A DNA stretch of 64,000 nt from Leptospiraceae bacterium (GCA_022402465.1 JAKRSH010000029.1:65273-129272); one strand, 5' to 3'. Shown: positions 1 through 64,000, numbered from the stretch's first letter. Numbers and translations: made by a program. The notes: a model not told the origin generated them from the sequence alone.

Positions 1-659
1 GTTTTGTTGACTTGGGTGCAAAAGTTTATGGGACTGGATCAAAAGAATCATCAATAGAATGGATGAAGGGTACTGATATTACAGGTTATGCTGCTGATTG
101 TTGTGTAGATGGTGAGATTCAATCTGTTCTTCAATCGATTCATCAGAAAGAAGGAAAAATAGATGTTCTAATTAACAATGCAGGAATAGCATCCAACACC
201 CCGGCAAGTAGAATGAAAGATGATGAAGTGAATCGAATTGTTGAAACAAATTATATAAGTCTATTTAGGTCATGCCAAGCTTATTACAAACTACAAAAAA
301 ATGTCGGAGGAAATATCATTAACTTTGCATCAGTCTTAGGATTGATAGGCTCTCCCTTGGCAGGTGTTTATTCAGGTACTAAAGGTGCAGTAATAGCATT
401 GTCCAAAGCTCTAGCAATTGAATGGGTAAGAAATGATTTTCGAGTAAATACAATTTGTCCTGGTCTTGTTGAAACAGATATGACAGCTATGATTACTGAT
501 AAACCATTAGTTAAAGACCAAGTTCAAGCGGCAATTCCAATGAAACGAATGGGTCTACCAGAAGATTTACTTGGAGCTACGGTTCTACTTGCGAGCGATG
601 CATCAAGATACATGACCGGCACTTCGATCATTGTTGATGGTGGCATGACTGCTCAATAA
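1..659 (+). CDS. SDR family oxidoreductase (5' end outside window)
   Basis: NAD(P)-dependent short-chain dehydrogenase/reductase, a Rossmann-fold enzyme oxidising or reducing a hydroxyl/keto group; the substrate is not identifiable. The frame is open to the window edge (F-V-D precede the first possible TTG start at 12), so the cofactor-binding GxxxGxG segment lies outside. Visible are the NNAG motif near base 175, the catalytic Tyr and Lys in YSGTK near base 370, the PG segment of ICPGLVETDM, and the C-terminal IVDGGMTAQ typical of FabG-like SDRs. The Sua5-like gene follows 4 nt after the stop, so the two are probably co-transcribed. The SDR assignment is firm; a specific role such as FabG-like ketoacyl reduction or sugar/polyol oxidation is not supported. 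Confidence 0.9.
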   Translation, partial: FVDLGAKVYGTGSKESSIEWMKGTDITGYAADCCVDGEIQSVLQSIHQKEGKIDVLINNAGIASNTPASRMKDDEVNRIVETNYISLFRSCQAYYKLQKNVGGNIINFASVLGLIGSPLAGVYSGTKGAVIALSKALAIEWVRNDFRVNTICPGLVETDMTAMITDKPLVKDQVQAAIPMKRMGLPEDLLGATVLLASDASRYMTGTSIIVDGGMTAQ

Positions 660-663
660 TTAA

Positions 664-1272
664 ATGATCTTATATTTGCATCCTACCAATCCCGAACTTA
701 GGAAGTTAAATTCTATTTCTGAAGATTTGAAAAGAGGGGCCAATTATATTTTTCCAACGGATACTGTATATGCAATAGTAGCAGATGCAAATAGCAAAGA
801 AGGTACTGAGAAGCTTTATAATCTTAAGAAATTAAATAAAAATAAGCCACTTTCCTTACTTTGTAAAGATATATCAATGGCTTCTCAATTTATAGAATAT
901 CTTCCGAATGAGGCATATCGCCTAATGAAGAAAATCACACCAGGTCCATTTACTTTTATTCTTAAAGCAAATAAACTTTTACCAAAACCTTGCATCATTC
1001 ATCATAAAGATAAACACATCGGAATACGATTTCCTGACCATATCTACTTGCAAGAGCTATTAAAAATACATGATTCTCCTCTCACATCTACTTCAGTGAT
1101 AACGGATGATGAATACCTTACAAATGTTGATGATTTAGATTATCAATTTGGTGATAAAGTAGACGGAATTATAGATGGCGGCATCATCCAGGTGGAACCA
1201 TCCACTATCATAGATTTTACATCAGAGTCTATGACTATCCTTAGAGAAGGTAAAGGCTTCGAAAGGATTTGA
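664..1272 (+). CDS. Sua5/YciO/YrdC family protein (threonylcarbamoyl-AMP synthase-like)
   Basis: Cytoplasmic protein of the YrdC fold. Family members make threonylcarbamoyl-AMP from threonine, bicarbonate and ATP, the first step of the tRNA t6A modification. At 202 aa it is a YrdC-only protein without the Sua5 C-terminal domain. Recognisable are the PTDTVYAIVADA stretch (residues 31-42), KPLSLLCKD, PGPFTFILKA, IGIRFPDH and PSTIIDFTSE. The YciO subfamily has an uncertain function and is hard to separate by eye from TsaC/YrdC, so no symbol is given. It follows the SDR gene by 4 nt with no clear Shine-Dalgarno, suggesting translational coupling. Two other t6A factors (TsaB, TsaE) lie about 8 kb away on the other strand. 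Confidence 0.85.
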   Translation: MILYLHPTNPELRKLNSISEDLKRGANYIFPTDTVYAIVADANSKEGTEKLYNLKKLNKNKPLSLLCKDISMASQFIEYLPNEAYRLMKKITPGPFTFILKANKLLPKPCIIHHKDKHIGIRFPDHIYLQELLKIHDSPLTSTSVITDDEYLTNVDDLDYQFGDKVDGIIDGGIIQVEPSTIIDFTSESMTILREGKGFERI

Positions 1273-1280
1273 ATTTTTCT

Positions 1281-1328
1281 TTTAAAATGTGAATTTTCAA
1301 TATCTTAGTTTCTTAGAAACATTTTAAA
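1281..1328. terminator. Inverted repeat between convergent genes
   Basis: A 10-bp perfect stem, TTTAAAATGT at 1281-1290 pairing with ACATTTTAAA at 1319-1328, encloses a 28-nt loop. It lies between the stops of the convergent Sua5-like and ArsC-like genes. The stem is AT-rich and the loop long, so this is only a possible bidirectional terminator. Confidence 0.35.
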
Positions 1329-1333
1329 CAAAT

Positions 1334-1687
1334 TTAGAATTTACTTTTCCATTCCTCTTCTTTAAATCCAACTAAGCCAATTTTATCAGATAACACAAAA
1401 GGTCTTTTGATTAGATTGCCATTCGATGCAAGTAGGGCTATAATTTCTTTTTTTGTCATTGATTCTAATTTATCCTTAATTTTCAGTTCTCTATAGTCGG
1501 CTCCAGAAGTATTGAATAATTTTTTAGGATCAATTGAGAATGTATCTATCATAGTCAATATTTCCTTCTCAGAAGGAGGTTGATCACGAATTGGAATCTT
1601 ATCATAAATTACTTTTTTATGATCTAAATACTTGAGTGCTTTTTTACACGTTCCACAATTCTTATATTCATAAACTTTTAATTTCAT
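1334..1687 (-). CDS. ArsC/Spx (YffB-type) thioredoxin-fold protein
   Basis: A 117-aa thioredoxin-fold protein of the arsenate reductase/Spx/YffB family. It starts with the redox segment YEYKNCGTCKKALKYLD, whose CGTC gives a CxxC at residues 12-15, as in Spx-type and some ArsC-like proteins. The C-terminal part LIKRPFVLSDKIGLVGF matches the conserved family motif (IKRPI...VGF). Family members include glutaredoxin-dependent arsenate reductases and redox-sensing RNA polymerase regulators. No arsenic genes are nearby, so I do not call it arsC. Transcribed alone, convergent with the Sua5-like gene and divergent from the NlpC/P60 gene 36 nt away. Confidence 0.85.
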   Translation of the reverse strand: MKLKVYEYKNCGTCKKALKYLDHKKVIYDKIPIRDQPPSEKEILTMIDTFSIDPKKLFNTSGADYRELKIKDKLESMTKKEIIALLASNGNLIKRPFVLSDKIGLVGFKEEEWKSKF

Positions 1688-1723
1688 ATTAACCTCTTAA
1701 TAATTAAAGTCGAAGATAGTACT

Positions 1724-3013
1724 ATGAATAAATCAAAATTCGCTATTTTCATTATTTCTTTATTTTTTTCAGTATCATCTTCCATCTATTCTCAAAAGCT
1801 TTCTGATTTATTGAAAGAAGATTTTAATAAACGCGAGCAATTATTAATCCAAAATGAAGTAAGAAAAAAATTAGGATCCAGAGCAAATCAAAAGGACGTG
1901 CATAATTTAATCACAGAGTTGCTTCCTTGGGCTATGATGGAAGGTCAAGATTCAAAAACTTTTGCAAGAACCATTGTTCTATTTACTAGAAATTTGGATG
2001 CAGGAATTGACTTGAATGAATCTGAAGAGTTAATTCCTCTCTTAAGCAATTATACAGGTAGTGATGATGACTTTGTTTTTCTTTCTAAATTCTACCAAGA
2101 AGCTAATCTTGCACAATTGCCAATAGAGATTAGAGATTCTTATATCAGAAAATCAAGGAATAATAAACTTGATGGATTCACTACTTGGATAGGTGGTAGA
2201 ATTTTAATTTTTGGATTAAATGAAAAAGTAAATTATCAAAAATTATTCCATAGAATAGTGATAACATTACCGAATAATGTATATAGAAATTCTGAATCTA
2301 AAAATAGACAAATATTTTCAGATATAATGAGAGATTTTAATGAAAAGAATCGAATATCTAATACTACAATTTTATTGAATCAAATTAAAAGTTTAGAAAG
2401 AAAATCTGGTATAAGCCTAACTCTTGCTTTAACAAAAAAAGATAGAAACTTAGAAAACAATTTCACTGAAATAGGTAAGATGGATTTCATTCTACGACCT
2501 AAAATAGAATTGAGTCCTGAAGATTTAGGAATAGAAGTCGAAAGTACGGTTGTTGAGACTGAAACCAAACCTGAATCTATAAATAATAATCTTCCTACGA
2601 GTTGGAGGTTTCTTATAAAACAAAACCTGAACCAAGTAGTGAAAGGTTGGCTTGGTACTAAGTATGTTTATGGTGGAGGTTCAAAAGTAGGTACAGATTG
2701 TTCTGGATTTACTATCGGTGTTTTAACTGATCCTTTAATCTCTGTTCCAAGATCAGAATTACCTAGATCTGCACGCCACCAAGCTTTAGTGGGGACTGAA
2801 ATAACTCGATCTAATATCAGAGAAGGAGATTTGGTATTCTTCTCCGCATCTAAAAACCAAACTAAAATTACACATGTAGGTTTAGCTGTAGGAGGTGGTC
2901 AATTTTCTCATGCTTCTTCTTCTAGAGGAGTTGTGATACAAGGATTAAGTGAGAGATGGTGGCTTGATCGATTTGTAACAAGTAGACGCATTTTCTCAAA
3001 GGTCGAGAAGTGA
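1724..3013 (+). CDS. Secreted NlpC/P60 family peptidase
   Basis: A 429-aa exported protein with an N-terminal signal peptide (FAIFIISLFFSVSSSIYSQ). A unique helical region of about 270 residues is followed by a C-terminal NlpC/P60 domain (about 295-425). Catalytic residues are visible: Cys326 in GTDCSGF, His384 in ITHVGLAVGG, and His396 in FSHASSSRGV as the likely third residue. NlpC/P60 enzymes cleave D-Glu-meso-DAP type bonds in peptidoglycan, so a periplasmic cell-wall role is likely. The N-terminal half shows no domain I recognise. The 3' end overlaps the convergent CapA-like gene by 18 bp. Confidence 0.88.
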   Translation: MNKSKFAIFIISLFFSVSSSIYSQKLSDLLKEDFNKREQLLIQNEVRKKLGSRANQKDVHNLITELLPWAMMEGQDSKTFARTIVLFTRNLDAGIDLNESEELIPLLSNYTGSDDDFVFLSKFYQEANLAQLPIEIRDSYIRKSRNNKLDGFTTWIGGRILIFGLNEKVNYQKLFHRIVITLPNNVYRNSESKNRQIFSDIMRDFNEKNRISNTTILLNQIKSLERKSGISLTLALTKKDRNLENNFTEIGKMDFILRPKIELSPEDLGIEVESTVVETETKPESINNNLPTSWRFLIKQNLNQVVKGWLGTKYVYGGGSKVGTDCSGFTIGVLTDPLISVPRSELPRSARHQALVGTEITRSNIREGDLVFFSASKNQTKITHVGLAVGGGQFSHASSSRGVVIQGLSERWWLDRFVTSRRIFSKVEK

Positions 3014-4207
3014 ATCACCTAAGAGTTCTATAGTGCTTTTCATGAAAAACTTCATAGCACTTTTAGATTGAGTGTCTAATTCCATAGGTTGAATTGATTT
3101 ATCTTTTTCTTTTAAAGATTTATCAAAATATTTGCTAACAGGTAGAATCGCATATTTATTCCCTTTTCCCTTAAGATTAGGATAAACCCAAGTAGGAATG
3201 TAATGCAAGTTTTCTATAGTATTTTTGGTTCTTTGAATGGTAGATCTATTTTTTTCCATTTTTAAATTCCATTGAAAGATAGCTCCACCATCTGTGTACG
3301 GATACCTTTGGCCAGATAGAAAATTCCCCATAGAATAAAGTATTAATCTTTCTTTTGATTCTCCATAACGATCAGAATATTCTTTAAGTTCAAATTTTTG
3401 AAGAACATGTGGATGACCACCTAATATAATATCGGCGCCGTTGTCAATAGCAAAATTCACCCAACGAATCTGTTCCTTATCGGGCTCTCGTAGGTACTCC
3501 CCGCCATAATGATAAGAAACTATGATACAATCTGCGCCTAATTCTTTTGCTCTTTTTAAATCTTCTTGGATTACTATTTCATCAATATGTCTGACGATAT
3601 TAGGTTCAGGAACCAATAATCCATTTGTTCCATAGGTATAATTATAAATAAATATTTTATATCCATGCGTATTAATAAAAAAATCTCTTCTGCTATTATA
3701 GTCATCTTGGTTTAAATAGGTTCCAATTTGAGATATTTCTAGAGATTTTAAAGTTCGAATTGTATTTTCAATTCCAAGAGAACCTTTGTCTACAGAATGA
3801 TTATTGGCTGTAGACAAAATATTGAAATGAGAATCTTTGATAGCATACGCATACTCATTCGGGGATCCGAATTCTGGATATCCAGAAACTAATTTAACAT
3901 CATTCGGTAGTGTGGTCTCTAGGTTTCCAAAATTGATTTCTGTTGTTTGAAATATGGGTTCTACAAATTGGAAAGATTGGTGAAAATCAAATTTTTTTGT
4001 GATCTTATCGAAGTTTGCCTCTAGCTGAGAACTATGGACCATAAGGTCACCTACAGCTGAAAAACTTATTCGTATTGAATCTGGAAGAAAAATAGAATCG
4101 ATCAATGAAGTATTTTTAGTAGAAGAACAATTCATCAAAATGAAAAAAAAGAAAAGATAAATCTGTTTACGAATAGTGTAATGTTTTAATAAATAAGATT
4201 CTAACAT
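2996..4207 (-). CDS. CapA-family (PGA_cap) metallophosphatase-like lipoprotein
   Basis: Member of the CapA/PgsA family of calcineurin-like metallophosphoesterases. Metal-binding motifs are in order: SAVGDLMVHSSQ, GNLETTLP, TANNHSVDKG, IVSYHYGGEY and IILGGHPHVLQ. The name comes from poly-gamma-glutamate capsule synthesis, but many bacteria without that polymer carry homologues, and no other capsule genes adjoin it. A lipoprotein signal is seen (IYLFFFFILMNC). I chose the ATG at 4207, which gives a normal signal peptide (403 aa). An upstream ATG at 4246 would add 13 residues and lies next to a GGAAG sequence, so it remains possible. Either start overlaps the divergent gene. Confidence 0.85.
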   Translation of the reverse strand: MLESYLLKHYTIRKQIYLFFFFILMNCSSTKNTSLIDSIFLPDSIRISFSAVGDLMVHSSQLEANFDKITKKFDFHQSFQFVEPIFQTTEINFGNLETTLPNDVKLVSGYPEFGSPNEYAYAIKDSHFNILSTANNHSVDKGSLGIENTIRTLKSLEISQIGTYLNQDDYNSRRDFFINTHGYKIFIYNYTYGTNGLLVPEPNIVRHIDEIVIQEDLKRAKELGADCIIVSYHYGGEYLREPDKEQIRWVNFAIDNGADIILGGHPHVLQKFELKEYSDRYGESKERLILYSMGNFLSGQRYPYTDGGAIFQWNLKMEKNRSTIQRTKNTIENLHYIPTWVYPNLKGKGNKYAILPVSKYFDKSLKEKDKSIQPMELDTQSKSAMKFFMKSTIELLGDSLLDL

Positions 4208-5933
4208 GAAATTCAATTTTGCATTAGCGCTTTTCCTTACAAGCATCTTCTTCCATTGCCAATCGAATGAAGACCAACTTTATTTAGAATCAATACGCAA
4301 ATCCTTACTCCCTGAAATAGACTTAATTCTTATACCAAATAAATACAATTATCTTGATGAAACATGGATTCTGGAGAGAAAGAAAAGTCATTTTACGAAA
4401 GAAAAAATTTCGAAAGAATTGAAAAGATACAACCGGAATTGGAATGAATTTCAAAAAGAGTATAAAGAATTTATTACAGAAGAAAATGGAAAAATCATAT
4501 TAGATGGTTATGGAATTTCGCATTCTACTCACTTCGATTATGACAGAAATATTCCGATAGTATTTTATGGTCCAAAATATTTTAACAAAACACTTTATAA
4601 TAAAACAATATACCAACAGCATATAACACCTACTTTTGCAACTTTGCTTGAGTCTCCTATCCCCCAAGGAGCCCTTGAGAAACCTCTCGTAGAAATATTT
4701 AGAAAGGATTTTAATAAAATTTCAAAACCAGAAATTATTTTGTTTATTGTTTTAGACCAAGGAGGAACCGAGTTATACAATTCTCACAAAGAATCCTATC
4801 CTAACATTAAAAGATTATTTGTAAATGGTTCGTACTATCCAAATGCCAATGTTGGACATATTGATGCTCATACCGCAGTAGGGCATGTATCTATAGGAAC
4901 AGGTGGATACCCCAAGCAACATCATATAATAGGTAATGATCAAATTTATCCATTAGAGAATGGTAAAATTAAAAAAATTCCAGTTTATGAAAATACTAAA
5001 AATTCTATGAATCCCAACCAAATGGAAGCTGATACCTTAGCAGATATTTGGGATTTTTACAGAAATAATAAACCAGTAATTATTAGCCAATGTTATGCTG
5101 TAAGAGCATCTATAGGCATGGCTGGTCATGGCAAAGATTATAATAATAGATTAAACAAAATTCCAATCTTGAATAACATCTCTCAAGAATCAGATAAAGA
5201 TTTTGTCTATTGGTTATCCAAAAAGGATTTAACTTGGGTTACAAGTACAAATCAATACTCTCTGCCTGAAGTAATAAAAGGATTTAATATTCAGAATTTC
5301 TTTAACGATAGTGAAAAGTATGAATATTGGAAATATAATTCAATAAATTTCAATAATACTGAAAAAGATTTTTATAAAATAGTTGGAAGTCCATACCAAT
5401 CTAAAATGGAATCAGAAATGATTCAATCTGTCATACTATCGGAAATAATTAATAAAAATCTTCATAAAGACCAAGAAACCGATTTAGTATACATTACATT
5501 TAAAGCGATTGATGCTGTGGGGCATACACATGGATGGGAGAGTGAACAGTCACGTCTTGTCTTCGAGGAAACAGATAAGCAAGTTGGTGAATTGATTAAA
5601 TTTTTAGAATCAAATTATGGGGATAATTTTGTAATTGTTTTAACCGCAGATCATGGTGCTGGACCCAGAATGGAATTTACGGGGGGCCAATTTCTTTCTT
5701 ATTCTGATTTAATCGAAGAAATTCAATTCTTACTACCTTCTCCTGCTCGTAAGAAAGAATATTTAGTTAATTATTATACAACAGGCCAAATTTCACTTAA
5801 TAAAACTGTAATGGATAAATATAAGATATCTACATTTCAAATTCAAAAAGCTATTGAGTCCATAAAAGTTAATAACAAAAAATTCTTTTATAAGGTCCTA
5901 AGAAGTTCGGATATTCTTAATACTCAAAATTGA
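4206..5933 (+). CDS. Alkaline-phosphatase-superfamily lipoprotein (phosphodiesterase/pyrophosphatase type)
   Basis: A 575-aa exported lipoprotein (signal MKFNFALALFLTSIFFHC) with the alkaline phosphatase/nucleotide pyrophosphatase fold. Metal-ligand segments are IVLDQGGTELY near residue 180, the HTAVGHVSIGTGGYP nucleophile region near 222-236, AIDAVGHTHGWES near 438, and VLTADHGAGPRMEF near 480. Such enzymes hydrolyse phosphate mono- or diesters outside the cytoplasm; the substrate cannot be told. It is divergent from the CapA-like gene and the two start codons share bases 4206-4207, leaving no intergenic promoter space. The 3' end overlaps rnr by 10 bp, tail to tail. Confidence 0.85.
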   Translation: MKFNFALALFLTSIFFHCQSNEDQLYLESIRKSLLPEIDLILIPNKYNYLDETWILERKKSHFTKEKISKELKRYNRNWNEFQKEYKEFITEENGKIILDGYGISHSTHFDYDRNIPIVFYGPKYFNKTLYNKTIYQQHITPTFATLLESPIPQGALEKPLVEIFRKDFNKISKPEIILFIVLDQGGTELYNSHKESYPNIKRLFVNGSYYPNANVGHIDAHTAVGHVSIGTGGYPKQHHIIGNDQIYPLENGKIKKIPVYENTKNSMNPNQMEADTLADIWDFYRNNKPVIISQCYAVRASIGMAGHGKDYNNRLNKIPILNNISQESDKDFVYWLSKKDLTWVTSTNQYSLPEVIKGFNIQNFFNDSEKYEYWKYNSINFNNTEKDFYKIVGSPYQSKMESEMIQSVILSEIINKNLHKDQETDLVYITFKAIDAVGHTHGWESEQSRLVFEETDKQVGELIKFLESNYGDNFVIVLTADHGAGPRMEFTGGQFLSYSDLIEEIQFLLPSPARKKEYLVNYYTTGQISLNKTVMDKYKISTFQIQKAIESIKVNNKKFFYKVLRSSDILNTQN

Positions 5934-8173
5934 ATTAATTTAACATAAACTTTGATATCTTCGTAATCAATTTTTTCAAGTTCTACTTCAAGCTTTTGTC
6001 CTATGACAAAATCTTTAGTGTATTTTTTAGAATAAAAGGTAAATGGATTTCGACCAACTAATTCAAATTCATTTGTAAAATAGGATTTAGGAATACTTGC
6101 TTCCATCATAGGATCATCTAATTCCACGAAAACCATTGTTGGTTTATAACCAGTTATATGAGCAATAAATTTTGTTTTATTAGTAGATTCAAGATATCTG
6201 CAAGCTTTCAATTTAAATATATCTCTCTCAGCATCTGCTGCCTTTCTTTCTTCTTCGGAAGTATGTATGCCCATGCTCTTAAGATTATCTATGGTGTAAG
6301 GAAGAGATTCATTCAGTAGTACAGAATGTAAGACTCTATGAACAATCAAATCTGGATACCTACGTATAGGAGAGGTAAAATGACAATAATCTTGAAATCC
6401 AAGTCCCCAATGTCCTAAATACTCTGGTCCATAATAGGCTTGCATAAAGCTTCTCAGTAATAGATAATTAAAAACTTTCTCGATAGGCTTGTCATGGATC
6501 TCTTGTAGAACTTTTTTTATATTACCGTAATCAGCATTTTTAATTTGGATGTTCATAGAATTTAATTTTAAAAACGCATTTAATGCTTCTAGTTTTTCAC
6601 TATCCATAGCTTCATGGATTCGATTCAAAGCTGGAGCTTTCTTCTTTCGTAAGAATTCCGCAACCTTAGTGTTAGCTGAAAGCATCATTTCCTCAATTAA
6701 AACATGACTCTGTAACCGCTCTTTTGTTTGAATAGAAATTGGTGTAAAATTTTTCCCAATTTCCATAATACTTTCTTTGAGATTTAAATCTACCCTTCCA
6801 GATTCCATTCGATTTTTTCGTAAGGCTTTCGCAAATTGATTGAGTTGGACCATCCAATTTTTTGGGTCATTCTGAAGAATTTCTTCTTCCGCCATTTCAT
6901 AAGTATATCTTTGATCTACATTGATGACGGATTTATAAAATTTTGCATTTGTAATATTCCCATCAAAGTCTGCCTCCATTTCCGCAGTGAAAGCAAGTCT
7001 ATTGGTTTTGGATACAAGGCTGCAAAGATTTTCAGATAAGACAGGAGGTAGCATAGGTATAACTCTATTTGAAAGATAAACTGAAGTTGCTCTTTCATAA
7101 GCCTCATCATCCAATGCAGTTCCTTGGCGAACATAATATGATACGTCTGCTATGTGAACCCAAAATCGTATCTTATTATCTTCTATTACAAAAGAGATAG
7201 CATCATCAAAATCTTTGGCTGTAGCTCCATCAATAGTGATAGCATAGAGTTTTGTGAGATCTTTTCTTGATTTCCAATCACTAACAGTTTTTGAAGAAAC
7301 TTCTTCTGGATAATCAATAGATATATGGTCAGGATGGTTTTGTTGAAAATTGTATTTCATCATTACTCTAAGAAAATCTGGATCTTCTTTAGAATCAGAT
7401 TCAAATCTCACAAAGCTAACTTCATATAGATTCGGTTCATTGGAATCTATATCTTTCATCTTAACAATGAGTACATCGTCTATTTTAATATTTTTAATAT
7501 TATCAATTAGAAGTGACTTCTTTAAGAGCAAGCCTTCCTTTTCTTCACCAGTCATATCTAGTAATTTCCCAAAGATAAACTTATCCTCTATCTCTCTTAC
7601 TTTCATTCGATAGAGAACTCTTCCACGTTTTTGAATACGCAATATTTCTGCTTCCATACGGTCTCTTCGTCCAAGACCCATTGGTGAAATTTCTACTAAA
7701 TCACCTGCCATTGCTGTATCTGATTTGTTTCCAGGAACAAAGGCTTCATTTCCACTTGCTAATTTAACAAAACCATCTCCTTTAGCGCTCAAAGAAATTT
7801 TGCCAATTAATGTGAATGGTCTTTTGATTAGAATGGATTTTTTTTCCATTTTTATTAAACCTTCAGTTTCAAAAAGAAAGAGAAGATTTTCTATCCATTC
7901 GAGTTTCTTCGATTTTCTTTCATTCTTCTTTGCACTGCTACCTTTAAGTGGTTTCTTTTTTAGTTTGGATGATTCTTCTTTTTTATTTTTAATTGGCTCT
8001 TCGGTTGCAAACTTTTGAATTAACTCTGTTCGAGTTGTACTTTGTCCTGCGCGAATGATAAAGAAATCGATGATTTTCTTATAGAATGAAAAATTATCTG
8101 AACTTTGCGAACGCTTAGTTCGATTGTAGCTATCTGGTTTATTGTGATTTCGTTTTTGTTTTTTAATCGACAT
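5924..8173 (-). CDS. rnr: Ribonuclease R
   Basis: A 3'-5' exoribonuclease of the RNB/RNase II superfamily that degrades structured RNA. The 749-aa protein has a basic N-terminus with a winged-helix-like segment (about 30-57), a second Lys/Glu-rich stretch, cold-shock/OB domains (about 118-260), and the RNB catalytic domain. That domain contains TIDGATAKDFDDAISF around residues 313-328 (metal-binding Asp321, Asp323, Asp324). A C-terminal S1-like segment ends the protein. A GGGGAA Shine-Dalgarno sits just upstream of the ATG. It is the last gene of hslO-tsaE-tsaB-rnr and overlaps tsaB by 11 bp. The poly-Lys region between the helix-turn-helix and OB domains is somewhat longer than usual. Confidence 0.95.
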   Translation of the reverse strand: MSIKKQKRNHNKPDSYNRTKRSQSSDNFSFYKKIIDFFIIRAGQSTTRTELIQKFATEEPIKNKKEESSKLKKKPLKGSSAKKNERKSKKLEWIENLLFLFETEGLIKMEKKSILIKRPFTLIGKISLSAKGDGFVKLASGNEAFVPGNKSDTAMAGDLVEISPMGLGRRDRMEAEILRIQKRGRVLYRMKVREIEDKFIFGKLLDMTGEEKEGLLLKKSLLIDNIKNIKIDDVLIVKMKDIDSNEPNLYEVSFVRFESDSKEDPDFLRVMMKYNFQQNHPDHISIDYPEEVSSKTVSDWKSRKDLTKLYAITIDGATAKDFDDAISFVIEDNKIRFWVHIADVSYYVRQGTALDDEAYERATSVYLSNRVIPMLPPVLSENLCSLVSKTNRLAFTAEMEADFDGNITNAKFYKSVINVDQRYTYEMAEEEILQNDPKNWMVQLNQFAKALRKNRMESGRVDLNLKESIMEIGKNFTPISIQTKERLQSHVLIEEMMLSANTKVAEFLRKKKAPALNRIHEAMDSEKLEALNAFLKLNSMNIQIKNADYGNIKKVLQEIHDKPIEKVFNYLLLRSFMQAYYGPEYLGHWGLGFQDYCHFTSPIRRYPDLIVHRVLHSVLLNESLPYTIDNLKSMGIHTSEEERKAADAERDIFKLKACRYLESTNKTKFIAHITGYKPTMVFVELDDPMMEASIPKSYFTNEFELVGRNPFTFYSKKYTKDFVIGQKLEVELEKIDYEDIKVYVKLIQF

Positions 8174-8816
8174 ATGTTCCCCTCATGTAATTGGGAAGTA
8201 AATTTGTATAATTGTATTCTTTAGATTTATCTTTGTCTAGGAAGAAATCTAATTTTTTGAAAAGAATAGAACCTTGGATATCTGGATAATCTTCATTCAG
8301 GTCTATAGTTTTATGTTGTATATCTAAGATTGAATTGCTGATTATATTCAATTCTTTATTAGCTAAACTTTCGATTTTTTGTTGAATTTCTTGGATAGTC
8401 AAATCCTCAGTTTTGGCTTGATGAGCTAGATCATTCATTCTGAAAAAGAATTTTTTCATTTTTCCATCTATGATAAGGAAAATTGTTTGGTATATATTCT
8501 TTGTTAAATAATAATCTAAATAAACTTCTAAGGTATCCAACCCGAAGCATGGAATCTTCCAGAGTTGAGCTAAATTTCTTGCAGTGCTTACTGAAATTCT
8601 TATTCCCGTAAAAGAACCAGGACCTTTTGAGACTACGATAAAGTCAGGTTTAGAAACTTCCGAAACATCTAAAGCCTTCTTTATTTCTTTGGTTAAACGA
8701 AAAGATGCTTCTTTTGGACTACTTTGCTTGAAGCTATAAATTATTTTCTTATTTGATAGGTTCCAAATCTGGACGACAATCCAATCGGTAGAAGTATCAA
8801 AATAAAGAATATTCAT
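8163..8816 (-). CDS. tsaB: tRNA t6A biosynthesis protein TsaB
   Basis: Non-catalytic partner of TsaD (Kae1/Gcp fold) in the threonylcarbamoyltransferase complex that makes t6A37 in ANN-decoding tRNAs. The N-terminus NILYFDTSTDWIVV and the diagnostic SKGPGSFTGIRIS-containing segment with TARNLAQL identify it. At 217 aa it is about the usual TsaB length. Its start overlaps the stop of tsaE by 4 nt (ATGA type) and its end overlaps rnr by 11 bp, so the genes are co-translated. No tsaD is seen in this window. Confidence 0.93.
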   Translation of the reverse strand: MNILYFDTSTDWIVVQIWNLSNKKIIYSFKQSSPKEASFRLTKEIKKALDVSEVSKPDFIVVSKGPGSFTGIRISVSTARNLAQLWKIPCFGLDTLEVYLDYYLTKNIYQTIFLIIDGKMKKFFFRMNDLAHQAKTEDLTIQEIQQKIESLANKELNIISNSILDIQHKTIDLNEDYPDIQGSILFKKLDFFLDKDKSKEYNYTNLLPNYMRGTYVD

Positions 8817-9256
8817 TTATTATCTTCCACTATTTCAATTTCAATGTTTCTCGTCTCGGAACTTTCAATCGAAATATTTATTTGAAGTCTAGGATAAGGA
8901 ATCAATTCATCTGCCTTTTGCCACCATTCTATAATGCTTAATCCTTTATGTCCCCAAATACTTTCAAAGCCCAATTCATCAACTTCAGAAATATCTTGCA
9001 ATCTATATAAATCAAAATGAAAGATCTCCATTCCGTTATTCAATGTATATTCATTTAAGAGAGAAAATGTTGGTGAGTTAACTAAATCTGGGGTTCCTAA
9101 ATACTGTAATAAATTTCTTGTAAAAGTTGTCTTTCCTGCTCCCATTTCACCTGACAAAGCAATGATATTTAACTTTTGTTGCTCTAAAAATTCTTTTTGA
9201 ATTATTTCAAATAGACTCAAATAGTCTTCTAATCCAACTTGCTTAAATAATTTCAT
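8813..9256 (-). CDS. tsaE: tRNA t6A biosynthesis ATPase TsaE
   Basis: P-loop ATPase required to recycle the TsaB-TsaD complex in t6A synthesis. The Walker A motif GEMGAGKT is at residues 36-43, followed by TFTRNLL, NSPTFSLLNEY and FHFDLYRL, the family signature. Length 147 aa is normal. Overlaps of 4 nt on both sides (hslO stop, tsaB start) show a tightly coupled operon. Confidence 0.94.
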   Translation of the reverse strand: MKLFKQVGLEDYLSLFEIIQKEFLEQQKLNIIALSGEMGAGKTTFTRNLLQYLGTPDLVNSPTFSLLNEYTLNNGMEIFHFDLYRLQDISEVDELGFESIWGHKGLSIIEWWQKADELIPYPRLQINISIESSETRNIEIEIVEDNK

Positions 9257-10104
9257 TCTTTAGGAAAGAGTTTAACTACATCCTCGTCTTGGTAATTGTA
9301 TATACTTTTACAAAATTCACATTCAACTTCTATCTTTCCTTGTTCGGTAAGAATCTCCCTAACTTCTTGTTCCCCTAAGGAAACCAAAACTTGTGAAATT
9401 TTCATTCGAGAGCAATCACAAATTAAATGTGGCTTATCCTTATCTAATACTCTAACTTCCTCTTGAAAAATAGCTGGAAACTCATTGCAAATTTCTTCAA
9501 TCGATTTGTTACTCATGATTTCTCGATTCAAATTTGCATCTGCAAAACCTTGTATTTTCAATCGGTCGGCATCTGTCGCTTCTGGTAAGGCTTGGAGAAA
9601 GAGTCCTTTTGCAGCTATTTTACCAAAAGAAATAGATTGTGTATCCATATAAATCATAGTTAATTGTTGTTCAGAATCATTGATGTATTTTATCAAATTT
9701 GTTTCGAAGGTATCTTCTACTAAAGTTGTAAAAGATTGGTAAGGATCTGCATCCGGACTCCATCGAATAACTTTGAGAATTCCCGAACCTAAGATGAATT
9801 CATTTCTTATATCACCTTTTGCAAATTCACCAGGATAAGCGACGCCTTTCATAATACCTATGTGATTCGAGTAAGCGAGAACAGAATGTTTGAATTCATC
9901 TTTCCATTGAATACTAATTCTTTGGTCTTCCTTTACCATTCTAGCTAAGAAGAAAGCACCCATCATAGTTTTTGATAAGAAATTCGACATACGAAAATCT
10001 AAATCATGAATTCTATCTAGGTGAGAACAAATTTCAGAGCAATCGATTAAAGTAAATCGAAAGTGTGATTGGGGTAAGATGCCAGTTATAAAGAGGTCAG
10101 ACAT
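9253..10104 (-). CDS. hslO: Redox-regulated chaperone Hsp33
   Basis: Cytoplasmic holdase chaperone activated by oxidation of a zinc-binding cysteine cluster. The C-terminal switch is complete: Cys229 and Cys231 (CDC) with Cys262 and Cys265 (CEFC), the expected CxC-X30-CxxC arrangement. The N-terminal substrate-binding domain starts at the ATG with the usual 283-aa total length. First gene of hslO-tsaE-tsaB-rnr. A promoter must lie in the 77-bp gap shared with the divergent GH42 gene; I see no clear -35/-10 pair there. Confidence 0.95.
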   Translation of the reverse strand: MSDLFITGILPQSHFRFTLIDCSEICSHLDRIHDLDFRMSNFLSKTMMGAFFLARMVKEDQRISIQWKDEFKHSVLAYSNHIGIMKGVAYPGEFAKGDIRNEFILGSGILKVIRWSPDADPYQSFTTLVEDTFETNLIKYINDSEQQLTMIYMDTQSISFGKIAAKGLFLQALPEATDADRLKIQGFADANLNREIMSNKSIEEICNEFPAIFQEEVRVLDKDKPHLICDCSRMKISQVLVSLGEQEVREILTEQGKIEVECEFCKSIYNYQDEDVVKLFPKE

Positions 10105-10181
10105 TATTGAATTGCAGAAAAAACTTCTAGTTTCATCCTATCTCAATAGCTTAAGCAAGCAAGTAGAAAAGGGAGAAAATT

Positions 10182-12161
10182 ATGATTTTCGGTGCAGCAT
10201 ATTATCCTGAACAATGGAATCCAAAAGATTGGGAAGAAGATATCTTAATCATGAAATCTATGGGTTTATCCCAAGTCCGCTTAGCTGAGTTTTCATGGGC
10301 TTTAATGGAACCTAAAGAAGGTAAATTTGATTTTAGCTTTTTTGCAAAAGTAATGGATCTTCTTCACAAGCATGACATGGGAGTTATCCTTGGAACTCCT
10401 ACTGCAACCTTTCCTCCTTGGTTGTATAAGAAATATCCATCAATTGTTCAGACTTCTAAGAATGGAATCGTTCGTACGATAGGCACTCGTAGACAGGCTT
10501 GTTTTTCTTCCTTAGAATTTAAAAAATCAACGGAACGTATTGTAACGAAAATGAGTCAAGCTTTAGGTGCTCATCCATCTCTAAGAGGATGGCAGATCGA
10601 TAATGAAATTGGTCATGAAGGTTCTGATGTTTCTTATTCTAATTCTGCATTAGTAGGTTTCAGAAAATGGTTAAAGACAAAATACAAAACGATTTCAAAC
10701 CTAAATGAAAATTGGGGAGCATCCTTTTGGGGGCTAGTCTACAATGATTGGAATGAAATTCCATTGCCAGCATCTCATGTAGCAAGTGGATTCAATCCAG
10801 CTATGATCCAAGACTACTATCGATACAATTCAGATTTAATCATTGAATACGTTTCATTTCAGACTAAAATCATTCGCAAAAATTCTCCAAATATTCCAAT
10901 CACAACCAATCTCTATCCAAGTCCTTTTCTTCCTGTAACAGAAATGAGTCGAGTCTTTAGTGAGTTGGATTATGTTTCCTGGGACAACTATCCTGTCTGG
11001 GGTCCCCAGCTTGAACCTTTCCCTCATCCTATGGTAGCTATGACGCTTCAATATGTTAGAGGTCTTAAAAACCATCCATATACAGTTATGGAACAATTTT
11101 CAGGACAACAAGGTCATGATACTCTAGGCTACCTTCCTCCTCCTGGACAGATTGGACTTTGGCTTGTCCAAGCAATAGCTCATGGAGCTAACCAAATCTT
11201 TTTCTTTCGCTATCGAACAGCTCTTTTTGGGCAAGAACAATTGTGTTATGGAATTCTTGACCATGGGAAACAACTAACACATAAATACTTTGAACTACAA
11301 AAGACAATTACCGAATTACAGGAAGTAGCTGATGATTTTGTAGACGAGCCTTATCCAGCAGAGGTAGCACTAGTTACAGACATAGACAATGTTAGAAATT
11401 ACAAACACCAACCATTAACCGATGGATTGCGTTTTGAACCTACAGCTTTTGCTAGCGTAGGCTATGATATTGAAATTGCTACTTGGTTTGCTGGTGCAAA
11501 TATTTTAAATGTTAACACACACTTAATTCCAAGTGATTTAGTCGATTTACAAAAGTATAAAATAATAATCCTACCTTTGTATACCATGATAGATGCTCGC
11601 TTTGTAGAAAGATTAGAAGAATATGTTCGCAATGGCGGTTGCTTGGTTCTTGGATACAGAGCAGGGATTAAGGAAAAAAATCATTGGATGCGACCAGAAC
11701 GTACACCAGGCGTATTTCAAGAAATGGCAGGAGTCACAGTAGAAAAATTTGAAGCAATAGGTAAAGAGTCATATAAAATAAAATTTCGATTCTTTAGAGG
11801 AAAATGCAATAAATTCTGTGAACTTTTACAACCTACAACCGCAAAGGCGATAGCTTGGTACAATGATAGCAAGAAATTCTATAAGGGAACTCCAGCAGCT
11901 ACAGTTAACAATTACCATGCGGGAAAAGTTTATTATATTGGTACTTCCCTTGCTCCAGAATCCATGGTCTTGCTTTTCAGAAGAATTTTCCGTGAAAATC
12001 AAATACCTTTTTCTTTTTTAGGAGAAAAAACAGAAAGAATAAGACGAGTAGGTAAACTTTGGAATTATGAAATTACATTGAATAATTCGTCTAAATACAA
12101 ACTGTTGGGATTTTCATTTCTAAAACCTTTTGCATATAGGATTCAGAAAATTCCAAAATAA
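10182..12161 (+). CDS. GH42 family beta-galactosidase
   Basis: Glycoside hydrolase family 42 enzyme (659 aa), a retaining exo-beta-galactosidase or related exo-glycosidase. The N-terminus FGAAYYPEQW is diagnostic. The acid/base Glu142 sits in WQIDNEIGHEG and the nucleophile Glu304 in TVMEQFSGQQ. The C-terminal half holds the family's trimerisation/Rossmann-like region and a small beta domain. No signal peptide, so it is cytoplasmic. A GGGAGAAAATT stretch lies just before the ATG. No sugar transporter adjoins, so the natural substrate is unclear; galactosides from membrane glycolipids or exopolysaccharide are possible. It heads a same-strand run ending with sodB. Confidence 0.93.
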   Translation: MIFGAAYYPEQWNPKDWEEDILIMKSMGLSQVRLAEFSWALMEPKEGKFDFSFFAKVMDLLHKHDMGVILGTPTATFPPWLYKKYPSIVQTSKNGIVRTIGTRRQACFSSLEFKKSTERIVTKMSQALGAHPSLRGWQIDNEIGHEGSDVSYSNSALVGFRKWLKTKYKTISNLNENWGASFWGLVYNDWNEIPLPASHVASGFNPAMIQDYYRYNSDLIIEYVSFQTKIIRKNSPNIPITTNLYPSPFLPVTEMSRVFSELDYVSWDNYPVWGPQLEPFPHPMVAMTLQYVRGLKNHPYTVMEQFSGQQGHDTLGYLPPPGQIGLWLVQAIAHGANQIFFFRYRTALFGQEQLCYGILDHGKQLTHKYFELQKTITELQEVADDFVDEPYPAEVALVTDIDNVRNYKHQPLTDGLRFEPTAFASVGYDIEIATWFAGANILNVNTHLIPSDLVDLQKYKIIILPLYTMIDARFVERLEEYVRNGGCLVLGYRAGIKEKNHWMRPERTPGVFQEMAGVTVEKFEAIGKESYKIKFRFFRGKCNKFCELLQPTTAKAIAWYNDSKKFYKGTPAATVNNYHAGKVYYIGTSLAPESMVLLFRRIFRENQIPFSFLGEKTERIRRVGKLWNYEITLNNSSKYKLLGFSFLKPFAYRIQKIPK

Positions 12162-12191
12162 AGTTTCGTGAAAATAGGATAAAAAATTAAA

Positions 12192-13136
12192 ATGGGTTTT
12201 AGTATTCATGAAATAGGACAAATCAATGATAGGTTAGCTAATCTAAAATCCATCTATAACACGAAAGATATTGATTTTAACAAAAAAAAGCATTCCATTT
12301 ATGTGGATAATCTTCACTGCGCCTATTTAGAATTAGGCGAAACTTATATTTTACCATCTTGTTCCTCTATGAATGGTCCAGATTACATCTCAGTCCAAGA
12401 ATACCTGGACCAGATTTTACCATTTGCTCCAATGCTATTCGATGGATTGCAGTTGCTTCCAGAGCCCAGACCTAAGAAGGAAATAGGAAAAATCTTTTTT
12501 ACTAAAGAACTGCCAAGCATTGAATCCCAGAAATTTCTCTTAGTTCTTAGTATTGATTTTTTTTATTTAGGTGGTGCAAAAGCTTCGGATATTCTCAATA
12601 AATCTACTCAATCTTTAACCGCTTCTATAAAGGCGTCGCGAATCTATTTCAAAATTTCAGTTGTTCCAGTCCAAGAAATATTTTATAAGCGAGGTCGTAT
12701 TGTTGGTTTTGATTCTCTGGAAATGAAAGAACTACTAGAATACAAGAAATCAAACGAAACAGGATCTTCAAGAATTCTTCCCATCACTGTGATGTTTGAT
12801 GATATAGACTTCCAAGCACAAGAAAGTTTATTGCAAAAGGCATTAAACATTCAAGATTCAAATTGGAAGCTTGGTAAAATTTATACCCTTGCAGGAATGG
12901 ATTTTCTATCATTTAGTTTACGATTTTTGATACCTGATATTTCCTTTATTGAAAAGAAATGGTCTGAGATAGGTCCTGAAATATGGAATCGAATAACATC
13001 TCTCGAAAGATACATAGATACTAATTCATCTGACCAAGACTTAAATAAATTTCATTCTTTTTTGAGACAACACAGAGCGGAATCGGAAATGTCTGTTTCG
13101 GGAAATTTATGTTGGAAGATAGAAATAGATTCCTAA
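12192..13136 (+). CDS. Protein of unknown function
   Basis: A 314-aa soluble protein I do not recognise. There is no signal peptide or membrane segment, and composition is ordinary. The middle of the protein (FLLVLSIDFFYLGGAKASDI, SRILPITVMFDDIDFQ) alternates hydrophobic strands and helices, suggesting an alpha/beta fold. It sits 30 nt after the GH42 gene and 45 nt before the inositol-phosphatase-like gene, so it is likely in the same transcript. Function cannot be inferred. Confidence 0.75.
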   Translation: MGFSIHEIGQINDRLANLKSIYNTKDIDFNKKKHSIYVDNLHCAYLELGETYILPSCSSMNGPDYISVQEYLDQILPFAPMLFDGLQLLPEPRPKKEIGKIFFTKELPSIESQKFLLVLSIDFFYLGGAKASDILNKSTQSLTASIKASRIYFKISVVPVQEIFYKRGRIVGFDSLEMKELLEYKKSNETGSSRILPITVMFDDIDFQAQESLLQKALNIQDSNWKLGKIYTLAGMDFLSFSLRFLIPDISFIEKKWSEIGPEIWNRITSLERYIDTNSSDQDLNKFHSFLRQHRAESEMSVSGNLCWKIEIDS

Positions 13137-13181
13137 AAATATGATTTGAATGGAAAGCATTCCAAAATAATTTTGAATCAA

Positions 13182-14024
13182 ATGAGTACATCGGGCACAA
13201 TTGAATTTCCTATAGACCAAACCCAAAGAAGAGTTGAAGTTATCAAAGCTAATTCTCCAGGCTTTATGCTTGCAGCTAGAAATTTGCAGAAAGAATTGCG
13301 CCTTTATCGTTCCAAAACTGACCAAGAAGAAAAAGATAGAATCAATAGTGCCGATTTTAAAATGGGCCAGTTTCTGATTGAATTTTTTCAGAAAGCTTTT
13401 CCCAAAGATGCTTTGTTAGTTGAGGATATGGATGCAATTGATGGATCTACAGGTTTTCGTTGGGTTATAGATCCAATAGATGGATCCATGAATTTTGTTC
13501 GTGGACTGCCGATGTATGCAATCTCAATAGGATTAGAATATAGAGAAGGACCTGTTGCAGGTGTGGTTCTTGTTCCTGAGTTGGAAGATATCTACAGTGC
13601 CATTTATGGAGAAGGAGCAACTAAGAACGGAGATACAATTTTTCCTTCTTCGACAAATGAATTGTCTCGGTCGATTTTTGCACCCAACCTACCTAGCAAG
13701 CGATCCCACAATATTCCAGAAATCATGGCAGATTTAACAGCACTTGTTACTTATGCGAGAAGTATTAGAAGAAGTGGTTCATTGGTCTTAGATCTTTGCT
13801 GGATAGCAGAGGGTTGCCTAGATGGAGTCTGGGAAAAGACGGTGAAACATTGGGATATGTGTGCGACATCCGTCATCCTAGCGGAAGCAGGTGGCAAGGT
13901 AACAGATTATGAAGGGAAACATTACCTCAATGGACTTCCTGAAATTGTAGCTACGAATGGTTTCTTACATAATTCCATCTTAGAAGTTCTGAAAAATGCG
14001 AAGTCATCTCTCGGCCGGAATTAA
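13182..14024 (+). CDS. Inositol monophosphatase family protein
   Basis: Mg2+-dependent phosphatase of the IMPase/FBPase/CysQ superfamily. Motifs: an AD pair in the N-terminal metal segment, LLVEDMDAIDGS in place of the usual GEES, the core WVIDPIDGSMNFVRGLP, and KHWDMCATSVILAEAGGK with the third metal Asp. Conserved Glu and Asp residues are kept, so it is probably active, though GEE has become VED and DGT has become DGS. The ATG at 13182 is preferred; a TTG at 13146 would add 12 residues that do not match the family. The substrate (inositol-P, fructose-bisP, PAP) is unknown. A second, more canonical member lies at 53240-54034. Confidence 0.87.
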   Translation: MSTSGTIEFPIDQTQRRVEVIKANSPGFMLAARNLQKELRLYRSKTDQEEKDRINSADFKMGQFLIEFFQKAFPKDALLVEDMDAIDGSTGFRWVIDPIDGSMNFVRGLPMYAISIGLEYREGPVAGVVLVPELEDIYSAIYGEGATKNGDTIFPSSTNELSRSIFAPNLPSKRSHNIPEIMADLTALVTYARSIRRSGSLVLDLCWIAEGCLDGVWEKTVKHWDMCATSVILAEAGGKVTDYEGKHYLNGLPEIVATNGFLHNSILEVLKNAKSSLGRN

Positions 14025-14030
14025 ATCATT

Positions 14031-15098
14031 TTGAAGCAAAAGAAAAAGAACAATTGGTTGCTCTATGGAGCAACAGGTTATACTGGCAATCTAATTGCTC
14101 GCCTAGCGAAAGAAAGAGCAGTATCTCCTGTTCTTGCTGGTAGAAATTCTCAAAAGGTGAAACAATTAGCTGAAGAACTAGGCTTAGAATGGCTTGCCTT
14201 TGATCTTACTTCGGTTGATGAGGTAGCGAATTATTTAAAGGATTTTGAGTCTGTTCTTCACTGTGCAGGACCTTTTGTTGAAACCGTTGAAGTAATGGCA
14301 CAAGCCTGTCTCAAGTCTTCAACTCATTATTTAGATATAACAGGAGAGATTCCTGTATTCGAATATTTGCATAAACTTGATAACAAAGCTAAAAAGGTAG
14401 GAATCACACTTCTTCCTGGAGTTGGATTTGATATTGTTCCTACAGATTGTGCTGCCGCTATGGCAAAGGCTGAGATGAAAGATGCCATAGAGATGGATTT
14501 ACTCTTTGTGGGTTTTGGAGGTGTTTCAGCAGGCACTGCGAAGAGCGCAATAGCCCAAGCACCTATGGGATCATTCATACGAGAAAATGGTGAATTGAAA
14601 AAAGTTCCTCAATTTAGTATCTCCAAAGATTTTCATCTCGAAGGTAAAAGCATGAAACTCTTTGCCCTGCCCTGGGGTGATGTGTACACATCGTATCTTT
14701 CTACAAATATTCCGAACATCAAAGTCTTTACCTACTTTCCAGAAAATGTGGTGAAACTCGGAAGGTTAACTCAGCCTACTTCCTTTTTACTAAAAAATAA
14801 AATGATCTTAAAATTTGCTCAAAGTCTGATTGGAACATTTGTAAAAGGACCAACTGAAGAAGTGCGTGAGCAAGGTAGAACTCTAGTCCAAGCCAGAGTT
14901 CGAAATGCAAGAAGCCAAGAAATTATTGTTCAGATTGATACTTTGGAAGGATATCGTTTTACTTCTGAATCAGCTTTGTTAGCAGTTCAGAAGCTAGCTA
15001 AGAATCCGATAGGACCTGGATTTTTTACACCTAGTCAAGCCTTTGGTAAAAATTTTGTTCTGGAAATACAAGGCACAACACGGTCTAATAGTAAATAA
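14031..15098 (+). CDS. Saccharopine-dehydrogenase-like NAD(P)-binding oxidoreductase
   Basis: A 355-aa protein with an N-terminal Rossmann motif LLYGATGYTGNLIA and the continuation VLAGRNSQKV...LHCAGPFVETVE, typical of the saccharopine dehydrogenase-like/trans-acting enoyl reductase family. A hydrophobic helix and beta-rich C-terminal half follow. Members act on lipid or amino-acid intermediates; true saccharopine dehydrogenases are larger, so lysine metabolism is not implied. The start is a TTG 6 nt after the preceding stop, with no clear Shine-Dalgarno, pointing to translational coupling with the IMPase-like gene. It ends 34 nt before sodB. Confidence 0.83.
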   Translation: MKQKKKNNWLLYGATGYTGNLIARLAKERAVSPVLAGRNSQKVKQLAEELGLEWLAFDLTSVDEVANYLKDFESVLHCAGPFVETVEVMAQACLKSSTHYLDITGEIPVFEYLHKLDNKAKKVGITLLPGVGFDIVPTDCAAAMAKAEMKDAIEMDLLFVGFGGVSAGTAKSAIAQAPMGSFIRENGELKKVPQFSISKDFHLEGKSMKLFALPWGDVYTSYLSTNIPNIKVFTYFPENVVKLGRLTQPTSFLLKNKMILKFAQSLIGTFVKGPTEEVREQGRTLVQARVRNARSQEIIVQIDTLEGYRFTSESALLAVQKLAKNPIGPGFFTPSQAFGKNFVLEIQGTTRSNSK

Positions 15099-15132
15099 AT
15101 CATTAGAATTATTCTAATCTCGGAGAAAATGA

Positions 15133-15714
15133 ATGGAACATAAACTTCCTGAACTACCTTACGCAAAAAATGCATTGGCACCTACTATTTCTGAAGAAAC
15201 TTTAGAGTTTCATTACGGAAAGCACCACCAAGCCTATGTTACAAATTTAAATAATTTAATTAAGGGTGGCGAATTTGAAAATTCATCCTTAGAAGATATT
15301 ATTAAAAAATCATCCGGTGGTATCTTTAACAATGCTGCTCAAGTTTGGAATCATACTTTTTATTGGCATTCTCTAGCTCCTAATGCTGGTGGTGAGCCAA
15401 GTGGTAAGATTGGTGAAGCCATTAATAAATCCTTTGGATCATTTGCAGCATTTAAAGAAAAATTTTCTGCATCCGCAGTTGGTAACTTCGGTTCTGGTTG
15501 GACTTGGTTGGTTAAAAAAGAAGATGGCAGTTTGGAAATTGTGAATACTAGCAATGCTGGTTGCCCAATTAAAGATGGTCTGAATGCACTCTTGACGATA
15601 GATGTTTGGGAACATGCATATTATGTAGATTATAGAAATGCTCGCCCTAAATATGTGGAAGCATTTTGGAATCTAGTAAACTGGAAGTTTGCTGAAGAAA
15701 ACTACAATAAATAA
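15133..15714 (+). CDS. sodB: Iron superoxide dismutase
   Basis: Fe-type superoxide dismutase converting superoxide to peroxide and oxygen in the cytoplasm. The 193-aa protein has metal ligands His27, His74, Asp157 and His161 (in [11 protein letters not shown]). Gln70 within [14 protein letters not shown] is the residue position typical of the iron enzyme. No signal peptide. A GGAG Shine-Dalgarno lies at 15122-15125, giving the ATG at 15133 good spacing. Two hairpins follow the stop. Confidence 0.96.
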
Positions 15715-15722
15715 GAAGCGAT

Positions 15723-15762
15723 TTTCTGCCTAACAGAAAGCCTCATAGAGAAATCTATGAGG
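15723..15762. terminator. Tandem hairpins between sodB and arsR-like gene
   Basis: Two perfect hairpins are back to back. TTTCTG/CAGAAA (15723-15728, 15734-15739) is followed by CCTCATAGA-GAAA-TCTATGAGG (15741-15762), a 9-bp stem with a GAAA tetraloop. They separate convergent genes and fit a bidirectional terminator, although the T-tract after the second stem is short. Confidence 0.6.
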
Positions 15763-15773
15763 TCTATCATTCA

Positions 15774-16097
15774 TCACTTATATTTTTTATTTTCTTTATC
15801 TAAGTATTCACCTAAACTATCCAATTTCTTGTTCCAAAATTTCTCATGCTGTTGTAGCCACTCATAGACTTCAACTAAATTGTCTAAGACAAGAAAACAA
15901 TATTTTTCTCGACCATCTTTTTCTATATTAATTAAACCACTCTCTTCTAAATACTTTATATGCTTTGTTATTCCCTGTCGAGATACTTGGTTGAAATAAT
16001 CTGAAATTTGATTAATGTTCAGTACTTTATTCGCCAGTAAATCTATAATGATTCTTCTTGTGGGATCTGCAATAGCTGCAAAAGGATCTCTTTTCAT
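15774..16097 (-). CDS. ArsR-family transcriptional regulator
   Basis: A 107-aa winged-helix regulator. The N-terminus AAIADPTRRIIIDLLA and the helix-turn-helix QISDYFNQVSRQGITKHIKYL with wing residues EKDGREKYCF are the signature of ArsR proteins paired with SRPBCC genes. No metal-binding CxC (ELCVCD) motif is present, so it is not an arsenic sensor of the classical type. It overlaps the upstream SRPBCC gene by 4 nt. It probably autoregulates the three-gene unit through the inverted repeat at 17093-17110. Confidence 0.92.
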   Translation of the reverse strand: MKRDPFAAIADPTRRIIIDLLANKVLNINQISDYFNQVSRQGITKHIKYLEESGLINIEKDGREKYCFLVLDNLVEVYEWLQQHEKFWNKKLDSLGEYLDKENKKYK

Positions 16098-16510
16098 TTT
16101 TCTAAATAATTCTTTATTTTTTTAAATAGTAGATCCTTCCAGCCTCTTTCAAGAATAAAACGAATAATGTACTGGTTAATTAATCCTTCAAATCCACTGT
16201 GCGTGAAATACAACAAAGTACCATCTTGAAGAGATTTTAATTCAAATATGATTTTAGTAGGCTTTTTCATCGGACCTCCTTGCCATGTGTAGGACAGTTT
16301 GGTCGGTATTTCGAAGTCAAGTAATTTACATTTTACAATTCCGTCGAATCCAAATTGTGGACTTGTTTTGAATGTAAACTCATAGTCTTTTTCAAGTTTG
16401 AAATCAGTAGGCATTAACCATTCTGATAGAGCCTCAGCTGTTGAGATTGCCTTCCAAACTTTCTCTATAGAATGAGGAAAAAATTTTTCTATTTTTATTT
16501 CATTAGTCAT
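16094..16510 (-). CDS. SRPBCC/AHSA1-domain protein
   Basis: A 138-aa START-like protein of the AHSA1 (activator of Hsp90 ATPase homologue) group. It carries IEKFFPHSIEKVWKAIS at the N-terminus, SEWLMPTDF, and a C-terminal FTHSGFEGL segment followed by the long helix. This fold binds a hydrophobic ligand; the ligand is unknown. ArsR plus AHSA1 gene pairs are very common in bacteria, but their physiological role is mostly not established. It is translationally coupled to the ArsR gene. Confidence 0.87.
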   Translation of the reverse strand: MTNEIKIEKFFPHSIEKVWKAISTAEALSEWLMPTDFKLEKDYEFTFKTSPQFGFDGIVKCKLLDFEIPTKLSYTWQGGPMKKPTKIIFELKSLQDGTLLYFTHSGFEGLINQYIIRFILERGWKDLLFKKIKNYLEK

Positions 16511-16557
16511 TTAATAAATCCACCTTAAGAATTTGATCTACCGAAAATGTATTTTTT

Positions 16558-17064
16558 CTATTTGCTATGAAATACGAAAAAATATTGAACAAATGACAGA
16601 ATTGTCCAACCCAATAGTGTTTTGAAAACAACACCAACTGTGTAAGATAATGAAAAACCCCACCAATTCAGGTAGGGAATATGAATACCAAAACTAGCGA
16701 TAATTGCAAAGGCATTTACTAAAATCAATACTTCTCTTAAATTTTGCATTTTGATAATTGTGAAAACAATAGCAAATACAAAGGAAATGACAAAAACAGA
16801 AACAATTGCAATTATAAAGAATTTCTTCAAATTGTAGTATTCTGCTTTCTTCGTGACTAAGAAACTTACAGTTTTATCGGTGACAAGATACGTCATACGA
16901 TCGGTGCGTTCACTAAATTTGGCAGAAGTTAATTCGTTAGTTTCTAACCGTTCTACTGCTCTTACACCGAAATTCGGAATTCCTTGGAATACTCCATCAA
17001 AGAGAAACAAAACAATTGCTCCCAAAATTGTTGCGATTATTATTTTTTGCATTGGCTTACTCAT
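16558..17064 (-). CDS. Four-helix membrane protein in the ArsR/SRPBCC operon
   Basis: A 168-aa integral membrane protein of no named function. It has one N-terminal helix (IIIATILGAIVLFLFDGVF), an extracytoplasmic loop of about 60 residues, and three further helices around residues 82-105, 110-130 and 135-165. It is the first gene of the unit with the SRPBCC and ArsR genes, 47 nt upstream of the former. Small membrane proteins in this position are seen with other ArsR-SRPBCC pairs, which suggests a shared envelope-related response, but this is inference. Confidence 0.75.
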   Translation of the reverse strand: MSKPMQKIIIATILGAIVLFLFDGVFQGIPNFGVRAVERLETNELTSAKFSERTDRMTYLVTDKTVSFLVTKKAEYYNLKKFFIIAIVSVFVISFVFAIVFTIIKMQNLREVLILVNAFAIIASFGIHIPYLNWWGFSLSYTVGVVFKTLLGWTILSFVQYFFVFHSK

Positions 17065-17092
17065 TATTAACTAATTTTTTACATTTGAAATA

Positions 17093-17110
17093 TGCAACCA
17101 TTTAGTTGCA
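17093..17110. promoter_or_regulatory. Candidate ArsR-type operator
   Basis: The 18-bp imperfect palindrome TGCAAC-CATTTA-GTTGCA (perfect 6-bp arms) lies 29-46 nt upstream of the first gene of the membrane protein-SRPBCC-ArsR unit. Its position over the expected promoter fits autorepression by the ArsR protein. Binding is inferred. Confidence 0.55.
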
Positions 17111-17271
17111 AGTATTTTTTTTAAGATTTTTCCTAATGTATTTATTTTGGGTATTAATATGAAATAAATTATAACGTTTCTTATTTTGATTTCAATAGTT
17201 TCTTAGGTTGATGTGATTTAGAAGATTATTCTAAGCTGAAAAGAATCTTATCTTCTAAGTTTTATAAATAG

Positions 17272-17670
17272 TTAATTCTGGTATAATTGCATTAGATATG
17301 CAGATGTTGCTATAATTAAAGAAATCAAAGCGATGAGATCAGCTATTACAACGCGTTTCAATGGTTCATTAATGCCACCAACACTCCAAGCAAGGATGAG
17401 AAACGATATTACGCTTATAAATCCAATAAGAATTGATAAAGGTCTATACATTGGAAAAATGATTGCATAAATCAAAATCATAGCCACAATTCCAAACAGT
17501 ATGGCTCGATGCCGCATAAGTATACTAAGGTTAGGCTCTTCTATAACTAGCCCATACATTTTATTCAATGCGCTATTTCCTAGAGCACCAAATAAAGGTA
17601 AGATATGAATGATTGCAACTATCATTAAAGATATAGAAATTATAAGGTTCATAATTAGATAATAATTCAT
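17272..17670 (-). CDS. Four-helix membrane protein of unknown function
   Basis: A 132-aa hydrophobic protein with four predicted membrane helices (about 5-28, 52-72, 76-98, 105-127). The connecting segment MYGLVIEEPNLSILMRHRAILFG is rich in charged residues. Proteins of this kind are sometimes listed under the name phosphopantetheine adenylyltransferase; nothing in the sequence supports that enzyme, as there is no nucleotidyltransferase HxGH. It lies between two regulator-linked units on the same strand, 68 nt downstream of the AraC-type gene. Confidence 0.7.
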   Translation of the reverse strand: MNYYLIMNLIISISLMIVAIIHILPLFGALGNSALNKMYGLVIEEPNLSILMRHRAILFGIVAMILIYAIIFPMYRPLSILIGFISVISFLILAWSVGGINEPLKRVVIADLIALISLIIATSAYLMQLYQN

Positions 17671-17738
17671 TAAGTGAAAGTAAAATTGTATAAATCAGCT
17701 ATTGAATTAAAAAAATTATTATACGAAGAAATATTTTT

Positions 17739-18488
17739 TCAAATCCAGTGGATGATTGAATTTGTAAAAATTTTCTTAGGATTTATTCCAAAATAGCTTT
17801 TAAAAACTCTATTTAAGTGAGATGAGTCAAAGAAACCAGACTCTTGAGCAGCAAAGGTTAAGTTTTTATTTTTTTTAATAGAAATGGAAAGCTTTTTAAT
17901 TTTCATCCAAATCTTGTATGATGATATAGGCAGACCCATTTCTTGTTTAAATAAATGACTCAATCTTGATTCTGATAAGTTCACTGAACTTGCCAATTCC
18001 TTGATAGAACTATCTCTTTCTAAATCAAGAATTGAAATTATCTCCAAAACTTTAGATATCCTTGGGTCGATAATCTGTTTTCTTTGTATGGGAATTTGCA
18101 AATTTTGAATGAGTGTGCTAATGTTAGAATTTACTTTATTCTTTGAAAGAAGTAAATTTTGGATTTCATGTTTCAAATCATTCAATAAACTCCAGTCTTG
18201 CAAAATAACATTTTTTTTATTCCAATCGCAATTAACATAAGTAGAGTACTTTTCAAAAAAAATAAAAACCATAAAAGAACCTTTTGCTTCAATTTTATGT
18301 TTTAAATTCGGAGGAATGAGTATAGGTTGTTTTGTTGTTAAAGATTCAATCGGAGAGTTGTAATGGAAATTGGCATCTAAAGCAAAGCATAAAGTCCATG
18401 TTAAGTGGGAATGAACAGCCAGATCGTAGATTCTTCCCAAATAAAATAATTCATGATCACCAACATGTATATATTTTTCTGTTACCAA
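17739..18488 (-). CDS. AraC-family transcriptional regulator
   Basis: A 249-aa regulator with an N-terminal cupin-like sensing region and a C-terminal double helix-turn-helix (about 150-245). SSIKELASSVNLSESRLSHLF forms the first half and LTFAAQESGFFDSSHLNRVF with SYFGINPKKIF the second, the AraC signature. The start is a TTG with a GAGGAA Shine-Dalgarno upstream. It is divergent from the alpha/beta hydrolase lipoprotein gene (189-bp gap) and may control it or the membrane protein gene downstream; the inducer is unknown. Confidence 0.9.
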   Translation of the reverse strand: MVTEKYIHVGDHELFYLGRIYDLAVHSHLTWTLCFALDANFHYNSPIESLTTKQPILIPPNLKHKIEAKGSFMVFIFFEKYSTYVNCDWNKKNVILQDWSLLNDLKHEIQNLLLSKNKVNSNISTLIQNLQIPIQRKQIIDPRISKVLEIISILDLERDSSIKELASSVNLSESRLSHLFKQEMGLPISSYKIWMKIKKLSISIKKNKNLTFAAQESGFFDSSHLNRVFKSYFGINPKKIFTNSIIHWI

Positions 18489-18677
18489 TTATTCCTCTTC
18501 ATTTGATCTAGCATGATTTAATAATATTGAATATCTATAAAAATTCACCCAATTAAATCAAGTATTTTCAAGATTACTAAGTTTTAATAATTAATTGATG
18601 ATCCTCAATAAAATGTTCTTATCATATGTTAATACGTAAATCTATTAATAAAGAATCTTGCATTTGACAATAATGGA

Positions 18678-19592
18678 ATGTCATTTAAAATTTTAAGAAT
18701 GAAATTCAGAAACACGTTAATGGTTTTATTATTTGGAACATCCATCTATTGTAGTTCACCACTTCAATTAGATCAAAGTGAAAATGTAGATGATCCTACA
18801 GGATATTTTGAAAGCTCTTATGGCAAAATCGCGTATTATATTCAAGGAAAAGGAACTAATCTCGTCTTGCTTCATGCTGCTGGTCACGATCACAAAGATT
18901 TTGATGCGATTTTGCCAGAGTTGATTAAGAGATATCGTGTAATTTCAATAGATTGGCCAGGTCATGGAAATTCGATTTGGACCAATGACAAGGAAATATC
19001 CGCTACTGCTTTCCCTGCTTTATTAAAGGAATTTTTGGAAGGCAAGGAAATTAAAAATTCTATTATCTTGGGAAATTCAGTAGGTGGATACTCTGCTCTA
19101 CAATTAGCAATAGATAATCCTAACTTAGTTAAAGCATTGGTTCTAGTGGATACGGGAGGAATGAATGATTTGGATTTGTTATCTAAAGTATTTATAACTC
19201 TTAAATCATATAATTGGTTTACATATTCTGTTTGGAATATGTTTCCTAAATATTATATGAAAGTTGAAAATGAGTATACACAATTAATTTTACACCGTAT
19301 TCAAAAATTAAAAGAAAATAAATTAGCAATACAAACAAATTCATCAATTTGGAAAAGCTTCTTAGATGAAAATTACAATCAAAGAGGATCGGTATCAAAA
19401 ATTAAACAACCAACTTTAATTATTTGGGGATCCAAAGATCCTGTAATTCATCCAAGATTTGGTATTGAATTACAAGACCTCATAAAGAACTCTGAATTAA
19501 AAACTATGGAAGTTGGACATCTTCCTTTCGCTGAGAATCCTGATGAATTTATGAATTTATTGACTGATTTTTTAATTCAAAAGAATCTTTAG
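18678..19592 (+). CDS. Alpha/beta hydrolase lipoprotein
   Basis: Exported alpha/beta hydrolase (304 aa) with a lipoprotein-like signal (MVLLFGTSIYCSS). The fold is clear: LLHAAGHDHKDF oxyanion region, SIDWPGHGNS, the nucleophile elbow GNSVGG (Ser about residue 136), the acid in IWGSKDPVIHP, and the final His in GHLPFAENP. Substrate is unknown; esterase-, haloperoxidase- and lipase-like members share these motifs. An internal ATG at 18699 would also give a good signal peptide. The Crp/Fnr-like gene follows 36 nt later, suggesting co-transcription. Confidence 0.87.
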   Translation: MSFKILRMKFRNTLMVLLFGTSIYCSSPLQLDQSENVDDPTGYFESSYGKIAYYIQGKGTNLVLLHAAGHDHKDFDAILPELIKRYRVISIDWPGHGNSIWTNDKEISATAFPALLKEFLEGKEIKNSIILGNSVGGYSALQLAIDNPNLVKALVLVDTGGMNDLDLLSKVFITLKSYNWFTYSVWNMFPKYYMKVENEYTQLILHRIQKLKENKLAIQTNSSIWKSFLDENYNQRGSVSKIKQPTLIIWGSKDPVIHPRFGIELQDLIKNSELKTMEVGHLPFAENPDEFMNLLTDFLIQKNL

Positions 19593-19628
19593 ATTGACCA
19601 TTTAATCTTAACATAAATCATTCTTTGC

Positions 19629-20270
19629 ATGAAAAGAGAAAACAAAGGTATAGATAATTTTATCAATGAATTAATCTACAATTCTATTTGTAGATTTTCA
19701 TTTATACCTAAAGAAGTTTGGCAAGAGTTACCTGAAGATTTTTTTTCTATATTAAATCTCGAAATGGGCGATTTTTTTGTTAAAGAAAATAAACCTGTTT
19801 ATAATTTCGGATTTGTTGTTGAAGGAATCTTAAAAGAGTATTATATAACTAAAGACGGAAACGAGTATATTAAGTCATTTAATTTACATGGAGATTTTAC
19901 CGGTTCATATTTTGATTTATTAAGTGGAATGCCTTCTACATGCAGTATAAGAGCATTAAAATCAACTAAATTAGCAGTTGCGAATTTTAAAGACTTACAA
20001 ATTTATTTTGATAAAAATATCCACTGGCAAAGATTAGGGCGCATGCTTGCAGAAAAATTATTCATAATAAAGGCAAGAAGAGAGTATGAACTTCTTACAC
20101 TTTCAGCTGAGGAAAGATACAAGAAATTAATTCATGACTGGACAGGAGTTGAAACAGAACTAAGTCAAGTACTAATTGCATCATATCTTGGCATTACTCC
20201 TATATCATTAAGTCGAATTAAGAAAGGGATCAAAGATAGAATAAATCTTAAAGGAAAAGAATTGAATTAA
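19629..20270 (+). CDS. Crp/Fnr-like cyclic-nucleotide-binding-fold regulator
   Basis: A 213-aa protein with the double-stranded beta-helix of the cNMP-binding family (about 30-125; FGFVVEGILKEYYITKDGNEYIKSF, then LHGDFTGSYFDLLSG). A C-terminal helix-turn-helix follows (TELSQVLIASYLGITPISLSRIKK). The phosphate-binding cassette lacks the full GE...R-S/T-A signature of CRP, and no N-terminal Fnr cysteine cluster is present, so cAMP or Fe-S sensing is not supported. It is similar to the small Crp-family regulators common in Bacteroidetes and spirochaetes. Its stop overlaps the convergent TetR gene by 4 nt. Confidence 0.83.
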   Translation: MKRENKGIDNFINELIYNSICRFSFIPKEVWQELPEDFFSILNLEMGDFFVKENKPVYNFGFVVEGILKEYYITKDGNEYIKSFNLHGDFTGSYFDLLSGMPSTCSIRALKSTKLAVANFKDLQIYFDKNIHWQRLGRMLAEKLFIIKARREYELLTLSAEERYKKLIHDWTGVETELSQVLIASYLGITPISLSRIKKGIKDRINLKGKELN

Positions 20271-20872
20271 AAATTTGAAATCAACTTTTGCATTTCTGTT
20301 TTCATTTCTTTGATATACGATATTTCGCCTGTAATTACAAAAAGTTGGGAATTTCCTTGGAAAATTTTGATGAACATTTTTGCTTTTTCATTATAATATG
20401 CTTCTTTATCAGATTGATAATCTTTTGTATCTCCATTTTTTCGATTATCCATAGAAATAAAAAATTCAGAGAGTAAGAGAGTCCAGTCTTGTATAATTTG
20501 CTTAGCCAATTGAGAACTTTTCGAACTTTTTTCTGAACTTGCCATGAATTTTGCAATAGGGCAGCCAAAGTATTTTTTCTCACGAATTTGTTTTAAAAGT
20601 ATAATAATCCAAGTATTAACGAATTCTTCAGTAGTTTTGCATTGATCCATGATCGTTTTCCAAGCTTCTGAATATTTTGTTCCTTGTTTTACAAGATACA
20701 ATTCTCCCACTTCTTCTTTGTTTTGGAAATATCTATAAAAGCTTGCTTTATGAGTTTGGGAAGCATCGATTAGGTGATTTACTGTTACACTGTCAAATCC
20801 TTCACGATAAATTAATTCCATTGCTGATTCGACTAAACGTTCTCGTGGGTTGCTTTTTACATCTTCTTTCAT
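20267..20872 (-). CDS. TetR-family transcriptional repressor
   Basis: A 201-aa regulator. The N-terminal helix-turn-helix region (about 9-55) reads RLVESAMELIYREGFDSVTV and HKASFYRYFQNKEEVGELYL, the TetR signature; the C-terminal all-helical domain binds an unknown ligand. It is divergent from an exported YdhR-like gene, and the 100-bp gap contains two near-identical palindromes (20899-20916 and 20940-20959) that fit its operators. Some TetR proteins of this type (NemR-like) sense electrophiles through cysteines; the two Cys here are in the ligand domain. Confidence 0.92.
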   Translation of the reverse strand: MKEDVKSNPRERLVESAMELIYREGFDSVTVNHLIDASQTHKASFYRYFQNKEEVGELYLVKQGTKYSEAWKTIMDQCKTTEEFVNTWIIILLKQIREKKYFGCPIAKFMASSEKSSKSSQLAKQIIQDWTLLLSEFFISMDNRKNGDTKDYQSDKEAYYNEKAKMFIKIFQGNSQLFVITGEISYIKEMKTEMQKLISNF

Positions 20873-20898
20873 ATTTTTCTTATTTCAATAAATAAATG

Positions 20899-20916
20899 AT
20901 AGACTATTTAGTCTAT
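20899..20916. promoter_or_regulatory. Candidate TetR operator 1
   Basis: Perfect inverted repeat ATAGACTA-TT-TAGTCTAT, 27-44 nt upstream of the tetR-like start. It shares both arms with the second palindrome 24 bp away. Two copies between the divergent genes strongly suggest autoregulated control by the TetR protein. Confidence 0.75.
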
Positions 20917-20939
20917 TAATTTTTATGGTTAACAAAACG

Positions 20940-20959
20940 GATAGACTAATTAGTCTATC
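20940..20959. promoter_or_regulatory. Candidate TetR operator 2
   Basis: A perfect 20-bp palindrome, GATAGACTAA followed by TTAGTCTATC, ending 3 nt before the AGGAG of the YdhR-like gene. Occupancy here would block transcription or early elongation of that gene. Same arms as operator 1. Confidence 0.78.
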
Positions 20960-20972
20960 ACTAGGAGACAAT

Positions 20973-21620
20973 ATGAAACACATTGGAATAATAGTTGGAA
21001 TTCTTCTGACTTTATCACTTTTCCCACAATCAAAATCGAGTGCAGACCCATCCATAGAGAAAGAAGTTGTTACTTGGACTCGTGTAAACCGATCCATGCT
21101 TGCTTTTTCCTTTTTGGTAAAACCAAAGATGAAAGATTCCTTACCTGAATACCAAGCTATTCCTGGTTTGAAATCAAAAGCATATACACTCGAAACAGAT
21201 GGAAAGCTATTTGGAGGTGTTTACCTTTGGGACAACGAAGCAGCTGCAAAGAATTGGTTCAATCCATCTTGGTTTCAAAAGGTAAAGGATAAATTTGGTG
21301 AGACGGAAGTTCCTATTCTAAAGGTAGTTTGGCGACCAGAAATCAAAGAATTTCAAAATAAAAAACAAAAAGCGAGCTTTGCTACAGTATTTTCTCTTCC
21401 TCTCACTTCTCTTTCTAGGAACTGGAATGTTATTTACAATGAAGCAATCCAAGAACCTGGCTTTTTGAGTTTTATTGTGGCAAGGCAAGAAAATGGGACA
21501 GAAATAATTTTTATTTTCTGGGAAAATGAGGACTATGGTTATGAAAAACCAAAATTTCTCTCAAACTTTGAAGGTAAGCTGCTCGGAAAGTTAGAAATAC
21601 CTTTACATATAAGTAAATAA
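20973..21620 (+). CDS. Exported YdhR-like (dimeric alpha-beta barrel) protein
   Basis: A 215-aa protein with a signal peptide (MKHIGIIVGILLTLSLFPQS). Its first domain has the pattern of YdhR-type putative monooxygenases: IPGLKSKAYTLETDG, FGGVYLWDNEAAAKNWF, and FGETEVPILKVVWRPE. The C-terminal half (about 120-210) looks like a second, diverged alpha-beta barrel. Export is unusual for this family. The ATG at 20973 follows an AGGAG Shine-Dalgarno by 6 nt; the longer frame from 20925 would run through the operator and is rejected. Probably repressed by the divergent TetR protein. The chemistry is unknown. Confidence 0.8.
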   Translation: MKHIGIIVGILLTLSLFPQSKSSADPSIEKEVVTWTRVNRSMLAFSFLVKPKMKDSLPEYQAIPGLKSKAYTLETDGKLFGGVYLWDNEAAAKNWFNPSWFQKVKDKFGETEVPILKVVWRPEIKEFQNKKQKASFATVFSLPLTSLSRNWNVIYNEAIQEPGFLSFIVARQENGTEIIFIFWENEDYGYEKPKFLSNFEGKLLGKLEIPLHISK

Positions 21621-21643
21621 AACGAAATCTAAATTCTTTTTAT

Positions 21644-21678
21644 CAAAACCCTTTTAGCCTAATGACTCAAGGGTTTTG
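21644..21678. terminator. Hairpin between convergent genes
   Basis: A 10-bp perfect stem, CAAAACCCTT at 21644-21653 with AAGGGTTTTG at 21669-21678, and a 15-nt loop. It overlaps the last codons of the minus-strand VOC gene. Plausible bidirectional terminator, with short T-runs. Confidence 0.5.
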
Positions 21679-22164
21679 GTTTGCTTGATGAAGAGCTATT
21701 CTATTGCCTTCACTATCTTGGAATTCAGCAACAAATCCTAATTCTCCATTAGAAGTTTTAGGATATAAAATTTTCCCTCCATGTTTTACTGCTAATATTA
21801 AGGTACTATCAATGTCTTTAGTGTGAAAATAAATAATAATTCCATTTAATGTTGGTTTGTATACTTCTCCTTTGGCAAGTGCACCTGATATTCCGGAATT
21901 TTCTTTCCTAAAGGGAAAAAGTCCCATTTCGTAACCATCGATTCTTGATTTTTCAAAAGTGAAATCGAAAACAGATTCATAAAATCGTATTGCTCTTTCT
22001 AAATTCAGAACTGGAATTTCAAAGTAAATAACTGGATTTGATTGATGTGACGAATCTATTGTATCCACTAATTCAATTGGTTTATTTGTGTTTTTGTCAC
22101 ATGAAAGAAGATTTATAATCAGTATTCCAAATAAAATAACATTCATTTTTTTTGCTGATACCAT
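21667..22164 (-). CDS. VOC-family (glyoxalase-like) lipoprotein
   Basis: A 165-aa protein with a lipoprotein signal (MNVILFGILIINLLSC) and a single vicinal-oxygen-chelate domain: VIYFEIPVLNLERAIRFYESVF, ALAKGEVYKP, IIYFHTKDIDSTL, then LGFVAEFQDSEGNRIALHQ. This is the PhnB/glyoxalase-like half-barrel, which usually dimerises. Membrane anchoring is unusual for the family. The ATG at 22164 has an AGGAA 9 nt upstream. Substrate is unknown; resistance and ring-cleavage members exist, but nothing specific points to them. Confidence 0.85.
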   Translation of the reverse strand: MVSAKKMNVILFGILIINLLSCDKNTNKPIELVDTIDSSHQSNPVIYFEIPVLNLERAIRFYESVFDFTFEKSRIDGYEMGLFPFRKENSGISGALAKGEVYKPTLNGIIIYFHTKDIDSTLILAVKHGGKILYPKTSNGELGFVAEFQDSEGNRIALHQANQNP

Positions 22165-22296
22165 TAATATTATTTCCTATATAATTTAGACAAAAGGTAA
22201 AAGCCCTTGTTTATTTAATGGTATTATTTTAGATTTATCTCTAATGTAAATCAATATGAATCTAATTTACTATTGTCAAAGCCTTTATAACAAAAG

Positions 22297-22626
22297 TTAA
22301 ATTTCAGTTCCTTCTATATTTTCTAGTCCCCATTCAATCATACTTTCAATTATAGGAATTATTTTTTTCCCCTTTTCTGTTAATAAATAGTTCATTCTAT
22401 TTTCATGGGAACTGTATTTTGTTTTAATGATGATGGCGATAGATTCTAGTTTTTTAAGTCTATCAGTTAGTATATTCGTAGAAATTCCTTCTTTAGATTG
22501 GAGAAATTCTTCAAAACGATGTTTGTTGGAGTAGTGAATATCTCTGATGATTAAAAGAGACCATTTGTCGCCAAAAATATCTAAAGAACAAGCTATTGGG
22601 CAATTTGAGCGCTTAGAAGTATTCAT
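22297..22626 (-). CDS. HxlR-family transcriptional regulator
   Basis: A 109-aa winged-helix regulator: CPIACSLDIFGDKWSLLIIRDI, then the recognition region GISTNILTDRLKKLESIAI and the wing RMNYLLTEKGKKI. Cys9 and Cys13 precede the first helix; in HxlR relatives such as HypR and YodB a Cys in this region senses electrophiles or disulfide stress, so redox sensing is possible here. It is divergent from the SnoaL-like gene. Two inverted repeats with the core ATAACTTGCA lie between them. Confidence 0.92.
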   Translation of the reverse strand: MNTSKRSNCPIACSLDIFGDKWSLLIIRDIHYSNKHRFEEFLQSKEGISTNILTDRLKKLESIAIIIKTKYSSHENRMNYLLTEKGKKIIPIIESMIEWGLENIEGTEI

Positions 22627-22665
22627 AATTACTTATTTAAAAAAAAATCGTTCATTAGCAAGAAA

Positions 22666-22688
22666 ATAACTTGCAATTTAAAAGTTAA
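22666..22688. promoter_or_regulatory. Candidate HxlR operator, imperfect copy
   Basis: The left arm ATAACTTGCA is identical to the neighbouring palindrome. After 3 nt, the right arm TAAAAGTTAA matches 7 of 10 positions of TGCAAGTTAT. It lies 40-62 nt upstream of the hxlR-like start, centred 37 bp from the perfect copy. Confidence 0.5.
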
Positions 22689-22701
22689 ATCGTATCCTTA
22701 T

Positions 22702-22726
22702 TATAACTTGCAAAATGCAAGTTATA
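22702..22726. promoter_or_regulatory. Candidate HxlR operator, perfect copy
   Basis: Perfect 11-bp inverted repeat TATAACTTGCA-AAA-TGCAAGTTATA immediately upstream of the Shine-Dalgarno (GGGAG) of the SnoaL-like gene. Its position fits repression by the divergent HxlR protein. It also explains the rejection of a start codon inside it at 22715. Confidence 0.68.
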
Positions 22727-22747
22727 TCACTAGAACAGGGAGATTTT

Positions 22748-23206
22748 ATGGAAAATCATATAAATACCTCATTAATTGAGGAAAAAGCGAGTATAGAGAA
22801 TTTAAGATACCAATGGGCGCAGGCTTTGGATGAAAAGAACTGGGATTCTTTGGGAAATCTTTTTCTAGATGAAGTAGACACAGATTATTCAGCTTATGGC
22901 TTACAGCCTTCTAAAATGACAAGAGAGCAACTAGTTGGGATCTTGAAGCATAGTTTTAGCAGAGAAGGTTTGAAAACCCAACATTTATATTCCAATTTTC
23001 GAATCAAAATAGATGGTGACATTGCATTTTGTAGATCGAATTTTATTGGAAACCATCATATTTCCAATTATGAGGGAGGAGAAAATTTTTACCTTCACGG
23101 AGAATATATGGATATTTTTCAGAGGACATCGAGTGGTTGGAAATTTAAAAGTTTACAATTAGGAATCTTCTTTATGACTGGGAATCCACAAATACTTGTC
23201 AGTTAA
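22748..23206 (+). CDS. SnoaL-like (NTF2-fold) protein
   Basis: A 152-aa cytoplasmic protein of the SnoaL_4/NTF2-like group. IENLRYQWAQALDEKNWDSL at the N-terminus and RTSSGWKFKSLQLGIFF at the C-terminus are the usual conserved ends of the cone-shaped fold. Members are isomerases, dehydratases or dioxygenase small subunits; no specific activity can be assigned. The ATG at 22748 has GGGAG upstream. Probably under control of the adjacent HxlR regulator, which suggests a role in handling a reactive or aromatic compound. Confidence 0.82.
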   Translation: MENHINTSLIEEKASIENLRYQWAQALDEKNWDSLGNLFLDEVDTDYSAYGLQPSKMTREQLVGILKHSFSREGLKTQHLYSNFRIKIDGDIAFCRSNFIGNHHISNYEGGENFYLHGEYMDIFQRTSSGWKFKSLQLGIFFMTGNPQILVS

Positions 23207-23242
23207 TTAAAGGAAATCTATCACAATCGAGAAGCATAACAT

Positions 23243-23271
23243 GAGAGAGGTACAAAAGTATTGCCTCTCTC
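23243..23271. terminator. Hairpin downstream of SnoaL-like gene
   Basis: GAGAGAGG at 23243-23250 pairs with CCTCTCTC at 23264-23271 (8 bp, 13-nt loop). It lies between convergent genes, with a weak T-tract after it on the plus strand. Confidence 0.45.
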
Positions 23272-23326
23272 TTCTCTCAATTAGAATAAGCTTTTTTAAT
23301 TTTTGCTTATTAAAATTTAAAATTCT

Positions 23327-23662
23327 TCAATCAATGATCGACATTTGAATAGCAAGAAATGTATCTGGTAGTTCCAATTCCTCATGAAACTTGATTCCCA
23401 TATTTGTCCCTTCTTTCCAGACAATCGTAGCAGAAAATTTCATGAGAACACCGTCCTGTCTTTCAAATAAGGTTCCTAGCAAACGATCTCCAATTTCATA
23501 AGGTATAAAATCTAAATCTGTAAACAAATTGGAACCATCTTCAGAAAAATTCCAAATTTGAAAGGATTCAAAATCACTTCCATCATTTTCTAATTTTAAC
23601 TTCACTCGAAAATTGGTATATGCCTTTGTTTGTATTTTAAGATTTTTTCTTTCTTCGTACAC
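23327..23662 (-). CDS. PilZ-like domain protein
   Basis: A 111-aa single-domain protein resembling PilZ, the c-di-GMP receptor fold. It has an N-terminal ERK basic motif in place of RxxxR, a strand-rich body, IWNFSEDGSNLF corresponding to the (D/N)xSxxG motif, and the typical later strands GDRLLGTLF and SATIVWKEGTNMGIKF. The basic motif is weaker than the canonical one, so nucleotide binding is uncertain. The start is GTG with a GGAG 8-9 nt upstream. Monocistronic. Confidence 0.68.
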   Translation of the reverse strand: MYEERKNLKIQTKAYTNFRVKLKLENDGSDFESFQIWNFSEDGSNLFTDLDFIPYEIGDRLLGTLFERQDGVLMKFSATIVWKEGTNMGIKFHEELELPDTFLAIQMSIID

Positions 23663-23770
23663 CTTAGTAGCTCCTAAACTATTTCCAGTATACTATACCT
23701 TTTATAGAAAAGATAACAAATGTATGAAATCTATGTTACTATATGAATTAGATTCTATTACAAAATGAAT

Positions 23771-24019
23771 TTAACTTTCTAATTCCTTTTCTATAGATTG
23801 AGACAATTCATTTTTTAGTTTAATTATTTCACCAAGTAATTTTGTTATCTCTTCTTCTTTTTTTTGAATCTTTTTTTGAATTTCTACGATATTCGGATCT
23901 CGTTTACTTTTTGATTTTCTTTGATTTAAGTTCTCTTGTAATTTTGTCTGGATCTCACCGTAGATTTCACCAGATCGAATTTTTTCAATCAGAGTCTCTA
24001 TGTCTTCTTTCGAATCCAT
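23771..24019 (-). CDS. Small coiled-coil protein of unknown function
   Basis: An 82-aa highly charged protein. The second half (IVEIQKKIQKKEEEITKLL onward) shows heptad spacing and is likely a coiled coil; the first half carries a short IEKIRSGEIYGEIQTKL segment. Neither export signal nor known motif is present. I chose the ATG at 24019. The gene starts 12 nt after the symporter stop, so it is probably the second gene of that transcript. Confidence 0.6.
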   Translation of the reverse strand: MDSKEDIETLIEKIRSGEIYGEIQTKLQENLNQRKSKSKRDPNIVEIQKKIQKKEEEITKLLGEIIKLKNELSQSIEKELES

Positions 24020-24031
24020 CAATGCTTAGAC

Positions 24032-25297
24032 TTAAGAAAAAAATCGGTTTGTTACAACTGTAGCCGTTACATCACCTGAAACGTTCACAGCAGTACGGAT
24101 CATATCCAGAAAACGGTCGACTCCAAATATTACAGCTATCCCTTCAATTGGTATTCCGAAACTAGCCAATATTCCAGACAGAATTACAATTCCAACGCCA
24201 GGAGTTCCTGCAGTTCCTATAGAGGCTGCAGTTACTGTTGCTACCAAGGAAATCAATTCTACGAAGTTGAGTTCAATTCCATACAATTGTGCTAGAAAAA
24301 TCGTAGCTATACCTTGGTAAATTGCAGTCCCATCCATATTGATGGTTGCACCTAGGGGAACAATAAACTCCGCAATTCTTTGTTTAACTTTGAATTTAAA
24401 GATCGAAGTTTCTAAAGTAACAGGCATAATGGAAACCGAACTAGAGGTAGATAGGGCGAGTAAAATTAATTCCTTGCAATTTATAAAAAATTGAATTGGA
24501 TTAACTCGAGCAATCACATAACAAACAATAGAATAAAATAAAAAAACAGTAAATAATCCACTAACAACAGTGCCCACATAGTATGCAAGTCCCGCAAGAA
24601 GTTCTAAACCTAATTTAGAAATAGCCTGAGCCATTAATCCAAATACAGCGAAAGGAGATATTTTTAGAGCCCAATCAACTACTATCATAGCAAAATCTTG
24701 TATGGATTGAAAAAGATCGCGAATTGGCTTTGATTTATCTGAATCCATCTTCGCTAAAGCAATTCCAAGTATTAAAGCAAAAACAACTATGGAAAGCATA
24801 TTAGCCTGAGTTAAGGCTTGCAGAGGATTTTTAGGAAGTATACTAAGGATTTGATTTGGAATTTTTTCAGTAAGGCTTGTTGTCGATAAAGAATCAGATG
24901 TTGGTAGGTTAGTAACATTCGATTGTAAATTCAAGGTTTGGAGTGTGGCAGGATCTAGAACCTTACCTGGCTGAATCAACTCAGTTAACAAAACTCCTAG
25001 GGTTATTGCGATTGCAGTTGTTAGTGTAAAATAAACTAAGGCAAAACTTGTCATTTTTGCAAGGTTTTGGTTTGAGTCAGACTGTTCGGATTGAGAACAT
25101 ATTCCAAGGCTCACTGAAGTAAGAACGAGTGGAACCATTATCATTTGCAATAAGCCTAGAAAGATATTTCCTGGTAAGGCTATCCAAGGAACAAGAAAGA
25201 GAAATTCACTGCCTTGCAATAAAAATCCGACTATAATTCCAGATATCATTCCTAGTAATATAAATTTCCACAGGTTCTTGGAGAATACTGACTTCAT
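24032..25297 (-). CDS. Dicarboxylate/amino acid:cation symporter (GltP/DctA family)
   Basis: A 421-aa polytopic membrane protein of the DAACS family, which imports glutamate/aspartate or C4-dicarboxylates with protons or sodium. Visible are the serine-rich hairpin LALSTSSSVSIMPVTLE (HP1), the cation/substrate motif ATINMDGTAIYQG (NMDGT, TM7), and a glycine-rich HP2 with AASIGTAGTPGVG. Substrate-determining residues cannot be decided by eye. The start at 25297 gives a normal first helix. The coiled-coil gene follows closely. Confidence 0.92.
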   Translation of the reverse strand: MKSVFSKNLWKFILLGMISGIIVGFLLQGSEFLFLVPWIALPGNIFLGLLQMIMVPLVLTSVSLGICSQSEQSDSNQNLAKMTSFALVYFTLTTAIAITLGVLLTELIQPGKVLDPATLQTLNLQSNVTNLPTSDSLSTTSLTEKIPNQILSILPKNPLQALTQANMLSIVVFALILGIALAKMDSDKSKPIRDLFQSIQDFAMIVVDWALKISPFAVFGLMAQAISKLGLELLAGLAYYVGTVVSGLFTVFLFYSIVCYVIARVNPIQFFINCKELILLALSTSSSVSIMPVTLETSIFKFKVKQRIAEFIVPLGATINMDGTAIYQGIATIFLAQLYGIELNFVELISLVATVTAASIGTAGTPGVGIVILSGILASFGIPIEGIAVIFGVDRFLDMIRTAVNVSGDVTATVVTNRFFS

Positions 25298-25334
25298 ATC
25301 ACTAGATTAATCTTTAAAGCAAGGAAAGTAAAGT

Positions 25335-28052
25335 TTAAACTACAAAATAAACTTGTAAAAGTTGGCTTCTATGTTTGATTCTTGAACCACTTCTAACTTT
25401 TTGTAATTCTCTCTCATAATCTTCTTTGGCTCTAAGAATTTCATTTTTTGTTCGATTGATAATTGATTTATTTTCAGCTTTTCCTTCCCATTTGAAAGAA
25501 GCTTCTTGGCGCATTAATTTCTCTTCTAGCTGGCGAATGTGCTTTTGATGAGAAATTTGGATTTTGTATTCTTCCTTTAGAAAGATAGGATTTGTTTCGT
25601 CACCTAATTTTTGTTTGCGAAGGTCAGTTATTTCCAATAATTTGTCTTGGGCTAGATCATTGATACTCTCAAATGATTGTTTAAACTGATCTGATTCCAA
25701 TGCTACTTCATGATTTAAGTTTCTAAGTGAATCCGGGAATTCTTCTATTTTAGTAAATTTTCTATTATTCTTATCATAGCATAAATAATAGATTTCTCTT
25801 CTTTGTAAGGAAAAAATATAATCAACTAAGTAAACAAAGTAAATTTTACCACTATGGGAGTGTTCGCGAATTATTTTGGAACGAAAAGATTCATTATTAT
25901 TCAAAACACGTTGAAAGCATTCATCGATCATGGGATGACCGAAGGCTAAGAATTCCAATGAATCATCACTTAAAGCTAAATCTGAATCGAAGGTTGCTTT
26001 TCTTATTTTCTTACTATCATATTCAATGGAATAAATATTTGAATGTTCTGTATTTGTTTCTTTGTTTAAATTATAAAGTAAATTATTGGGGTAGATGGTT
26101 TCAAATTTTGTTATAAAATCTTCTAAGTGGTTGTTTTTAAACTTTCTTTCTTCAAGTGTATGATCATAATAATCTTTCAAATTAAAATCAATTAATTTAG
26201 GTGTAACAAGACCATTCAATTTATCAAAACCTTTTTTCGCAATTTCTATCCTTAGATCAAGTTCAGTATCCATCTCTTCTTTAGATTTTTGACCTGTAAC
26301 GAACTTCATCAAGGTGGAATTAAAATCTAATTCTTCTTCTATAGTTCCCAAAAGATCGTCTGAGGCTCCTATTGAATTCTCAAATAATTGAATTTTGTTT
26401 GTAAGAACTTCTAAGATTCTTTCTGCAACAGTATCCTTAGATGCGAAGTTAAAAATGTACACATTGTCCTTTTGGCCAAAGCGGTGAATTCTTCCAATAC
26501 GTTGCTCAATTTTTAGAGGACTCCATGGTAAATCATAATTAAATAATATGTTTGCAAATTGTAAATTTCTACCCTCACCACCAGCTTCTGTACAAATCAG
26601 AATCTCTGAATGATTTTTAAATTCAGAAATGGCATCTTCTTTTTGGTCCGCTGAAAGAGAACCATGGAAAGAAACTACTTTGAAATCTTTCAAAACATCT
26701 ACTAAATAATCTTGGGTTGATCGAAACTGAGTGAAGATAATGAACTTTTTCGTTCCTTCTTTTTTCAATTTTATTAATGTTTCTTTAAGCTTAAGAGATT
26801 TGCGATCTTCCTTGATTTGCTTTCCGAGATGAATCAAACGATTTAAAGTAAAAAGTTCTCTTTTCAGATTTTGAAAGTCGTTATAAGTTCCATCTTCTAA
26901 TTCATTGATGAAATCCTCTACGCCTTCTGTATCATCTAGATCCCAGTCTTCTAATTCTGGAGCAAGTTCTTTCATAGCATGAAAGCGAGTCTCCAACATA
27001 AATTTTCTCTTTATTAAGGCTGATTGCAAAGCAACTACGGATGAGTCCAGTAGCTTCTGAAAGACTATCATCACAAAACCAATCGCTCGATTTTTGGTTC
27101 CCATTGCCAAATTGAATTCTCTTCGAACATAATCTGTAGTCTCATCATAGAATTGTCTTTCAATAGGAGACAAATCTATCTTTACAGTTTTTGCAAAACG
27201 TTTGGTAAATCCTCCAACTTCCACCTTCCTTCTTCTAAGAAGCACTTTGGAAATTTTTTCTTTTAAATCAGTTTTACCACCTACGACATAATCTTGGATA
27301 AAAGTATGGTAGGGTCCTAGAATATTCGGATCAATTAAATGTAAGAGATAATAAAGCTCTTCTAATTTTCCACGGAAAGGAGTTGCTGTAAGCAAGAGAA
27401 GGCAATCACATTTCTTAGAGATTTTATCTGCAAAAACATAAGCTCTAGTTATCTTTGAGTAATCGCGACGTAAACGATGAGCTTCATCAAAGATAACGAT
27501 GTCCCATTTAGTTTTTAAGATTTCATCTGAGTACTTAGGATTTTTTATAAAATCTATAGAAGTGATTACTTTATTAAATTTCTTCCAATGTTGTTCAGAA
27601 TCATCTCGAAAATTTTTCTTTTTAATAATATGAAATTCTTCATTAAATTTATTTTTAAGTTCTTGCTGCCATTGAACTAGAAGAGGAGAAGGTGCGACTA
27701 TGAGAACTTTTTTATAACCACGACGAAAGAGAAGTTCTTTCATAACTAAAGAAGCTTCAATCGTCTTACCAAGTCCAACTTCATCCGCAAGGATAAATCT
27801 TGGCTTTAAAGAATTAACAACAATGTAAGTAGATTCAATTTGATGAGGTAATAAACGAGTTCTAGAGTTGGATAAGGCAGAAAGTTTATCGTATGCATGC
27901 GTTAACTTAAGTTCATATCCTAGTAATGCAAGATCCATAGCATGGGAAGTTGATTCATACTCAGGCAAAGAAAGTTTACCTTGGTTGGAATTCTGAATGC
28001 TATTTGATTTTTGCTCTGTAAAATCGAAAGAAAGTTGGGTTGCTAAACTCAT
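25335..28052 (-). CDS. SNF2/RapA-family DEAH helicase-like ATPase
   Basis: A 905-aa Swi2/Snf2-type ATPase. Motifs: [10 protein letters not shown]-like region (68-76), Walker A DEVGLGKT (90-97), DEAH (189-192), [10 protein letters not shown] motif III, and in the second RecA lobe [23 protein letters not shown] and IGRIHRFGQ. The C-terminal 350 residues are specific, with a charged, helical end. RapA recycles RNA polymerase; others remodel DNA-protein complexes. No methylase, nuclease or DISARM-type partner adjoins, so a defence role is not supported. Apparently a single-gene unit. Confidence 0.88.
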
Positions 28053-28134
28053 AGAATTTTAAAATTATGTCTCATTAAATTCTACTAGGGATTCTCTTCA
28101 ACAAATATTTTAAAACTGGAAGCAGTTCAGATAT

Positions 28135-28842
28135 TTAAACGGATTTTTTATTTCCCCAAAGAATTTTGTGCATTTGAAGAGAGAGTCTAGCCTTTGGTAC
28201 AGGTTTTGCTTTGATCCACTCAGCGAGTTCAGTTAATTCCACCTCTCCATGAACAGGAGAATATAATATATTTGTGTTAGGCTTAAATTTATGTACAATA
28301 TGAACGCTTTGATCAAAATCAAGTTTATCTCGTATAACAAATTTTAACTCATCTTGAGAATTGTTCCTAGACCTTAAGACTTCTAAATTATCCAAATTCA
28401 TTCTCTCTTCCATTCCTGATCCAGGAAGTTTATAATCAAGAGTGAATACCATATTTTGTAAGTCTCTAATTGATTCAGCTCCATTGGTTTCTATTCTTGG
28501 GAAAGGATGATTTTGATTTAGACATATTGAAGCATAATCATCACAAAGTTGTATTGTTAAGTGACGATTTTCACCTTCAAGAGGCTCCCCGCCTGTAATT
28601 AGAATTTGAGCTCCTGATAATGGCATGATATTTTTTATTTCATCTATAATTTCGTATTTTGAAAGTTGTTTACCTGCCTTGGGTGATAGTGCATACCCTG
28701 TATCACACCATAGCTTACGTCCATCTTTCGTAATTCCACAGCGTAGGGAACATCCAGCTATTCTTACGAAGATGGTTGGAACACCTGTAGTAATTCCTTC
28801 TCCAGATAAGGAGTAATATATTTCATGAACTAGAGCCGGCAC
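28135..28842 (-). CDS. queE: 7-carboxy-7-deazaguanine synthase (variant cysteine motif)
   Basis: Radical SAM enzyme converting CPH4 to 7-carboxy-7-deazaguanine in the queuosine/preQ0 pathway. Identified by EIYYSLSGEGITTGVPTIFVR, ITGGEPLEGENR and LETNGAES-like RIETNGAES, with the C-terminal SPVHGEVELTELAEWI. The cluster-binding segment reads CSLRCGITKDGRKLWCDT: Cys-X3-Cys-X10-Cys rather than the usual CX3CX2C. The start is a GTG with GGA 5 nt upstream. No queC, queD or queF is in the window. Monocistronic. Confidence 0.88.
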   Translation of the reverse strand: MPALVHEIYYSLSGEGITTGVPTIFVRIAGCSLRCGITKDGRKLWCDTGYALSPKAGKQLSKYEIIDEIKNIMPLSGAQILITGGEPLEGENRHLTIQLCDDYASICLNQNHPFPRIETNGAESIRDLQNMVFTLDYKLPGSGMEERMNLDNLEVLRSRNNSQDELKFVIRDKLDFDQSVHIVHKFKPNTNILYSPVHGEVELTELAEWIKAKPVPKARLSLQMHKILWGNKKSV

Positions 28843-28997
28843 TCTGTCCAGACTTAGATAAAATTCGCAGTGGTAAACAGATTTTCCAAAATATAGTATT
28901 GATTTATTGGATCCTTCATAATATAACTGGTATTTTTTTTTCTAAATGTTTATTTTAATCTTGAAAATATCTCTGCTAACTTGTTATTCTTAGCTAA

Positions 28998-30635
28998 ATG
29001 CAGATTGAATCCAAATTTGAATATCCAATCTCTGTTTTAGGTCGTTCCGATGAAAACCATCTCTTAGTTCGACTTAAGACTCCTCCTGTTGTACAGGGAA
29101 CTCGCCAACCCTTAGTTGTAGGTTTAGCTATAGACAAAAGCTGGTCCATGAAAGGCGACAAGATGGATGCTGTATTGGAAGCAGCCTCTTCTCTAGTCAA
29201 TTGGCTCACTCGATTGGACTATGTAGCCGTAGTAGCTTATTCTAATGATATTCAAATTGTCCAAGCTCTCACAAATCTCACTGAAAAAGTATCCATTTCT
29301 GACAAAATTCGTAATATTCAAGTAGCTACCTCTACCAATTTAAGTGGAGGTTGGTTGCAAACTTTGCGTGCCATTGAATCCAAAACAATAGAGGGTGCCT
29401 TTCGTAGAGTTATACTTCTAACTGACGGAAATCCAACCTTGGGAGTTAAAGATCCAGAGCAATTAGTACAAATTGCTAAAGACCATGCTCTTAGAGGGAT
29501 CTCCACAACTACAATTGGAGTTGGGGATGATTTCAATGAGTATATGCTAAAATCCATAGCAGAAGCGGGCGGTGGCAATTTTTATTTCATAGATAATCCA
29601 GAGCAAGCATCTGATATTTTCTTTCAAGAATTTGGTGACATAGGTGCCTTGTACGCTCAGGCATTAGAACTTAAAGTTCAATTTCCTACTGAATTGAAAT
29701 TTAAATCTGTTTTAAACAATTTCGCTTATGATCTCTCTGAAGATATTTCTGAACTTCGTGGTGATGTTGGTGGAATTTCAAAGCAAACTGTCACAATACA
29801 AGCTGGTGATATTCGTTCAGATGATATCAAGAATATCATTCTTTCCTTTGAGAACACAGTTAAGCATTCCAAAAATGCCAAAATAGATTTAGAAGTTAGT
29901 TATTACAATTTATTAGATGGAATGAAAATTAATAAAGTCTCATCTAACACTGAATTGAGTGTGAATTCAACGGGTTCTAAACAAGATCCGGATGTTTTAG
30001 TAGAAATTCTTGTTGTTGAAACTGCTAATCTAATTCTAAAAGCATCTGATTTATTAAGATCAAATAACAATTCTGAAGCCAAAACCTTAGTTCAGCAACA
30101 AATGAATAAACTTTCCCAGAATAAACATTATTCACCTAACACTTTAGGTGGCTTGTTAAACCGTCTTGAAGTTTTGGAGACAAAGATTCAAGAAAATACT
30201 TCTAACGTAAGTAAGCTATTTATGGCAACAGGAACGAACCTTTCGAATCGTGGTTCTGAAGTATTGGATATGAAGGATGTAAATTTTCATGATGATATTT
30301 ATGTATATGAAACCAAAGGGGATATAGATTTATATAAATGCCCTGAAATTAAAACTCATATGCAAGAGAAAATGAAATCGGGCTATCGATTTGTTATTAT
30401 GGATCTAAAAGATACCTCTCATATTGACTCTTCTGCTATCGGAACTTTAATCCAGATTGTGGGCTGGTTGAGAAGGCGAGGAGGCGAATTGATTGTCTGC
30501 GGTCTTAAAGACTCTGTGAAAAAAGTTTTTGAAATTACAAAACTCTATAACCATATTCGAGTTTCTGAATCACTTTCTGATTCAAAAGAGTTGATTCAAA
30601 GGATATTGGTTGTTCGCGAAGGCGATAAGAACTAA
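28998..30635 (+). CDS. VWA-STAS fusion protein
   Basis: A 545-aa cytoplasmic protein with two recognisable domains. The N-terminal von Willebrand A domain (about 38-215) has a complete MIDAS: Asp46-Lys-Ser-Trp-Ser50, the Thr in ATSTNLSGG, and LLTDGNP. A middle beta-rich region (about 220-320) and helical segment (about 330-400) follow. The C-terminal STAS domain (about 435-540) has MDLKDTSHIDSSAIGTLIQI with Ser478/Ser479 at the phosphorylation position of SpoIIAA-type anti-sigma antagonists. This suggests a partner-switching component with an extra adhesion-type protein-binding module. Transcribed alone. Confidence 0.87.
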   Translation: MQIESKFEYPISVLGRSDENHLLVRLKTPPVVQGTRQPLVVGLAIDKSWSMKGDKMDAVLEAASSLVNWLTRLDYVAVVAYSNDIQIVQALTNLTEKVSISDKIRNIQVATSTNLSGGWLQTLRAIESKTIEGAFRRVILLTDGNPTLGVKDPEQLVQIAKDHALRGISTTTIGVGDDFNEYMLKSIAEAGGGNFYFIDNPEQASDIFFQEFGDIGALYAQALELKVQFPTELKFKSVLNNFAYDLSEDISELRGDVGGISKQTVTIQAGDIRSDDIKNIILSFENTVKHSKNAKIDLEVSYYNLLDGMKINKVSSNTELSVNSTGSKQDPDVLVEILVVETANLILKASDLLRSNNNSEAKTLVQQQMNKLSQNKHYSPNTLGGLLNRLEVLETKIQENTSNVSKLFMATGTNLSNRGSEVLDMKDVNFHDDIYVYETKGDIDLYKCPEIKTHMQEKMKSGYRFVIMDLKDTSHIDSSAIGTLIQIVGWLRRRGGELIVCGLKDSVKKVFEITKLYNHIRVSESLSDSKELIQRILVVREGDKN

Positions 30636-30642
30636 ATTTGAA

Positions 30643-30870
30643 TTAATCCTTAATCCAATCTTCGGCTTCTAAGAATGCATCTTTCACTTGATCATAGAGT
30701 TCAGGGCCAATCGCAATACCCTTTTGGGTCGGTTTGAGTTCTCCGTCTTTGTCTGTATACCAAACTCTAAGATTTAAGTAGGTTGCACCCTTGTATTCTG
30801 TAACTTCTACTCGAATGACCTCTCCTCTTGCACCTTTATCTATATCTCGAATAACACCTGTTCTTTTCAT
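30643..30870 (-). CDS. PC4/p15-family transcriptional coactivator-like protein
   Basis: A 75-aa protein with the PC4 (p15) single-stranded nucleic-acid-binding fold: [20 protein letters not shown], then [22 protein letters not shown] with the C-terminal dimerising helix. Eukaryotic PC4 is a transcription coactivator; bacterial homologues bind ssDNA/RNA and their role is largely unknown. Convergent with the VWA-STAS gene, 7 nt from its stop. Confidence 0.88.
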
Positions 30871-30936
30871 GGTTCCTTCCTTTCATACCTTAGATTAGAA
30901 AATTCTATTGTCTAAGCTAAAACTATCAATCTTCTT

Positions 30937-31869
30937 TTAATAGGTTTCAACAAAAAGTTGATCTGAGGATTCATATTTTTTCTTAAAATCTTCATATGTT
31001 AAATCAGTATTTATTGCCTTCATGATTTCTTCTATGACAGCTCTCTCCATTCCCTTAGGGCCACCACAGATATAGAATTTACTTTGCTTTTGAAGGGAGG
31101 TTTTAATTTCTTGAGCAATTTCTTTGACCCTATGAGAGATGTACATTTTCCCACCATCAAAGGAATTCTTCTGCTCTCTACTAACAGCCTCTATGAATTT
31201 GAATTGGGGAAATTCTTTCTCAAGGCTCAGGAAATAATCACGTAAAACAATTTCATCCGAATAAGGTGCACCATAGATTAGAGTTATTGTTCCAGAAAAA
31301 GGAAAATGCTTATGTTTCAAAAGTTCCTCACTCATTCCAAAAAAAGGTGCTATGCCAGTTCCTGTTGCAAGAAAGTAAATATCACCATCGAATTCAGCTT
31401 TAGGAAGAAGAAACTTTTTACCAGAAGGGCCCGTTAAAGTAACCTTATCCCCTGTTTTTAGATCACAGAGATAATTGGAGCATACGCCTTTGTATAAGAT
31501 ATTTCCTTCTTCGTCATAAACATTGTCTCTTTTGATAATGAATTCTAGGGTATTTTTAGTCATCCCAAACGAGTAGGTAGGGGAGGAAATGGAATAGAGA
31601 CGAACAGTGTAACCTGTATCCGGAGAACCTTTTTCCACTTTCTTAGGATCATCACCAGGGGGGATCACACCAGCAGATTGACCGATTAAATACGGGTATT
31701 GTTCATGGGGAACTGAAAGTACAATTCTATGCACATCGGCTTCTCCCTCTTTTTTTGGGCGCTTTGCTTTGTCAGCTGTTGGCGTAAGTCTTTCATTTTT
31801 GAGAACTGTAGCGATAAACGGGTTCGCCTTTTTAAAAAGATTGATCTGTGGTTCAAGTTGTAGGCTCAT
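30937..31869 (-). CDS. Ferredoxin-NADP+ reductase, plant-type
   Basis: FAD-containing ferredoxin (flavodoxin)-NADP(H) reductase (310 aa). FAD site: [15 protein letters not shown] site: [12 protein letters not shown] and [14 protein letters not shown]; the C-terminus ends FVETY with the stacking tyrosine. The internal [14 protein letters not shown] segment and length fit the plastidic class known from Leptospira (LepFNR), unlike the shorter bacterial FPR type. The ATG at 31869 is used; a TTG codon precedes it. It supplies reduced ferredoxin for haem breakdown or biosynthesis in related species, an established idea for LepFNR. Confidence 0.93.
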
Positions 31870-32053
31870 CAAGGCAAAATTCCAATAACAGATCAGGATG
31901 TCAAGTCAGTATTATCGATCATTTGTTCGAAATAAAAATTTTCCAGAAACTTGCTATTATTATGTCTCTTTACTTGACCATTTTTGACCTAGTTTTAGTT
32001 TATAGTTTATCCTAGCTCTGCTCGATACTCGAAGAAGTAGGAGATTTCCTTTT

Positions 32054-32266
32054 ATGTCTAAGAAAAACGAAATACAACGAAAAATAACAAGCTTTTGCAA
32101 GAAATTAGAAAGCGAATTAGCACAAGAAAAGATCTTAGACCAAATGGAATTGTTGGGAAAGACATGGAATGTTGTAGAACTTTCTGGTGAAAAACTTTCA
32201 AGAGGCATCATAAATTCCGCTAATTCTTTCCTTCCAGAAATGGAAGACCAAAGATTATTCTATTGA
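32054..32266 (+). CDS. Small conserved-looking protein of unknown function
   Basis: A 70-aa soluble protein preceded by a TAGGAG Shine-Dalgarno 10 nt before the ATG, which supports translation. The sequence is helical and charged in the first half (ITSFCKKLESELAQEKILDQ) with a hydrophobic middle. No motif is recognised. A 47-nt gap separates it from the SGNH lipoprotein gene, so the two may be co-transcribed. Confidence 0.55.
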   Translation: MSKKNEIQRKITSFCKKLESELAQEKILDQMELLGKTWNVVELSGEKLSRGIINSANSFLPEMEDQRLFY

Positions 32267-32313
32267 ATAAATAAAACCTTGATTTTCTAAGATTCAATTT
32301 TAAGCTTCAAGGA

Positions 32314-33171
32314 ATGAAGCTAAGTCGAAAAGTTCCTTCCTTAATTATACTAGTTTTAACAATTTTCTTATTTTCCAATTGCGATACATCCAAGAAGAGG
32401 GATGACAATTTTGCTGATAATCTTCTCTGCTACTCACTGGGAAGCTGTGGCAATTCGAATGGGACAAGATTTGGAATGCTGGGAGATAGTTGGACAGATT
32501 TACTATTCGGTGCTCCCGCAATTCAGACATTGAGATATCATTTAGAAGATTCGTACCAGTACAAAATTACGGGTGCTACTTTAGGCGGACAGGAGATGAC
32601 TCGAGTTCTGTCGGGTGGTTTGCATCTTCAAGTAATAGACCAAGCCGGTGCTGATATCAAATATATGCTAGTGTCTTTAGGCGGCAATGATCTGCAATTT
32701 AATCCAGCATCCTTTGTTGCTGATCCAGTTGCAGAGAGAGCTAGGCGTTTCGCTTTGATAGAATCAACACTCAAGACTATAGTTTATTCAGGAAATATTC
32801 ACAAACAAAATAGATTTGGTGGTGAACCCTTGAAATGGATTATTCATGGATATGACTATCCAAATCCTTTAAATGAAAACGCACTTTCTTCTACCTCTTG
32901 TAGATCGACGCTTCTTGCGGCTGGGGTCGCAGATGCTCAGATTCAACAATTTACATCTGGGAATCTAGATTTGTACAACAACTTTTTACAAAATCTTACC
33001 TTTCAAATTCCGGATCTTCGTTATATTAACCTCAGAGGCAATCTTGGTGGACCACCTTATTCTGCCGCTGGAAATATGTTTGATTGCATCCATCCAACCA
33101 GCCTTGGTTTCAAAACACTTACAGACAAGTACGTCTTGCAGCTTAAAGTTACTGCAGGAGATGAAAAATGA
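32314..33171 (+). CDS. SGNH/GDSL-hydrolase lipoprotein
   Basis: A 285-aa lipoprotein (LTIFLFSNC lipobox) with a GDSL-type hydrolase domain: block I MLGDSWTDLL with the nucleophile Ser, block III LGGNDLQFN, and block V DCIHPTSLGF with the Asp-His pair. Such enzymes are esterases, lipases or O-acetyl esterases. Its last 4 nt overlap the start of the beta-barrel gene, so the two are co-translated and probably work at the outer membrane. An AAGGA lies very close to the ATG. Confidence 0.87.
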   Translation: MKLSRKVPSLIILVLTIFLFSNCDTSKKRDDNFADNLLCYSLGSCGNSNGTRFGMLGDSWTDLLFGAPAIQTLRYHLEDSYQYKITGATLGGQEMTRVLSGGLHLQVIDQAGADIKYMLVSLGGNDLQFNPASFVADPVAERARRFALIESTLKTIVYSGNIHKQNRFGGEPLKWIIHGYDYPNPLNENALSSTSCRSTLLAAGVADAQIQQFTSGNLDLYNNFLQNLTFQIPDLRYINLRGNLGGPPYSAAGNMFDCIHPTSLGFKTLTDKYVLQLKVTAGDEK

Positions 33172-33959
33172 AAAACTTATATAGTAAATTCACCTTCCTT
33201 ATTGGATTTCTCTTATTCGCAAATGGACTCTTAGCCCAAGATAATTCCTCTAAATTTGTTCACCCGCTTAACATCCAAGCCGTAGGTCTGTATTCCAAAA
33301 TACAGGTTGATGGATCTGCCTGGGAAAGAAGAAACGGGGAAAAATACCAAAATAATAAAACAGCCAGAGTGGAAGGTGAAATAAAGGCCTTTGAAAACCT
33401 GTCTTTTGCCATCAATACAGGATATACAGATTTCACTCAAACTGATTCAGGCTCTTACAAGGGTAGAGATAGAGTAGGATTTGGAGCCAAGACAGCTTGG
33501 GAAGGTGAGAATTGGCAGTTTGGGATGGGTGTTTTTGGTTACAGCAAAGATACTACAATTCCTAAGACAGAATCTTTTAACCCAAACTTTTTACTCGTTC
33601 GACCTTACTTGGGTGGTGGATTTCGATTTCTTGGATTTCAAATTCTTGCCAACGTAGAATTCCAAACAGAAACCAATTCAAAATTCAAAGAAACTTATAA
33701 TGAAGAATTCCGCCGTCACTACAAAGCAGGAGCATCTTTAGCTTATACTTTCTTTGATAAGCTTACCTTATTCTTAGAAGCTGAAACTCGAATCCCCTAC
33801 AACAAAGAAATTGATACCAATATTCGCTATGGAAATGCTTATCCAGGAATTTCTTATAAATCCGACTTGGGAACCTTCGCACTCTCAGCTGGTATCCCTG
33901 TAATCGATGATAGGCTGTTTGACCGACAAGCAAAGCTTAGCTACTTCTACTTTTGGTAG
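33168..33959 (+). CDS. Outer-membrane beta-barrel protein
   Basis: A 263-aa protein with a signal peptide (FLIGFLLFANGLLAQ) and amphipathic beta-strand alternation throughout, for example LSFAINTGYTDF, NWQFGMGVFGY and LGTFALSAGIPV. It ends in an aromatic residue (SYFYFW), as many outer-membrane barrels do. The size fits an 8-12 strand barrel. It shares an ATGA overlap with the SGNH lipoprotein gene. Function is unknown; it may act as anchor or channel for the hydrolase. Confidence 0.8.
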   Translation: MKNLYSKFTFLIGFLLFANGLLAQDNSSKFVHPLNIQAVGLYSKIQVDGSAWERRNGEKYQNNKTARVEGEIKAFENLSFAINTGYTDFTQTDSGSYKGRDRVGFGAKTAWEGENWQFGMGVFGYSKDTTIPKTESFNPNFLLVRPYLGGGFRFLGFQILANVEFQTETNSKFKETYNEEFRRHYKAGASLAYTFFDKLTLFLEAETRIPYNKEIDTNIRYGNAYPGISYKSDLGTFALSAGIPVIDDRLFDRQAKLSYFYFW

Positions 33960-33997
33960 AGGCTATGGCTTGATGAAAGATTAAAAATTTTGTAAAG

Positions 33998-34008
33998 TTT
34001 AGCACCAA
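33998..34008 (+). repeat. Direct repeat TTTAGCACCAA, copy 1
   Basis: The 11-mer TTTAGCACCAA occurs here and again at 34788-34798, each time in the 5' flank of a lipoprotein gene and preceded by a related TTTG...AAA stretch. Copy 1 runs into the left arm of the hairpin at 34005-34027. Confidence 0.45.
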
Positions 34009-34027
34009 TAATATGTAATATTATTGG
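34005..34027. terminator. Inverted repeat after the SGNH/barrel pair
   Basis: CCAATAATAT-GTA-ATATTATTGG, a perfect 10-bp stem, followed 13 nt later by a run of eight T. It could end transcription of the SGNH/barrel pair or act in the 5' flank of the next lipoprotein gene. Confidence 0.4.
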
Positions 34028-34073
34028 CAAGAAACATTCTTTTTTTTATTGGTATTTTTAGTGAGGAAAACTA

Positions 34074-34679
34074 ATGAAAAAATTAATTATTATTACTCTA
34101 ATAATAAACTTTTCACTTATAAGCTGTATAAGTATTAGAAGCGGTGAATACGTAGGAACTCCTAATTCTGATTTTAATTTTTCTAAAAAGCAGAATATCA
34201 AAATTGATTTTACGTATGAATATTTGGTTGATGGAAGCAAAGAACCTATGAATAATCCTACACTAGTTAATACTTGGATAGGATTTGGTGAAGAGACATT
34301 GAAGGAAATTCCTAATGTGAGCGTAACCAAAGAAGATACAATTGCTGATTATATCTTTGAAGTAAAAGTCCAAGAAAAAACTAGCACTCTCTCAACAACA
34401 ATCCTTCCAATTCTTTCCGGCTTGACATTAACAATCCTTCCATCTTATATTTCGGCAGAAAATCATATGGAAACTACCGTTAAGAATAAAAAAGGTCAAA
34501 AATTAGCTACAATCACTAAGAAAGAAAATTATTCTTTAATTGTTCAATTATTTTTGATAGTTACTTTGCCTTTTACTGATTTCGTTGAAGATGCTAATCA
34601 GCAGAAAAAGGATATGTTTAAGGCAACTTACAAAGAAATACAAGATCTAAAAATCCTTACGGCTGCTACAAAAAAATAG
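34074..34679 (+). CDS. Lipoprotein of unknown function
   Basis: A 201-aa lipoprotein (IITLIINFSLISC lipobox). After a polar N-terminal half it has two hydrophobic stretches, STTILPILSGLTLTILPSYI (about 103-122) and LIVQLFLIVTLPFTDFV (about 155-171). These may be membrane hairpins or buried segments. Similar architecture occurs in several spirochaete lipoproteins of unknown function. A GTGAGGA stretch lies before the ATG. First gene of the lipoprotein-rich region. Confidence 0.72.
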   Translation: MKKLIIITLIINFSLISCISIRSGEYVGTPNSDFNFSKKQNIKIDFTYEYLVDGSKEPMNNPTLVNTWIGFGEETLKEIPNVSVTKEDTIADYIFEVKVQEKTSTLSTTILPILSGLTLTILPSYISAENHMETTVKNKKGQKLATITKKENYSLIVQLFLIVTLPFTDFVEDANQQKKDMFKATYKEIQDLKILTAATKK

Positions 34680-34697
34680 TATATCGGAATAAAGTAT

Positions 34698-34739
34698 TAC
34701 ATTGCCCTTTTTTAAATCTGGATTTTACAGGGCAATGTA
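34698..34739. terminator. Long-loop inverted repeat
   Basis: TACATTGCCC at 34698-34707 pairs perfectly with GGGCAATGTA at 34730-34739 around a 22-nt loop, 18 nt after the stop of the 201-aa lipoprotein. Likely its terminator, although the T-run lies in the loop and not after the stem. Confidence 0.45.
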
Positions 34740-34787
34740 GAATAAACAAAAAATTATTAGTACAGAATGTAGGATATTTGCTCAAAA

Positions 34788-34798
34788 TTTAGCACCAA
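34788..34798 (+). repeat. Direct repeat TTTAGCACCAA, copy 2
   Basis: Second copy of the 11-mer, about 220 nt upstream of the first micro-lipoprotein gene. It is not part of a palindrome here. Confidence 0.45.
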
Positions 34799-34961
34799 AA
34801 CTATCTTTAATGGTGGATAAAATTGAATCCGTTTTCTGCAATCCTCTAAAACATACTCTACACTAATCTTGGTTGGATTACAATAACTTCTCTCCTTTCT
34901 AACCTGAATTCAATTTGATTAAAATAAATCATCGGTATAAAAAAATAATTTTATAATAATC

Positions 34962-34989
34962 TTGACGAGAATATTTAATTGTATAAACT
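34962..34989 (+). promoter_or_regulatory. Promoter-like element before micro-lipoprotein genes
   Basis: TTGACG (-35-like) at 34962-34967 and TAAACT at 34984-34989 with 16-nt spacing, 30 nt upstream of the first ATG. This is sigma-70-like by pattern only. Confidence 0.4.
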
Positions 34990-35018
34990 AAGTTTTTAAA
35001 TTACGATCGGAGAATTTC

Positions 35019-35243
35019 ATGAAAAAATTACTGTTAATTATCAGTATTCTTCTTGCAATTTTTACTATTGTTGATTGCAAATCAATTATTAGTATTGCAG
35101 AAGGACAATCAAAAGGAAGAGTATACGCTGTTATTGCTGAACCTCAATTCACTAAGCCCCCAAGTTTTTACATAGCACATTGTACACATGATGGTGCAAA
35201 GTTAAATTGTGAAAATGAACAAATCACTGTTAAGATGAAGTAG
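35019..35243 (+). CDS. Micro-lipoprotein 1 (two-Cys type)
   Basis: A 74-aa lipoprotein: signal MKKLLLIISILLAIFTIVDC, then about 54 mature residues ending with a two-cysteine hairpin-like motif HC-(8)-C (HCTHDGAKLNC). It has a good Shine-Dalgarno (CGGAG). It is the first of three adjacent genes of similar design separated by 9 nt each, sharing the C-terminal Cys pair. Function is unknown. The Cys pair probably forms a disulfide in the periplasm or at the surface. Confidence 0.7.
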   Translation: MKKLLLIISILLAIFTIVDCKSIISIAEGQSKGRVYAVIAEPQFTKPPSFYIAHCTHDGAKLNCENEQITVKMK

Positions 35244-35252
35244 GAAGATAAA

Positions 35253-35522
35253 ATGAAAAAAATAGCTACAACAATAATCGTCGCAATCCTCCTAGTTGGA
35301 TTTATTAATTGTTCTTCAACAACTTATAATAAAATTACTAAAATTGAGAAAGACACCTACGCTTTAGAAGTAAGTGAATTTAAATGGTTTTGGATATATT
35401 TTCCTATAATTGTGCCTTTAACTGAGAAAAAATATTTGGCTTTGTGCAAAGCTGAAGCAAATGGTAACCTTGTTTGTAATCAAGGCGATAGCGCAAGACT
35501 TGGATTCGGCGCGGTAAAATAG
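35253..35522 (+). CDS. Micro-lipoprotein 2 (two-Cys type)
   Basis: An 89-aa lipoprotein: signal MKKIATTIIVAILLVGFINC, a hydrophobic aromatic strand pair (FKWFWIYFPIIVPL), then the shared C-terminal motif LC-(9)-C (LCKAEANGNLVC). It is the middle gene of the three-gene set. The aromatic segment suggests contact with the membrane or a partner. A GGAAGATAA Shine-Dalgarno region lies in the 9-nt gap. Confidence 0.7.
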   Translation: MKKIATTIIVAILLVGFINCSSTTYNKITKIEKDTYALEVSEFKWFWIYFPIIVPLTEKKYLALCKAEANGNLVCNQGDSARLGFGAVK

Positions 35523-35531
35523 GAGAAAATT

Positions 35532-35747
35532 ATGAAAAAATTACTATTAACAATTTCGCTTGTTTTTCTATCATTTGTCATTTCGGATTGCAGATCATTT
35601 AATGATTACACAACAGATGGAAGTGGTGGTATTTACCGAAAAGGAGTAAAAATTTATTTTTTCATTTTTGGTAATTATAACTATGTTGAGCATTGCAAAA
35701 AAGAAAATGACCAACTCAATTGTGTTGCTCTAGACGAGAGATTATAA
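35532..35747 (+). CDS. Micro-lipoprotein 3 (two-Cys type)
   Basis: A 71-aa lipoprotein: signal MKKLLLTISLVFLSFVISDC, a short aromatic strand (KIYFFIFGNYNY) and the shared C-terminal motif HC-(8)-C (HCKKENDQLNC). AGGAG precedes the ATG. Last gene before a strong terminator 4 nt after the stop. Its signal peptide is closest to that of the first copy, which supports tandem duplication followed by divergence. Confidence 0.7.
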   Translation: MKKLLLTISLVFLSFVISDCRSFNDYTTDGSGGIYRKGVKIYFFIFGNYNYVEHCKKENDQLNCVALDERL

Positions 35748-35751
35748 AAAT

Positions 35752-35783
35752 AAAAGCTCCTGATGTTTCAGGAGCTTTTTTTT
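35752..35783 (+). terminator. Strong Rho-independent terminator
   Basis: AAAAGCTCCTGA-TGTT-TCAGGAGCTTTT, a perfect 12-bp stem with a 4-nt loop, followed by more T. The 3' arm includes AGGAG at 35770-35774, the only Shine-Dalgarno-like sequence before the cupin gene that starts at 35788. Confidence 0.85.
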
Positions 35784-35787
35784 ACTT

Positions 35788-36198
35788 ATGAAAAAATATC
35801 TTACCGCAATTTTAATTATCTTAATATTCTCCTTTTGTAATGAAAGTCAATCCCTAGATTATATTTCCCACCCTGTTACTCTTTCTCTAAATGAATACCT
35901 TGCGAATAAAGATGAAAAAACTTTGCTTAAGGAAAACATTGAGAAAAGCAATCTTTTATTTAAAGGTATAAATATAAGCACTAAAACTATCAAAGAACCG
36001 AAAGAAAAAATATTATATAAAAACTCAGACATCAGTTATTATGTCTTACAAGGTTCTTTAATTATTGGTGAATCTAATAAAACTAAAATTTTAGTTAATC
36101 AGAATGAGATGTTGATAATTCCAAGAAATATTGAGCACAGTTTAATTCCTTTCAATGATAAAATGGTTAAACTTCTAATACATCAATCTATAGACTAA
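35788..36198 (+). CDS. Cupin-fold lipoprotein
   Basis: A 136-aa lipoprotein (ILIILIFSFC lipobox) whose C-terminal half fits a small cupin barrel: ISYYVLQGSLIIG, then KILVNQNEMLIIPRNIEHSLIPF. The second motif keeps the PxxxxH pattern, but the first lacks the metal-binding HxH, so metal-dependent catalysis is doubtful; ligand binding is more likely. The ATG lies 4 nt after the terminator T-tract, and the only Shine-Dalgarno candidate is inside that hairpin. It therefore depends on read-through. Confidence 0.7.
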   Translation: MKKYLTAILIILIFSFCNESQSLDYISHPVTLSLNEYLANKDEKTLLKENIEKSNLLFKGINISTKTIKEPKEKILYKNSDISYYVLQGSLIIGESNKTKILVNQNEMLIIPRNIEHSLIPFNDKMVKLLIHQSID

Positions 36199-36272
36199 GG
36201 TTAAGGTTTAGAATTTTTTTTCATTCTGTATTTTTTACCTCCAAGCTTTTTATATATATAATTTAGAGTACA

Positions 36273-36287
36273 TTTTGCACTGCAAAA
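36273..36287. promoter_or_regulatory. Palindrome upstream of TRL-like lipoprotein genes
   Basis: TTTTGCA-C-TGCAAAA, perfect 7-bp arms, about 100 nt upstream of the ATG at 36385 in an otherwise AT-rich gap. Possible operator; no regulator is adjacent. Confidence 0.35.
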
Positions 36288-36384
36288 ATAACTATATAAA
36301 TTAATATGAAAAATTTCAAAATAACTTGACCAATAAAATTTAAATTGGAACCGTGAATTTCGATATAAAATTTAGGAGACTAGA

Positions 36385-36816
36385 ATGTCTAAAAAACTAA
36401 TAAAATTATTTATTGCCTTAGTTGTAATAATCGCAGTAAACTGTACTCACAAATATAAAGAAACTCCAGAAGTTGGAACGTCTGTATTACGATTAGCTGA
36501 AGCTGATTATTCAATAGGTCAAGAAACCTCAGGACAAGCTTGTGGTTGGAAATTTCTAGGTTTAGTTAATTTCAAAAGAATATTTTCATCTGATTCAGGG
36601 AAAATGGGTCTAGGTGGTCCTTCTTTTTTAAACTTCGAAGATGGTATAATTCAAGAAGCTAGATTTGATGCTTTATCTAAGTTAGAAGGAGCAACATTTA
36701 TTGTTAATCCAAAATTAGACACAGAACTTAAAGATTACCTCGTTGCTACAAAACTTTGTGCTACTATTAAAGCAAAAGGAATTACTCTTAAGAATGGACC
36801 ATTAGCCTCTAAATAA
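36385..36816 (+). CDS. TRL-like lipoprotein, short paralogue
   Basis: A 143-aa lipoprotein (IALVVIIAVNC lipobox). The mature part reads LRLAEADYSIGQETSGQACG near the start and YLVATKLCATIKAKGITLKN near the end, with a central FDALSKLEGATFIVNPKLD. The arrangement of GxxC, a central helix ending in ALSK, and a late Cys-rich strand resembles TRL-like/Bor-type small bacterial lipoproteins. It is clearly paralogous to the next gene, which follows after 12 nt. A TTAGGAG Shine-Dalgarno is present. Function is unknown. Confidence 0.72.
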   Translation: MSKKLIKLFIALVVIIAVNCTHKYKETPEVGTSVLRLAEADYSIGQETSGQACGWKFLGLVNFKRIFSSDSGKMGLGGPSFLNFEDGIIQEARFDALSKLEGATFIVNPKLDTELKDYLVATKLCATIKAKGITLKNGPLASK

Positions 36817-36828
36817 AAGGAGGAGCTT

Positions 36829-37581
36829 ATGAAACTATTTTTATTAAGTATTCTAGTTCTTATAAATGTGGGTTGTAGTCACGATAAAAAATTAGTTCCC
36901 GTAGTTCAAACTGCTGAGTTGCCTTTAGCTGAACCAGGGTATAGACTAACAGGACAGACTTCTGCAAAAGCATGTAGACCTAATTTTTTTAATTCAGAAT
37001 TTCTTTTCTTTTACTCTCCTACAAAAAAAGGAATTTTAAAGGAAAATTCTATTTTTGCCGAAAAGTCTCCTGTAGAATATGAAATTTTGGCAAATGAAAA
37101 TCCTGAATTACTTGCTTTAAATGAAAAGATTCGAAAGGAAAAGTCTATTGCTACTACATACTACAATCCAGTTGTATGGGTGAATGATTTTTTTGTTGGA
37201 TTCTTTAACGGGCTTAACTTCATCGCTGGGCAGGAACAAGTAAGTTATTTAGGAACCCATAGACCGATTTCACCTGAAGAGGCGGAAACTGTTTCTGTGG
37301 AATTCCCACAAAATAAGAATCAAGGGAAGGATAATCTTTCCAAAAGTCCATATCCGAGTCTTTCGAACCCATTTAAAGGAATAGTTAATCTTGAAATTCG
37401 TCAGGTAGCTCAATATGCTTATTACGATGCTCTATCCAAAATTGACGCGGATTATCTTATTGACGGGTCGGTGGAAGTTGAATCTAAAATTCGAATTCCA
37501 GGGTACTTTCCAGCTAATGATTATTGCGTAACAGTTCATGGAACAGGGGTAGTTTTAACTGGACCACTTTCAAGAAAATGA
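36829..37581 (+). CDS. TRL-like lipoprotein, long paralogue
   Basis: A 250-aa lipoprotein (SILVLINVGC lipobox) that matches the preceding protein at both ends: LAEPGYRLTGQTSAKACR against LAEADYSIGQETSGQACG, and YYDALSKIDADYLIDG with the late Cys and GPLSRK against FDALSKLEGATFIVNP and GPLASK. In between it carries roughly 100 extra residues. These include aromatic strands (YYNPVVWVNDFFVGFFNGLNF) that may contact a membrane or partner. AGGAGG precedes the ATG. Confidence 0.73.
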   Translation: MKLFLLSILVLINVGCSHDKKLVPVVQTAELPLAEPGYRLTGQTSAKACRPNFFNSEFLFFYSPTKKGILKENSIFAEKSPVEYEILANENPELLALNEKIRKEKSIATTYYNPVVWVNDFFVGFFNGLNFIAGQEQVSYLGTHRPISPEEAETVSVEFPQNKNQGKDNLSKSPYPSLSNPFKGIVNLEIRQVAQYAYYDALSKIDADYLIDGSVEVESKIRIPGYFPANDYCVTVHGTGVVLTGPLSRK

Positions 37582-37603
37582 TTTAGATTTAGAAAACTAA
37601 AAA

Positions 37604-37640
37604 TATACTCAATTCTTACATTTTTAAAGAATTGAGTATA
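37604..37640. terminator. Bidirectional terminator
   Basis: TATACTCAATTCTT at 37604-37617 pairs perfectly with AAGAATTGAGTATA at 37627-37640 (14 bp, 9-nt loop) between the convergent TRL-like gene and the 262-aa lipoprotein gene. Confidence 0.7.
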
Positions 37641-37652
37641 AACTATTTTATG

Positions 37653-38441
37653 TTACTTTAATATTTCTCTTAGATCTTCTTGAACTTTTTTATTTAAATT
37701 CTCTAACTGAACAAAATAATCTGAAGCATTTAAACTAGGTTTCATATTTGCTAGCCATTTTTTATCACTAAATCCATCAAAAACTAATTCTTGAGAATTT
37801 AGATCATAGATAAGAAATTGAACGCCTAGTCTTACACCTGCCATACAACCCCAATCCTGACCAATGAACCATCCTGCATTATGGGCATAATAATATTGTA
37901 CGATAGGTATAATAAGAAAATCTCCTTCAGATGATTTGGGTAAAGATGACCGATCAATTTCCATTTCATATACTATTCTTGGGTTATTTAGATTATCTTG
38001 TCCGTTGTCTTCAGTAGGATTATAATCTTTTCTGCTTTTAACTGATTGAAACGGTTTTTCTAATGTTATTCTGGAACTTACTAAAAATTTATTTTTTACT
38101 TCACTTTCTAAGACGTTAAGAATTCCATTCTCGGCCATTTCGATTAACTCTTTTTGATTTTTCAGTTCTATTGTTTTAGTACTTACTTGAACACCTATAT
38201 CTCTTTGTTCTCTTACCAATCCACCAGTGAAATAGATAAATCCTATATATTGATTAGTCTCGTATGCTTGTTTAAAATCACGAGTGTTTGTTATTGTTTG
38301 CATTAAGAAAGGTTTATGAATTAGAATTTTTTTAGAATTCGTAATTTTAGGATTGCTTGTTTTTCGAATTTGATAATTAACTTCTGAGCAATTTTGAATT
38401 GAGAAAATTAAAAAGATAAAGAAGAAAGTAAGTATTCTCAT
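37653..38441 (-). CDS. Lipoprotein of unknown function
   Basis: A 262-aa lipoprotein (FFFIFLIFSIQNC lipobox). The body mixes strands and helices, and I do not recognise a family. Distinct segments are YIGFIYFTGGLVREQRDIGV, FLIIPIVQYYYAHNAGWFIG and VRLGVQFLIYDLNSQELVFD. The last resembles the core strand pair of LpoB/DUF-type lipoproteins that report on cell-envelope assembly, but that is a weak likeness. It lies 57 nt downstream of the FecR-domain gene and may be the last gene of that transcript. Confidence 0.7.
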   Translation of the reverse strand: MRILTFFFIFLIFSIQNCSEVNYQIRKTSNPKITNSKKILIHKPFLMQTITNTRDFKQAYETNQYIGFIYFTGGLVREQRDIGVQVSTKTIELKNQKELIEMAENGILNVLESEVKNKFLVSSRITLEKPFQSVKSRKDYNPTEDNGQDNLNNPRIVYEMEIDRSSLPKSSEGDFLIIPIVQYYYAHNAGWFIGQDWGCMAGVRLGVQFLIYDLNSQELVFDGFSDKKWLANMKPSLNASDYFVQLENLNKKVQEDLREILK

Positions 38442-38498
38442 ATACTACAAAAGAAATTTTTATCTTACAGCTTCAAGAATAAAATACTAAAACTTTCG

Positions 38499-39614
38499 CT
38501 AAAAAACATACCCTTTCACTAGCTTCGATGGAACTTTTGTTATTCCATTTGGTTGTTCAATAATATAGAACTTACCATCTTCATAAATAATTCCACGTAT
38601 TGTTTGGCCTGATTTTAAAATGAGAGTTTCAATGCGAGATTTCTTAACATTTGCCATTAGATCGATTAGATTATTCTGATTGGATTTATTTCTATTTTCA
38701 ATTGCATCTTTTCTTGATTCAGGTTGAGAAAGTTTATCCTTGGAAACAAATTCTAAACCTTTTGATTCATCTACAAATACTCTCCTTTCTTGAACAGAGG
38801 CTTTTGAAACTTTAGTTTTAGAATCTTGGTTAGAAGAGGAAACAGTTTTGCGTTTCTCTAAGCTTGCCTCAATTCGACTATAATCAACCTTTTCCGTGTT
38901 GCTAGTTGTGATCGTTGGTTGTGGTTGATTTGCGATAGTTTGTAAGTCGGGATTATCCTTTAATTTGGAATTTAAATCTTGTTTAGAGACTTGATTTGAT
39001 TGTTCTGCTTCAAGGATCTGCTCTTCATCTGCAAAATAGTCGTAAGCAGATGTTAAAAGTTTATGTTCTTGTATTGATCCTCCAAGTGATCTTTCTAAGG
39101 CACCAACAAAAGGACGAACTGTAACTTTACCTTCTTTTACATAAGTTATCGCAACATCAGCTATAAATGAAACTAAGAAGAATGTCCCTCTTACTCCAGC
39201 CACACTTGTTGGAGTAACTACTTTATAATCTTCTTCTTTTGATAATTTATTAACTTTAAATATCCCGGATCCAGATTTAATGAAAATAGTATTTTGTAAG
39301 CTATCATTCACTTTTAATGAAGATAAATAGAAAGTTGAATTAGATTTAAATCTCATCAGCATATCTGTCTTAACTTTGATCATTTGTAGATCGCAAAGTG
39401 CATTATTCAAAACTTTAATTTCGTGATCAGAACTTACAACATCCCCTACTTTTAATTTCTTACCTCCATATTCAACATCACCAATCAAGAAAATAACTAC
39501 GGCTTCTGGTTTAGTAAGAGTTATTTGAGGTTCATCTTCGAATAAAGAATTAAGAATATTGCATGAGAAAAATATACCTAAAATCATTAAAGAAATTATG
39601 GATTTACAACGCAT
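38499..39614 (-). CDS. FecR-domain lipoprotein
   Basis: A 371-aa lipoprotein (ILGIFFSC lipobox). Residues 35-180 form a FecR domain: VIFLIGDVEYGGKKLKVGD, the strand-rich core, and VVTPTSVAGVRGTFFLVSF, the most conserved FecR motif. A long low-complexity linker rich in Ser/Lys/Gln follows (about 185-325). The C-terminal 45 residues (LILKSGQTIRGIIYEDGK to ITKVPSKLVKG) form a small beta module also found at the end of the upstream gene. Leptospira LipL45 is a known FecR-domain lipoprotein. The ATG abuts the upstream stop; AAGGGA is the Shine-Dalgarno. Confidence 0.83.
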   Translation of the reverse strand: MRCKSIISLMILGIFFSCNILNSLFEDEPQITLTKPEAVVIFLIGDVEYGGKKLKVGDVVSSDHEIKVLNNALCDLQMIKVKTDMLMRFKSNSTFYLSSLKVNDSLQNTIFIKSGSGIFKVNKLSKEEDYKVVTPTSVAGVRGTFFLVSFIADVAITYVKEGKVTVRPFVGALERSLGGSIQEHKLLTSAYDYFADEEQILEAEQSNQVSKQDLNSKLKDNPDLQTIANQPQPTITTSNTEKVDYSRIEASLEKRKTVSSSNQDSKTKVSKASVQERRVFVDESKGLEFVSKDKLSQPESRKDAIENRNKSNQNNLIDLMANVKKSRIETLILKSGQTIRGIIYEDGKFYIIEQPNGITKVPSKLVKGYVF

Positions 39615-40172
39615 CTAGTTTCCCTTGTTAACTTCTTTGATTTGAGACTTTGGAATCAATTGAATAATTCCATTTGGATAGGTTACTTCAATTTTATCCC
39701 TAAGAACTTTCACTTTAACATTTTCAAAGGACTCACCACTTTTTAACTTGAGAGAATCTTTGTATTCATTTGCATTTTCAATAATTTCGGAAGGTATTTC
39801 TTCAACTACTTTCTTATTAATATTGATCCTTTTATCAACGTCCATATCAGAACATTCATAATGTCTATAGATACTCGATGTGAAAATGGGTGGCTCTAAT
39901 CCAAAAATAAAATAATACTCTCCGAAAAGAAATGTAAAAAATGTAAGTATGCTGAACGGGTTACGATTTAAAGTAATAGAGTGAACAGAATTTTTAAAAC
40001 AATTTGGATAGAGTGTTCTTTCACTCTGTATAGTAGAAAATAAATATTGATAATTTCTTTCAGTAATTTCAGAACCTCTCTTTTGAGTAAGATTATCTAC
40101 CACAGAAACCGAGAAACAGTTACTAATTAAAAAGAAAAAGAAAATGCTAATGAAAATGTGTTTAATTTTCAT
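39615..40172 (-). CDS. Bor-like lipoprotein with C-terminal LKSG module
   Basis: A 185-aa lipoprotein (IFFFFLISNC lipobox). The middle part (YPNCFKNSVHSITLNRN to YRHYEC) follows the pattern of the preceding Bor-like protein: a Cys, hydrophobic SILTFFTFLFGEYY, then a closing Cys. The end (LKLKSGESFENVKVKVLRDK to IQLIPKSQIKEV) matches the module at the end of the FecR lipoprotein. The ATG at 40172 follows a purine-rich AGAAGAGAAGAAGAA and overlaps the upstream TGA (ATGA); the longer frame to 40199 would read through that Shine-Dalgarno. Role is unknown. Confidence 0.72.
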   Translation of the reverse strand: MKIKHIFISIFFFFLISNCFSVSVVDNLTQKRGSEITERNYQYLFSTIQSERTLYPNCFKNSVHSITLNRNPFSILTFFTFLFGEYYFIFGLEPPIFTSSIYRHYECSDMDVDKRININKKVVEEIPSEIIENANEYKDSLKLKSGESFENVKVKVLRDKIEVTYPNGIIQLIPKSQIKEVNKGN

Positions 40173-40489
40173 TTCTTCTTCTCTTCTTCTTCGTAACATG
40201 AGTAGATAATATTTCCAGTTGAGTACATTCCTAAAGTAAACATAAAAGTTATTACGCTTAAGGCATCTCTTTGAAATTCGAAACTATGTAGGTATTGGTC
40301 ACCACACAATTCTTCAAATGTATATTTATATCTTGGAAGAATTCCCCAAACATAAAAAGACAAGGTTTTCTTTTTGGTGAATTGGTAATTATTGTGGTAG
40401 GGTGTTGTCTGAACCCGATTTGATGCACAATTCATTGTTATCCAAAGAATTGATAATATTAGCAAGAAATTGAGAAATTTATTAAGCAA
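40169..40489 (-). CDS. Bor-family-like lipoprotein
   Basis: A 106-aa lipoprotein (ILSILWITMNC lipobox). The mature part YVWGILPRYKYTFEELCGDQ, then FEFQRDALSVITFMFTLGMY and a final YSCYEEEEKKK, follows the Bor/Iss-type plan (FxxWGLxP...CG...Q...LSxITxGxYxP...C). Bor proteins of phage lambda and E. coli affect serum resistance; whether that applies here is unknown. The start is a TTG at 40489. First gene of the Bor-Bor-FecR unit, 125 nt downstream of the protease gene and on the same strand. Confidence 0.68.
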   Translation of the reverse strand: MLNKFLNFLLILSILWITMNCASNRVQTTPYHNNYQFTKKKTLSFYVWGILPRYKYTFEELCGDQYLHSFEFQRDALSVITFMFTLGMYSTGNIIYSCYEEEEKKK

Positions 40490-40614
40490 TGTTTATAAAC
40501 TAAGCCTTATTGTTATCAGAAAGATGATTCTTTTAACAAAAACTATTTATGTATGGAAAAAACAAGAGTTTTTAAGATATATTAAAATAATCCTACAGTT
40601 AAAATTCCGTTCAT

Positions 40615-42210
40615 TTAGTTCCTTAGCATCCAATTTCGAACATTCCAAATATTTCTCAGATAGATATATTCCGAAGCATGGTAAGGTGCTAGTTTTTCTG
40701 TTTTGGGTGGATTCCAAATTGGTTTTTGAAAGACAAATCTTGGATCTTGCATATTTTCGGAAAAATTTAAGCTCCTCGCTTGGGTAAACCCATTTTCATT
40801 TTCTGTCATCGATCCATTCATTATTACATATTCTGCTGTTCCGTTGTTAAGCAGGTGAACATTCGTATTCGCGGTAAGAGTTGGTACAGCTCCAGAGACT
40901 CTATACATTTGCCCCGCTTCCAAATCAAAGGTAGTAGGATTATTGCTTACTAATTGGATAGAACTTGGTTGGTTGAGTTCATCCATAAGTTCAGTAGGCA
41001 TTGTGAAATTCGTAAGCAATCCATTTGCCGAAATTGAGCCACCTAAACCAATTCTTTTGGAGGCTGAGGTTGGATATTTAAAAAATCCTCCAAAGAATGC
41101 GAGAGTTAGATTCCCAAAAACATCTACATTCGTAGTGCCCAAATCAGTTGCGTTGTATTTATTACTCAATTTATAGATGTCAATTAAATTTGAAATATTA
41201 TTTGCTCTTCTACCCCCTGTGCCTTGGATTGTTTTGAGTATAAAATCATTTCGTCCAGCTACAGTAGTTGCAGAATTTTCATAAACGAAACGCATCCAAG
41301 CGTAACTTATTGAATAATCTAAAATACGGTTTCTAAATTGATAGAGAGATTTTCCATTAACTATATTTCCACAATTGAATCCTGGATCTCCTCTCAGGCA
41401 AGTTAATCGAGATTCTTGAGGTCCAAAGCCAGCAATATCTGAGCTTAATTCACTAGTACCTTCGTTAATCCACAAAGAGTCAGTATTCAAAAATAGATCT
41501 AATTCACCTTGGGATCTTGGCAATTCGATCAATGAAGATAAACCAGGGCGGAGAATTTCGTGCTGATACCGCACTAAATGTTGGTATTCATGAGCAATAA
41601 CGCTTAGGATGTCATTGGGTTTGCTTCTTCTTATTGATAGATTGGCAGAAGAAGCTAAAGCAAGACCATCGATATAAATTACTTCTCTTCTATTAGATTT
41701 AAAATCTAAATTTCCTGGAAGATTAAAGAGATCAATTGGATTAAAATATCCTGCAACATAGGAACCTGAGAAAAAACTACTCATGTCCCGAACGATTATA
41801 TCTACCTTACCATCGCGATTGACATCTGAGGCATTGCCTAAAGCTGGTCTCAAATTAGAGAGCATCTTATTTTCTATCTCAGAAATAATAAAACTATAAT
41901 TGGGATCTGGAATATTAAAACTAGAACGTCTTCTTCCTAAACCAGTTTCTTCAAAAATTGTAAATGTACTTCCTTCAGCTACTTTAGTAACGGGAAGACA
42001 AAAATCTTCACCTGTTATAAAATCAACTGTCCAAAATCCTGATCTCCCTACATCACAACCAGCCGAGCTTGCCACTAAAGCAAGAAGAATCAGATTGTTT
42101 TCATTTTCTTTGTCTTTATTGTTCTTTCCTGTTAATTGATCAATAACATTGCAATTGAACAAACCGAGAAATAATGAAATTAGTAAAAAAATTCTAAGAA
42201 GAAAAATCAA
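40615..42210 (-). CDS. Hyicolysin-like (M30-type) metalloprotease lipoprotein
   Basis: A 531-aa lipoprotein (LISLFLGLFNC lipobox). A zinc site HEYQH occupies residues 207-211 (His207, Glu208, His211), and Glu250 in LWINEGTSEL is the likely third ligand, a gluzincin layout seen in M30/hyicolysin-type peptidases. DVNRDGKVDI at 129-138 looks like a Ca2+-binding EF-hand/dockerin-type loop. A beta-rich C-terminal region (about 395-500) may be a substrate or surface domain. The start is a TTG overlapping the upstream stop (TTGA), with GAGGA 10 nt before. Last gene of the haem-type operon. Confidence 0.83.
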   Translation of the reverse strand: MIFLLRIFLLISLFLGLFNCNVIDQLTGKNNKDKENENNLILLALVASSAGCDVGRSGFWTVDFITGEDFCLPVTKVAEGSTFTIFEETGLGRRRSSFNIPDPNYSFIISEIENKMLSNLRPALGNASDVNRDGKVDIIVRDMSSFFSGSYVAGYFNPIDLFNLPGNLDFKSNRREVIYIDGLALASSANLSIRRSKPNDILSVIAHEYQHLVRYQHEILRPGLSSLIELPRSQGELDLFLNTDSLWINEGTSELSSDIAGFGPQESRLTCLRGDPGFNCGNIVNGKSLYQFRNRILDYSISYAWMRFVYENSATTVAGRNDFILKTIQGTGGRRANNISNLIDIYKLSNKYNATDLGTTNVDVFGNLTLAFFGGFFKYPTSASKRIGLGGSISANGLLTNFTMPTELMDELNQPSSIQLVSNNPTTFDLEAGQMYRVSGAVPTLTANTNVHLLNNGTAEYVIMNGSMTENENGFTQARSLNFSENMQDPRFVFQKPIWNPPKTEKLAPYHASEYIYLRNIWNVRNWMLRN

Positions 42211-42758
42211 TTTATAGTTGTCCTCAAGGTAAAGGTTATATCTTCATAAGCCTCTATTCCAATACAACGAAAACTTGGGCTTGCTGAAAGAGGAATAATC
42301 GAAGCATCATTAGGACAAAATGAAAATGTATCTGTGCTTCTTGGGATATCAACTTGGTCAAAGGAATATCCAGTGTCTATGTTTCGATTTTGTTTACCGA
42401 CCACTAAGCATGCTATCGGAGTTAAATTATTTGAAGGATTGCTTCGTTGGACTCTAAGAGAAAAGTTAATATTTTGTGAGCCAGCTCCTGGTCCATTCAA
42501 ACGATAGAACTTCATCTTTTGACCAGAAAGAGATCCGGTCTTAGTTTCGGCTGAGGCTATAGTTTCTGCATTCGTACAAGAACTAAATTCGAAATTTAAA
42601 AAACTAACCGCATTATTAACCAAAACAATTGATGCAAGCAAAGGTTCTATATCTTGTGTAGGTTTAGGATCTTGAAATAAGGGCACATAATTACAATAAG
42701 TTAAGTGAAAAAACAAAAAACATGTGAGGAAGATTTTATTAAGGGACATATTATTCAT
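42207..42758 (-). CDS. Lipoprotein of unknown function
   Basis: A 183-aa lipoprotein (FFHLTYC lipobox). After a helical segment (EPLLASIVLVNNAVSFLNFEF) it becomes strand-rich with several Cys (FSSCTNAET, IACLVVG, FSFCPND, FRCIGIE), probably disulfide-bonded outside the cell. It is coupled to the protease gene by a 4-nt overlap and to the upstream lipoprotein gene by 8 nt. An internal ATG at 42749 is an alternative start; AGGAG lies upstream of both. Confidence 0.72.
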   Translation of the reverse strand: MNNMSLNKIFLTCFLFFHLTYCNYVPLFQDPKPTQDIEPLLASIVLVNNAVSFLNFEFSSCTNAETIASAETKTGSLSGQKMKFYRLNGPGAGSQNINFSLRVQRSNPSNNLTPIACLVVGKQNRNIDTGYSFDQVDIPRSTDTFSFCPNDASIIPLSASPSFRCIGIEAYEDITFTLRTTIN

Positions 42759-43149
42759 TATCTCCTGCTTCTGCTACACCAAATGCTGGTAATGGTTTAA
42801 GATTGCACGTATAGACTGCTAGATCAAATCCAATAAATAATCCATTGAAGAAAATATTATCAGAACATTCTTGAACATCTTTTTCAGAATAAAGGGCTTC
42901 GTCATCAATTTTAAGTAGATTAGGTAGAATTAAAATCAAGTTCCGATTGTAATCCGTTGCAGCGACCTCAAAACGATCTCTTGTTGTTGGTGTTAGCCCT
43001 CCTACAAAAAGAAGAAAAAAGCCAAGATCCGCTTGAATAAAGGCAGCAGCATCCTTTCCAGACATAGAATTAGGTTGTTTAAGTCCAAAAGGGGCACAAT
43101 TTGATAGTAAATTGAGAGAAACCAAAAATACTAATATAGATTTGAGCAT
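42751..43149 (-). CDS. Lipoprotein of unknown function
   Basis: A 132-aa lipoprotein (VFLVSLNLLSNC lipobox). The body is helical: AAAFIQADLGFFLLFVGGL followed by TPTTRDRFEVAATDYNRNL, with two late Cys. The TPTTRD segment after a hydrophobic helix recalls small lipoprotein families that are specific to Leptospira. The gene lies 74 nt after the TonB-dependent receptor and overlaps the next gene by 8 nt, which places it in the operon. Confidence 0.7.
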   Translation of the reverse strand: MLKSILVFLVSLNLLSNCAPFGLKQPNSMSGKDAAAFIQADLGFFLLFVGGLTPTTRDRFEVAATDYNRNLILILPNLLKIDDEALYSEKDVQECSDNIFFNGLFIGFDLAVYTCNLKPLPAFGVAEAGDNE

Positions 43150-43223
43150 AAATGTAAAAAATACTAATTTTCATTATTGTCAATGATTATAATTGGTATT
43201 AGTAAAAAAAAGTTACAGAAAAA

Positions 43224-45464
43224 TTAAAATTTGGCGCTGAACCCGCCGTAGTAAAATCTAGGTCGGATTGGATTGTATGTTAATTCAAATTCATTTCGTA
43301 CGTTATCAATTCCAAAAAATAATGAGGCTTTCCCATCAAAGAAATTTTGCTCCATTCTCAGATTGATTAAGTTAAAGGCTCTTCCATAAATTAAATCATT
43401 CGAATTGGGATCAATTTGTTGGTCTATCAGAGCGGTCGAATTACCACCTGTAAACTCATTCGTCGTACTGTAGTAAGGTCTTCTATCTATTCGTTTCCCT
43501 CGTATTGCAAATTCAAATGCATTGAGTCCTGGTGTTCTAAAGATTAAGTTTAAGGTTCCTTGGTGAAGTGGTCTTCCTTCTAGGGGACGATCTGAGGCAA
43601 GATCTCTTGTATCAGTATGATTGTAGCCCATCTCAGCGGCAAAATAGGTCCAAAATTTAAATCTAGCACCCAATTCGCCTCCTCTTGTATAGGCTCGTGA
43701 AATGTTTGTTAATTGGAATTGGGCGAATTCAGAAGCGCCGCTGGAACCAAAACTAAATTGTATCAAATTTTCAATGTCGTTTCGGAATATGCTAGTGAAA
43801 ATTGTTAAAGAACGAAGGGGAGACCATTCCAAATCTGCATTAACAGTTGTTGATTTTTCTGCTTTGAGATTGGGATTGCCGTCTACTATGTATCCGACGC
43901 CTGGATTCTCAAATCTGAGGAATAACTCTCGAAAAGTCGGAGGTCTAAATCCTTTCCCATAACTAGAACGGAACACGAGATTATCTAAAATATCTATTCG
44001 AAGTGCAAGTTTGGGTGTTGTGGCACTCCCAAATTGAGAGTCATCATCAAACCGAACTCCAGGCACCAATCGAACCTTAGGGTAGGATGGAAAAATAGTC
44101 CACTCATCTTGGAGAAATCCAGCATGCCGAGTTCTATAAGCAAAGCGATTGGCTAATCGATCTGATTCTAATTCTTCAGCAAATGATTCTAGTCCCATGG
44201 TAAGAAAATGAGAATCATTGAGTTCATGATCCAACTGAATCGTTCCTTGGGATGATATTTCTTTGTTGAGTTCCCTTGCATCCAATTCATCGGATTGTCT
44301 TTGGTCTCTTCTGAATTTATTCTCCCAAACAGAATAATTTCCTCGAAAAGAAACTAAATTTCTTTTCCCATAAGAATACTCCATACCCCCAAGTCCCATA
44401 AAATCTTTGGTGTTATTGGTTCTATCAAATACAGCACGTGTTGTGTTCTGATCTACGCCCTGTTGAACTCTATCTAAATAAAAAATACCAGTCTTTACTC
44501 GAAAATTTCCATCCGGATTGAAGGTGAGGTTGGTTGCGATGTTTGAATCTTTTGCCGCATTTGCTGTAGTTGCTACATTCTCTGGTTGAAGATCATAACT
44601 AGGAACATGATTGAATCCAGCAACAACATTGGTTGCGACAATCTCATTCTTAAAACCAACATTCGCAGTGGAAGTTATTTCATTTTGGGTTCCAAAATAC
44701 GATTTGGCCCCAGAGCCATAAGTTGTTCGAAATTCATAGTACTGTGGTTTATCGTTTTCTCTTGTTATGATATTTATCACACCTCCTATAGCATCTGCTC
44801 CATACAAGGCTGAGGAGGATCCTTTTACAATTTCGATTCTTTCGATATTTTGAACCTTGAATCTTGTAAGATCCACAGTATTATTTGTTCTTCCTGCAAT
44901 TCTTTGGCCATCCACTAAGAATAGCACATATTTGGAATCAAGCCCAAGCATTTGAACTTGGGAACCACCGAAAAAAGGACTTACATTGACTCCTAATTGG
45001 GTTTCTAATACTTCTGCTGCGTTTCTTGCACCAGAGGATTCTATTCGTTTTCTTGATATAACTTCAGTTGCTACTGTTGAATCTTTAAGTCTTCTTTCTC
45101 CTCTTGAACCAGTTACAACGATGGCATTGGAATTATCAAATTTGTTCCAAAGCTCCTCATTAGTATTAGTCGGAAAATCTTTAGAGGAATTATTGTTGGA
45201 AGAAGATTCGCTTTTATTAGAAGAGTCGGCTGATTCCGTAGAATTAATCTGGCTTGCTTCGGTGGATTTTTGAGTGGCTTTCTCGGAACTTAAAGATTTG
45301 GTTTTCTGTAAACGCTTTACATCTTTATCCGAATATATTCTGCTAGGTGTAGATGATGATTCTTTTTGTTCTTGGGAGTGGAGTGTTATAAGTGATGTAA
45401 GAGCAAATAAGCATATATAGGATAAAATTTTAGTAAAAGAGATTCTCTCATAAAATGGGATCAT
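43224..45464 (-). CDS. TonB-dependent receptor, probable haem/siderophore type
   Basis: A 746-aa outer-membrane gated barrel. A signal peptide and a Ser-rich spacer (about 40-105) precede the plug domain (about 112-230). The plug carries [17 protein letters not shown] at the TonB-box/plug start, [14 protein letters not shown] and [20 protein letters not shown] 22-strand-type barrel ends in GGFSAKF with a terminal Phe. Substrate is not readable from the sequence; an HmuY-like lipoprotein 24 nt upstream makes haem the best guess. No tonB/exbBD is in the window. Confidence 0.9.
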
Positions 45465-45488
45465 TTTACTAATTTTAATTAACCTAAA

Positions 45489-46154
45489 TTATGGAGAAAT
45501 CTCTCGCCATCGGAATTTAGGATAGCCAGAAGTTCCTGCATCGGAATAATAATCAATGATTTGAACTGCATAAAATCTTGTGCCATTAGATGAGCGAATT
45601 ATGAAGACGGTGAGTCTTGGACTCAGTGTTGGAATATCATAAAGGAACCAACCAGTATCAAAATTTGTTAGAACATCACTTCCTGTAAAAGATGCTCCAC
45701 CACCTCCAATGACTTGAGCCTGTCCATTGATGTCATTTTTGAATTCCGTGTTTGTGCAACCTAAGGATGCAGAAGAAGTGGACGCTCCAGGAAAAGTACT
45801 AGTATTTGATCGGCAAGCAGCACCTTGATTTGCATTATTAGTAGCTCCCCCATTCGTTCTTACTTTAAATCTTTGAAAGCCTATATCAAATTCAGTATTC
45901 GATAATGCACTTGTAGCAAAAGAATAATTAGTCCATAAATCATTAGAGGTTGCTCTTACTTGAGTTATAGTAGAACCATCCGATTGAGGAGAATTGGAAA
46001 TTAATTCAGGTCGAGTACCTATAGGTTCCAATCCTCCAGAGACGGCCTGAAGCAAAAAATTATTAGTTTCATTCCTCTTAGCTGTATCAGTATCACTGAG
46101 TCTTGCGCAGTGAGTAAAGAGAATCGCAATCAATAAAATAGTGCCAGGTTTCAT
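45489..46154 (-). CDS. HmuY-like haem-binding lipoprotein
   Basis: A 221-aa lipoprotein (LLIAILFTHC lipobox) that fits the HmuY fold: NDLWTNYSFATSALSNTEFD leading into IGFQRFKVRTNGG, a loop region, DTGWFLYD, and the late strands VFIIRSSNGTRFYAVQIIDY and GYPKFRWREI. HmuY proteins of Porphyromonas capture haem at the surface and pass it to the TonB-dependent receptor HmuR. The two axial histidines of HmuY are not obvious here, so the ligand mode, and haem itself, is inferred. It sits directly upstream of the receptor gene. Confidence 0.72.
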   Translation of the reverse strand: MKPGTILLIAILFTHCARLSDTDTAKRNETNNFLLQAVSGGLEPIGTRPELISNSPQSDGSTITQVRATSNDLWTNYSFATSALSNTEFDIGFQRFKVRTNGGATNNANQGAACRSNTSTFPGASTSSASLGCTNTEFKNDINGQAQVIGGGGASFTGSDVLTNFDTGWFLYDIPTLSPRLTVFIIRSSNGTRFYAVQIIDYYSDAGTSGYPKFRWREISP

Positions 46155-46180
46155 TTTACTATATTAATTTAAAATTTGTA

Positions 46181-46741
46181 TTATAGTTGGGTCAAGGTAA
46201 CATTCACTGGAGTTGTTCCTGAAAAAGTAACTCCTGTATATACAACAACGACATATGTATCTGCCTGTAAGAATGTAATAGTATTTGATGAATTAACAAG
46301 ATATGAATTTGCTAATGCTGAACTACTATCTGTAGCAGAGCTATGTGAATAAGTTGTATTGATCGTAGCCAAATTACTTGAAGAAATCGGACAAGCATCG
46401 CTTTTTTTATAGACCAAAACATAATGTTGACCACTAAAAGTTAATTTCGAATTAGCAGCAGCTGTATAAGTAACTGCGCCGATTTCATGATCAATGCCTA
46501 CAGGTGATACTTTAGTTTTAGAAACTTGTCTAGCTGAGTTCAAATTTGCAGATGTTATTGCTGTAATAGGTGCATTAACTGTTCGATCTCTTCCATTTAT
46601 CGATATCGTAACTGCGCAAGTTGGACCTGATGAGGCTGCAGCAAGCGCCAAAAGAACTAAAGCTTCATCATCATTTTCTTCTTTTTTCTGGCAGCCCACA
46701 GCTAAACTGAGAGCGAGGACGATTCCAAGTATTTTTTTCAT
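46181..46741 (-). CDS. Lipoprotein, first gene of the putative haem operon
   Basis: A 186-aa lipoprotein (IVLALSLAVGC lipobox). The mature part is rich in Ser/Thr/Ala, strand-rich (HYVLVYKKSDACPI, ADTYVVVVYTGVTF, VNVTLTQL), and looks like a secreted beta-sandwich. No family is recognised. Two Cys (in PTCAVTI and DACPI) may pair. It starts the six-gene unit; Fur-like and palindromic sites lie 15-140 nt upstream. AGGAAACGCT is its Shine-Dalgarno region. Confidence 0.72.
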   Translation of the reverse strand: MKKILGIVLALSLAVGCQKKEENDDEALVLLALAAASSGPTCAVTISINGRDRTVNAPITAITSANLNSARQVSKTKVSPVGIDHEIGAVTYTAAANSKLTFSGQHYVLVYKKSDACPISSSNLATINTTYSHSSATDSSSALANSYLVNSSNTITFLQADTYVVVVYTGVTFSGTTPVNVTLTQL

Positions 46742-46756
46742 AGCGTTTCCTTTAAA

Positions 46757-46773
46757 TTGGTAATTACTACCAA
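46757..46773. promoter_or_regulatory. Inverted repeat before the haem-type operon
   Basis: TTGGTA-ATTAC-TACCAA, perfect 6-bp arms with a 5-nt spacer, 16-32 nt upstream of the first ATG. Possible operator over the promoter or 5' leader. Confidence 0.45.
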
Positions 46774-46784
46774 ATTTTCTAAAT

Positions 46785-46803
46785 GAGAATGAGAGTCAAT
46801 TTA
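46785..46803 (-). promoter_or_regulatory. Fur-like box
   Basis: GAGAATGAGAGTCAATTTA matches 13 of 19 positions of the classical Fur consensus GATAATGATAATCATTATC, including the central AATGA and TCA. It lies 44-62 nt upstream of the operon start, where an iron-responsive repressor would be expected. Confidence 0.45.
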
Positions 46804-46869
46804 GAATTAAACTTATTTTAGTAATTTCTGGTTTTTGCTGACAATTTCGTGACAAAAAATTTTAGTCTT

Positions 46870-46881
46870 GTTAGTACTAAC
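46870..46881. promoter_or_regulatory. Palindrome GTTAGTACTAAC
   Basis: A perfect 12-bp palindrome about 130 nt upstream of the operon. TTAGTA-type sequence also occurs near 43195 in the operon's internal 74-nt gap. Role is unknown. Confidence 0.3.
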
Positions 46882-47193
46882 CAAAATACATGAAATAAAT
46901 CTGTGTTCTGTTAAACCTTCATTCTTTTGGGATTGTTTCTTAGATAAGCCTGATTGGTCAATAGATTTCTGATTTCATTGCGAACTGTACATTCATACTG
47001 CTTTATATATGGAAATGGCCTTTTACAGGATGATCAATACCAAAAATCAGTATAGAATGATCTCATTTACGCTTTCATCAACACTCATAGAAGGTATACA
47101 GCGAGTGTAGGGTAACTTATAGGATAAATAATCATTTGCAGAATTTTCCTGTTTTTATATTATTAACCAATAAAACTGAATTTGGAGAAATCA

Positions 47194-47805
47194 ATGAGAA
47201 CTCTCATTTTATTACTTAGCTTTGTTGTCGTAATTCAAAACTGTAAAACTGCTAGCGGAAAGTGTCTGGAAGGAGACTGTAAAGCTGGATCTGGAACCCA
47301 AGAAATGAAAGATGGGTCATTGTATGTTGGGCCATTTGAAGATGGTAAAAAGGATGGAATTGGTACTTTAACTTATACAAACGGTGATAAGTATATTGGT
47401 GACTTTAAAGATGATGTACAATCTGGTGAAGGAACTTATACCTATGCAGACGGCGATATTTATATCGGTCAATATGAAAAAGGAAAGCGAAATGGCCAAG
47501 GAACTTACAAACATGCCAATGGGGATGTATATGTTGGTCAATACAAAGATGGATTAAGAGCTGGCCAAGGGACCTATACCTATGCATCAGGTGATAAATA
47601 TGTTGGTTCTTATGTTGCTGGACTAAGATCAGGCCAAGGAACTTATATGTACTCAACTGGAGAAAAATTCCAAGGTGAGTGGAAGGATAATTCTCGAAAC
47701 GGTGCTGGAAAATACTATAACAAACGTGGGGAAGTTCTTTTGGATGGAACTTGGTCTAATGATGAGTTCGAAGAAAAACCAGCTATGGAACCAGTAGCGA
47801 AGTAA
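47194..47805 (+). CDS. MORN-repeat lipoprotein
   Basis: A 203-aa lipoprotein (LLSFVVVIQNC lipobox) with about six MORN repeats of 23 residues from residue 38 to 190, with the pattern G-x-Y-x-G-x-(Y/F)-x-x-G-x-x-x-G-x-G-T-Y-x-Y, for example DIYIGQYEKGKRNGQGTY and DVYVGQYKDGLRAGQGTY. MORN proteins bind lipids or proteins as an elongated beta hairpin array. The ATG at 47194 has GGAG 6 nt upstream; the TTG at 47182 lies before that Shine-Dalgarno and is rejected. Monocistronic, followed by a terminator. Confidence 0.88.
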   Translation: MRTLILLLSFVVVIQNCKTASGKCLEGDCKAGSGTQEMKDGSLYVGPFEDGKKDGIGTLTYTNGDKYIGDFKDDVQSGEGTYTYADGDIYIGQYEKGKRNGQGTYKHANGDVYVGQYKDGLRAGQGTYTYASGDKYVGSYVAGLRSGQGTYMYSTGEKFQGEWKDNSRNGAGKYYNKRGEVLLDGTWSNDEFEEKPAMEPVAK

Positions 47806-47817
47806 AAATCATTCTAT

Positions 47818-47857
47818 AAAATTCTACTTCTGCTTTCGAAGGAGTAGAATTTTTTTA
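47818..47857 (+). terminator. Rho-independent terminator after MORN gene
   Basis: AAAATTCTACT at 47818-47828 pairs with AGTAGAATTTT at 47843-47853, and the T-run continues to 47857. It also lies before the convergent epimerase gene. Confidence 0.75.
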
Positions 47858-47876
47858 ATCTATTGTTCGTTAATTT

Positions 47877-48818
47877 CTAAGATTGAGCATTTAAGCTTTC
47901 ATAAATTTCTTTGAGCGAATTCGATAATTCGAATTTTTTCTGCCAACCTATAGCTCTAATTTTATCATTATTTCCCAAAAGACGAGCAGTTTCAGCTTCA
48001 CGAAATCTAGATGGATCTTTTGTTATCTTAATAGTTTTGCCTGATATACGGATCAGAATGTCTAGTATTTCTTCAATAGAAGTTTCAACATTAGAACAAA
48101 TATTATAGATTTCTCCAGAAACTCCACTTTTAGCTAAAGTTATGTAAGCACGAACGACATCTCGAACATCAAGAAAATCTCTAGTAGAGCTAATATCACC
48201 AACTAGTATTTCAGAATTGGATGAATTGGCTGAATCAATGATTTGTTGGCAAAAATTTGGAATCACAAATTCTTTTCTCTGTCCAACACCAATATGATTG
48301 AAAGGTCTCGCTATCATGATTTCCAAATATTTTGTAACTGCAGCATACTGTCTGCAATAGACTTCAGCTGATAGTTTGCTAGCTGAATAGGGATTTACAG
48401 GGTTTGGTAAAATACTTTCAAATAGAGGGTATGACTCAGGCAATTGTCTTCCATAAACATCAGCAGAGGATACATAGATAAGTTTACATGGACGATTTAA
48501 TTTTTTAAGGGATTCTAAGATATTTAAAGTACCTTTCACATTAATATCCAAAGTTCCCCAAGGATCCAAAATTGCCTTAGGTACAAAGGGTTGAGCTGCT
48601 AAATGAAAGACTAAATCGGGTTGCAAGGATAGAATCAATTCTGAAACACTAACTGTATCTCGAATGTCCATTTCGTAAAAATGGTAGTCTACATTTTTGG
48701 ATATTTCACCTGAGCGATGCAAACCATGTATTTCATATTCAGGTAGAGAATTTTTCAGTTCCTCCTTTAAAAAAGAGCCAACAAATCCTCCAATTCCAGT
48801 AATAAGGCATTTTTTCAA
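47877..48818 (-). CDS. NAD-dependent epimerase/dehydratase (GDP-6-deoxyhexose reductase-like)
   Basis: Extended-SDR nucleotide-sugar enzyme (313 aa). Motifs: GIGGFVGSFL for NAD(P), FHLAAQPFVPKAI, SSADVYG, and the catalytic Tyr and Lys in YSASK; GVGQRKEFVIPNF and DFLDVRDVVRAY follow. The overall pattern is closest to GDP-4-keto-6-deoxymannose reductase (Rmd) or GDP-mannose dehydratase relatives. It would make GDP-rhamnose or a similar deoxyhexose for surface polysaccharide. I chose the TTG at 48818, which has GGAG 6 nt upstream and gives MKKCLITGIGG; a TTG at 48830 is the alternative. Divergent from the glycosyltransferase genes. Confidence 0.87.
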   Translation of the reverse strand: MKKCLITGIGGFVGSFLKEELKNSLPEYEIHGLHRSGEISKNVDYHFYEMDIRDTVSVSELILSLQPDLVFHLAAQPFVPKAILDPWGTLDINVKGTLNILESLKKLNRPCKLIYVSSADVYGRQLPESYPLFESILPNPVNPYSASKLSAEVYCRQYAAVTKYLEIMIARPFNHIGVGQRKEFVIPNFCQQIIDSANSSNSEILVGDISSTRDFLDVRDVVRAYITLAKSGVSGEIYNICSNVETSIEEILDILIRISGKTIKITKDPSRFREAETARLLGNNDKIRAIGWQKKFELSNSLKEIYESLNAQS

Positions 48819-48894
48819 ATCATTCTCCAAGTTTTACTTGCTATTTTGGTCAATTCTAAGATCTTCTAAAGAAAAGTAAAGCAGCGTCGTAATT

Positions 48895-49908
48895 GTGTCA
48901 TCCATAGAAAAATCCCCTGGAGATTCCTTTTTTCAAATTTATGATCCGGAAATTAATGTTTCGGATATAATGAAGGATATTGAATCTAAACTCAAATCTA
49001 GAAATATATCCAAGGAAGATGTTGAAAGAATATCTAAGTTAAGGCTTTCTCCCTTTTCAAAGCATAGTTCTAGAGAGTTTGATGCAAGTTTATCTGCTAA
49101 TCTTTTTGAAAAAGGGATTTCAGCGCCTAAATTCACAAATCCAAAACTATGGTTTCTCAGAGGACCTTTAAAATGGATGATAACACAATTTATCAATTTT
49201 TATGCTTTAGTTGATAAAAAATTATCTGAAAATCGAGTTAGAGCTTTCTTTCAAGTTCTTCATGAAATAGTTCTCTTAAAGAAAAAACAAGATCTTCTTG
49301 GTCAAAAATTGGAAGAATTCTACCAAGAGTATGCAGAAAATAAATACCTAGCTTTGAAAGGTTCTTCAAAAAGTAATTTGTATTCTCCTCTTTCTCTCAG
49401 AGTAGATTTTGAATCAGGCGCGCCACACGAATCAGAAGAATTGATTGAATTAGTAAAGGACGCACAACCAGTTCTTATATATTATCCATCAAGTTTGGGT
49501 TTTTTGGAATTATGTAATAGTGTAAATTTAAAATACAGAGTATATACTCCCTTTGAAGAAGATGTGAATCTAATTCAAAGAACCATTACAGAATTCGTGA
49601 GTTCTCAAGAAAAAATTTCACCTAGTACTTGCTTGCTATTTCATACGAATGCTTCGCTTTTTCCAAGAAGTTTTTGGGAAGGAATATTAAGACAATGGCG
49701 CTTACTTGAGCAAGAAACAAGATTTATAATTCGATATAAAGAATCTTCGAATTCTAGCTTAAGTCCATTTCAAGACAACTTGCCTTTACAGATTGATATT
49801 GAATCTCTGCCTGATTATTTGAGAAGTTTAGGATTTAAAAATGTTTACGTCCATTCACCTAATAGCTTTGGTTGGGTAAATATAAGTTTTGTTCTTAGTC
49901 CTTCATGA
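48895..49908 (+). CDS. Unknown protein in glycosyltransferase cluster
   Basis: A 337-aa soluble protein with a GTG start. The N-terminus (INVSDIMKDIESKLKSRN followed by basic and helical segments) resembles the lead region of polysaccharide-cluster methyltransferase or glycosyltransferase proteins, but no SAM-binding GxGxG or GT motif is found afterwards. The C-terminal part (LIYYPSSLGFLEL, KNVYVHSPNSFGWVNISFV) is alpha/beta. Its stop overlaps the first GT4 gene by 4 nt, so it is co-translated with it and belongs to the glycan pathway. Confidence 0.72.
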   Translation: MSSIEKSPGDSFFQIYDPEINVSDIMKDIESKLKSRNISKEDVERISKLRLSPFSKHSSREFDASLSANLFEKGISAPKFTNPKLWFLRGPLKWMITQFINFYALVDKKLSENRVRAFFQVLHEIVLLKKKQDLLGQKLEEFYQEYAENKYLALKGSSKSNLYSPLSLRVDFESGAPHESEELIELVKDAQPVLIYYPSSLGFLELCNSVNLKYRVYTPFEEDVNLIQRTITEFVSSQEKISPSTCLLFHTNASLFPRSFWEGILRQWRLLEQETRFIIRYKESSNSSLSPFQDNLPLQIDIESLPDYLRSLGFKNVYVHSPNSFGWVNISFVLSPS

Positions 49909-51029
49909 TAATTTTCCAACATATTGATGAATACCATCCCTTTGATGGAATTGGAAATGACTGTAGAGGACTGAGAAAAATATTTCAAAATCTTTCATTC
50001 TCCGATTATATAATGACTCAAAGAAATTTTTGTCCTGAAGAAGAAAATGTTCTCTTAGTTAAAAATGTAACACAGAAAGAAAACAAATTTATAGAAATTA
50101 ATCAGAATTGCATTCATATTTTACATTATGGTGGCTCAGGCTATCCTTTAGATTTTTTTTTAAGTTTACCCGGACGTAAATTCTTAAGGTTTCACAATAT
50201 TACCCCTTCAGAATTTTACCAAGGTTGCAATGAATCTGTTTATATTTCTATGGATAAATTTTTTTCCAAATCAGTTCTAGAACTATCTTCTCTTTCTAAT
50301 GAAATTGAATTAGCAATTTGTGATTCAAATACTAATGCTGAATTTATAAAACAACATTCATCTATTCCTGCTACTACCATACCCATAGTAAAAGATTATT
50401 CTGATCTTTCCCAATGGAATTCTAAAATTATTTCACCTGAAAGGAAAAGTTCAAATGAAAAAGAAGATTTAGTATTTGTTGGTAGAATTGTTCCTAATAA
50501 AAAAATCCAAGATATCATAGTATTATTTTTCTTCTGGAAGAAAATTCATCCAACCGCAAAACTTCATTTAATTGGTGGACTTGTTCCTGGAATTGAAGAA
50601 TATTTCAATTTTATCAAGTCATTCATTTTTGATTTAGATTTAGTGGATTCTGTAAATATCTACTTTAAAATAGAAGATACTCAAAAATCAAAAATTCTAC
50701 AAGATTCATTGTATTATATTTCCATGAGTGAGCATGAGGGATTTGGAATTCCTTTGTTAGAAGCAATGCAAAATCATTTAGTTGTAGTAGCTTATGCATC
50801 AACTGCAATTCCAGAGACTATGAAAAGAGGTGGCATTTTATTCTATGAAAAAAATTTCCCAGTAATGGTAGAAATTTTAAATAAGATTAAAAATGAATTA
50901 AATTTGTATGAATCTGTTCTTGCTACTCAAGAAAAAGCTTTGCAGTATTATAAAAATTATCCTTTCCAAGAAAAAATACAAAATATCTTATTAAATCATA
51001 AAAGTGAAATCAAGAAGTTTTATGATTAA
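49905..51029 (+). CDS. GT4-family glycosyltransferase
   Basis: GT-B fold glycosyltransferase (374 aa). The nucleotide-sugar domain carries LVFVGRIVPNKKIQDII and SMSEHEGFGIPLLEAM, the GT4 EX7E signature (E-H-E-G-F-G-I-P-L-L-E). No signal peptide; it acts at the cytoplasmic face of the inner membrane. Donor and acceptor are not readable; the nearby GDP-deoxyhexose enzyme suggests a rhamnose- or mannose-type donor. It is the first of three overlapping GT4 genes and is closely similar to the second. Confidence 0.9.
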   Translation: MIIFQHIDEYHPFDGIGNDCRGLRKIFQNLSFSDYIMTQRNFCPEEENVLLVKNVTQKENKFIEINQNCIHILHYGGSGYPLDFFLSLPGRKFLRFHNITPSEFYQGCNESVYISMDKFFSKSVLELSSLSNEIELAICDSNTNAEFIKQHSSIPATTIPIVKDYSDLSQWNSKIISPERKSSNEKEDLVFVGRIVPNKKIQDIIVLFFFWKKIHPTAKLHLIGGLVPGIEEYFNFIKSFIFDLDLVDSVNIYFKIEDTQKSKILQDSLYYISMSEHEGFGIPLLEAMQNHLVVVAYASTAIPETMKRGGILFYEKNFPVMVEILNKIKNELNLYESVLATQEKALQYYKNYPFQEKIQNILLNHKSEIKKFYD

Positions 51030-52077
51030 GCCAAGAGTCTGCCAATTTTCTACAGGTTTTTATCCTGGTGATGCTATCACACAAGAGATGCTAACATTTG
51101 ATTCTTACTTTAAAGAAATGAATTGGAAATCAGAGATTTATTCTGAACATATTGGAACAGCTGTTAAAAGTAAGGCTATTAAATATTCAAATTATAAATA
51201 TGATAAGAATGATATAATTATCTACCATCATTCAATTAATTCTGCCTTAGGTGATTTTGTTGTTCAACAGAAAGCACCTAAAATACTTATTTATCATAAC
51301 GTAACTCCTTTTCATTTTTTTGAAGAGTATGATCTTCAATTTTCCTATTTTCTTAGAAGGGGAAAGGAACAACTTCTTGAATTAAATCAAACCTTCATAA
51401 AACCTTTTGCCGATTCTGAATTCAATAAAAAAGAATTAGAAGATTATGGTTATAAGGAAGTCGAAGTTTTGCCTATTGCGTATAATTTTAATAGCTTAGA
51501 TATTCCAGGAGTGAATCGAAATAAATTTGAAGGTATCAAAATTTTATTTGTTGGAAGAATTACACCAAATAAACGGCAAGAAGATTTGATTCGTTTCGCA
51601 GAGATTTATAGAAAATACTTTAGAACTAATTTTCAGATACAGATTGTAGGATATTCATCACCATCTAGCAAAATTTATATGGAAGAATTAGAAAGTTTAG
51701 TAAGATTTTGGGATTTAGAAGATCATATACATTTTTCAGGCTATGTAACTCATCCGGAACTTATTGGATATTATAGAAATTCTAATGTCTTTCTTTCCAT
51801 GAGTGAGCATGAAGGTTTCTGTGTTCCCATACTTGAAGCTATGCATTTTCAGCTTCCTGTTTTGGCATATTCAGCAGGAGCAATACCAGATACCATGGAA
51901 TCTTCAGGAATACTTTTTAAAGAAAAGAACTATACTTTAATTGCAGAGACTTTAGAAGAAATATTGAAAAATGAAAAATTTAAAAAGATGATTCTTATGA
52001 ATCAAAATAAAAGAATTGAGAATTACTTAAAAATCAATTCAGGTTATAAAATTGTTGAATTCATCCAAAACTTATAA
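51022..52077 (+). CDS. GT4-family glycosyltransferase
   Basis: GT-B glycosyltransferase (351 aa) with LFVGRITPNKRQEDLIRF and SMSEHEGFCVPILEAM, the GT4 EX7E motif. Its design, including IYHHSINSALGD and KILIYHNVTPFHFF, parallels the preceding protein and suggests duplication. The ATG at 51022 follows AAGAAG and overlaps the previous gene by 8 nt; a GTG at 51004 would overlap by 26 nt. Probably adds a neighbouring sugar in the same chain. Confidence 0.89.
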   Translation: MIKPRVCQFSTGFYPGDAITQEMLTFDSYFKEMNWKSEIYSEHIGTAVKSKAIKYSNYKYDKNDIIIYHHSINSALGDFVVQQKAPKILIYHNVTPFHFFEEYDLQFSYFLRRGKEQLLELNQTFIKPFADSEFNKKELEDYGYKEVEVLPIAYNFNSLDIPGVNRNKFEGIKILFVGRITPNKRQEDLIRFAEIYRKYFRTNFQIQIVGYSSPSSKIYMEELESLVRFWDLEDHIHFSGYVTHPELIGYYRNSNVFLSMSEHEGFCVPILEAMHFQLPVLAYSAGAIPDTMESSGILFKEKNYTLIAETLEEILKNEKFKKMILMNQNKRIENYLKINSGYKIVEFIQNL

Positions 52078-53263
52078 AATTTGTGCTGTAGTTCCTAGAT
52101 TTTCTACTATGATTCGAGGTGGAGCAGAGAAACACGCCTACGATGTCCTATCCATATTTCCTACTAATTGTGAAATAACTATTTTAACTTCGACAGCCTT
52201 GGATTACATATCATGGAAAAATTATTTTAAACCAGGCATATCAAGATTTGAAAGATTCAAGATTGAAAGATTTCAAAATGTGAAAACACGAAATATTAAA
52301 AAATTCAATCAAATATCACAAAAATTGTATGATAAGTTTCCAAATCAATCGTCTGAGGAAGAGCAAGAATGGTTAGAAAGCCAAGGTCCATATTGTCCTG
52401 ATTTAATAAATAGAATTGAAGAAACACAAGCTGAGACAGATCTGTTTATCTTTTTCTCTTATCTGTACTATCCTATATTGAATGGATTAAAATTAGTTCC
52501 AGACAAATCAATCTTCGTACCTATGTTCCATGATGAGTTTCCCATCAACTTAATGCAATACAAACAAGTATATAATGATAAAATACTTTATGCATTCAAT
52601 ACGCCAGAAGAAAAAAATTTATTCGAAAGAGTTTTTGAATTTAAACCAAGGAAACAAACAATAATTGGTACTTATATAAAACCTATAAATCATGATGAAA
52701 ATTTAACAAAAACTCAGAGTCAGAAAGAAGAAAAAGAAACCAAGATATTGCTTACTATAGGTCGAATGGATTTAGGGAAGGGTATATATGAACTTGTTCA
52801 AAACTTTCAAAAATGGAACGATACGGGAAATAGAAATTGTGAACTTCATTTAATAGGTGCTAATCCACCAAAATTAGTATCGAAATTTGCTTCAAAATCA
52901 ATTCGATTTCTAGGCGCATTAAGTGAATCTGATAAATATCATGAAATTCGAAATGCTGATATACTAATTAATCCTTCTTCCGTAGAAAGTTTTTCCATTG
53001 TTGTTATGGAGGCATGGTCCCAAAAAACTCCAATCCTTGTAAATGCCAATTCGGAAGTTTTAGTGGGTCATTGCAAGCGTAGCAATGGCGGGCTTTGGTA
53101 TGCAGATTTTGAAAGCTTCGTTGGGACTTTGAATTTTATGCTAAATAATCATGAAATTTGTACTCAAATGGGCAATAATGGGAGAAAATATGTAGAAGCA
53201 AATTTCTCGCAGGATGTCATTAGGGAAAAATGGAAAAATCTATTGGATATTAATCTCAGCTAA
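52052..53263 (+). CDS. GT4-family glycosyltransferase
   Basis: GT-B glycosyltransferase (403 aa). An N-terminal acceptor domain begins with RGGAEKHAYDVLSIFP, the usual GGxE-type entry of GT4 enzymes, and is followed by LLTIGRMDLGKGIYELV and NPSSVESFSIVVMEAW (EX7E). It is more distant from the other two GT4 proteins. The start is a TTG at 52052, with a second TTG directly after; it overlaps the previous gene by 26 nt. Its 3' end overlaps the convergent inositol monophosphatase gene by 24 bp. Confidence 0.88.
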   Translation: MLNSSKTYKICAVVPRFSTMIRGGAEKHAYDVLSIFPTNCEITILTSTALDYISWKNYFKPGISRFERFKIERFQNVKTRNIKKFNQISQKLYDKFPNQSSEEEQEWLESQGPYCPDLINRIEETQAETDLFIFFSYLYYPILNGLKLVPDKSIFVPMFHDEFPINLMQYKQVYNDKILYAFNTPEEKNLFERVFEFKPRKQTIIGTYIKPINHDENLTKTQSQKEEKETKILLTIGRMDLGKGIYELVQNFQKWNDTGNRNCELHLIGANPPKLVSKFASKSIRFLGALSESDKYHEIRNADILINPSSVESFSIVVMEAWSQKTPILVNANSEVLVGHCKRSNGGLWYADFESFVGTLNFMLNNHEICTQMGNNGRKYVEANFSQDVIREKWKNLLDINLS

Positions 53264-54034
53264 TATTTTGTCATGGATTTTACCATTGGATGCAACTAAA
53301 TTAGGAATATAAGGAGAGTATTCTTTACCATCCATGGTACTTAGTTGAGCTCCTGCTTCTTCCGCTATGAGTCCTGCTGCAGCCATATCCCAAGGTTTCA
53401 ATCCAATTTCATAGTAACCATCAAATTTTCCTTCAGCTAACCAACATAAATCTAAGGTTGCTGCTCCTGTTCTTCGAATGCCTCTAGATCGAATTAAAAT
53501 ATTTTTATAATAACTAAGTAATAAATCTAATTTATCTCCTCTATCATATGGAAATCCAGTTGTAAATAGAGAATCTTTCAGTTCTAAAGTTTGAGAAACA
53601 TGAATACGATCTTTATTCTTTAATGCTCCAGCACCTCGAACTGCATGGTATAAATCTTTTAATTCTGGAAATAAGACTAGTCCAATCACAATCTGAGATG
53701 AACTAATCTGTTCTACTCCAATAGATACTCCATAAAGTGGTAAGTTGTGTGAGTAGTTTGTTGTTCCATCAAGTGGATCAATTATCCATCTGTAATCCGA
53801 ATTACCTTTAACTTCGCCAGATTCTTCTCCTAAGATGGAATCTTGGGGAAAATGTTCGAGAATTTCATCAATTACCATTTTCTCAGAACCCAAATCAGCT
53901 TCAGTGACTAAATCAAATTGACCTTTCTTTTGAATTTCAAAATTCTTCTTTTGATGGATTGTGATTAAAAAGTCACCAACTTTATGAATATAATTTTGGA
54001 AATGATTGTATCTATCTAATATTTCTTGTTGCAT
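53240..54034 (-). CDS. Inositol monophosphatase family protein (SuhB-like)
   Basis: Mg2+-dependent phosphatase (264 aa) with the full set of IMPase motifs: DLVTEADLGSEKMV, ILGEESGE (GEES), WIIDPLDGTTNYSHNLP, and KPWDMAAAGLIAEEAGA. This is much closer to canonical IMPase/SuhB than the copy at 13182-14024. It may act in inositol or related phosphate metabolism; spirochaetes can use inositol phosphates in lipids and compatible solutes. It lies opposite the glycosyltransferase cluster and is transcribed alone. Confidence 0.92.
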   Translation of the reverse strand: MQQEILDRYNHFQNYIHKVGDFLITIHQKKNFEIQKKGQFDLVTEADLGSEKMVIDEILEHFPQDSILGEESGEVKGNSDYRWIIDPLDGTTNYSHNLPLYGVSIGVEQISSSQIVIGLVLFPELKDLYHAVRGAGALKNKDRIHVSQTLELKDSLFTTGFPYDRGDKLDLLLSYYKNILIRSRGIRRTGAATLDLCWLAEGKFDGYYEIGLKPWDMAAAGLIAEEAGAQLSTMDGKEYSPYIPNLVASNGKIHDKILAEINIQ

Positions 54035-54232
54035 TAAATCCAGTTTATTGTAAATAATTTTTGAGTCGAATCAATAAGGGACGATAGACAGAAATTAATG
54101 AAAAAAATATCTAAATAAACCTCATTATGTCATTTCAAAAAGTAAATCTTTAAAAAAATGCTTGTTAGTATTTAGTGTATATTTAAAAAACAAATACAAA
54201 CAAATGATAAATGTAATACAGGGGTTAAGCTT

Positions 54233-54817
54233 ATGATAAGGTTAAAAGTTTTCGTCGATTTTAGGAAGATCAATAATCAATATCTTTCAACAAAGCAAAT
54301 TGAAGAGATATTGATTTTAGTTAAAAAAAATCCAGTCCATAGATTAGTTACTAAATTGCTTCTATCAACTGGTTTATATATAACTGAATTAATTAACTTA
54401 AGAATTTCTGATTTGGATCCTTTAGAGTCTACTATCTCAATAAGAGAACATAAAAAACTAAATGGAAGGATTATTTCCATTCCTAAAGATTTATGTATGG
54501 AACTTTTACGTCATGGACAGTCCATTCATACAGATGGTTATCTATTTCAAGGAAGAGAAGGCAGGATTTGTGATCGTACAGTTCAGAAAATTTTAGTTAA
54601 AATCAATCAATTAAATCTGGGTAAAAATCTTACCATTGAGAGAATTCGAAATGCAATAGCGCTTCAGCTTTTAATCTCTGGGCAAAGCATTCCAGAAATC
54701 GCATATTTCTTGGGGCACAAGGAAGTTCGCAGCACTCGAAGAAGAATTCAGAAATTTTTGGAACACGATACAGCGAGACTAGAGCTATTTAAAGTCATTT
54801 TCGCAAAATACGCTTGA
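54233..54817 (+). CDS. Catalytically degenerate tyrosine-recombinase-fold protein
   Basis: A 194-aa protein with the catalytic-domain fold of phage integrase/XerCD but no N-terminal SAM-like arm-binding domain. The family motif TGLRxSEL appears as STGLYITELINLRISDL, so the first catalytic Arg is Tyr49. HxLRHxxA appears as ERIRNAIALQLL, keeping Arg139 but replacing His with Glu136. LGHxxxxxTxxY appears as LGHKEVRSTRRR, keeping His162 but having Arg171 where the nucleophile Tyr belongs. It cannot form the usual DNA-phosphotyrosine bond. It may bind DNA as a regulator or be decaying. A CAGGGGTT-type Shine-Dalgarno precedes the ATG. Confidence 0.8.
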   Translation: MIRLKVFVDFRKINNQYLSTKQIEEILILVKKNPVHRLVTKLLLSTGLYITELINLRISDLDPLESTISIREHKKLNGRIISIPKDLCMELLRHGQSIHTDGYLFQGREGRICDRTVQKILVKINQLNLGKNLTIERIRNAIALQLLISGQSIPEIAYFLGHKEVRSTRRRIQKFLEHDTARLELFKVIFAKYA

Positions 54818-54850
54818 AATTTTCTTGTAGTACTTGGACTATTTCTTAAA

Positions 54851-54877
54851 ATGGGTAAAGTTTTGGACTTTATCCAT
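54851..54877 (+). other. Stem-loop upstream of STAS gene
   Basis: ATGGGTAAAGT at 54851-54861 pairs with ACTTTATCCAT at 54867-54877 (11 bp including one G-T pair, 5-nt loop). It ends 4 nt before the GGGGAAG Shine-Dalgarno of the STAS gene. No T-tract follows, so a leader structure is as likely as a terminator. Confidence 0.45.
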
Positions 54878-54891
54878 TTACGGGGAAGATT

Positions 54892-55230
54892 TTGGAAATT
54901 AAAACCAAGAAAATAGGAAAACATACTCTGGTTCATTTGAATGGGAGATTAGATATTACTCACTCTGATGAGGTCGAGGCTAAATTAGCGAGCGATGTTC
55001 AAGGTGGTGATGGAGATATCATCATTAATCTCGAATTAATTTCATATATTTCATCCTCCGGAATTCGAATTTTTGTAGGAATGGTAAGAGAACTAGATAA
55101 GCAAGGAAGAAAGTTAAAGTTATGTTGCATTACTCCACCTGTGAAAAAGGTTTTTGATGTAGTTGAACTTTTAGACCTATTCGAAGTTTTTGAAACCGAG
55201 CAAGAAGCAATCAACTCTTTATCTAAATAA
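54892..55230 (+). CDS. STAS-domain anti-sigma factor antagonist
   Basis: A 112-aa SpoIIAA/RsbV-like protein. The STAS core reads LVHLNGRLDITHSDEVEAKL, IIINLELISYISSSGIRIFV and KLKLCCITPPVKKVFDVV. The serine pair Ser55/Ser56 in SSSG lies where DSSG carries the phosphorylated serine in SpoIIAA, with Ser in place of Asp. Such proteins capture an anti-sigma kinase when dephosphorylated. The start is a TTG after GGGGAAG. No kinase or phosphatase partner adjoins; partners are probably encoded elsewhere, and a second STAS domain is in the VWA-STAS protein. Confidence 0.9.
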   Translation: MEIKTKKIGKHTLVHLNGRLDITHSDEVEAKLASDVQGGDGDIIINLELISYISSSGIRIFVGMVRELDKQGRKLKLCCITPPVKKVFDVVELLDLFEVFETEQEAINSLSK

Positions 55231-55248
55231 TTTTATGTGGAGGGCTTC

Positions 55249-56685
55249 ATGCTTTTAGCCCTTCTATCTGTTTTACTCCTTTTATTCTCAATCTATCTTG
55301 GATCTTATGTGCCATTTGTATGGCCAGACGAGGTCTTATTTTTTAACCCTGCTTTCGAATGGTATCAGACAGGTGAATTACGAACCACGGTATTAGAAGG
55401 TCTTATTCCAGGTATGGAAAAATATACTTTGTGGATGTCTCCCTTGTATATGCTGCTACTTGGATTTTCTTTCCACTTTTGGGAGGCTAATATTGAAAAC
55501 GCTAGAACTTTATCTTACATCATAGGTTTGCTAGCCATTTATCAATTCCATTCTTTCCTTAAATCTGAATTGAAAATTGGAATGAACAAATCTTTTGCTG
55601 TTGTGGCAACAGTATTTCTTTTGATGGATGTTCTTTTATTTAAAATTTCCCACACATCAAGAATGGAGACACTTTGTATCTTAATGGGAATATCCTCTAT
55701 ATTCTTAGCATATAAATCTTTGTATTTTAAATCTGGTTTATTTTTAGGTCTCGCAATTCTTTCTCATCCGTTTGGAGTTTTTTATTCTATTCCTATCGCA
55801 TATCTTTGGTTAGAACAAAAATCCATTTCTCATTTTAAGATTTTTACTTTTATTTCTATTGGAACTATTATAGTATTATTACCTTGGTTGATCTATATCA
55901 TACCTAGATTGGATTTATTCTTTATACAATTTGGTGCACAACTTGCACGCAAACGTGAACTTTTCGAATTGTTCTCTCAGTTTGATAAGATAAGAATATA
56001 TTTTTCGGGTTATTACTTTCCAATATTAAAATTAATTTCAATACTATTTATTATAATATTAGGATCTAAGTCGCTGGGTTTAATTCCTAGAAAACGTCTA
56101 CGTAATTTATTAGTAATTTGGTTATTTGCTATGATACTTGGATTTTATGCTTCATCAGAATCATGGTATGTAGTTCATTCAACTTTTCCAATTGCTATAT
56201 TTTTTACTTTAGCGTCTAAAGAAAGAATTTGGTTTCGAAATGGAATATTGCTTTTCCAAGGCTTCTTATTCATATTTTTTATATATTCAGCACTATACCA
56301 AGAAGATGTATATGCCAAAACAAATGAATTCAATCAAAAGGTTATTGAATTATCTAAAGGAAAAAGAAAGATCTACTCTCAATTGATCCCTGATCCATAT
56401 TTTATTCTTAAAGAAAATAATCCAGAAGCTAGAGTTTATGAATTCATACCTGGTGAACTATCTATTTCCAACATTTTCTTTCAAGAAACAATAGAATCTA
56501 TGGATTTATTTCTCTTTTATGATGAAACTTTAGCTAATTCAAATATAAAAGAATTGGTGAAGGATTCTTCAAAATACAAAAGAGAAGAATGGCAGATACA
56601 ATATAATTCTAAGGTTCCAGGTAAAGGCCCATGGAAGATATTTTCTTATGAAAAAATACATAATGAACCCACAGAGTTTCAATGA
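55249..56685 (+). CDS. Membrane glycosyltransferase (GT39/GT83-like)
   Basis: A 478-aa polytopic protein with about ten membrane helices. The first extracytoplasmic loop carries VWPDEVLFFNPAFEWYQTG, the acidic D-E loop motif of PMT/ArnT-type transferases, which use a polyprenyl-phosphate sugar on the periplasmic side. Further features are the MSPLYMLLLG helix and a soluble C-terminal tail of about 100 residues. The ATG at 55249 has GGAGG 5 nt upstream; a GTG at 55237 lies before it. Substrate may be lipid A, a protein or a glycan. Coupled to the SGNH gene by a 4-nt overlap. Confidence 0.82.
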   Translation: MLLALLSVLLLLFSIYLGSYVPFVWPDEVLFFNPAFEWYQTGELRTTVLEGLIPGMEKYTLWMSPLYMLLLGFSFHFWEANIENARTLSYIIGLLAIYQFHSFLKSELKIGMNKSFAVVATVFLLMDVLLFKISHTSRMETLCILMGISSIFLAYKSLYFKSGLFLGLAILSHPFGVFYSIPIAYLWLEQKSISHFKIFTFISIGTIIVLLPWLIYIIPRLDLFFIQFGAQLARKRELFELFSQFDKIRIYFSGYYFPILKLISILFIIILGSKSLGLIPRKRLRNLLVIWLFAMILGFYASSESWYVVHSTFPIAIFFTLASKERIWFRNGILLFQGFLFIFFIYSALYQEDVYAKTNEFNQKVIELSKGKRKIYSQLIPDPYFILKENNPEARVYEFIPGELSISNIFFQETIESMDLFLFYDETLANSNIKELVKDSSKYKREEWQIQYNSKVPGKGPWKIFSYEKIHNEPTEFQ

Positions 56686-57326
56686 ATTTGTATCAATTTC
56701 ATTATTATTTCAAAATTACTATAGCCCTTATCTTTCTCCTTACAAATTGTTACACTTCAAAAGATACTTCCGACCTACCAAGTATACTACCATTACTAAT
56801 GAATCAGAATATTGATCTATTGATGATTGGTGATTCTCTTTCAGAGAGATCTAATGCTTTTGACCTTCAACAAAAGTTAGGAAACTCTTATAAGGTTAAC
56901 GATATTTCTGTTTCTGGAAGAGATGTTCGAATTTGGCTAACGGATAAACAAAAAATCCAAGCTAATAAAGCCAATATAGTAATCGTAAATCTCGGAACGA
57001 ATGATGCATCTTATTATTCTACGAATGAATATCCTAAATACTATTCAGAGTTGATTGAATATTTAAGAAGTATTTATTCATGGAAAATAGTTCTAACTCT
57101 TGTACCACCAACAAACGATCCAATTCTAAAAGAAAGAATTCAAATCAATAATCTTTGGATTCAAACTAATTATCCTAATGAAACTAGGGTAGATCTAGAG
57201 GATTTATTTGAAAAAAATAAAAGTCTTCCTTTATACCCAGCTATTGACAATATTCATCCTAATCCAATTGGATATGATATTATTGGATCAGAATATTCAA
57301 GAATTCTAAGTGGTCTAAGAATTTAA
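56682..57326 (+). CDS. SGNH/GDSL-hydrolase lipoprotein
   Basis: A 214-aa lipoprotein (ALIFLLTNC lipobox). The blocks [12 protein letters not shown] (nucleophile Ser), [13 protein letters not shown] and [14 protein letters not shown] (Asp-His) form the SGNH hydrolase triad. Likely an O-acetyl or acyl esterase acting on an envelope glycan or lipid. The ATGA overlap with the membrane glycosyltransferase suggests that both act on the same glycoconjugate. It is not closely related to the SGNH lipoprotein at 32314-33171. Its 3' end overlaps coaX by 12 bp. Confidence 0.87.
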
Positions 57327-58103
57327 AATTGCTAGTTCCTTTAATCCTTTTAAAGTTAAGAAAGGATCTATAGAATCAAAGATTCCAGGGTGTGCATTAT
57401 GGATTGTTGAAACCAAACCTCCTGTTCCTATCACAAGATAATCAGAGCCAAGCTCCTTCTTAATTTGATCAATAATTCCTTGAATCAATCCAACCCAACC
57501 GTAAAAGAATCCAGCTTGCAGTGCCTCTATTGTTGATTCACCTAAAACACTTTTAGGTGTTTCAAAAACTATAGGCGGTAGTTGAGCTGTGTTTCTTGTA
57601 AGAGCATCCATAGAAATTTTTAATCCAGGAGCTATCACTCCTCCTAAATATTCTGGAACATCATTCAATATACAAAATGTAGTGGCTGTTCCCAGATCTA
57701 TAATTATGCATTTCTGTTTCGTGTTATGAACTGCACAATAAGCTGCATTCACTAATCGATCAGCCCCAATTTCAAATGGTCTTGGATATTTTATTTCAAA
57801 AGGTAATTTTATTTTATAATTAACTTGTAATGGTTCAGCATCAAACCAATCACTTAACATTCTCTCTACGATTGGATTAAAGGATGGAACGACACTGGAA
57901 TAAACAGAGCTTATAATTTTAATATTCTCCAATTTATCTTGAGAAAGAAACCCTCGGAGAAATAAACCGAGTTCATCGGAAGTTCTATCTCTTCGTGTAA
58001 CCGTTCTTTTGTGAAAAATGGGGTTTTCTTCATTCTCTTTAAACAATCCAAAAACTGAATTAGTATTTCCAACATCGATCACTAAAATATGATTATTACT
58101 CAT
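57315..58103 (-). CDS. coaX: Type III pantothenate kinase
   Basis: CoaX, which phosphorylates pantothenate in coenzyme A synthesis (262 aa). It belongs to the ASKHA superfamily: the N-terminal phosphate loop [43 protein letters not shown], and the late GTGGLVSTI. It needs a monovalent cation and is insensitive to CoA feedback in characterised members. It overlaps birA by 8 nt, an arrangement found in many bacteria. Confidence 0.95.
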
Positions 58104-58866
58104 TTATCTCTCCAATAATCTCAAAATGAGATCCCGTGTCCATTAAGCTGTGTTTAAAACCATTTTGGTCAAGTACAAGTAGAAATCCATATTCATCATA
58201 ACCTATTACTCTTCCACGAACCATATCATTTTCTATTTTAGTTTCGATGATTTTATGAAGTAATAAAGAGTGTTTTTCAAGCCATTGCAACTCTTTTAAG
58301 GTTTTGGAAGGATCCATCAATTGTATGATTGAATCATTTAAATTTTCAATAAATTTTAATATGATTCTTTCCGTAGTACCTTCTAAAGGATTTTCATCTA
58401 AAAGAAAATCTGCAATCTGTTTGAGTTCCTGGGGAATTTCTTGGCCATAAACATTCAATCCAAAACCAATAATTACTTCGAATTGGTCATCTTGCACTTC
58501 TCCCTCAATAAGAAAACCTGCAATCTTTTTATGATTCCGATAAATATCATTGGGCCATTTTAATGAAATTTCAGAAACTTTTTCTGGATATAAACTATAA
58601 ATTGCTTTTAGTAGTGATGCACCAGACATCAATGAGAGCAAAGGAAGTGGAATCGTTGTTAAACCAAATTTAACTTTCCCTGAAAAAATAATATTCTCAT
58701 CACCTAAAGCAAACCAAACTTTGCCCTTCCTTCCTCTACCTTTATTTTGGTACCTTGAACGAACCCATGAACCCGCATCTTGAGAAGGTTCTTTTATCCA
58801 ATCATTGGTTGAATCTACTTCCTCGAGGAAGGTTCCTTTCTGTGGATCGATAAGCCTAAGCGACAT
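58096..58866 (-). CDS. birA: Biotin--[acetyl-CoA-carboxylase] ligase
   Basis: Biotin protein ligase (256 aa) that attaches biotin to the carboxyl-carrier protein. Catalytic-domain motifs: [12 protein letters not shown], the biotinyl-AMP loop [19 protein letters not shown] and [10 protein letters not shown]. It lacks an N-terminal helix-turn-helix, so it is a monofunctional ligase and not a repressor. The C-terminal SH3-like cap is present. First gene of the birA-coaX pair. Confidence 0.94.
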
Positions 58867-58959
58867 GCTTCCAAATTCGAGTTGATAAAACTACTAGCAA
58901 GGAAAAATCTTTATTTTCCTTGCGTATTCCGATTTTTCTTACATAATGACGAATGAGTC

Positions 58960-59862
58960 ATGGCTGAACATATTTCCGAAATACTAAAATCAAACAATCC
59001 TTGTATAAGTTTTGAATTTTTTCCACCTAAAACTCAAGAATCATCCGACGTACTTTTTCATACTATATCTGAACTCATGCCCTTAAAACCTGCTTATGTT
59101 TCTGTAACCTACGGGGCGGGAGGTTCAACCAGCGAATTGACTAGAGAACTTGTGGTTAAACTTCAGAAACAAACCTCACTTTCAATTGTCTCTCACCTAA
59201 CATGTGTAGGTCATACAAAAGAAGAAATAAGATCCTTGCTTAAAATCTATGATGAAAGTGGTATCCGAAACATTATGGCATTGCGAGGTGATCCACCTCA
59301 TGGCCAGAAAGAATTCGTACCAGTTCCAAATGGCTTTCATTTTGCAGCGGAACTAGTTGCATTTATCAAAAAAGAATTTCCTAGCATGGGTATTGGTGTT
59401 GCTGGTTTTCCAGAAGGTCATCCAGTTACACCAAACAGATTATTAGAAATTGACTATTTAAAGAGAAAAGTTGATGAAGGTGCAGATTATATTTGTACAC
59501 AACTTTTTTTTGACAATCGAGACTTTTATGATTTCAGAGAAAGATGCGAGTTGGCTGGAATAAAGATTCCTATCATTGCGGGTATCATGCCTATTACTTC
59601 TAGAAAGTCTATTAATCGTATGGCTGAACTAGCATTAGGTTCTAAATTTCCTGCCAAATTATTAAAAAATTTAACAAGAGCTGTAGATGATATGTATGCT
59701 GAAAATGTTGGTATTCATTGGGCTACTGAACAAGTAAGAGATTTACTTGATCAAAATGTAAAAGGAATACATATGTATACTTTGAATCGATCCAAAGCAA
59801 CTTTACAAATTTGTCATTCTTTGGGTATTGAATCTTTCAAAAATTTAGAAACAAAGAATTAA
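58960..59862 (+). CDS. metF: Methylenetetrahydrofolate reductase
   Basis: FAD enzyme reducing 5,10-methylene-THF to 5-methyl-THF for methionine synthesis (300 aa). Signature segments: ISFEFFPPKTQES, SVTYGAGGSTSELTRE, LTCVGHTKEEI, NIMALRGDPP and AGFPEGHP. Standard length for the bacterial single-domain form. The first methionine in frame is at 58960. I see no SAM or S-box-like leader in the 93 nt upstream. The stop overlaps the convergent kinase gene by 4 bp. Confidence 0.96.
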   Translation: MAEHISEILKSNNPCISFEFFPPKTQESSDVLFHTISELMPLKPAYVSVTYGAGGSTSELTRELVVKLQKQTSLSIVSHLTCVGHTKEEIRSLLKIYDESGIRNIMALRGDPPHGQKEFVPVPNGFHFAAELVAFIKKEFPSMGIGVAGFPEGHPVTPNRLLEIDYLKRKVDEGADYICTQLFFDNRDFYDFRERCELAGIKIPIIAGIMPITSRKSINRMAELALGSKFPAKLLKNLTRAVDDMYAENVGIHWATEQVRDLLDQNVKGIHMYTLNRSKATLQICHSLGIESFKNLETKN

Positions 59863-62708
59863 TTTTGAATAGGAAATTCTACTACGAAGGTCGTATTTTT
59901 AGCTTCGACATCTAGATATATTCTTCCATCATGACTTTGAACAATTTTTTGAGAAATATCCAAACCAAGCCCGCTTCCTTCACCTAACCTTTTAGTTGTG
60001 AAAAAAGGATTGAATATTTTATCTCGAATATCGAATGGAATTCCATCTCCACTATCAGAAATTATAACAAGTATTAAGTTTTTTTCTTGAAGGTATTTTA
60101 TTGATATCTCAATTTTGCCTAGGTAATTAATAGCCTGAGCTGAATTCATAATTAAGTTGGTCCATAATTGAATAAGATCATCCGGATAACATTTTAAATC
60201 TGGCGTATGTTCAAAGTTTTTAATTATCTCAATATTTCGTTTTAATTTAGTATGAAGAATGGTCAATACTGTCTCTATACTATCTTTAATATTGTAATAA
60301 GTTTTCTCTCCTTTATTATTATTATGAGAATATGTTCTCAATGATCTTATAATGTTTGCTACTCTTTGCAGTGAAAATTCAATCGATTTATAATTTCTCT
60401 CTTCAAAAATCGTCTCTGACAGAAAGAAGAAAAGCTCTTCAGAAAAATTCTTCAAAAGCAAAGGAAAATATTTGCTAGCTATAAAATCTACACCAAGGTC
60501 TATATAGCGATCTGCAAGTTCTTCATATCGAGAGATTTTCATTGATTGAAAGAAAAGTTCTAATTCACGTTTCTTTTCTCTACGCACCATTCCTGAAAAA
60601 GTATTTTGATTCATGATAGATTCATTAAAAAATTCTTCCGCTAAACTAATATGATCGTTATTCATCTTATAAATAAAGGTTGGGATGTTTATTTTTGAAA
60701 GCTGAGAGTTATTTCCATTGCTTCGAAGTAACTCCAATGAAGCTTTAATGGATCCTATAGGATTATTTATTTCATGTGCTATACCAGCAATTAATTGACC
60801 AAGTGCCGCCATTTTTTCTGATTGAATCAATTGATTTTGAGCTTTAGAAAGATTGTTAAGAGTTTTTGATAGGTCGTTATTCGTGCTTCTAAGTTGTTGA
60901 GTTCTTTCTTCTACGATTTTTTCAAGATTGGTATTTAATAATTTAATTTGATCTTCATTCTGTTTACGCTCAGAATTTATAATTGCTATTGCAGTTTGAT
61001 CTGAAAGTAATCCAGCAAACATTACTTCATCTGACTTCCAAATTCTCTCAGATTGCATATACTCGATGCAAATTATTCCTACGATTTTGCCTTTTACTCT
61101 TATGGATGCAACCAGTAAGGATTTTATTTTATTAGGATAAGAGTAATAGAGATTAAATTCCCTAATTCTTGTATCTTGAATGATAGAATTAGCTACTAAA
61201 ACTCTAGAAGTTAATAAAGCTTTAATGAATATTTGTATCTCAGAAGATTCTAGAGATTGAGTATGTACTTTGTATTTATTATCTGATTTAATATATTCAT
61301 ACATACATTCTAGAGTGGTGAAATCTTCTCTAAACATCCAAATACTTGAGCGCTCCGTTTCAAGAACAGTGCAAGCAATAGAAAGAATATTTTTTAATGT
61401 TTTATCTAAAGTGCCGGTATTAAAGGATTCATCGGTTGCTAAATCTATAATTGCTTGGGATTGAGTTTTCGTTCTTAAGTATAAATTATTCGTTTCTTTT
61501 TCAAAGGATTTATTCTCGGTAATATCTCTTACAAAAGTTATAATATACGTTTTTTCGCTATAATTTATTTGAAAATGTTGTGTAAGGAAAAAAACATTTC
61601 TATCATTCCTATCAATAAATGAATATTCATAGACCAATCCCTTTTCAGGAAGTTTATCCATTTTAAGAACTTCTTTAATTCGCTCTTCCAATGAAACATC
61701 TTTAGGCGTACGTAATTTAACATTTGAAAAGAAATTATTAAGAACAAGCCAAGATGGTTTACCTAATGTTTTTTTTCTGGAGAGCTTAGTTAAAAGCTCC
61801 ATAACTCTATTCCATTCTACTATTATTCCATTTTCATCAATTAAAAAAATTCCATCAATCGATGATTCAAAAAGCCTTCTAGCTCTCGTTTCACTTTCTT
61901 GTAATTGTATCAGTAAGTTTTTTCTTTCTGTTATATCTTTAAGTGTGCCTAACCAACGAGTTGGTTTATTATTTGAATCACGAAAAATTTTTGCATAAGC
62001 TTCTACCCATCTTATGACTCCATTTGAATCTATAATTCTATGTTCGGTATTATAATCATCTTTCTCTTTTATAGCTAAAGATACAGTTTTGATAAAACTC
62101 GGAAAATCTTCAGGATGAATCAGGTGAAAGTACGATCGAATAGAATCATTGATGGAACCTATAGGCAAGCTGAGTAAACTATTCGGAGGCGTTTTCCATA
62201 TCAAACTAGAACTCTCGACATCCCATTCCCATATCGCAATTCCTGTAGATTGCATGGTGATTAACAACCTTTCCTCATTCTCAAAAACTTTTGATTTAGA
62301 GATCACTCTTTCAGAAATATCAGATATGAGTAAGGTTATTTCATTTTCTGAAAAAATAAAATGAAATTCAGTCCAAATGGTATTTTTATTTTTACCAAGC
62401 AATCGAATTTCACACATTACCCTAGTACCCTTGGGTGAATCTAAAGTTGAAATAAACTTAACTATGTCATCAGGATGAATGATTCCTTCTAAGTATCTAT
62501 TCGATTTATAAAATAATGAAGGATCCATACCAACAAGATTGCGAATTCCATTGGAGATAAAGATAGTCTTAAGCCTTGGATATCTAGAGAGTTTCCAATA
62601 TACAATAGGTAGTTTTGTATTAAAAATCTCATAAAGATCATTTTTAATTGAATCCAAATCTAAAGCTTTGGGAAAAAATAAATTACGAATTGACTGAAAG
62701 AGATTCAT
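59859..62708 (-). CDS. PAS/GAF hybrid-input histidine kinase with DHp insertion
   Basis: A 949-aa cytoplasmic sensor kinase. Domains in order: three PAS domains (about 35-135, 145-262, 272-400), GAF (about 425-580), a coiled coil, and a DHp helix with the phosphoacceptor His645 in AGIAHEINNPIGSIKAS. An unusual insertion of about 115 residues (664-778) precedes the second DHp helix. The HATPase domain has Asn855, DSGDG and GSGLGLDI. No membrane helices or receiver domain. The ATG at 62708 is used; an upstream TTG at 62792 would add 28 residues overlapping the divergent gene. No response regulator adjoins, so its partner is encoded elsewhere. Confidence 0.88.
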   Translation of the reverse strand: MNLFQSIRNLFFPKALDLDSIKNDLYEIFNTKLPIVYWKLSRYPRLKTIFISNGIRNLVGMDPSLFYKSNRYLEGIIHPDDIVKFISTLDSPKGTRVMCEIRLLGKNKNTIWTEFHFIFSENEITLLISDISERVISKSKVFENEERLLITMQSTGIAIWEWDVESSSLIWKTPPNSLLSLPIGSINDSIRSYFHLIHPEDFPSFIKTVSLAIKEKDDYNTEHRIIDSNGVIRWVEAYAKIFRDSNNKPTRWLGTLKDITERKNLLIQLQESETRARRLFESSIDGIFLIDENGIIVEWNRVMELLTKLSRKKTLGKPSWLVLNNFFSNVKLRTPKDVSLEERIKEVLKMDKLPEKGLVYEYSFIDRNDRNVFFLTQHFQINYSEKTYIITFVRDITENKSFEKETNNLYLRTKTQSQAIIDLATDESFNTGTLDKTLKNILSIACTVLETERSSIWMFREDFTTLECMYEYIKSDNKYKVHTQSLESSEIQIFIKALLTSRVLVANSIIQDTRIREFNLYYSYPNKIKSLLVASIRVKGKIVGIICIEYMQSERIWKSDEVMFAGLLSDQTAIAIINSERKQNEDQIKLLNTNLEKIVEERTQQLRSTNNDLSKTLNNLSKAQNQLIQSEKMAALGQLIAGIAHEINNPIGSIKASLELLRSNGNNSQLSKINIPTFIYKMNNDHISLAEEFFNESIMNQNTFSGMVRREKKRELELFFQSMKISRYEELADRYIDLGVDFIASKYFPLLLKNFSEELFFFLSETIFEERNYKSIEFSLQRVANIIRSLRTYSHNNNKGEKTYYNIKDSIETVLTILHTKLKRNIEIIKNFEHTPDLKCYPDDLIQLWTNLIMNSAQAINYLGKIEISIKYLQEKNLILVIISDSGDGIPFDIRDKIFNPFFTTKRLGEGSGLGLDISQKIVQSHDGRIYLDVEAKNTTFVVEFPIQN

Positions 62709-62761
62709 GTAGGAAACTAAAGAAAATAATGTTTTTGAAAATCTTTCAAGAGAATTTTTAA

Positions 62762-63655
62762 ATGAAAAATACCGACGAAGCTGAAAATACAAAATTCCAA
62801 CCTGATAAAGCCTATTTAATGTGGAGATCTTTTGAGAGATTTAAAGAATTTCGTGATGGGTTTTTCCGTTTAAATAAAGAAACAACAGTTCGAACTTTTA
62901 AGAATCAACCTGAATCTTTTTTAAGTTTTGATTCTGATAAATTTGTAAAACATATGTCCAGTATGATTTCTTCATCTTTGTCTCAAGATAAGGACAAATT
63001 GAATAAGTTTTTGTACAAGGTTCATGAATCCTATAAAAAAGAATTAAATTATCTTTCTAATCGAAAAGAACAGTTCTCGATGGATATTTTATTTCAAGTA
63101 ATTGAAACTCTACTTATGGAAGTGGGTGCGAATAAGGCTGAGAACGAAATCCAAAATCTTGGTGGAAACAAATCAGCAGTAACTAAACAAGATTTAGAGC
63201 AAATTATGAGTTATCTTAGAACTTACAATAAAATGACTGCAAGATTTCAAGCAGCCGGAAGTATGAAGAAGGCAATTGAGTTATCAGATGATATTATTTC
63301 ACAATCTGCTCATGAAAGTATGGACATTCCTATTCTAGCTCTAGATTCAATGTTTAATTTAATTACTGCTCAGTTTATCCTTGCTCAGAAATTTAATTGC
63401 AAACAACTGTTAGCTGGATGGAGAAAGGATTATGGTTTTGACCAAGACCAAGAATCTAGAGTAGCCAAGCTTTTGCCACCTACTGCTTCTTTAATTGAAT
63501 TTAGAAATAACTATGCCAAGGCTTTACAAATGCTTAGAAGCCAGAAGAAGGAAATCGAAACAGAGATGGACCTTTTCTTACTTAGAACTGTTTCAAATTA
63601 CTATGCTTCTTGGATAAACCAAGTTGCTAATCAAATCAATAAACCAGCAGCATAA
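62762..63655 (+). CDS. Helical protein of unknown function
   Basis: A 297-aa soluble, mostly helical protein I do not recognise. It is rich in Lys/Ser/Gln and lacks a signal peptide or membrane segments. Segments such as KAYLMWRSFERFKEFRDGFF, SMDIPILALDSMFNLITAQF and VSNYYASWINQVANQINK look amphipathic. It is divergent from the histidine kinase gene (53 bp apart), which hints at shared regulation but not at a role. The ATG at 62762 lacks a strong Shine-Dalgarno. Confidence 0.7.
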   Translation: MKNTDEAENTKFQPDKAYLMWRSFERFKEFRDGFFRLNKETTVRTFKNQPESFLSFDSDKFVKHMSSMISSSLSQDKDKLNKFLYKVHESYKKELNYLSNRKEQFSMDILFQVIETLLMEVGANKAENEIQNLGGNKSAVTKQDLEQIMSYLRTYNKMTARFQAAGSMKKAIELSDDIISQSAHESMDIPILALDSMFNLITAQFILAQKFNCKQLLAGWRKDYGFDQDQESRVAKLLPPTASLIEFRNNYAKALQMLRSQKKEIETEMDLFLLRTVSNYYASWINQVANQINKPAA

Positions 63656-63663
63656 ATTTTTGA

Positions 63664-64000
63664 CTAAAGAATAGAACCCTTCCAAGTATCAATTCCACTT
63701 CCTTGGATGGGATAGGGATCACCTAAATATTTAGGTGCAGTATGCATTAGATTCATGTCTATCCATGCAAGTAGCCTTGCAAAAAATTCTCTAAACCGAT
63801 AGTATCTCGTTCCTCTATATATTCTCATATCTGATTCGTATGATGCTAATTGGATTCCAACTTTTCTAGCTATAAAATGAGCACGAGCTTGGTGAAACTT
63901 TTGAGAAACAAAAATTGCATCTTGGATTTGATAAACTGCTCTAGCACGAATCATAGTGTCTAAAGTTCTAAATCCTGCATGGTCAACGAAAACATCTTCC
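63664..64000 (-). CDS. SanA-like DUF218 protein (5' end outside window)
   Basis: C-terminal part of a SanA/YdcF (DUF218) family protein. The frame is open to the window edge and reads DVFVDHAGFRTLDTMIRARA, which matches the conserved (D/N)xAGxRTxD segment. IFVSQKFHQARAHFIARKVG and the REFFARLLAWIDMNL region with DPYPI near the end follow. SanA affects envelope permeability and vancomycin sensitivity in E. coli, and the fold may bind lipid-linked glycans. Convergent with the preceding gene. The N-terminal membrane helix is not in the window. Confidence 0.85.
   Translation of the reverse strand, partial: EDVFVDHAGFRTLDTMIRARAVYQIQDAIFVSQKFHQARAHFIARKVGIQLASYESDMRIYRGTRYYRFREFFARLLAWIDMNLMHTAPKYLGDPYPIQGSGIDTWKGSIL

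Follow-up and report, generated by a model that had tools for sequence, protein, structure and literature searches.

In a 64,000-nucleotide stretch of DNA from a Leptospiraceae bacterium, hereafter the window, three consecutive minus-strand genes probably form a leptospiral haem-uptake operon of the HbpA type, coding for a lipoprotein, an HmuY-family lipoprotein and a TonB-dependent receptor. The three genes that follow, for two further lipoproteins and a metalloprotease, would be a lineage-specific addition, perhaps reached by read-through. We give this reading as a whole a probability of about 0.7. The observations behind it are of four kinds: gene content, homology, synteny and a Fur-like site upstream of the operon.

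RESULTS

Layout of the locus

Six minus-strand open reading frames occupy positions 40615-46741. The first four are spaced 26, 24 and 74 nt apart; after that come overlaps, of 8 nt between genes 4 and 5 and of 4 nt between genes 5 and 6. The features are as follows.

46780..46803, minus strand: Fur-family-like operator site TAAATTGACTCTCATTCTCATTTA, upstream of gene 1 (haem-promoter matrix)
46181..46741, minus strand: gene 1, lipoprotein of 186 aa, relative of the LIC20153 family (NCBIfam NF047708)
45489..46154, minus strand: gene 2, HmuY-family lipoprotein of 221 aa, mature from Cys16 (PF14064 and PDB profile)
43224..45464, minus strand: gene 3, TonB-dependent receptor of 746 aa, relative of HbpA (LIC20151/LB191; 63% identity)
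43150..43223, minus strand: gap of 74 nt between the receptor gene and gene 4 (no terminator or Fur-like site recognised)
42751..43149, minus strand: gene 4, lipoprotein of 132 aa of a multi-copy family (TIGR04452, above cut-off)
42207..42758, minus strand: gene 5, orphan lipoprotein of 183 aa (no family)
40615..42210, minus strand: gene 6, lipoprotein metalloprotease of the M30 (lugdulysin/hyicolysin) type, 531 aa, TTG start (profile against 7bb8)

A preliminary description of this DNA had presented the six genes as one operon. Its reading frames, gaps and overlaps proved exact, but the run does not stop at 40615: same-strand genes continue at 40169-40489, 39615-40199, 38499-39614 and 37653-38441, so that the downstream border of a six-gene unit is a choice and not something that the sequence defines. 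Several of these four small genes carry lipoprotein signals, and one of them codes for a LipL45-related FecR-domain protein (NF033165, E 4.8e-23, below cut-off). On the other side of the operon's promoter region is a divergent, plus-strand gene (47182-47805) for a lipoprotein that consists mainly of MORN-like repeats.

Homology of the receptor and of the small lipoproteins

The product of gene 3 matched the Pfam families TonB_dep_Rec (E 1.3e-41) and Plug (E 9.2e-26), which bears out its earlier designation as a TonB-dependent receptor. It is 63% identical, over 85%, to the receptor that adjoins HmuY on chromosome II of Leptospira interrogans. This receptor is HbpA, reportedly characterised in 2007. 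The L. interrogans locus was identified as LIC20153-LIC20151 from its gene order and from its LIC20153-family lipoprotein, which scores above the family cut-off. The tags LIC20151 to LIC20153 correspond to LB191, LB192 and LB194 (PMC5348505), and the name HbpA is attached to LIC20151/LB191 (PMC2841595). According to papers that cite the original work, HbpA binds hemin and is iron-regulated; with haemoglobin, one study as relayed in PMC2841595 found it unchanged or weakly changed. Searching a wider contig set with the receptor returned a sole match, a distant one from Rhodocyclales.

Gene 1 matched NF047708 below the cut-off of 120 (E 2.2e-22, 79.6 bits). Ahead of HmuY, the corresponding position is taken by a member of this family both in L. 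interrogans (194.4 bits) and in the closest relative compared, G003 (87.8 bits), whose copy is likewise under the family cut-off. Matches of gene 1 to BrxC and YtxJ were below cut-off, and both assignments were rejected. Gene 4 matched TIGR04452 above the cut-off of 28 (E 7.2e-9, 35.8 bits), a family with five copies in the genome. Gene 5 matched no family in Pfam or NCBIfam; it had weak matches in 2 of 29 other genomes (27% and 26% identity, E 8e-5 and 2e-4), which sit within frames of 418 and 410 codons.

Conservation of the HmuY-receptor pair

The comparison drew on 30 genomes of the order, 8 of them at family level, with the window genome alone at genus level. It comprised 15 HmuY loci besides that of the window, namely those of L. 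interrogans chromosome II, L. biflexa p74 and L. kobayashii pE30-1, one on contig 24 of the window's own genome, and those of 11 other genomes of the order, two of which belong to the same family. A partial, below-cut-off HmuY match in another genome (G027) was excluded. The receptor gene directly followed that of HmuY at all 15 loci, and HmuY and a strong receptor match occurred in an identical set of 12 of the 30 genomes. Haem oxygenase and/or haem ABC/HemS genes were present within ~10 kb of HmuY at 14 loci, genome G002 being the exception. Relatives often keep a lipoprotein gene upstream of the pair, and in G003 the genes for haem oxygenase, an LIC20153-family lipoprotein, HmuY and the receptor come in that order.

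Synteny in relatives had been proposed beforehand as a check on the operon, and it held for the HmuY-receptor core but not for genes 4 to 6. Neither the protease nor genes 4 and 5 had a match at any of the 15 loci, and tblastn detected no remnants of the three genes at the L. interrogans or G003 loci. The idea of the six genes as a conserved system was thus not sustained.

Neither hemO nor a haem ABC gene lies alongside the window locus. In the same genome hemO, 58% identical to that of L. interrogans, and an MFS permease gene are found on contig 6; hemO followed by the permease gene matches the LIC20148-LIC20149 pair, here separate from the HbpA operon. HmuY and a receptor are encoded a second time on contig 24 (4576-12656), at a locus of the kind seen on L. 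biflexa p74, which adjoins HmuTUV and HemS genes and has two Fur-like sites in its divergent promoter.

Fur-like site and transcriptional extent

We scanned the window with a matrix derived from six haem-gene promoters outside it, three of which come from elsewhere in the same genome. TAAATTGACTCTCATTCTCATTTA scored 20.5 bits, compared with 13.55 for the next best site in the 64 kb and 18.3 for the best of 20 simulated windows. Similar Fur-like sites precede hemO in the window genome, L. interrogans and G003, and the L. interrogans HmuY locus includes a Fur-family gene. Across the 4.0-Mb genome the site pattern matched twice, before hemO and before the operon. A reversed control also gave two matches, and the site is therefore supported by its position and matrix score, not by the count. 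The 19-mer Escherichia coli-type Fur consensus used alone did not single the site out, which agreed at 13/19 positions, like many others.

The unfailing HmuY-receptor pairing, the haem genes near 14 of the 15 loci and the hemO-like Fur-like site together make a role of the operon in haem or porphyrin uptake well supported, in so far as comparison of sequences can support one. The haem role put forward at the outset is thereby upheld, on the evidence that relatives have hemO and haem ABC genes in synteny with HmuY and that the operon has a site in common with hemO.

In the 74-nt gap after the receptor gene (43150-43223), neither a terminator nor a stable fold was recognised (fold z-score -0.51), and the best matrix score was 5.4. 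No strong promoter was recognised there either, the promoter scans being at chance level and weak evidence either way. Given a gap with no recognised terminator, read-through from genes 1 to 3 into genes 4 to 6 is plausible. This bears on the strongest alternative, in which chance has placed two independent units side by side, the haem triad and a lipoprotein/protease cluster with its own transcription, the latter perhaps extending to 37653. No other gap in the set is as large, genes 4 to 6 are not beside HmuY in relatives, TIGR04452 and M30-type lipoproteins belong to dispersed multi-copy families, and more minus-strand lipoprotein genes come after gene 6, all of which would fit such a division, whereas the gap itself shows neither a recognised terminator nor a strong promoter that would mark it. 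We regard this as a serious possibility, at somewhat less than even odds. It concerns genes 4 to 6 only and is compatible with a haem role for genes 1 to 3.

The protease and its place in the locus

Gene 6 contains HEYQH at residues 207-211 and WINEGTSE at 247. In Pfam its matches to DUF2268 and Dockerin were below cut-off and neither was retained; its family profile searched against the PDB matched lugdulysin (7bb8, E 2.4e-33), which we take to be a member of peptidase family M30. In an alignment of 10 homologues the lipobox Cys20, H207-E208-x-x-H211, E250 and Y299 were invariant. The TTG start fits these homologues, since the lipobox Cys20 is invariant among them. The Glu and Tyr mutated in PDB entry 7bb9 (named E242Q Y315F) align with E208 and Y299, and E250 is probably a ligand. 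The protease is thus predicted to be active and lipid-anchored at the cell surface. An M30-like protease with HEYQH and a downstream Glu had been described before, and the lugdulysin profile match and the intact catalytic residues agree with that description. The likeness to the staphylococcal M30 enzymes lugdulysin and hyicolysin lies in the catalytic region, where HEXXH and the downstream Glu and Tyr are conserved; unlike them, the window protease is lipoprotein-anchored, has extra conserved cysteines, and is spirochaetal and set in an operon context.

Every one of the 8 genomes of the taxonomic family has a member of the protease family, for which the order's other 22 genomes gave no match. 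In relatives the homologues of gene 6 stand apart from HmuY, some of them in genomes that lack HmuY. In the protease tree the window copy is on a long, unsupported branch. The same genome encodes a second M30-type lipoprotein protease on contig 21 (9433-10983), whose neighbourhood resembles that of the G002 protease, and this likeness suggests that the window protease is a relocated or divergent paralogue.

The whole locus could function as a single unit: haemoproteins would be cleaved at the cell surface by the M30 protease, the haem caught by HmuY and imported by the receptor, with the small lipoproteins as accessories. Its common strand and tight spacing with 8- and 4-nt overlaps, the gap lacking a recognised terminator, the intact catalytic residues and predicted lipid anchor of gene 6, and the functional partnership of HmuY with gingipains in Porphyromonas gingivalis, as outlined in PMC10100897, can be cited for this model. 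Against it, the protease is present at none of the 15 other HmuY loci, and its homologues lie away from HmuY in relatives, including in genomes without HmuY. A search for LipL32 gave no match in the genome or in its family, with a model that matched nowhere, so that its absence is not proven; with LipL32 undetected, a mammalian host is not indicated. Cleavage of host proteins is not favoured over nutrient release or surface-protein processing, and what points to a part for gene 6 in haem uptake is its position only. We consider the single functional unit unlikely. A protease-bearing haem operon in which haemoprotein cleavage, capture by a ligand-less HmuY and TonB-dependent import are made and switched together is quite improbable.

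An HmuY without the known haem ligands

Gene 2 matched PF14064 well above the cut-off of 27 (E 1.7e-14, 54.6 bits). A profile built from 14 leptospiral HmuY homologues and searched against the PDB had as its best match Bacteroides fragilis HmuY-2 (HmuY-Bf2, PDB 8B6A; E 2.5e-20), the closest solved structure by profile, and also found P. gingivalis HmuY (3h8t, E 1.2e-14). By these matches the 221-aa protein is a true HmuY-family member, as had been proposed. A single-sequence AlphaFold model of the mature protein had a pLDDT of 33 and was discarded.

The capture mechanism first suggested for it, that of P. gingivalis, fared less well. P. gingivalis HmuY holds haem through His134 and His166 (PMC2671838). 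The aligned positions in the window HmuY are Asn and Ile, and no His or Met is present anywhere in its mature sequence. B. fragilis HmuY-2, like the window protein, lacks haem-iron ligands; it binds haem in a manner that depends on Y89 and Y165, which contact the porphyrin (PMC12106395), but their equivalents in the window HmuY, by profile alignment, are Phe and Leu. With neither His nor Met in the mature protein and both porphyrin-contact tyrosines replaced, His-His capture of the P. gingivalis type is not supported. The invariant R80 aligns with P. gingivalis Arg79, a propionate contact, and W154, Y157, Y187 and Y188 are invariant in the order (R80 and the three tyrosines in mature numbering). 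These last four residues are candidates for another porphyrin-binding mode.

We also observed that a THxL-type His, ~5 residues past the His166 position in the profile alignment, is conserved in most HmuY proteins of the order and is missing from the clade of HbpA-type HmuY (Leptospirales HmuY loci L023 and L027-L036 compared).

TonB-dependent haem receptors carry a signature in which a His lies between the motifs FRAP and NPNL. The gene 3 product has FRPP at 506 in place of FRAP, NPNL at 530 and no His between them; the HbpA-type relative of L. interrogans also lacks a His between the two motifs. The best NCBIfam match of gene 3 was the TonB-hemin model TIGR01785 (E 1.1e-54), at 186.1 bits below the cut-off of 316.85, as is HbpA at 196.5 bits. 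A B12 receptor model came near (E 9.9e-51), with siderophore models also close behind.

The HmuY without known ligands, the incomplete FRAP/His signature and the nearness of the B12 and siderophore models speak against a haem reading and would suit a receptor that imports a cobalamin-like tetrapyrrole or a siderophore, with HmuY as a lid that does not bind haem, but this is very doubtful: 14 of the 15 related loci have genes for haem degradation or haem ABC transport as neighbours, the upstream Fur-like site is of the hemO kind, and the receptor is 63% identical to HbpA, which citing papers report to bind hemin.

DISCUSSION

The HmuY-receptor core is already known in Leptospira: an HmuY of L. 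biflexa was noted in 2009 (PMC2671838), and the L. interrogans gene beside the receptor is annotated HmuY. The closest known system is LIC20153-LIC20152-LIC20151 of L. interrogans (HbpA/LB191). Lipoprotein, HmuY and TonB receptor come in the same order there, with identities to the window proteins of 63% for the receptor and about 38-40% for HmuY, and Fur-like sites of the same kind precede the operon and hemO. The L. interrogans locus differs in having hemO (LIC20148), the MFS gene (LIC20149) and a Fur-family gene close by and no protease or small lipoprotein pair, whereas the window genome has its hemO-MFS pair on another contig and three genes after the receptor. On L. biflexa p74 and L. 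kobayashii pE30-1, too, HmuY comes after lipoprotein(s) and before a TonB receptor, but the receptors are only 33-35% identical and lie beside haem ABC and HemS genes; the contig 24 locus is the window genome's counterpart of this type. The hmuYRSTUV operon of P. gingivalis shares an HmuY-family lipoprotein adjoining a TonB receptor and a use in haem acquisition. It differs in the His134/His166 pair (PMC2671838), absent from the window HmuY, and in its hmuSTUV genes, which the window operon lacks, while the latter adds extra lipoproteins and a protease.

Neither the literature searched nor the genomes compared showed another haem operon to which two lipoproteins and an M30-type protease are attached. 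Within that scope the preliminary statement that the composition had not been described stands for this attachment but not for the core triad, which is known from L. interrogans. Our verdict is a known haem operon with a lineage-specific extension.

In the haem-uptake reading that we prefer, a Fur-family repressor would free the operon along with hemO under iron or haem shortage. At the outer membrane, the HbpA-like TonB receptor would be supplied with haem, or with a different porphyrin, by the HmuY-family lipoprotein together with that of the LIC20153 family. Porphyrin binding by the window HmuY would have to use residues other than the known His, Met and Tyr ligands. Onward carriage through the periplasm and inner membrane would fall to HmuTUV/HemS (contig 24) and to the MFS permease beside hemO (contig 6), and haem oxygenase would release the iron after opening the ring in the cytoplasm. 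Gene content suggests that this route from surface to cytoplasm is complete in the genome; the direction of haem transfer, the regulation and the co-transcription are as we infer them. Read-through over the 74-nt gap may reach genes 4 to 6, whose surface protease is predicted to be active.

The leptospiral HmuY of the LIC20152 type has been little studied, and the comparison links it firmly with haem loci throughout an order that does not belong to the Bacteroidota. In the clade considered here its partnership with the receptor outlasts the known haem-binding residues, which raises the question of the actual contribution of HmuY. Were the protease co-regulated with the operon, the locus would offer a compact natural example of haem import coupled to proteolysis.
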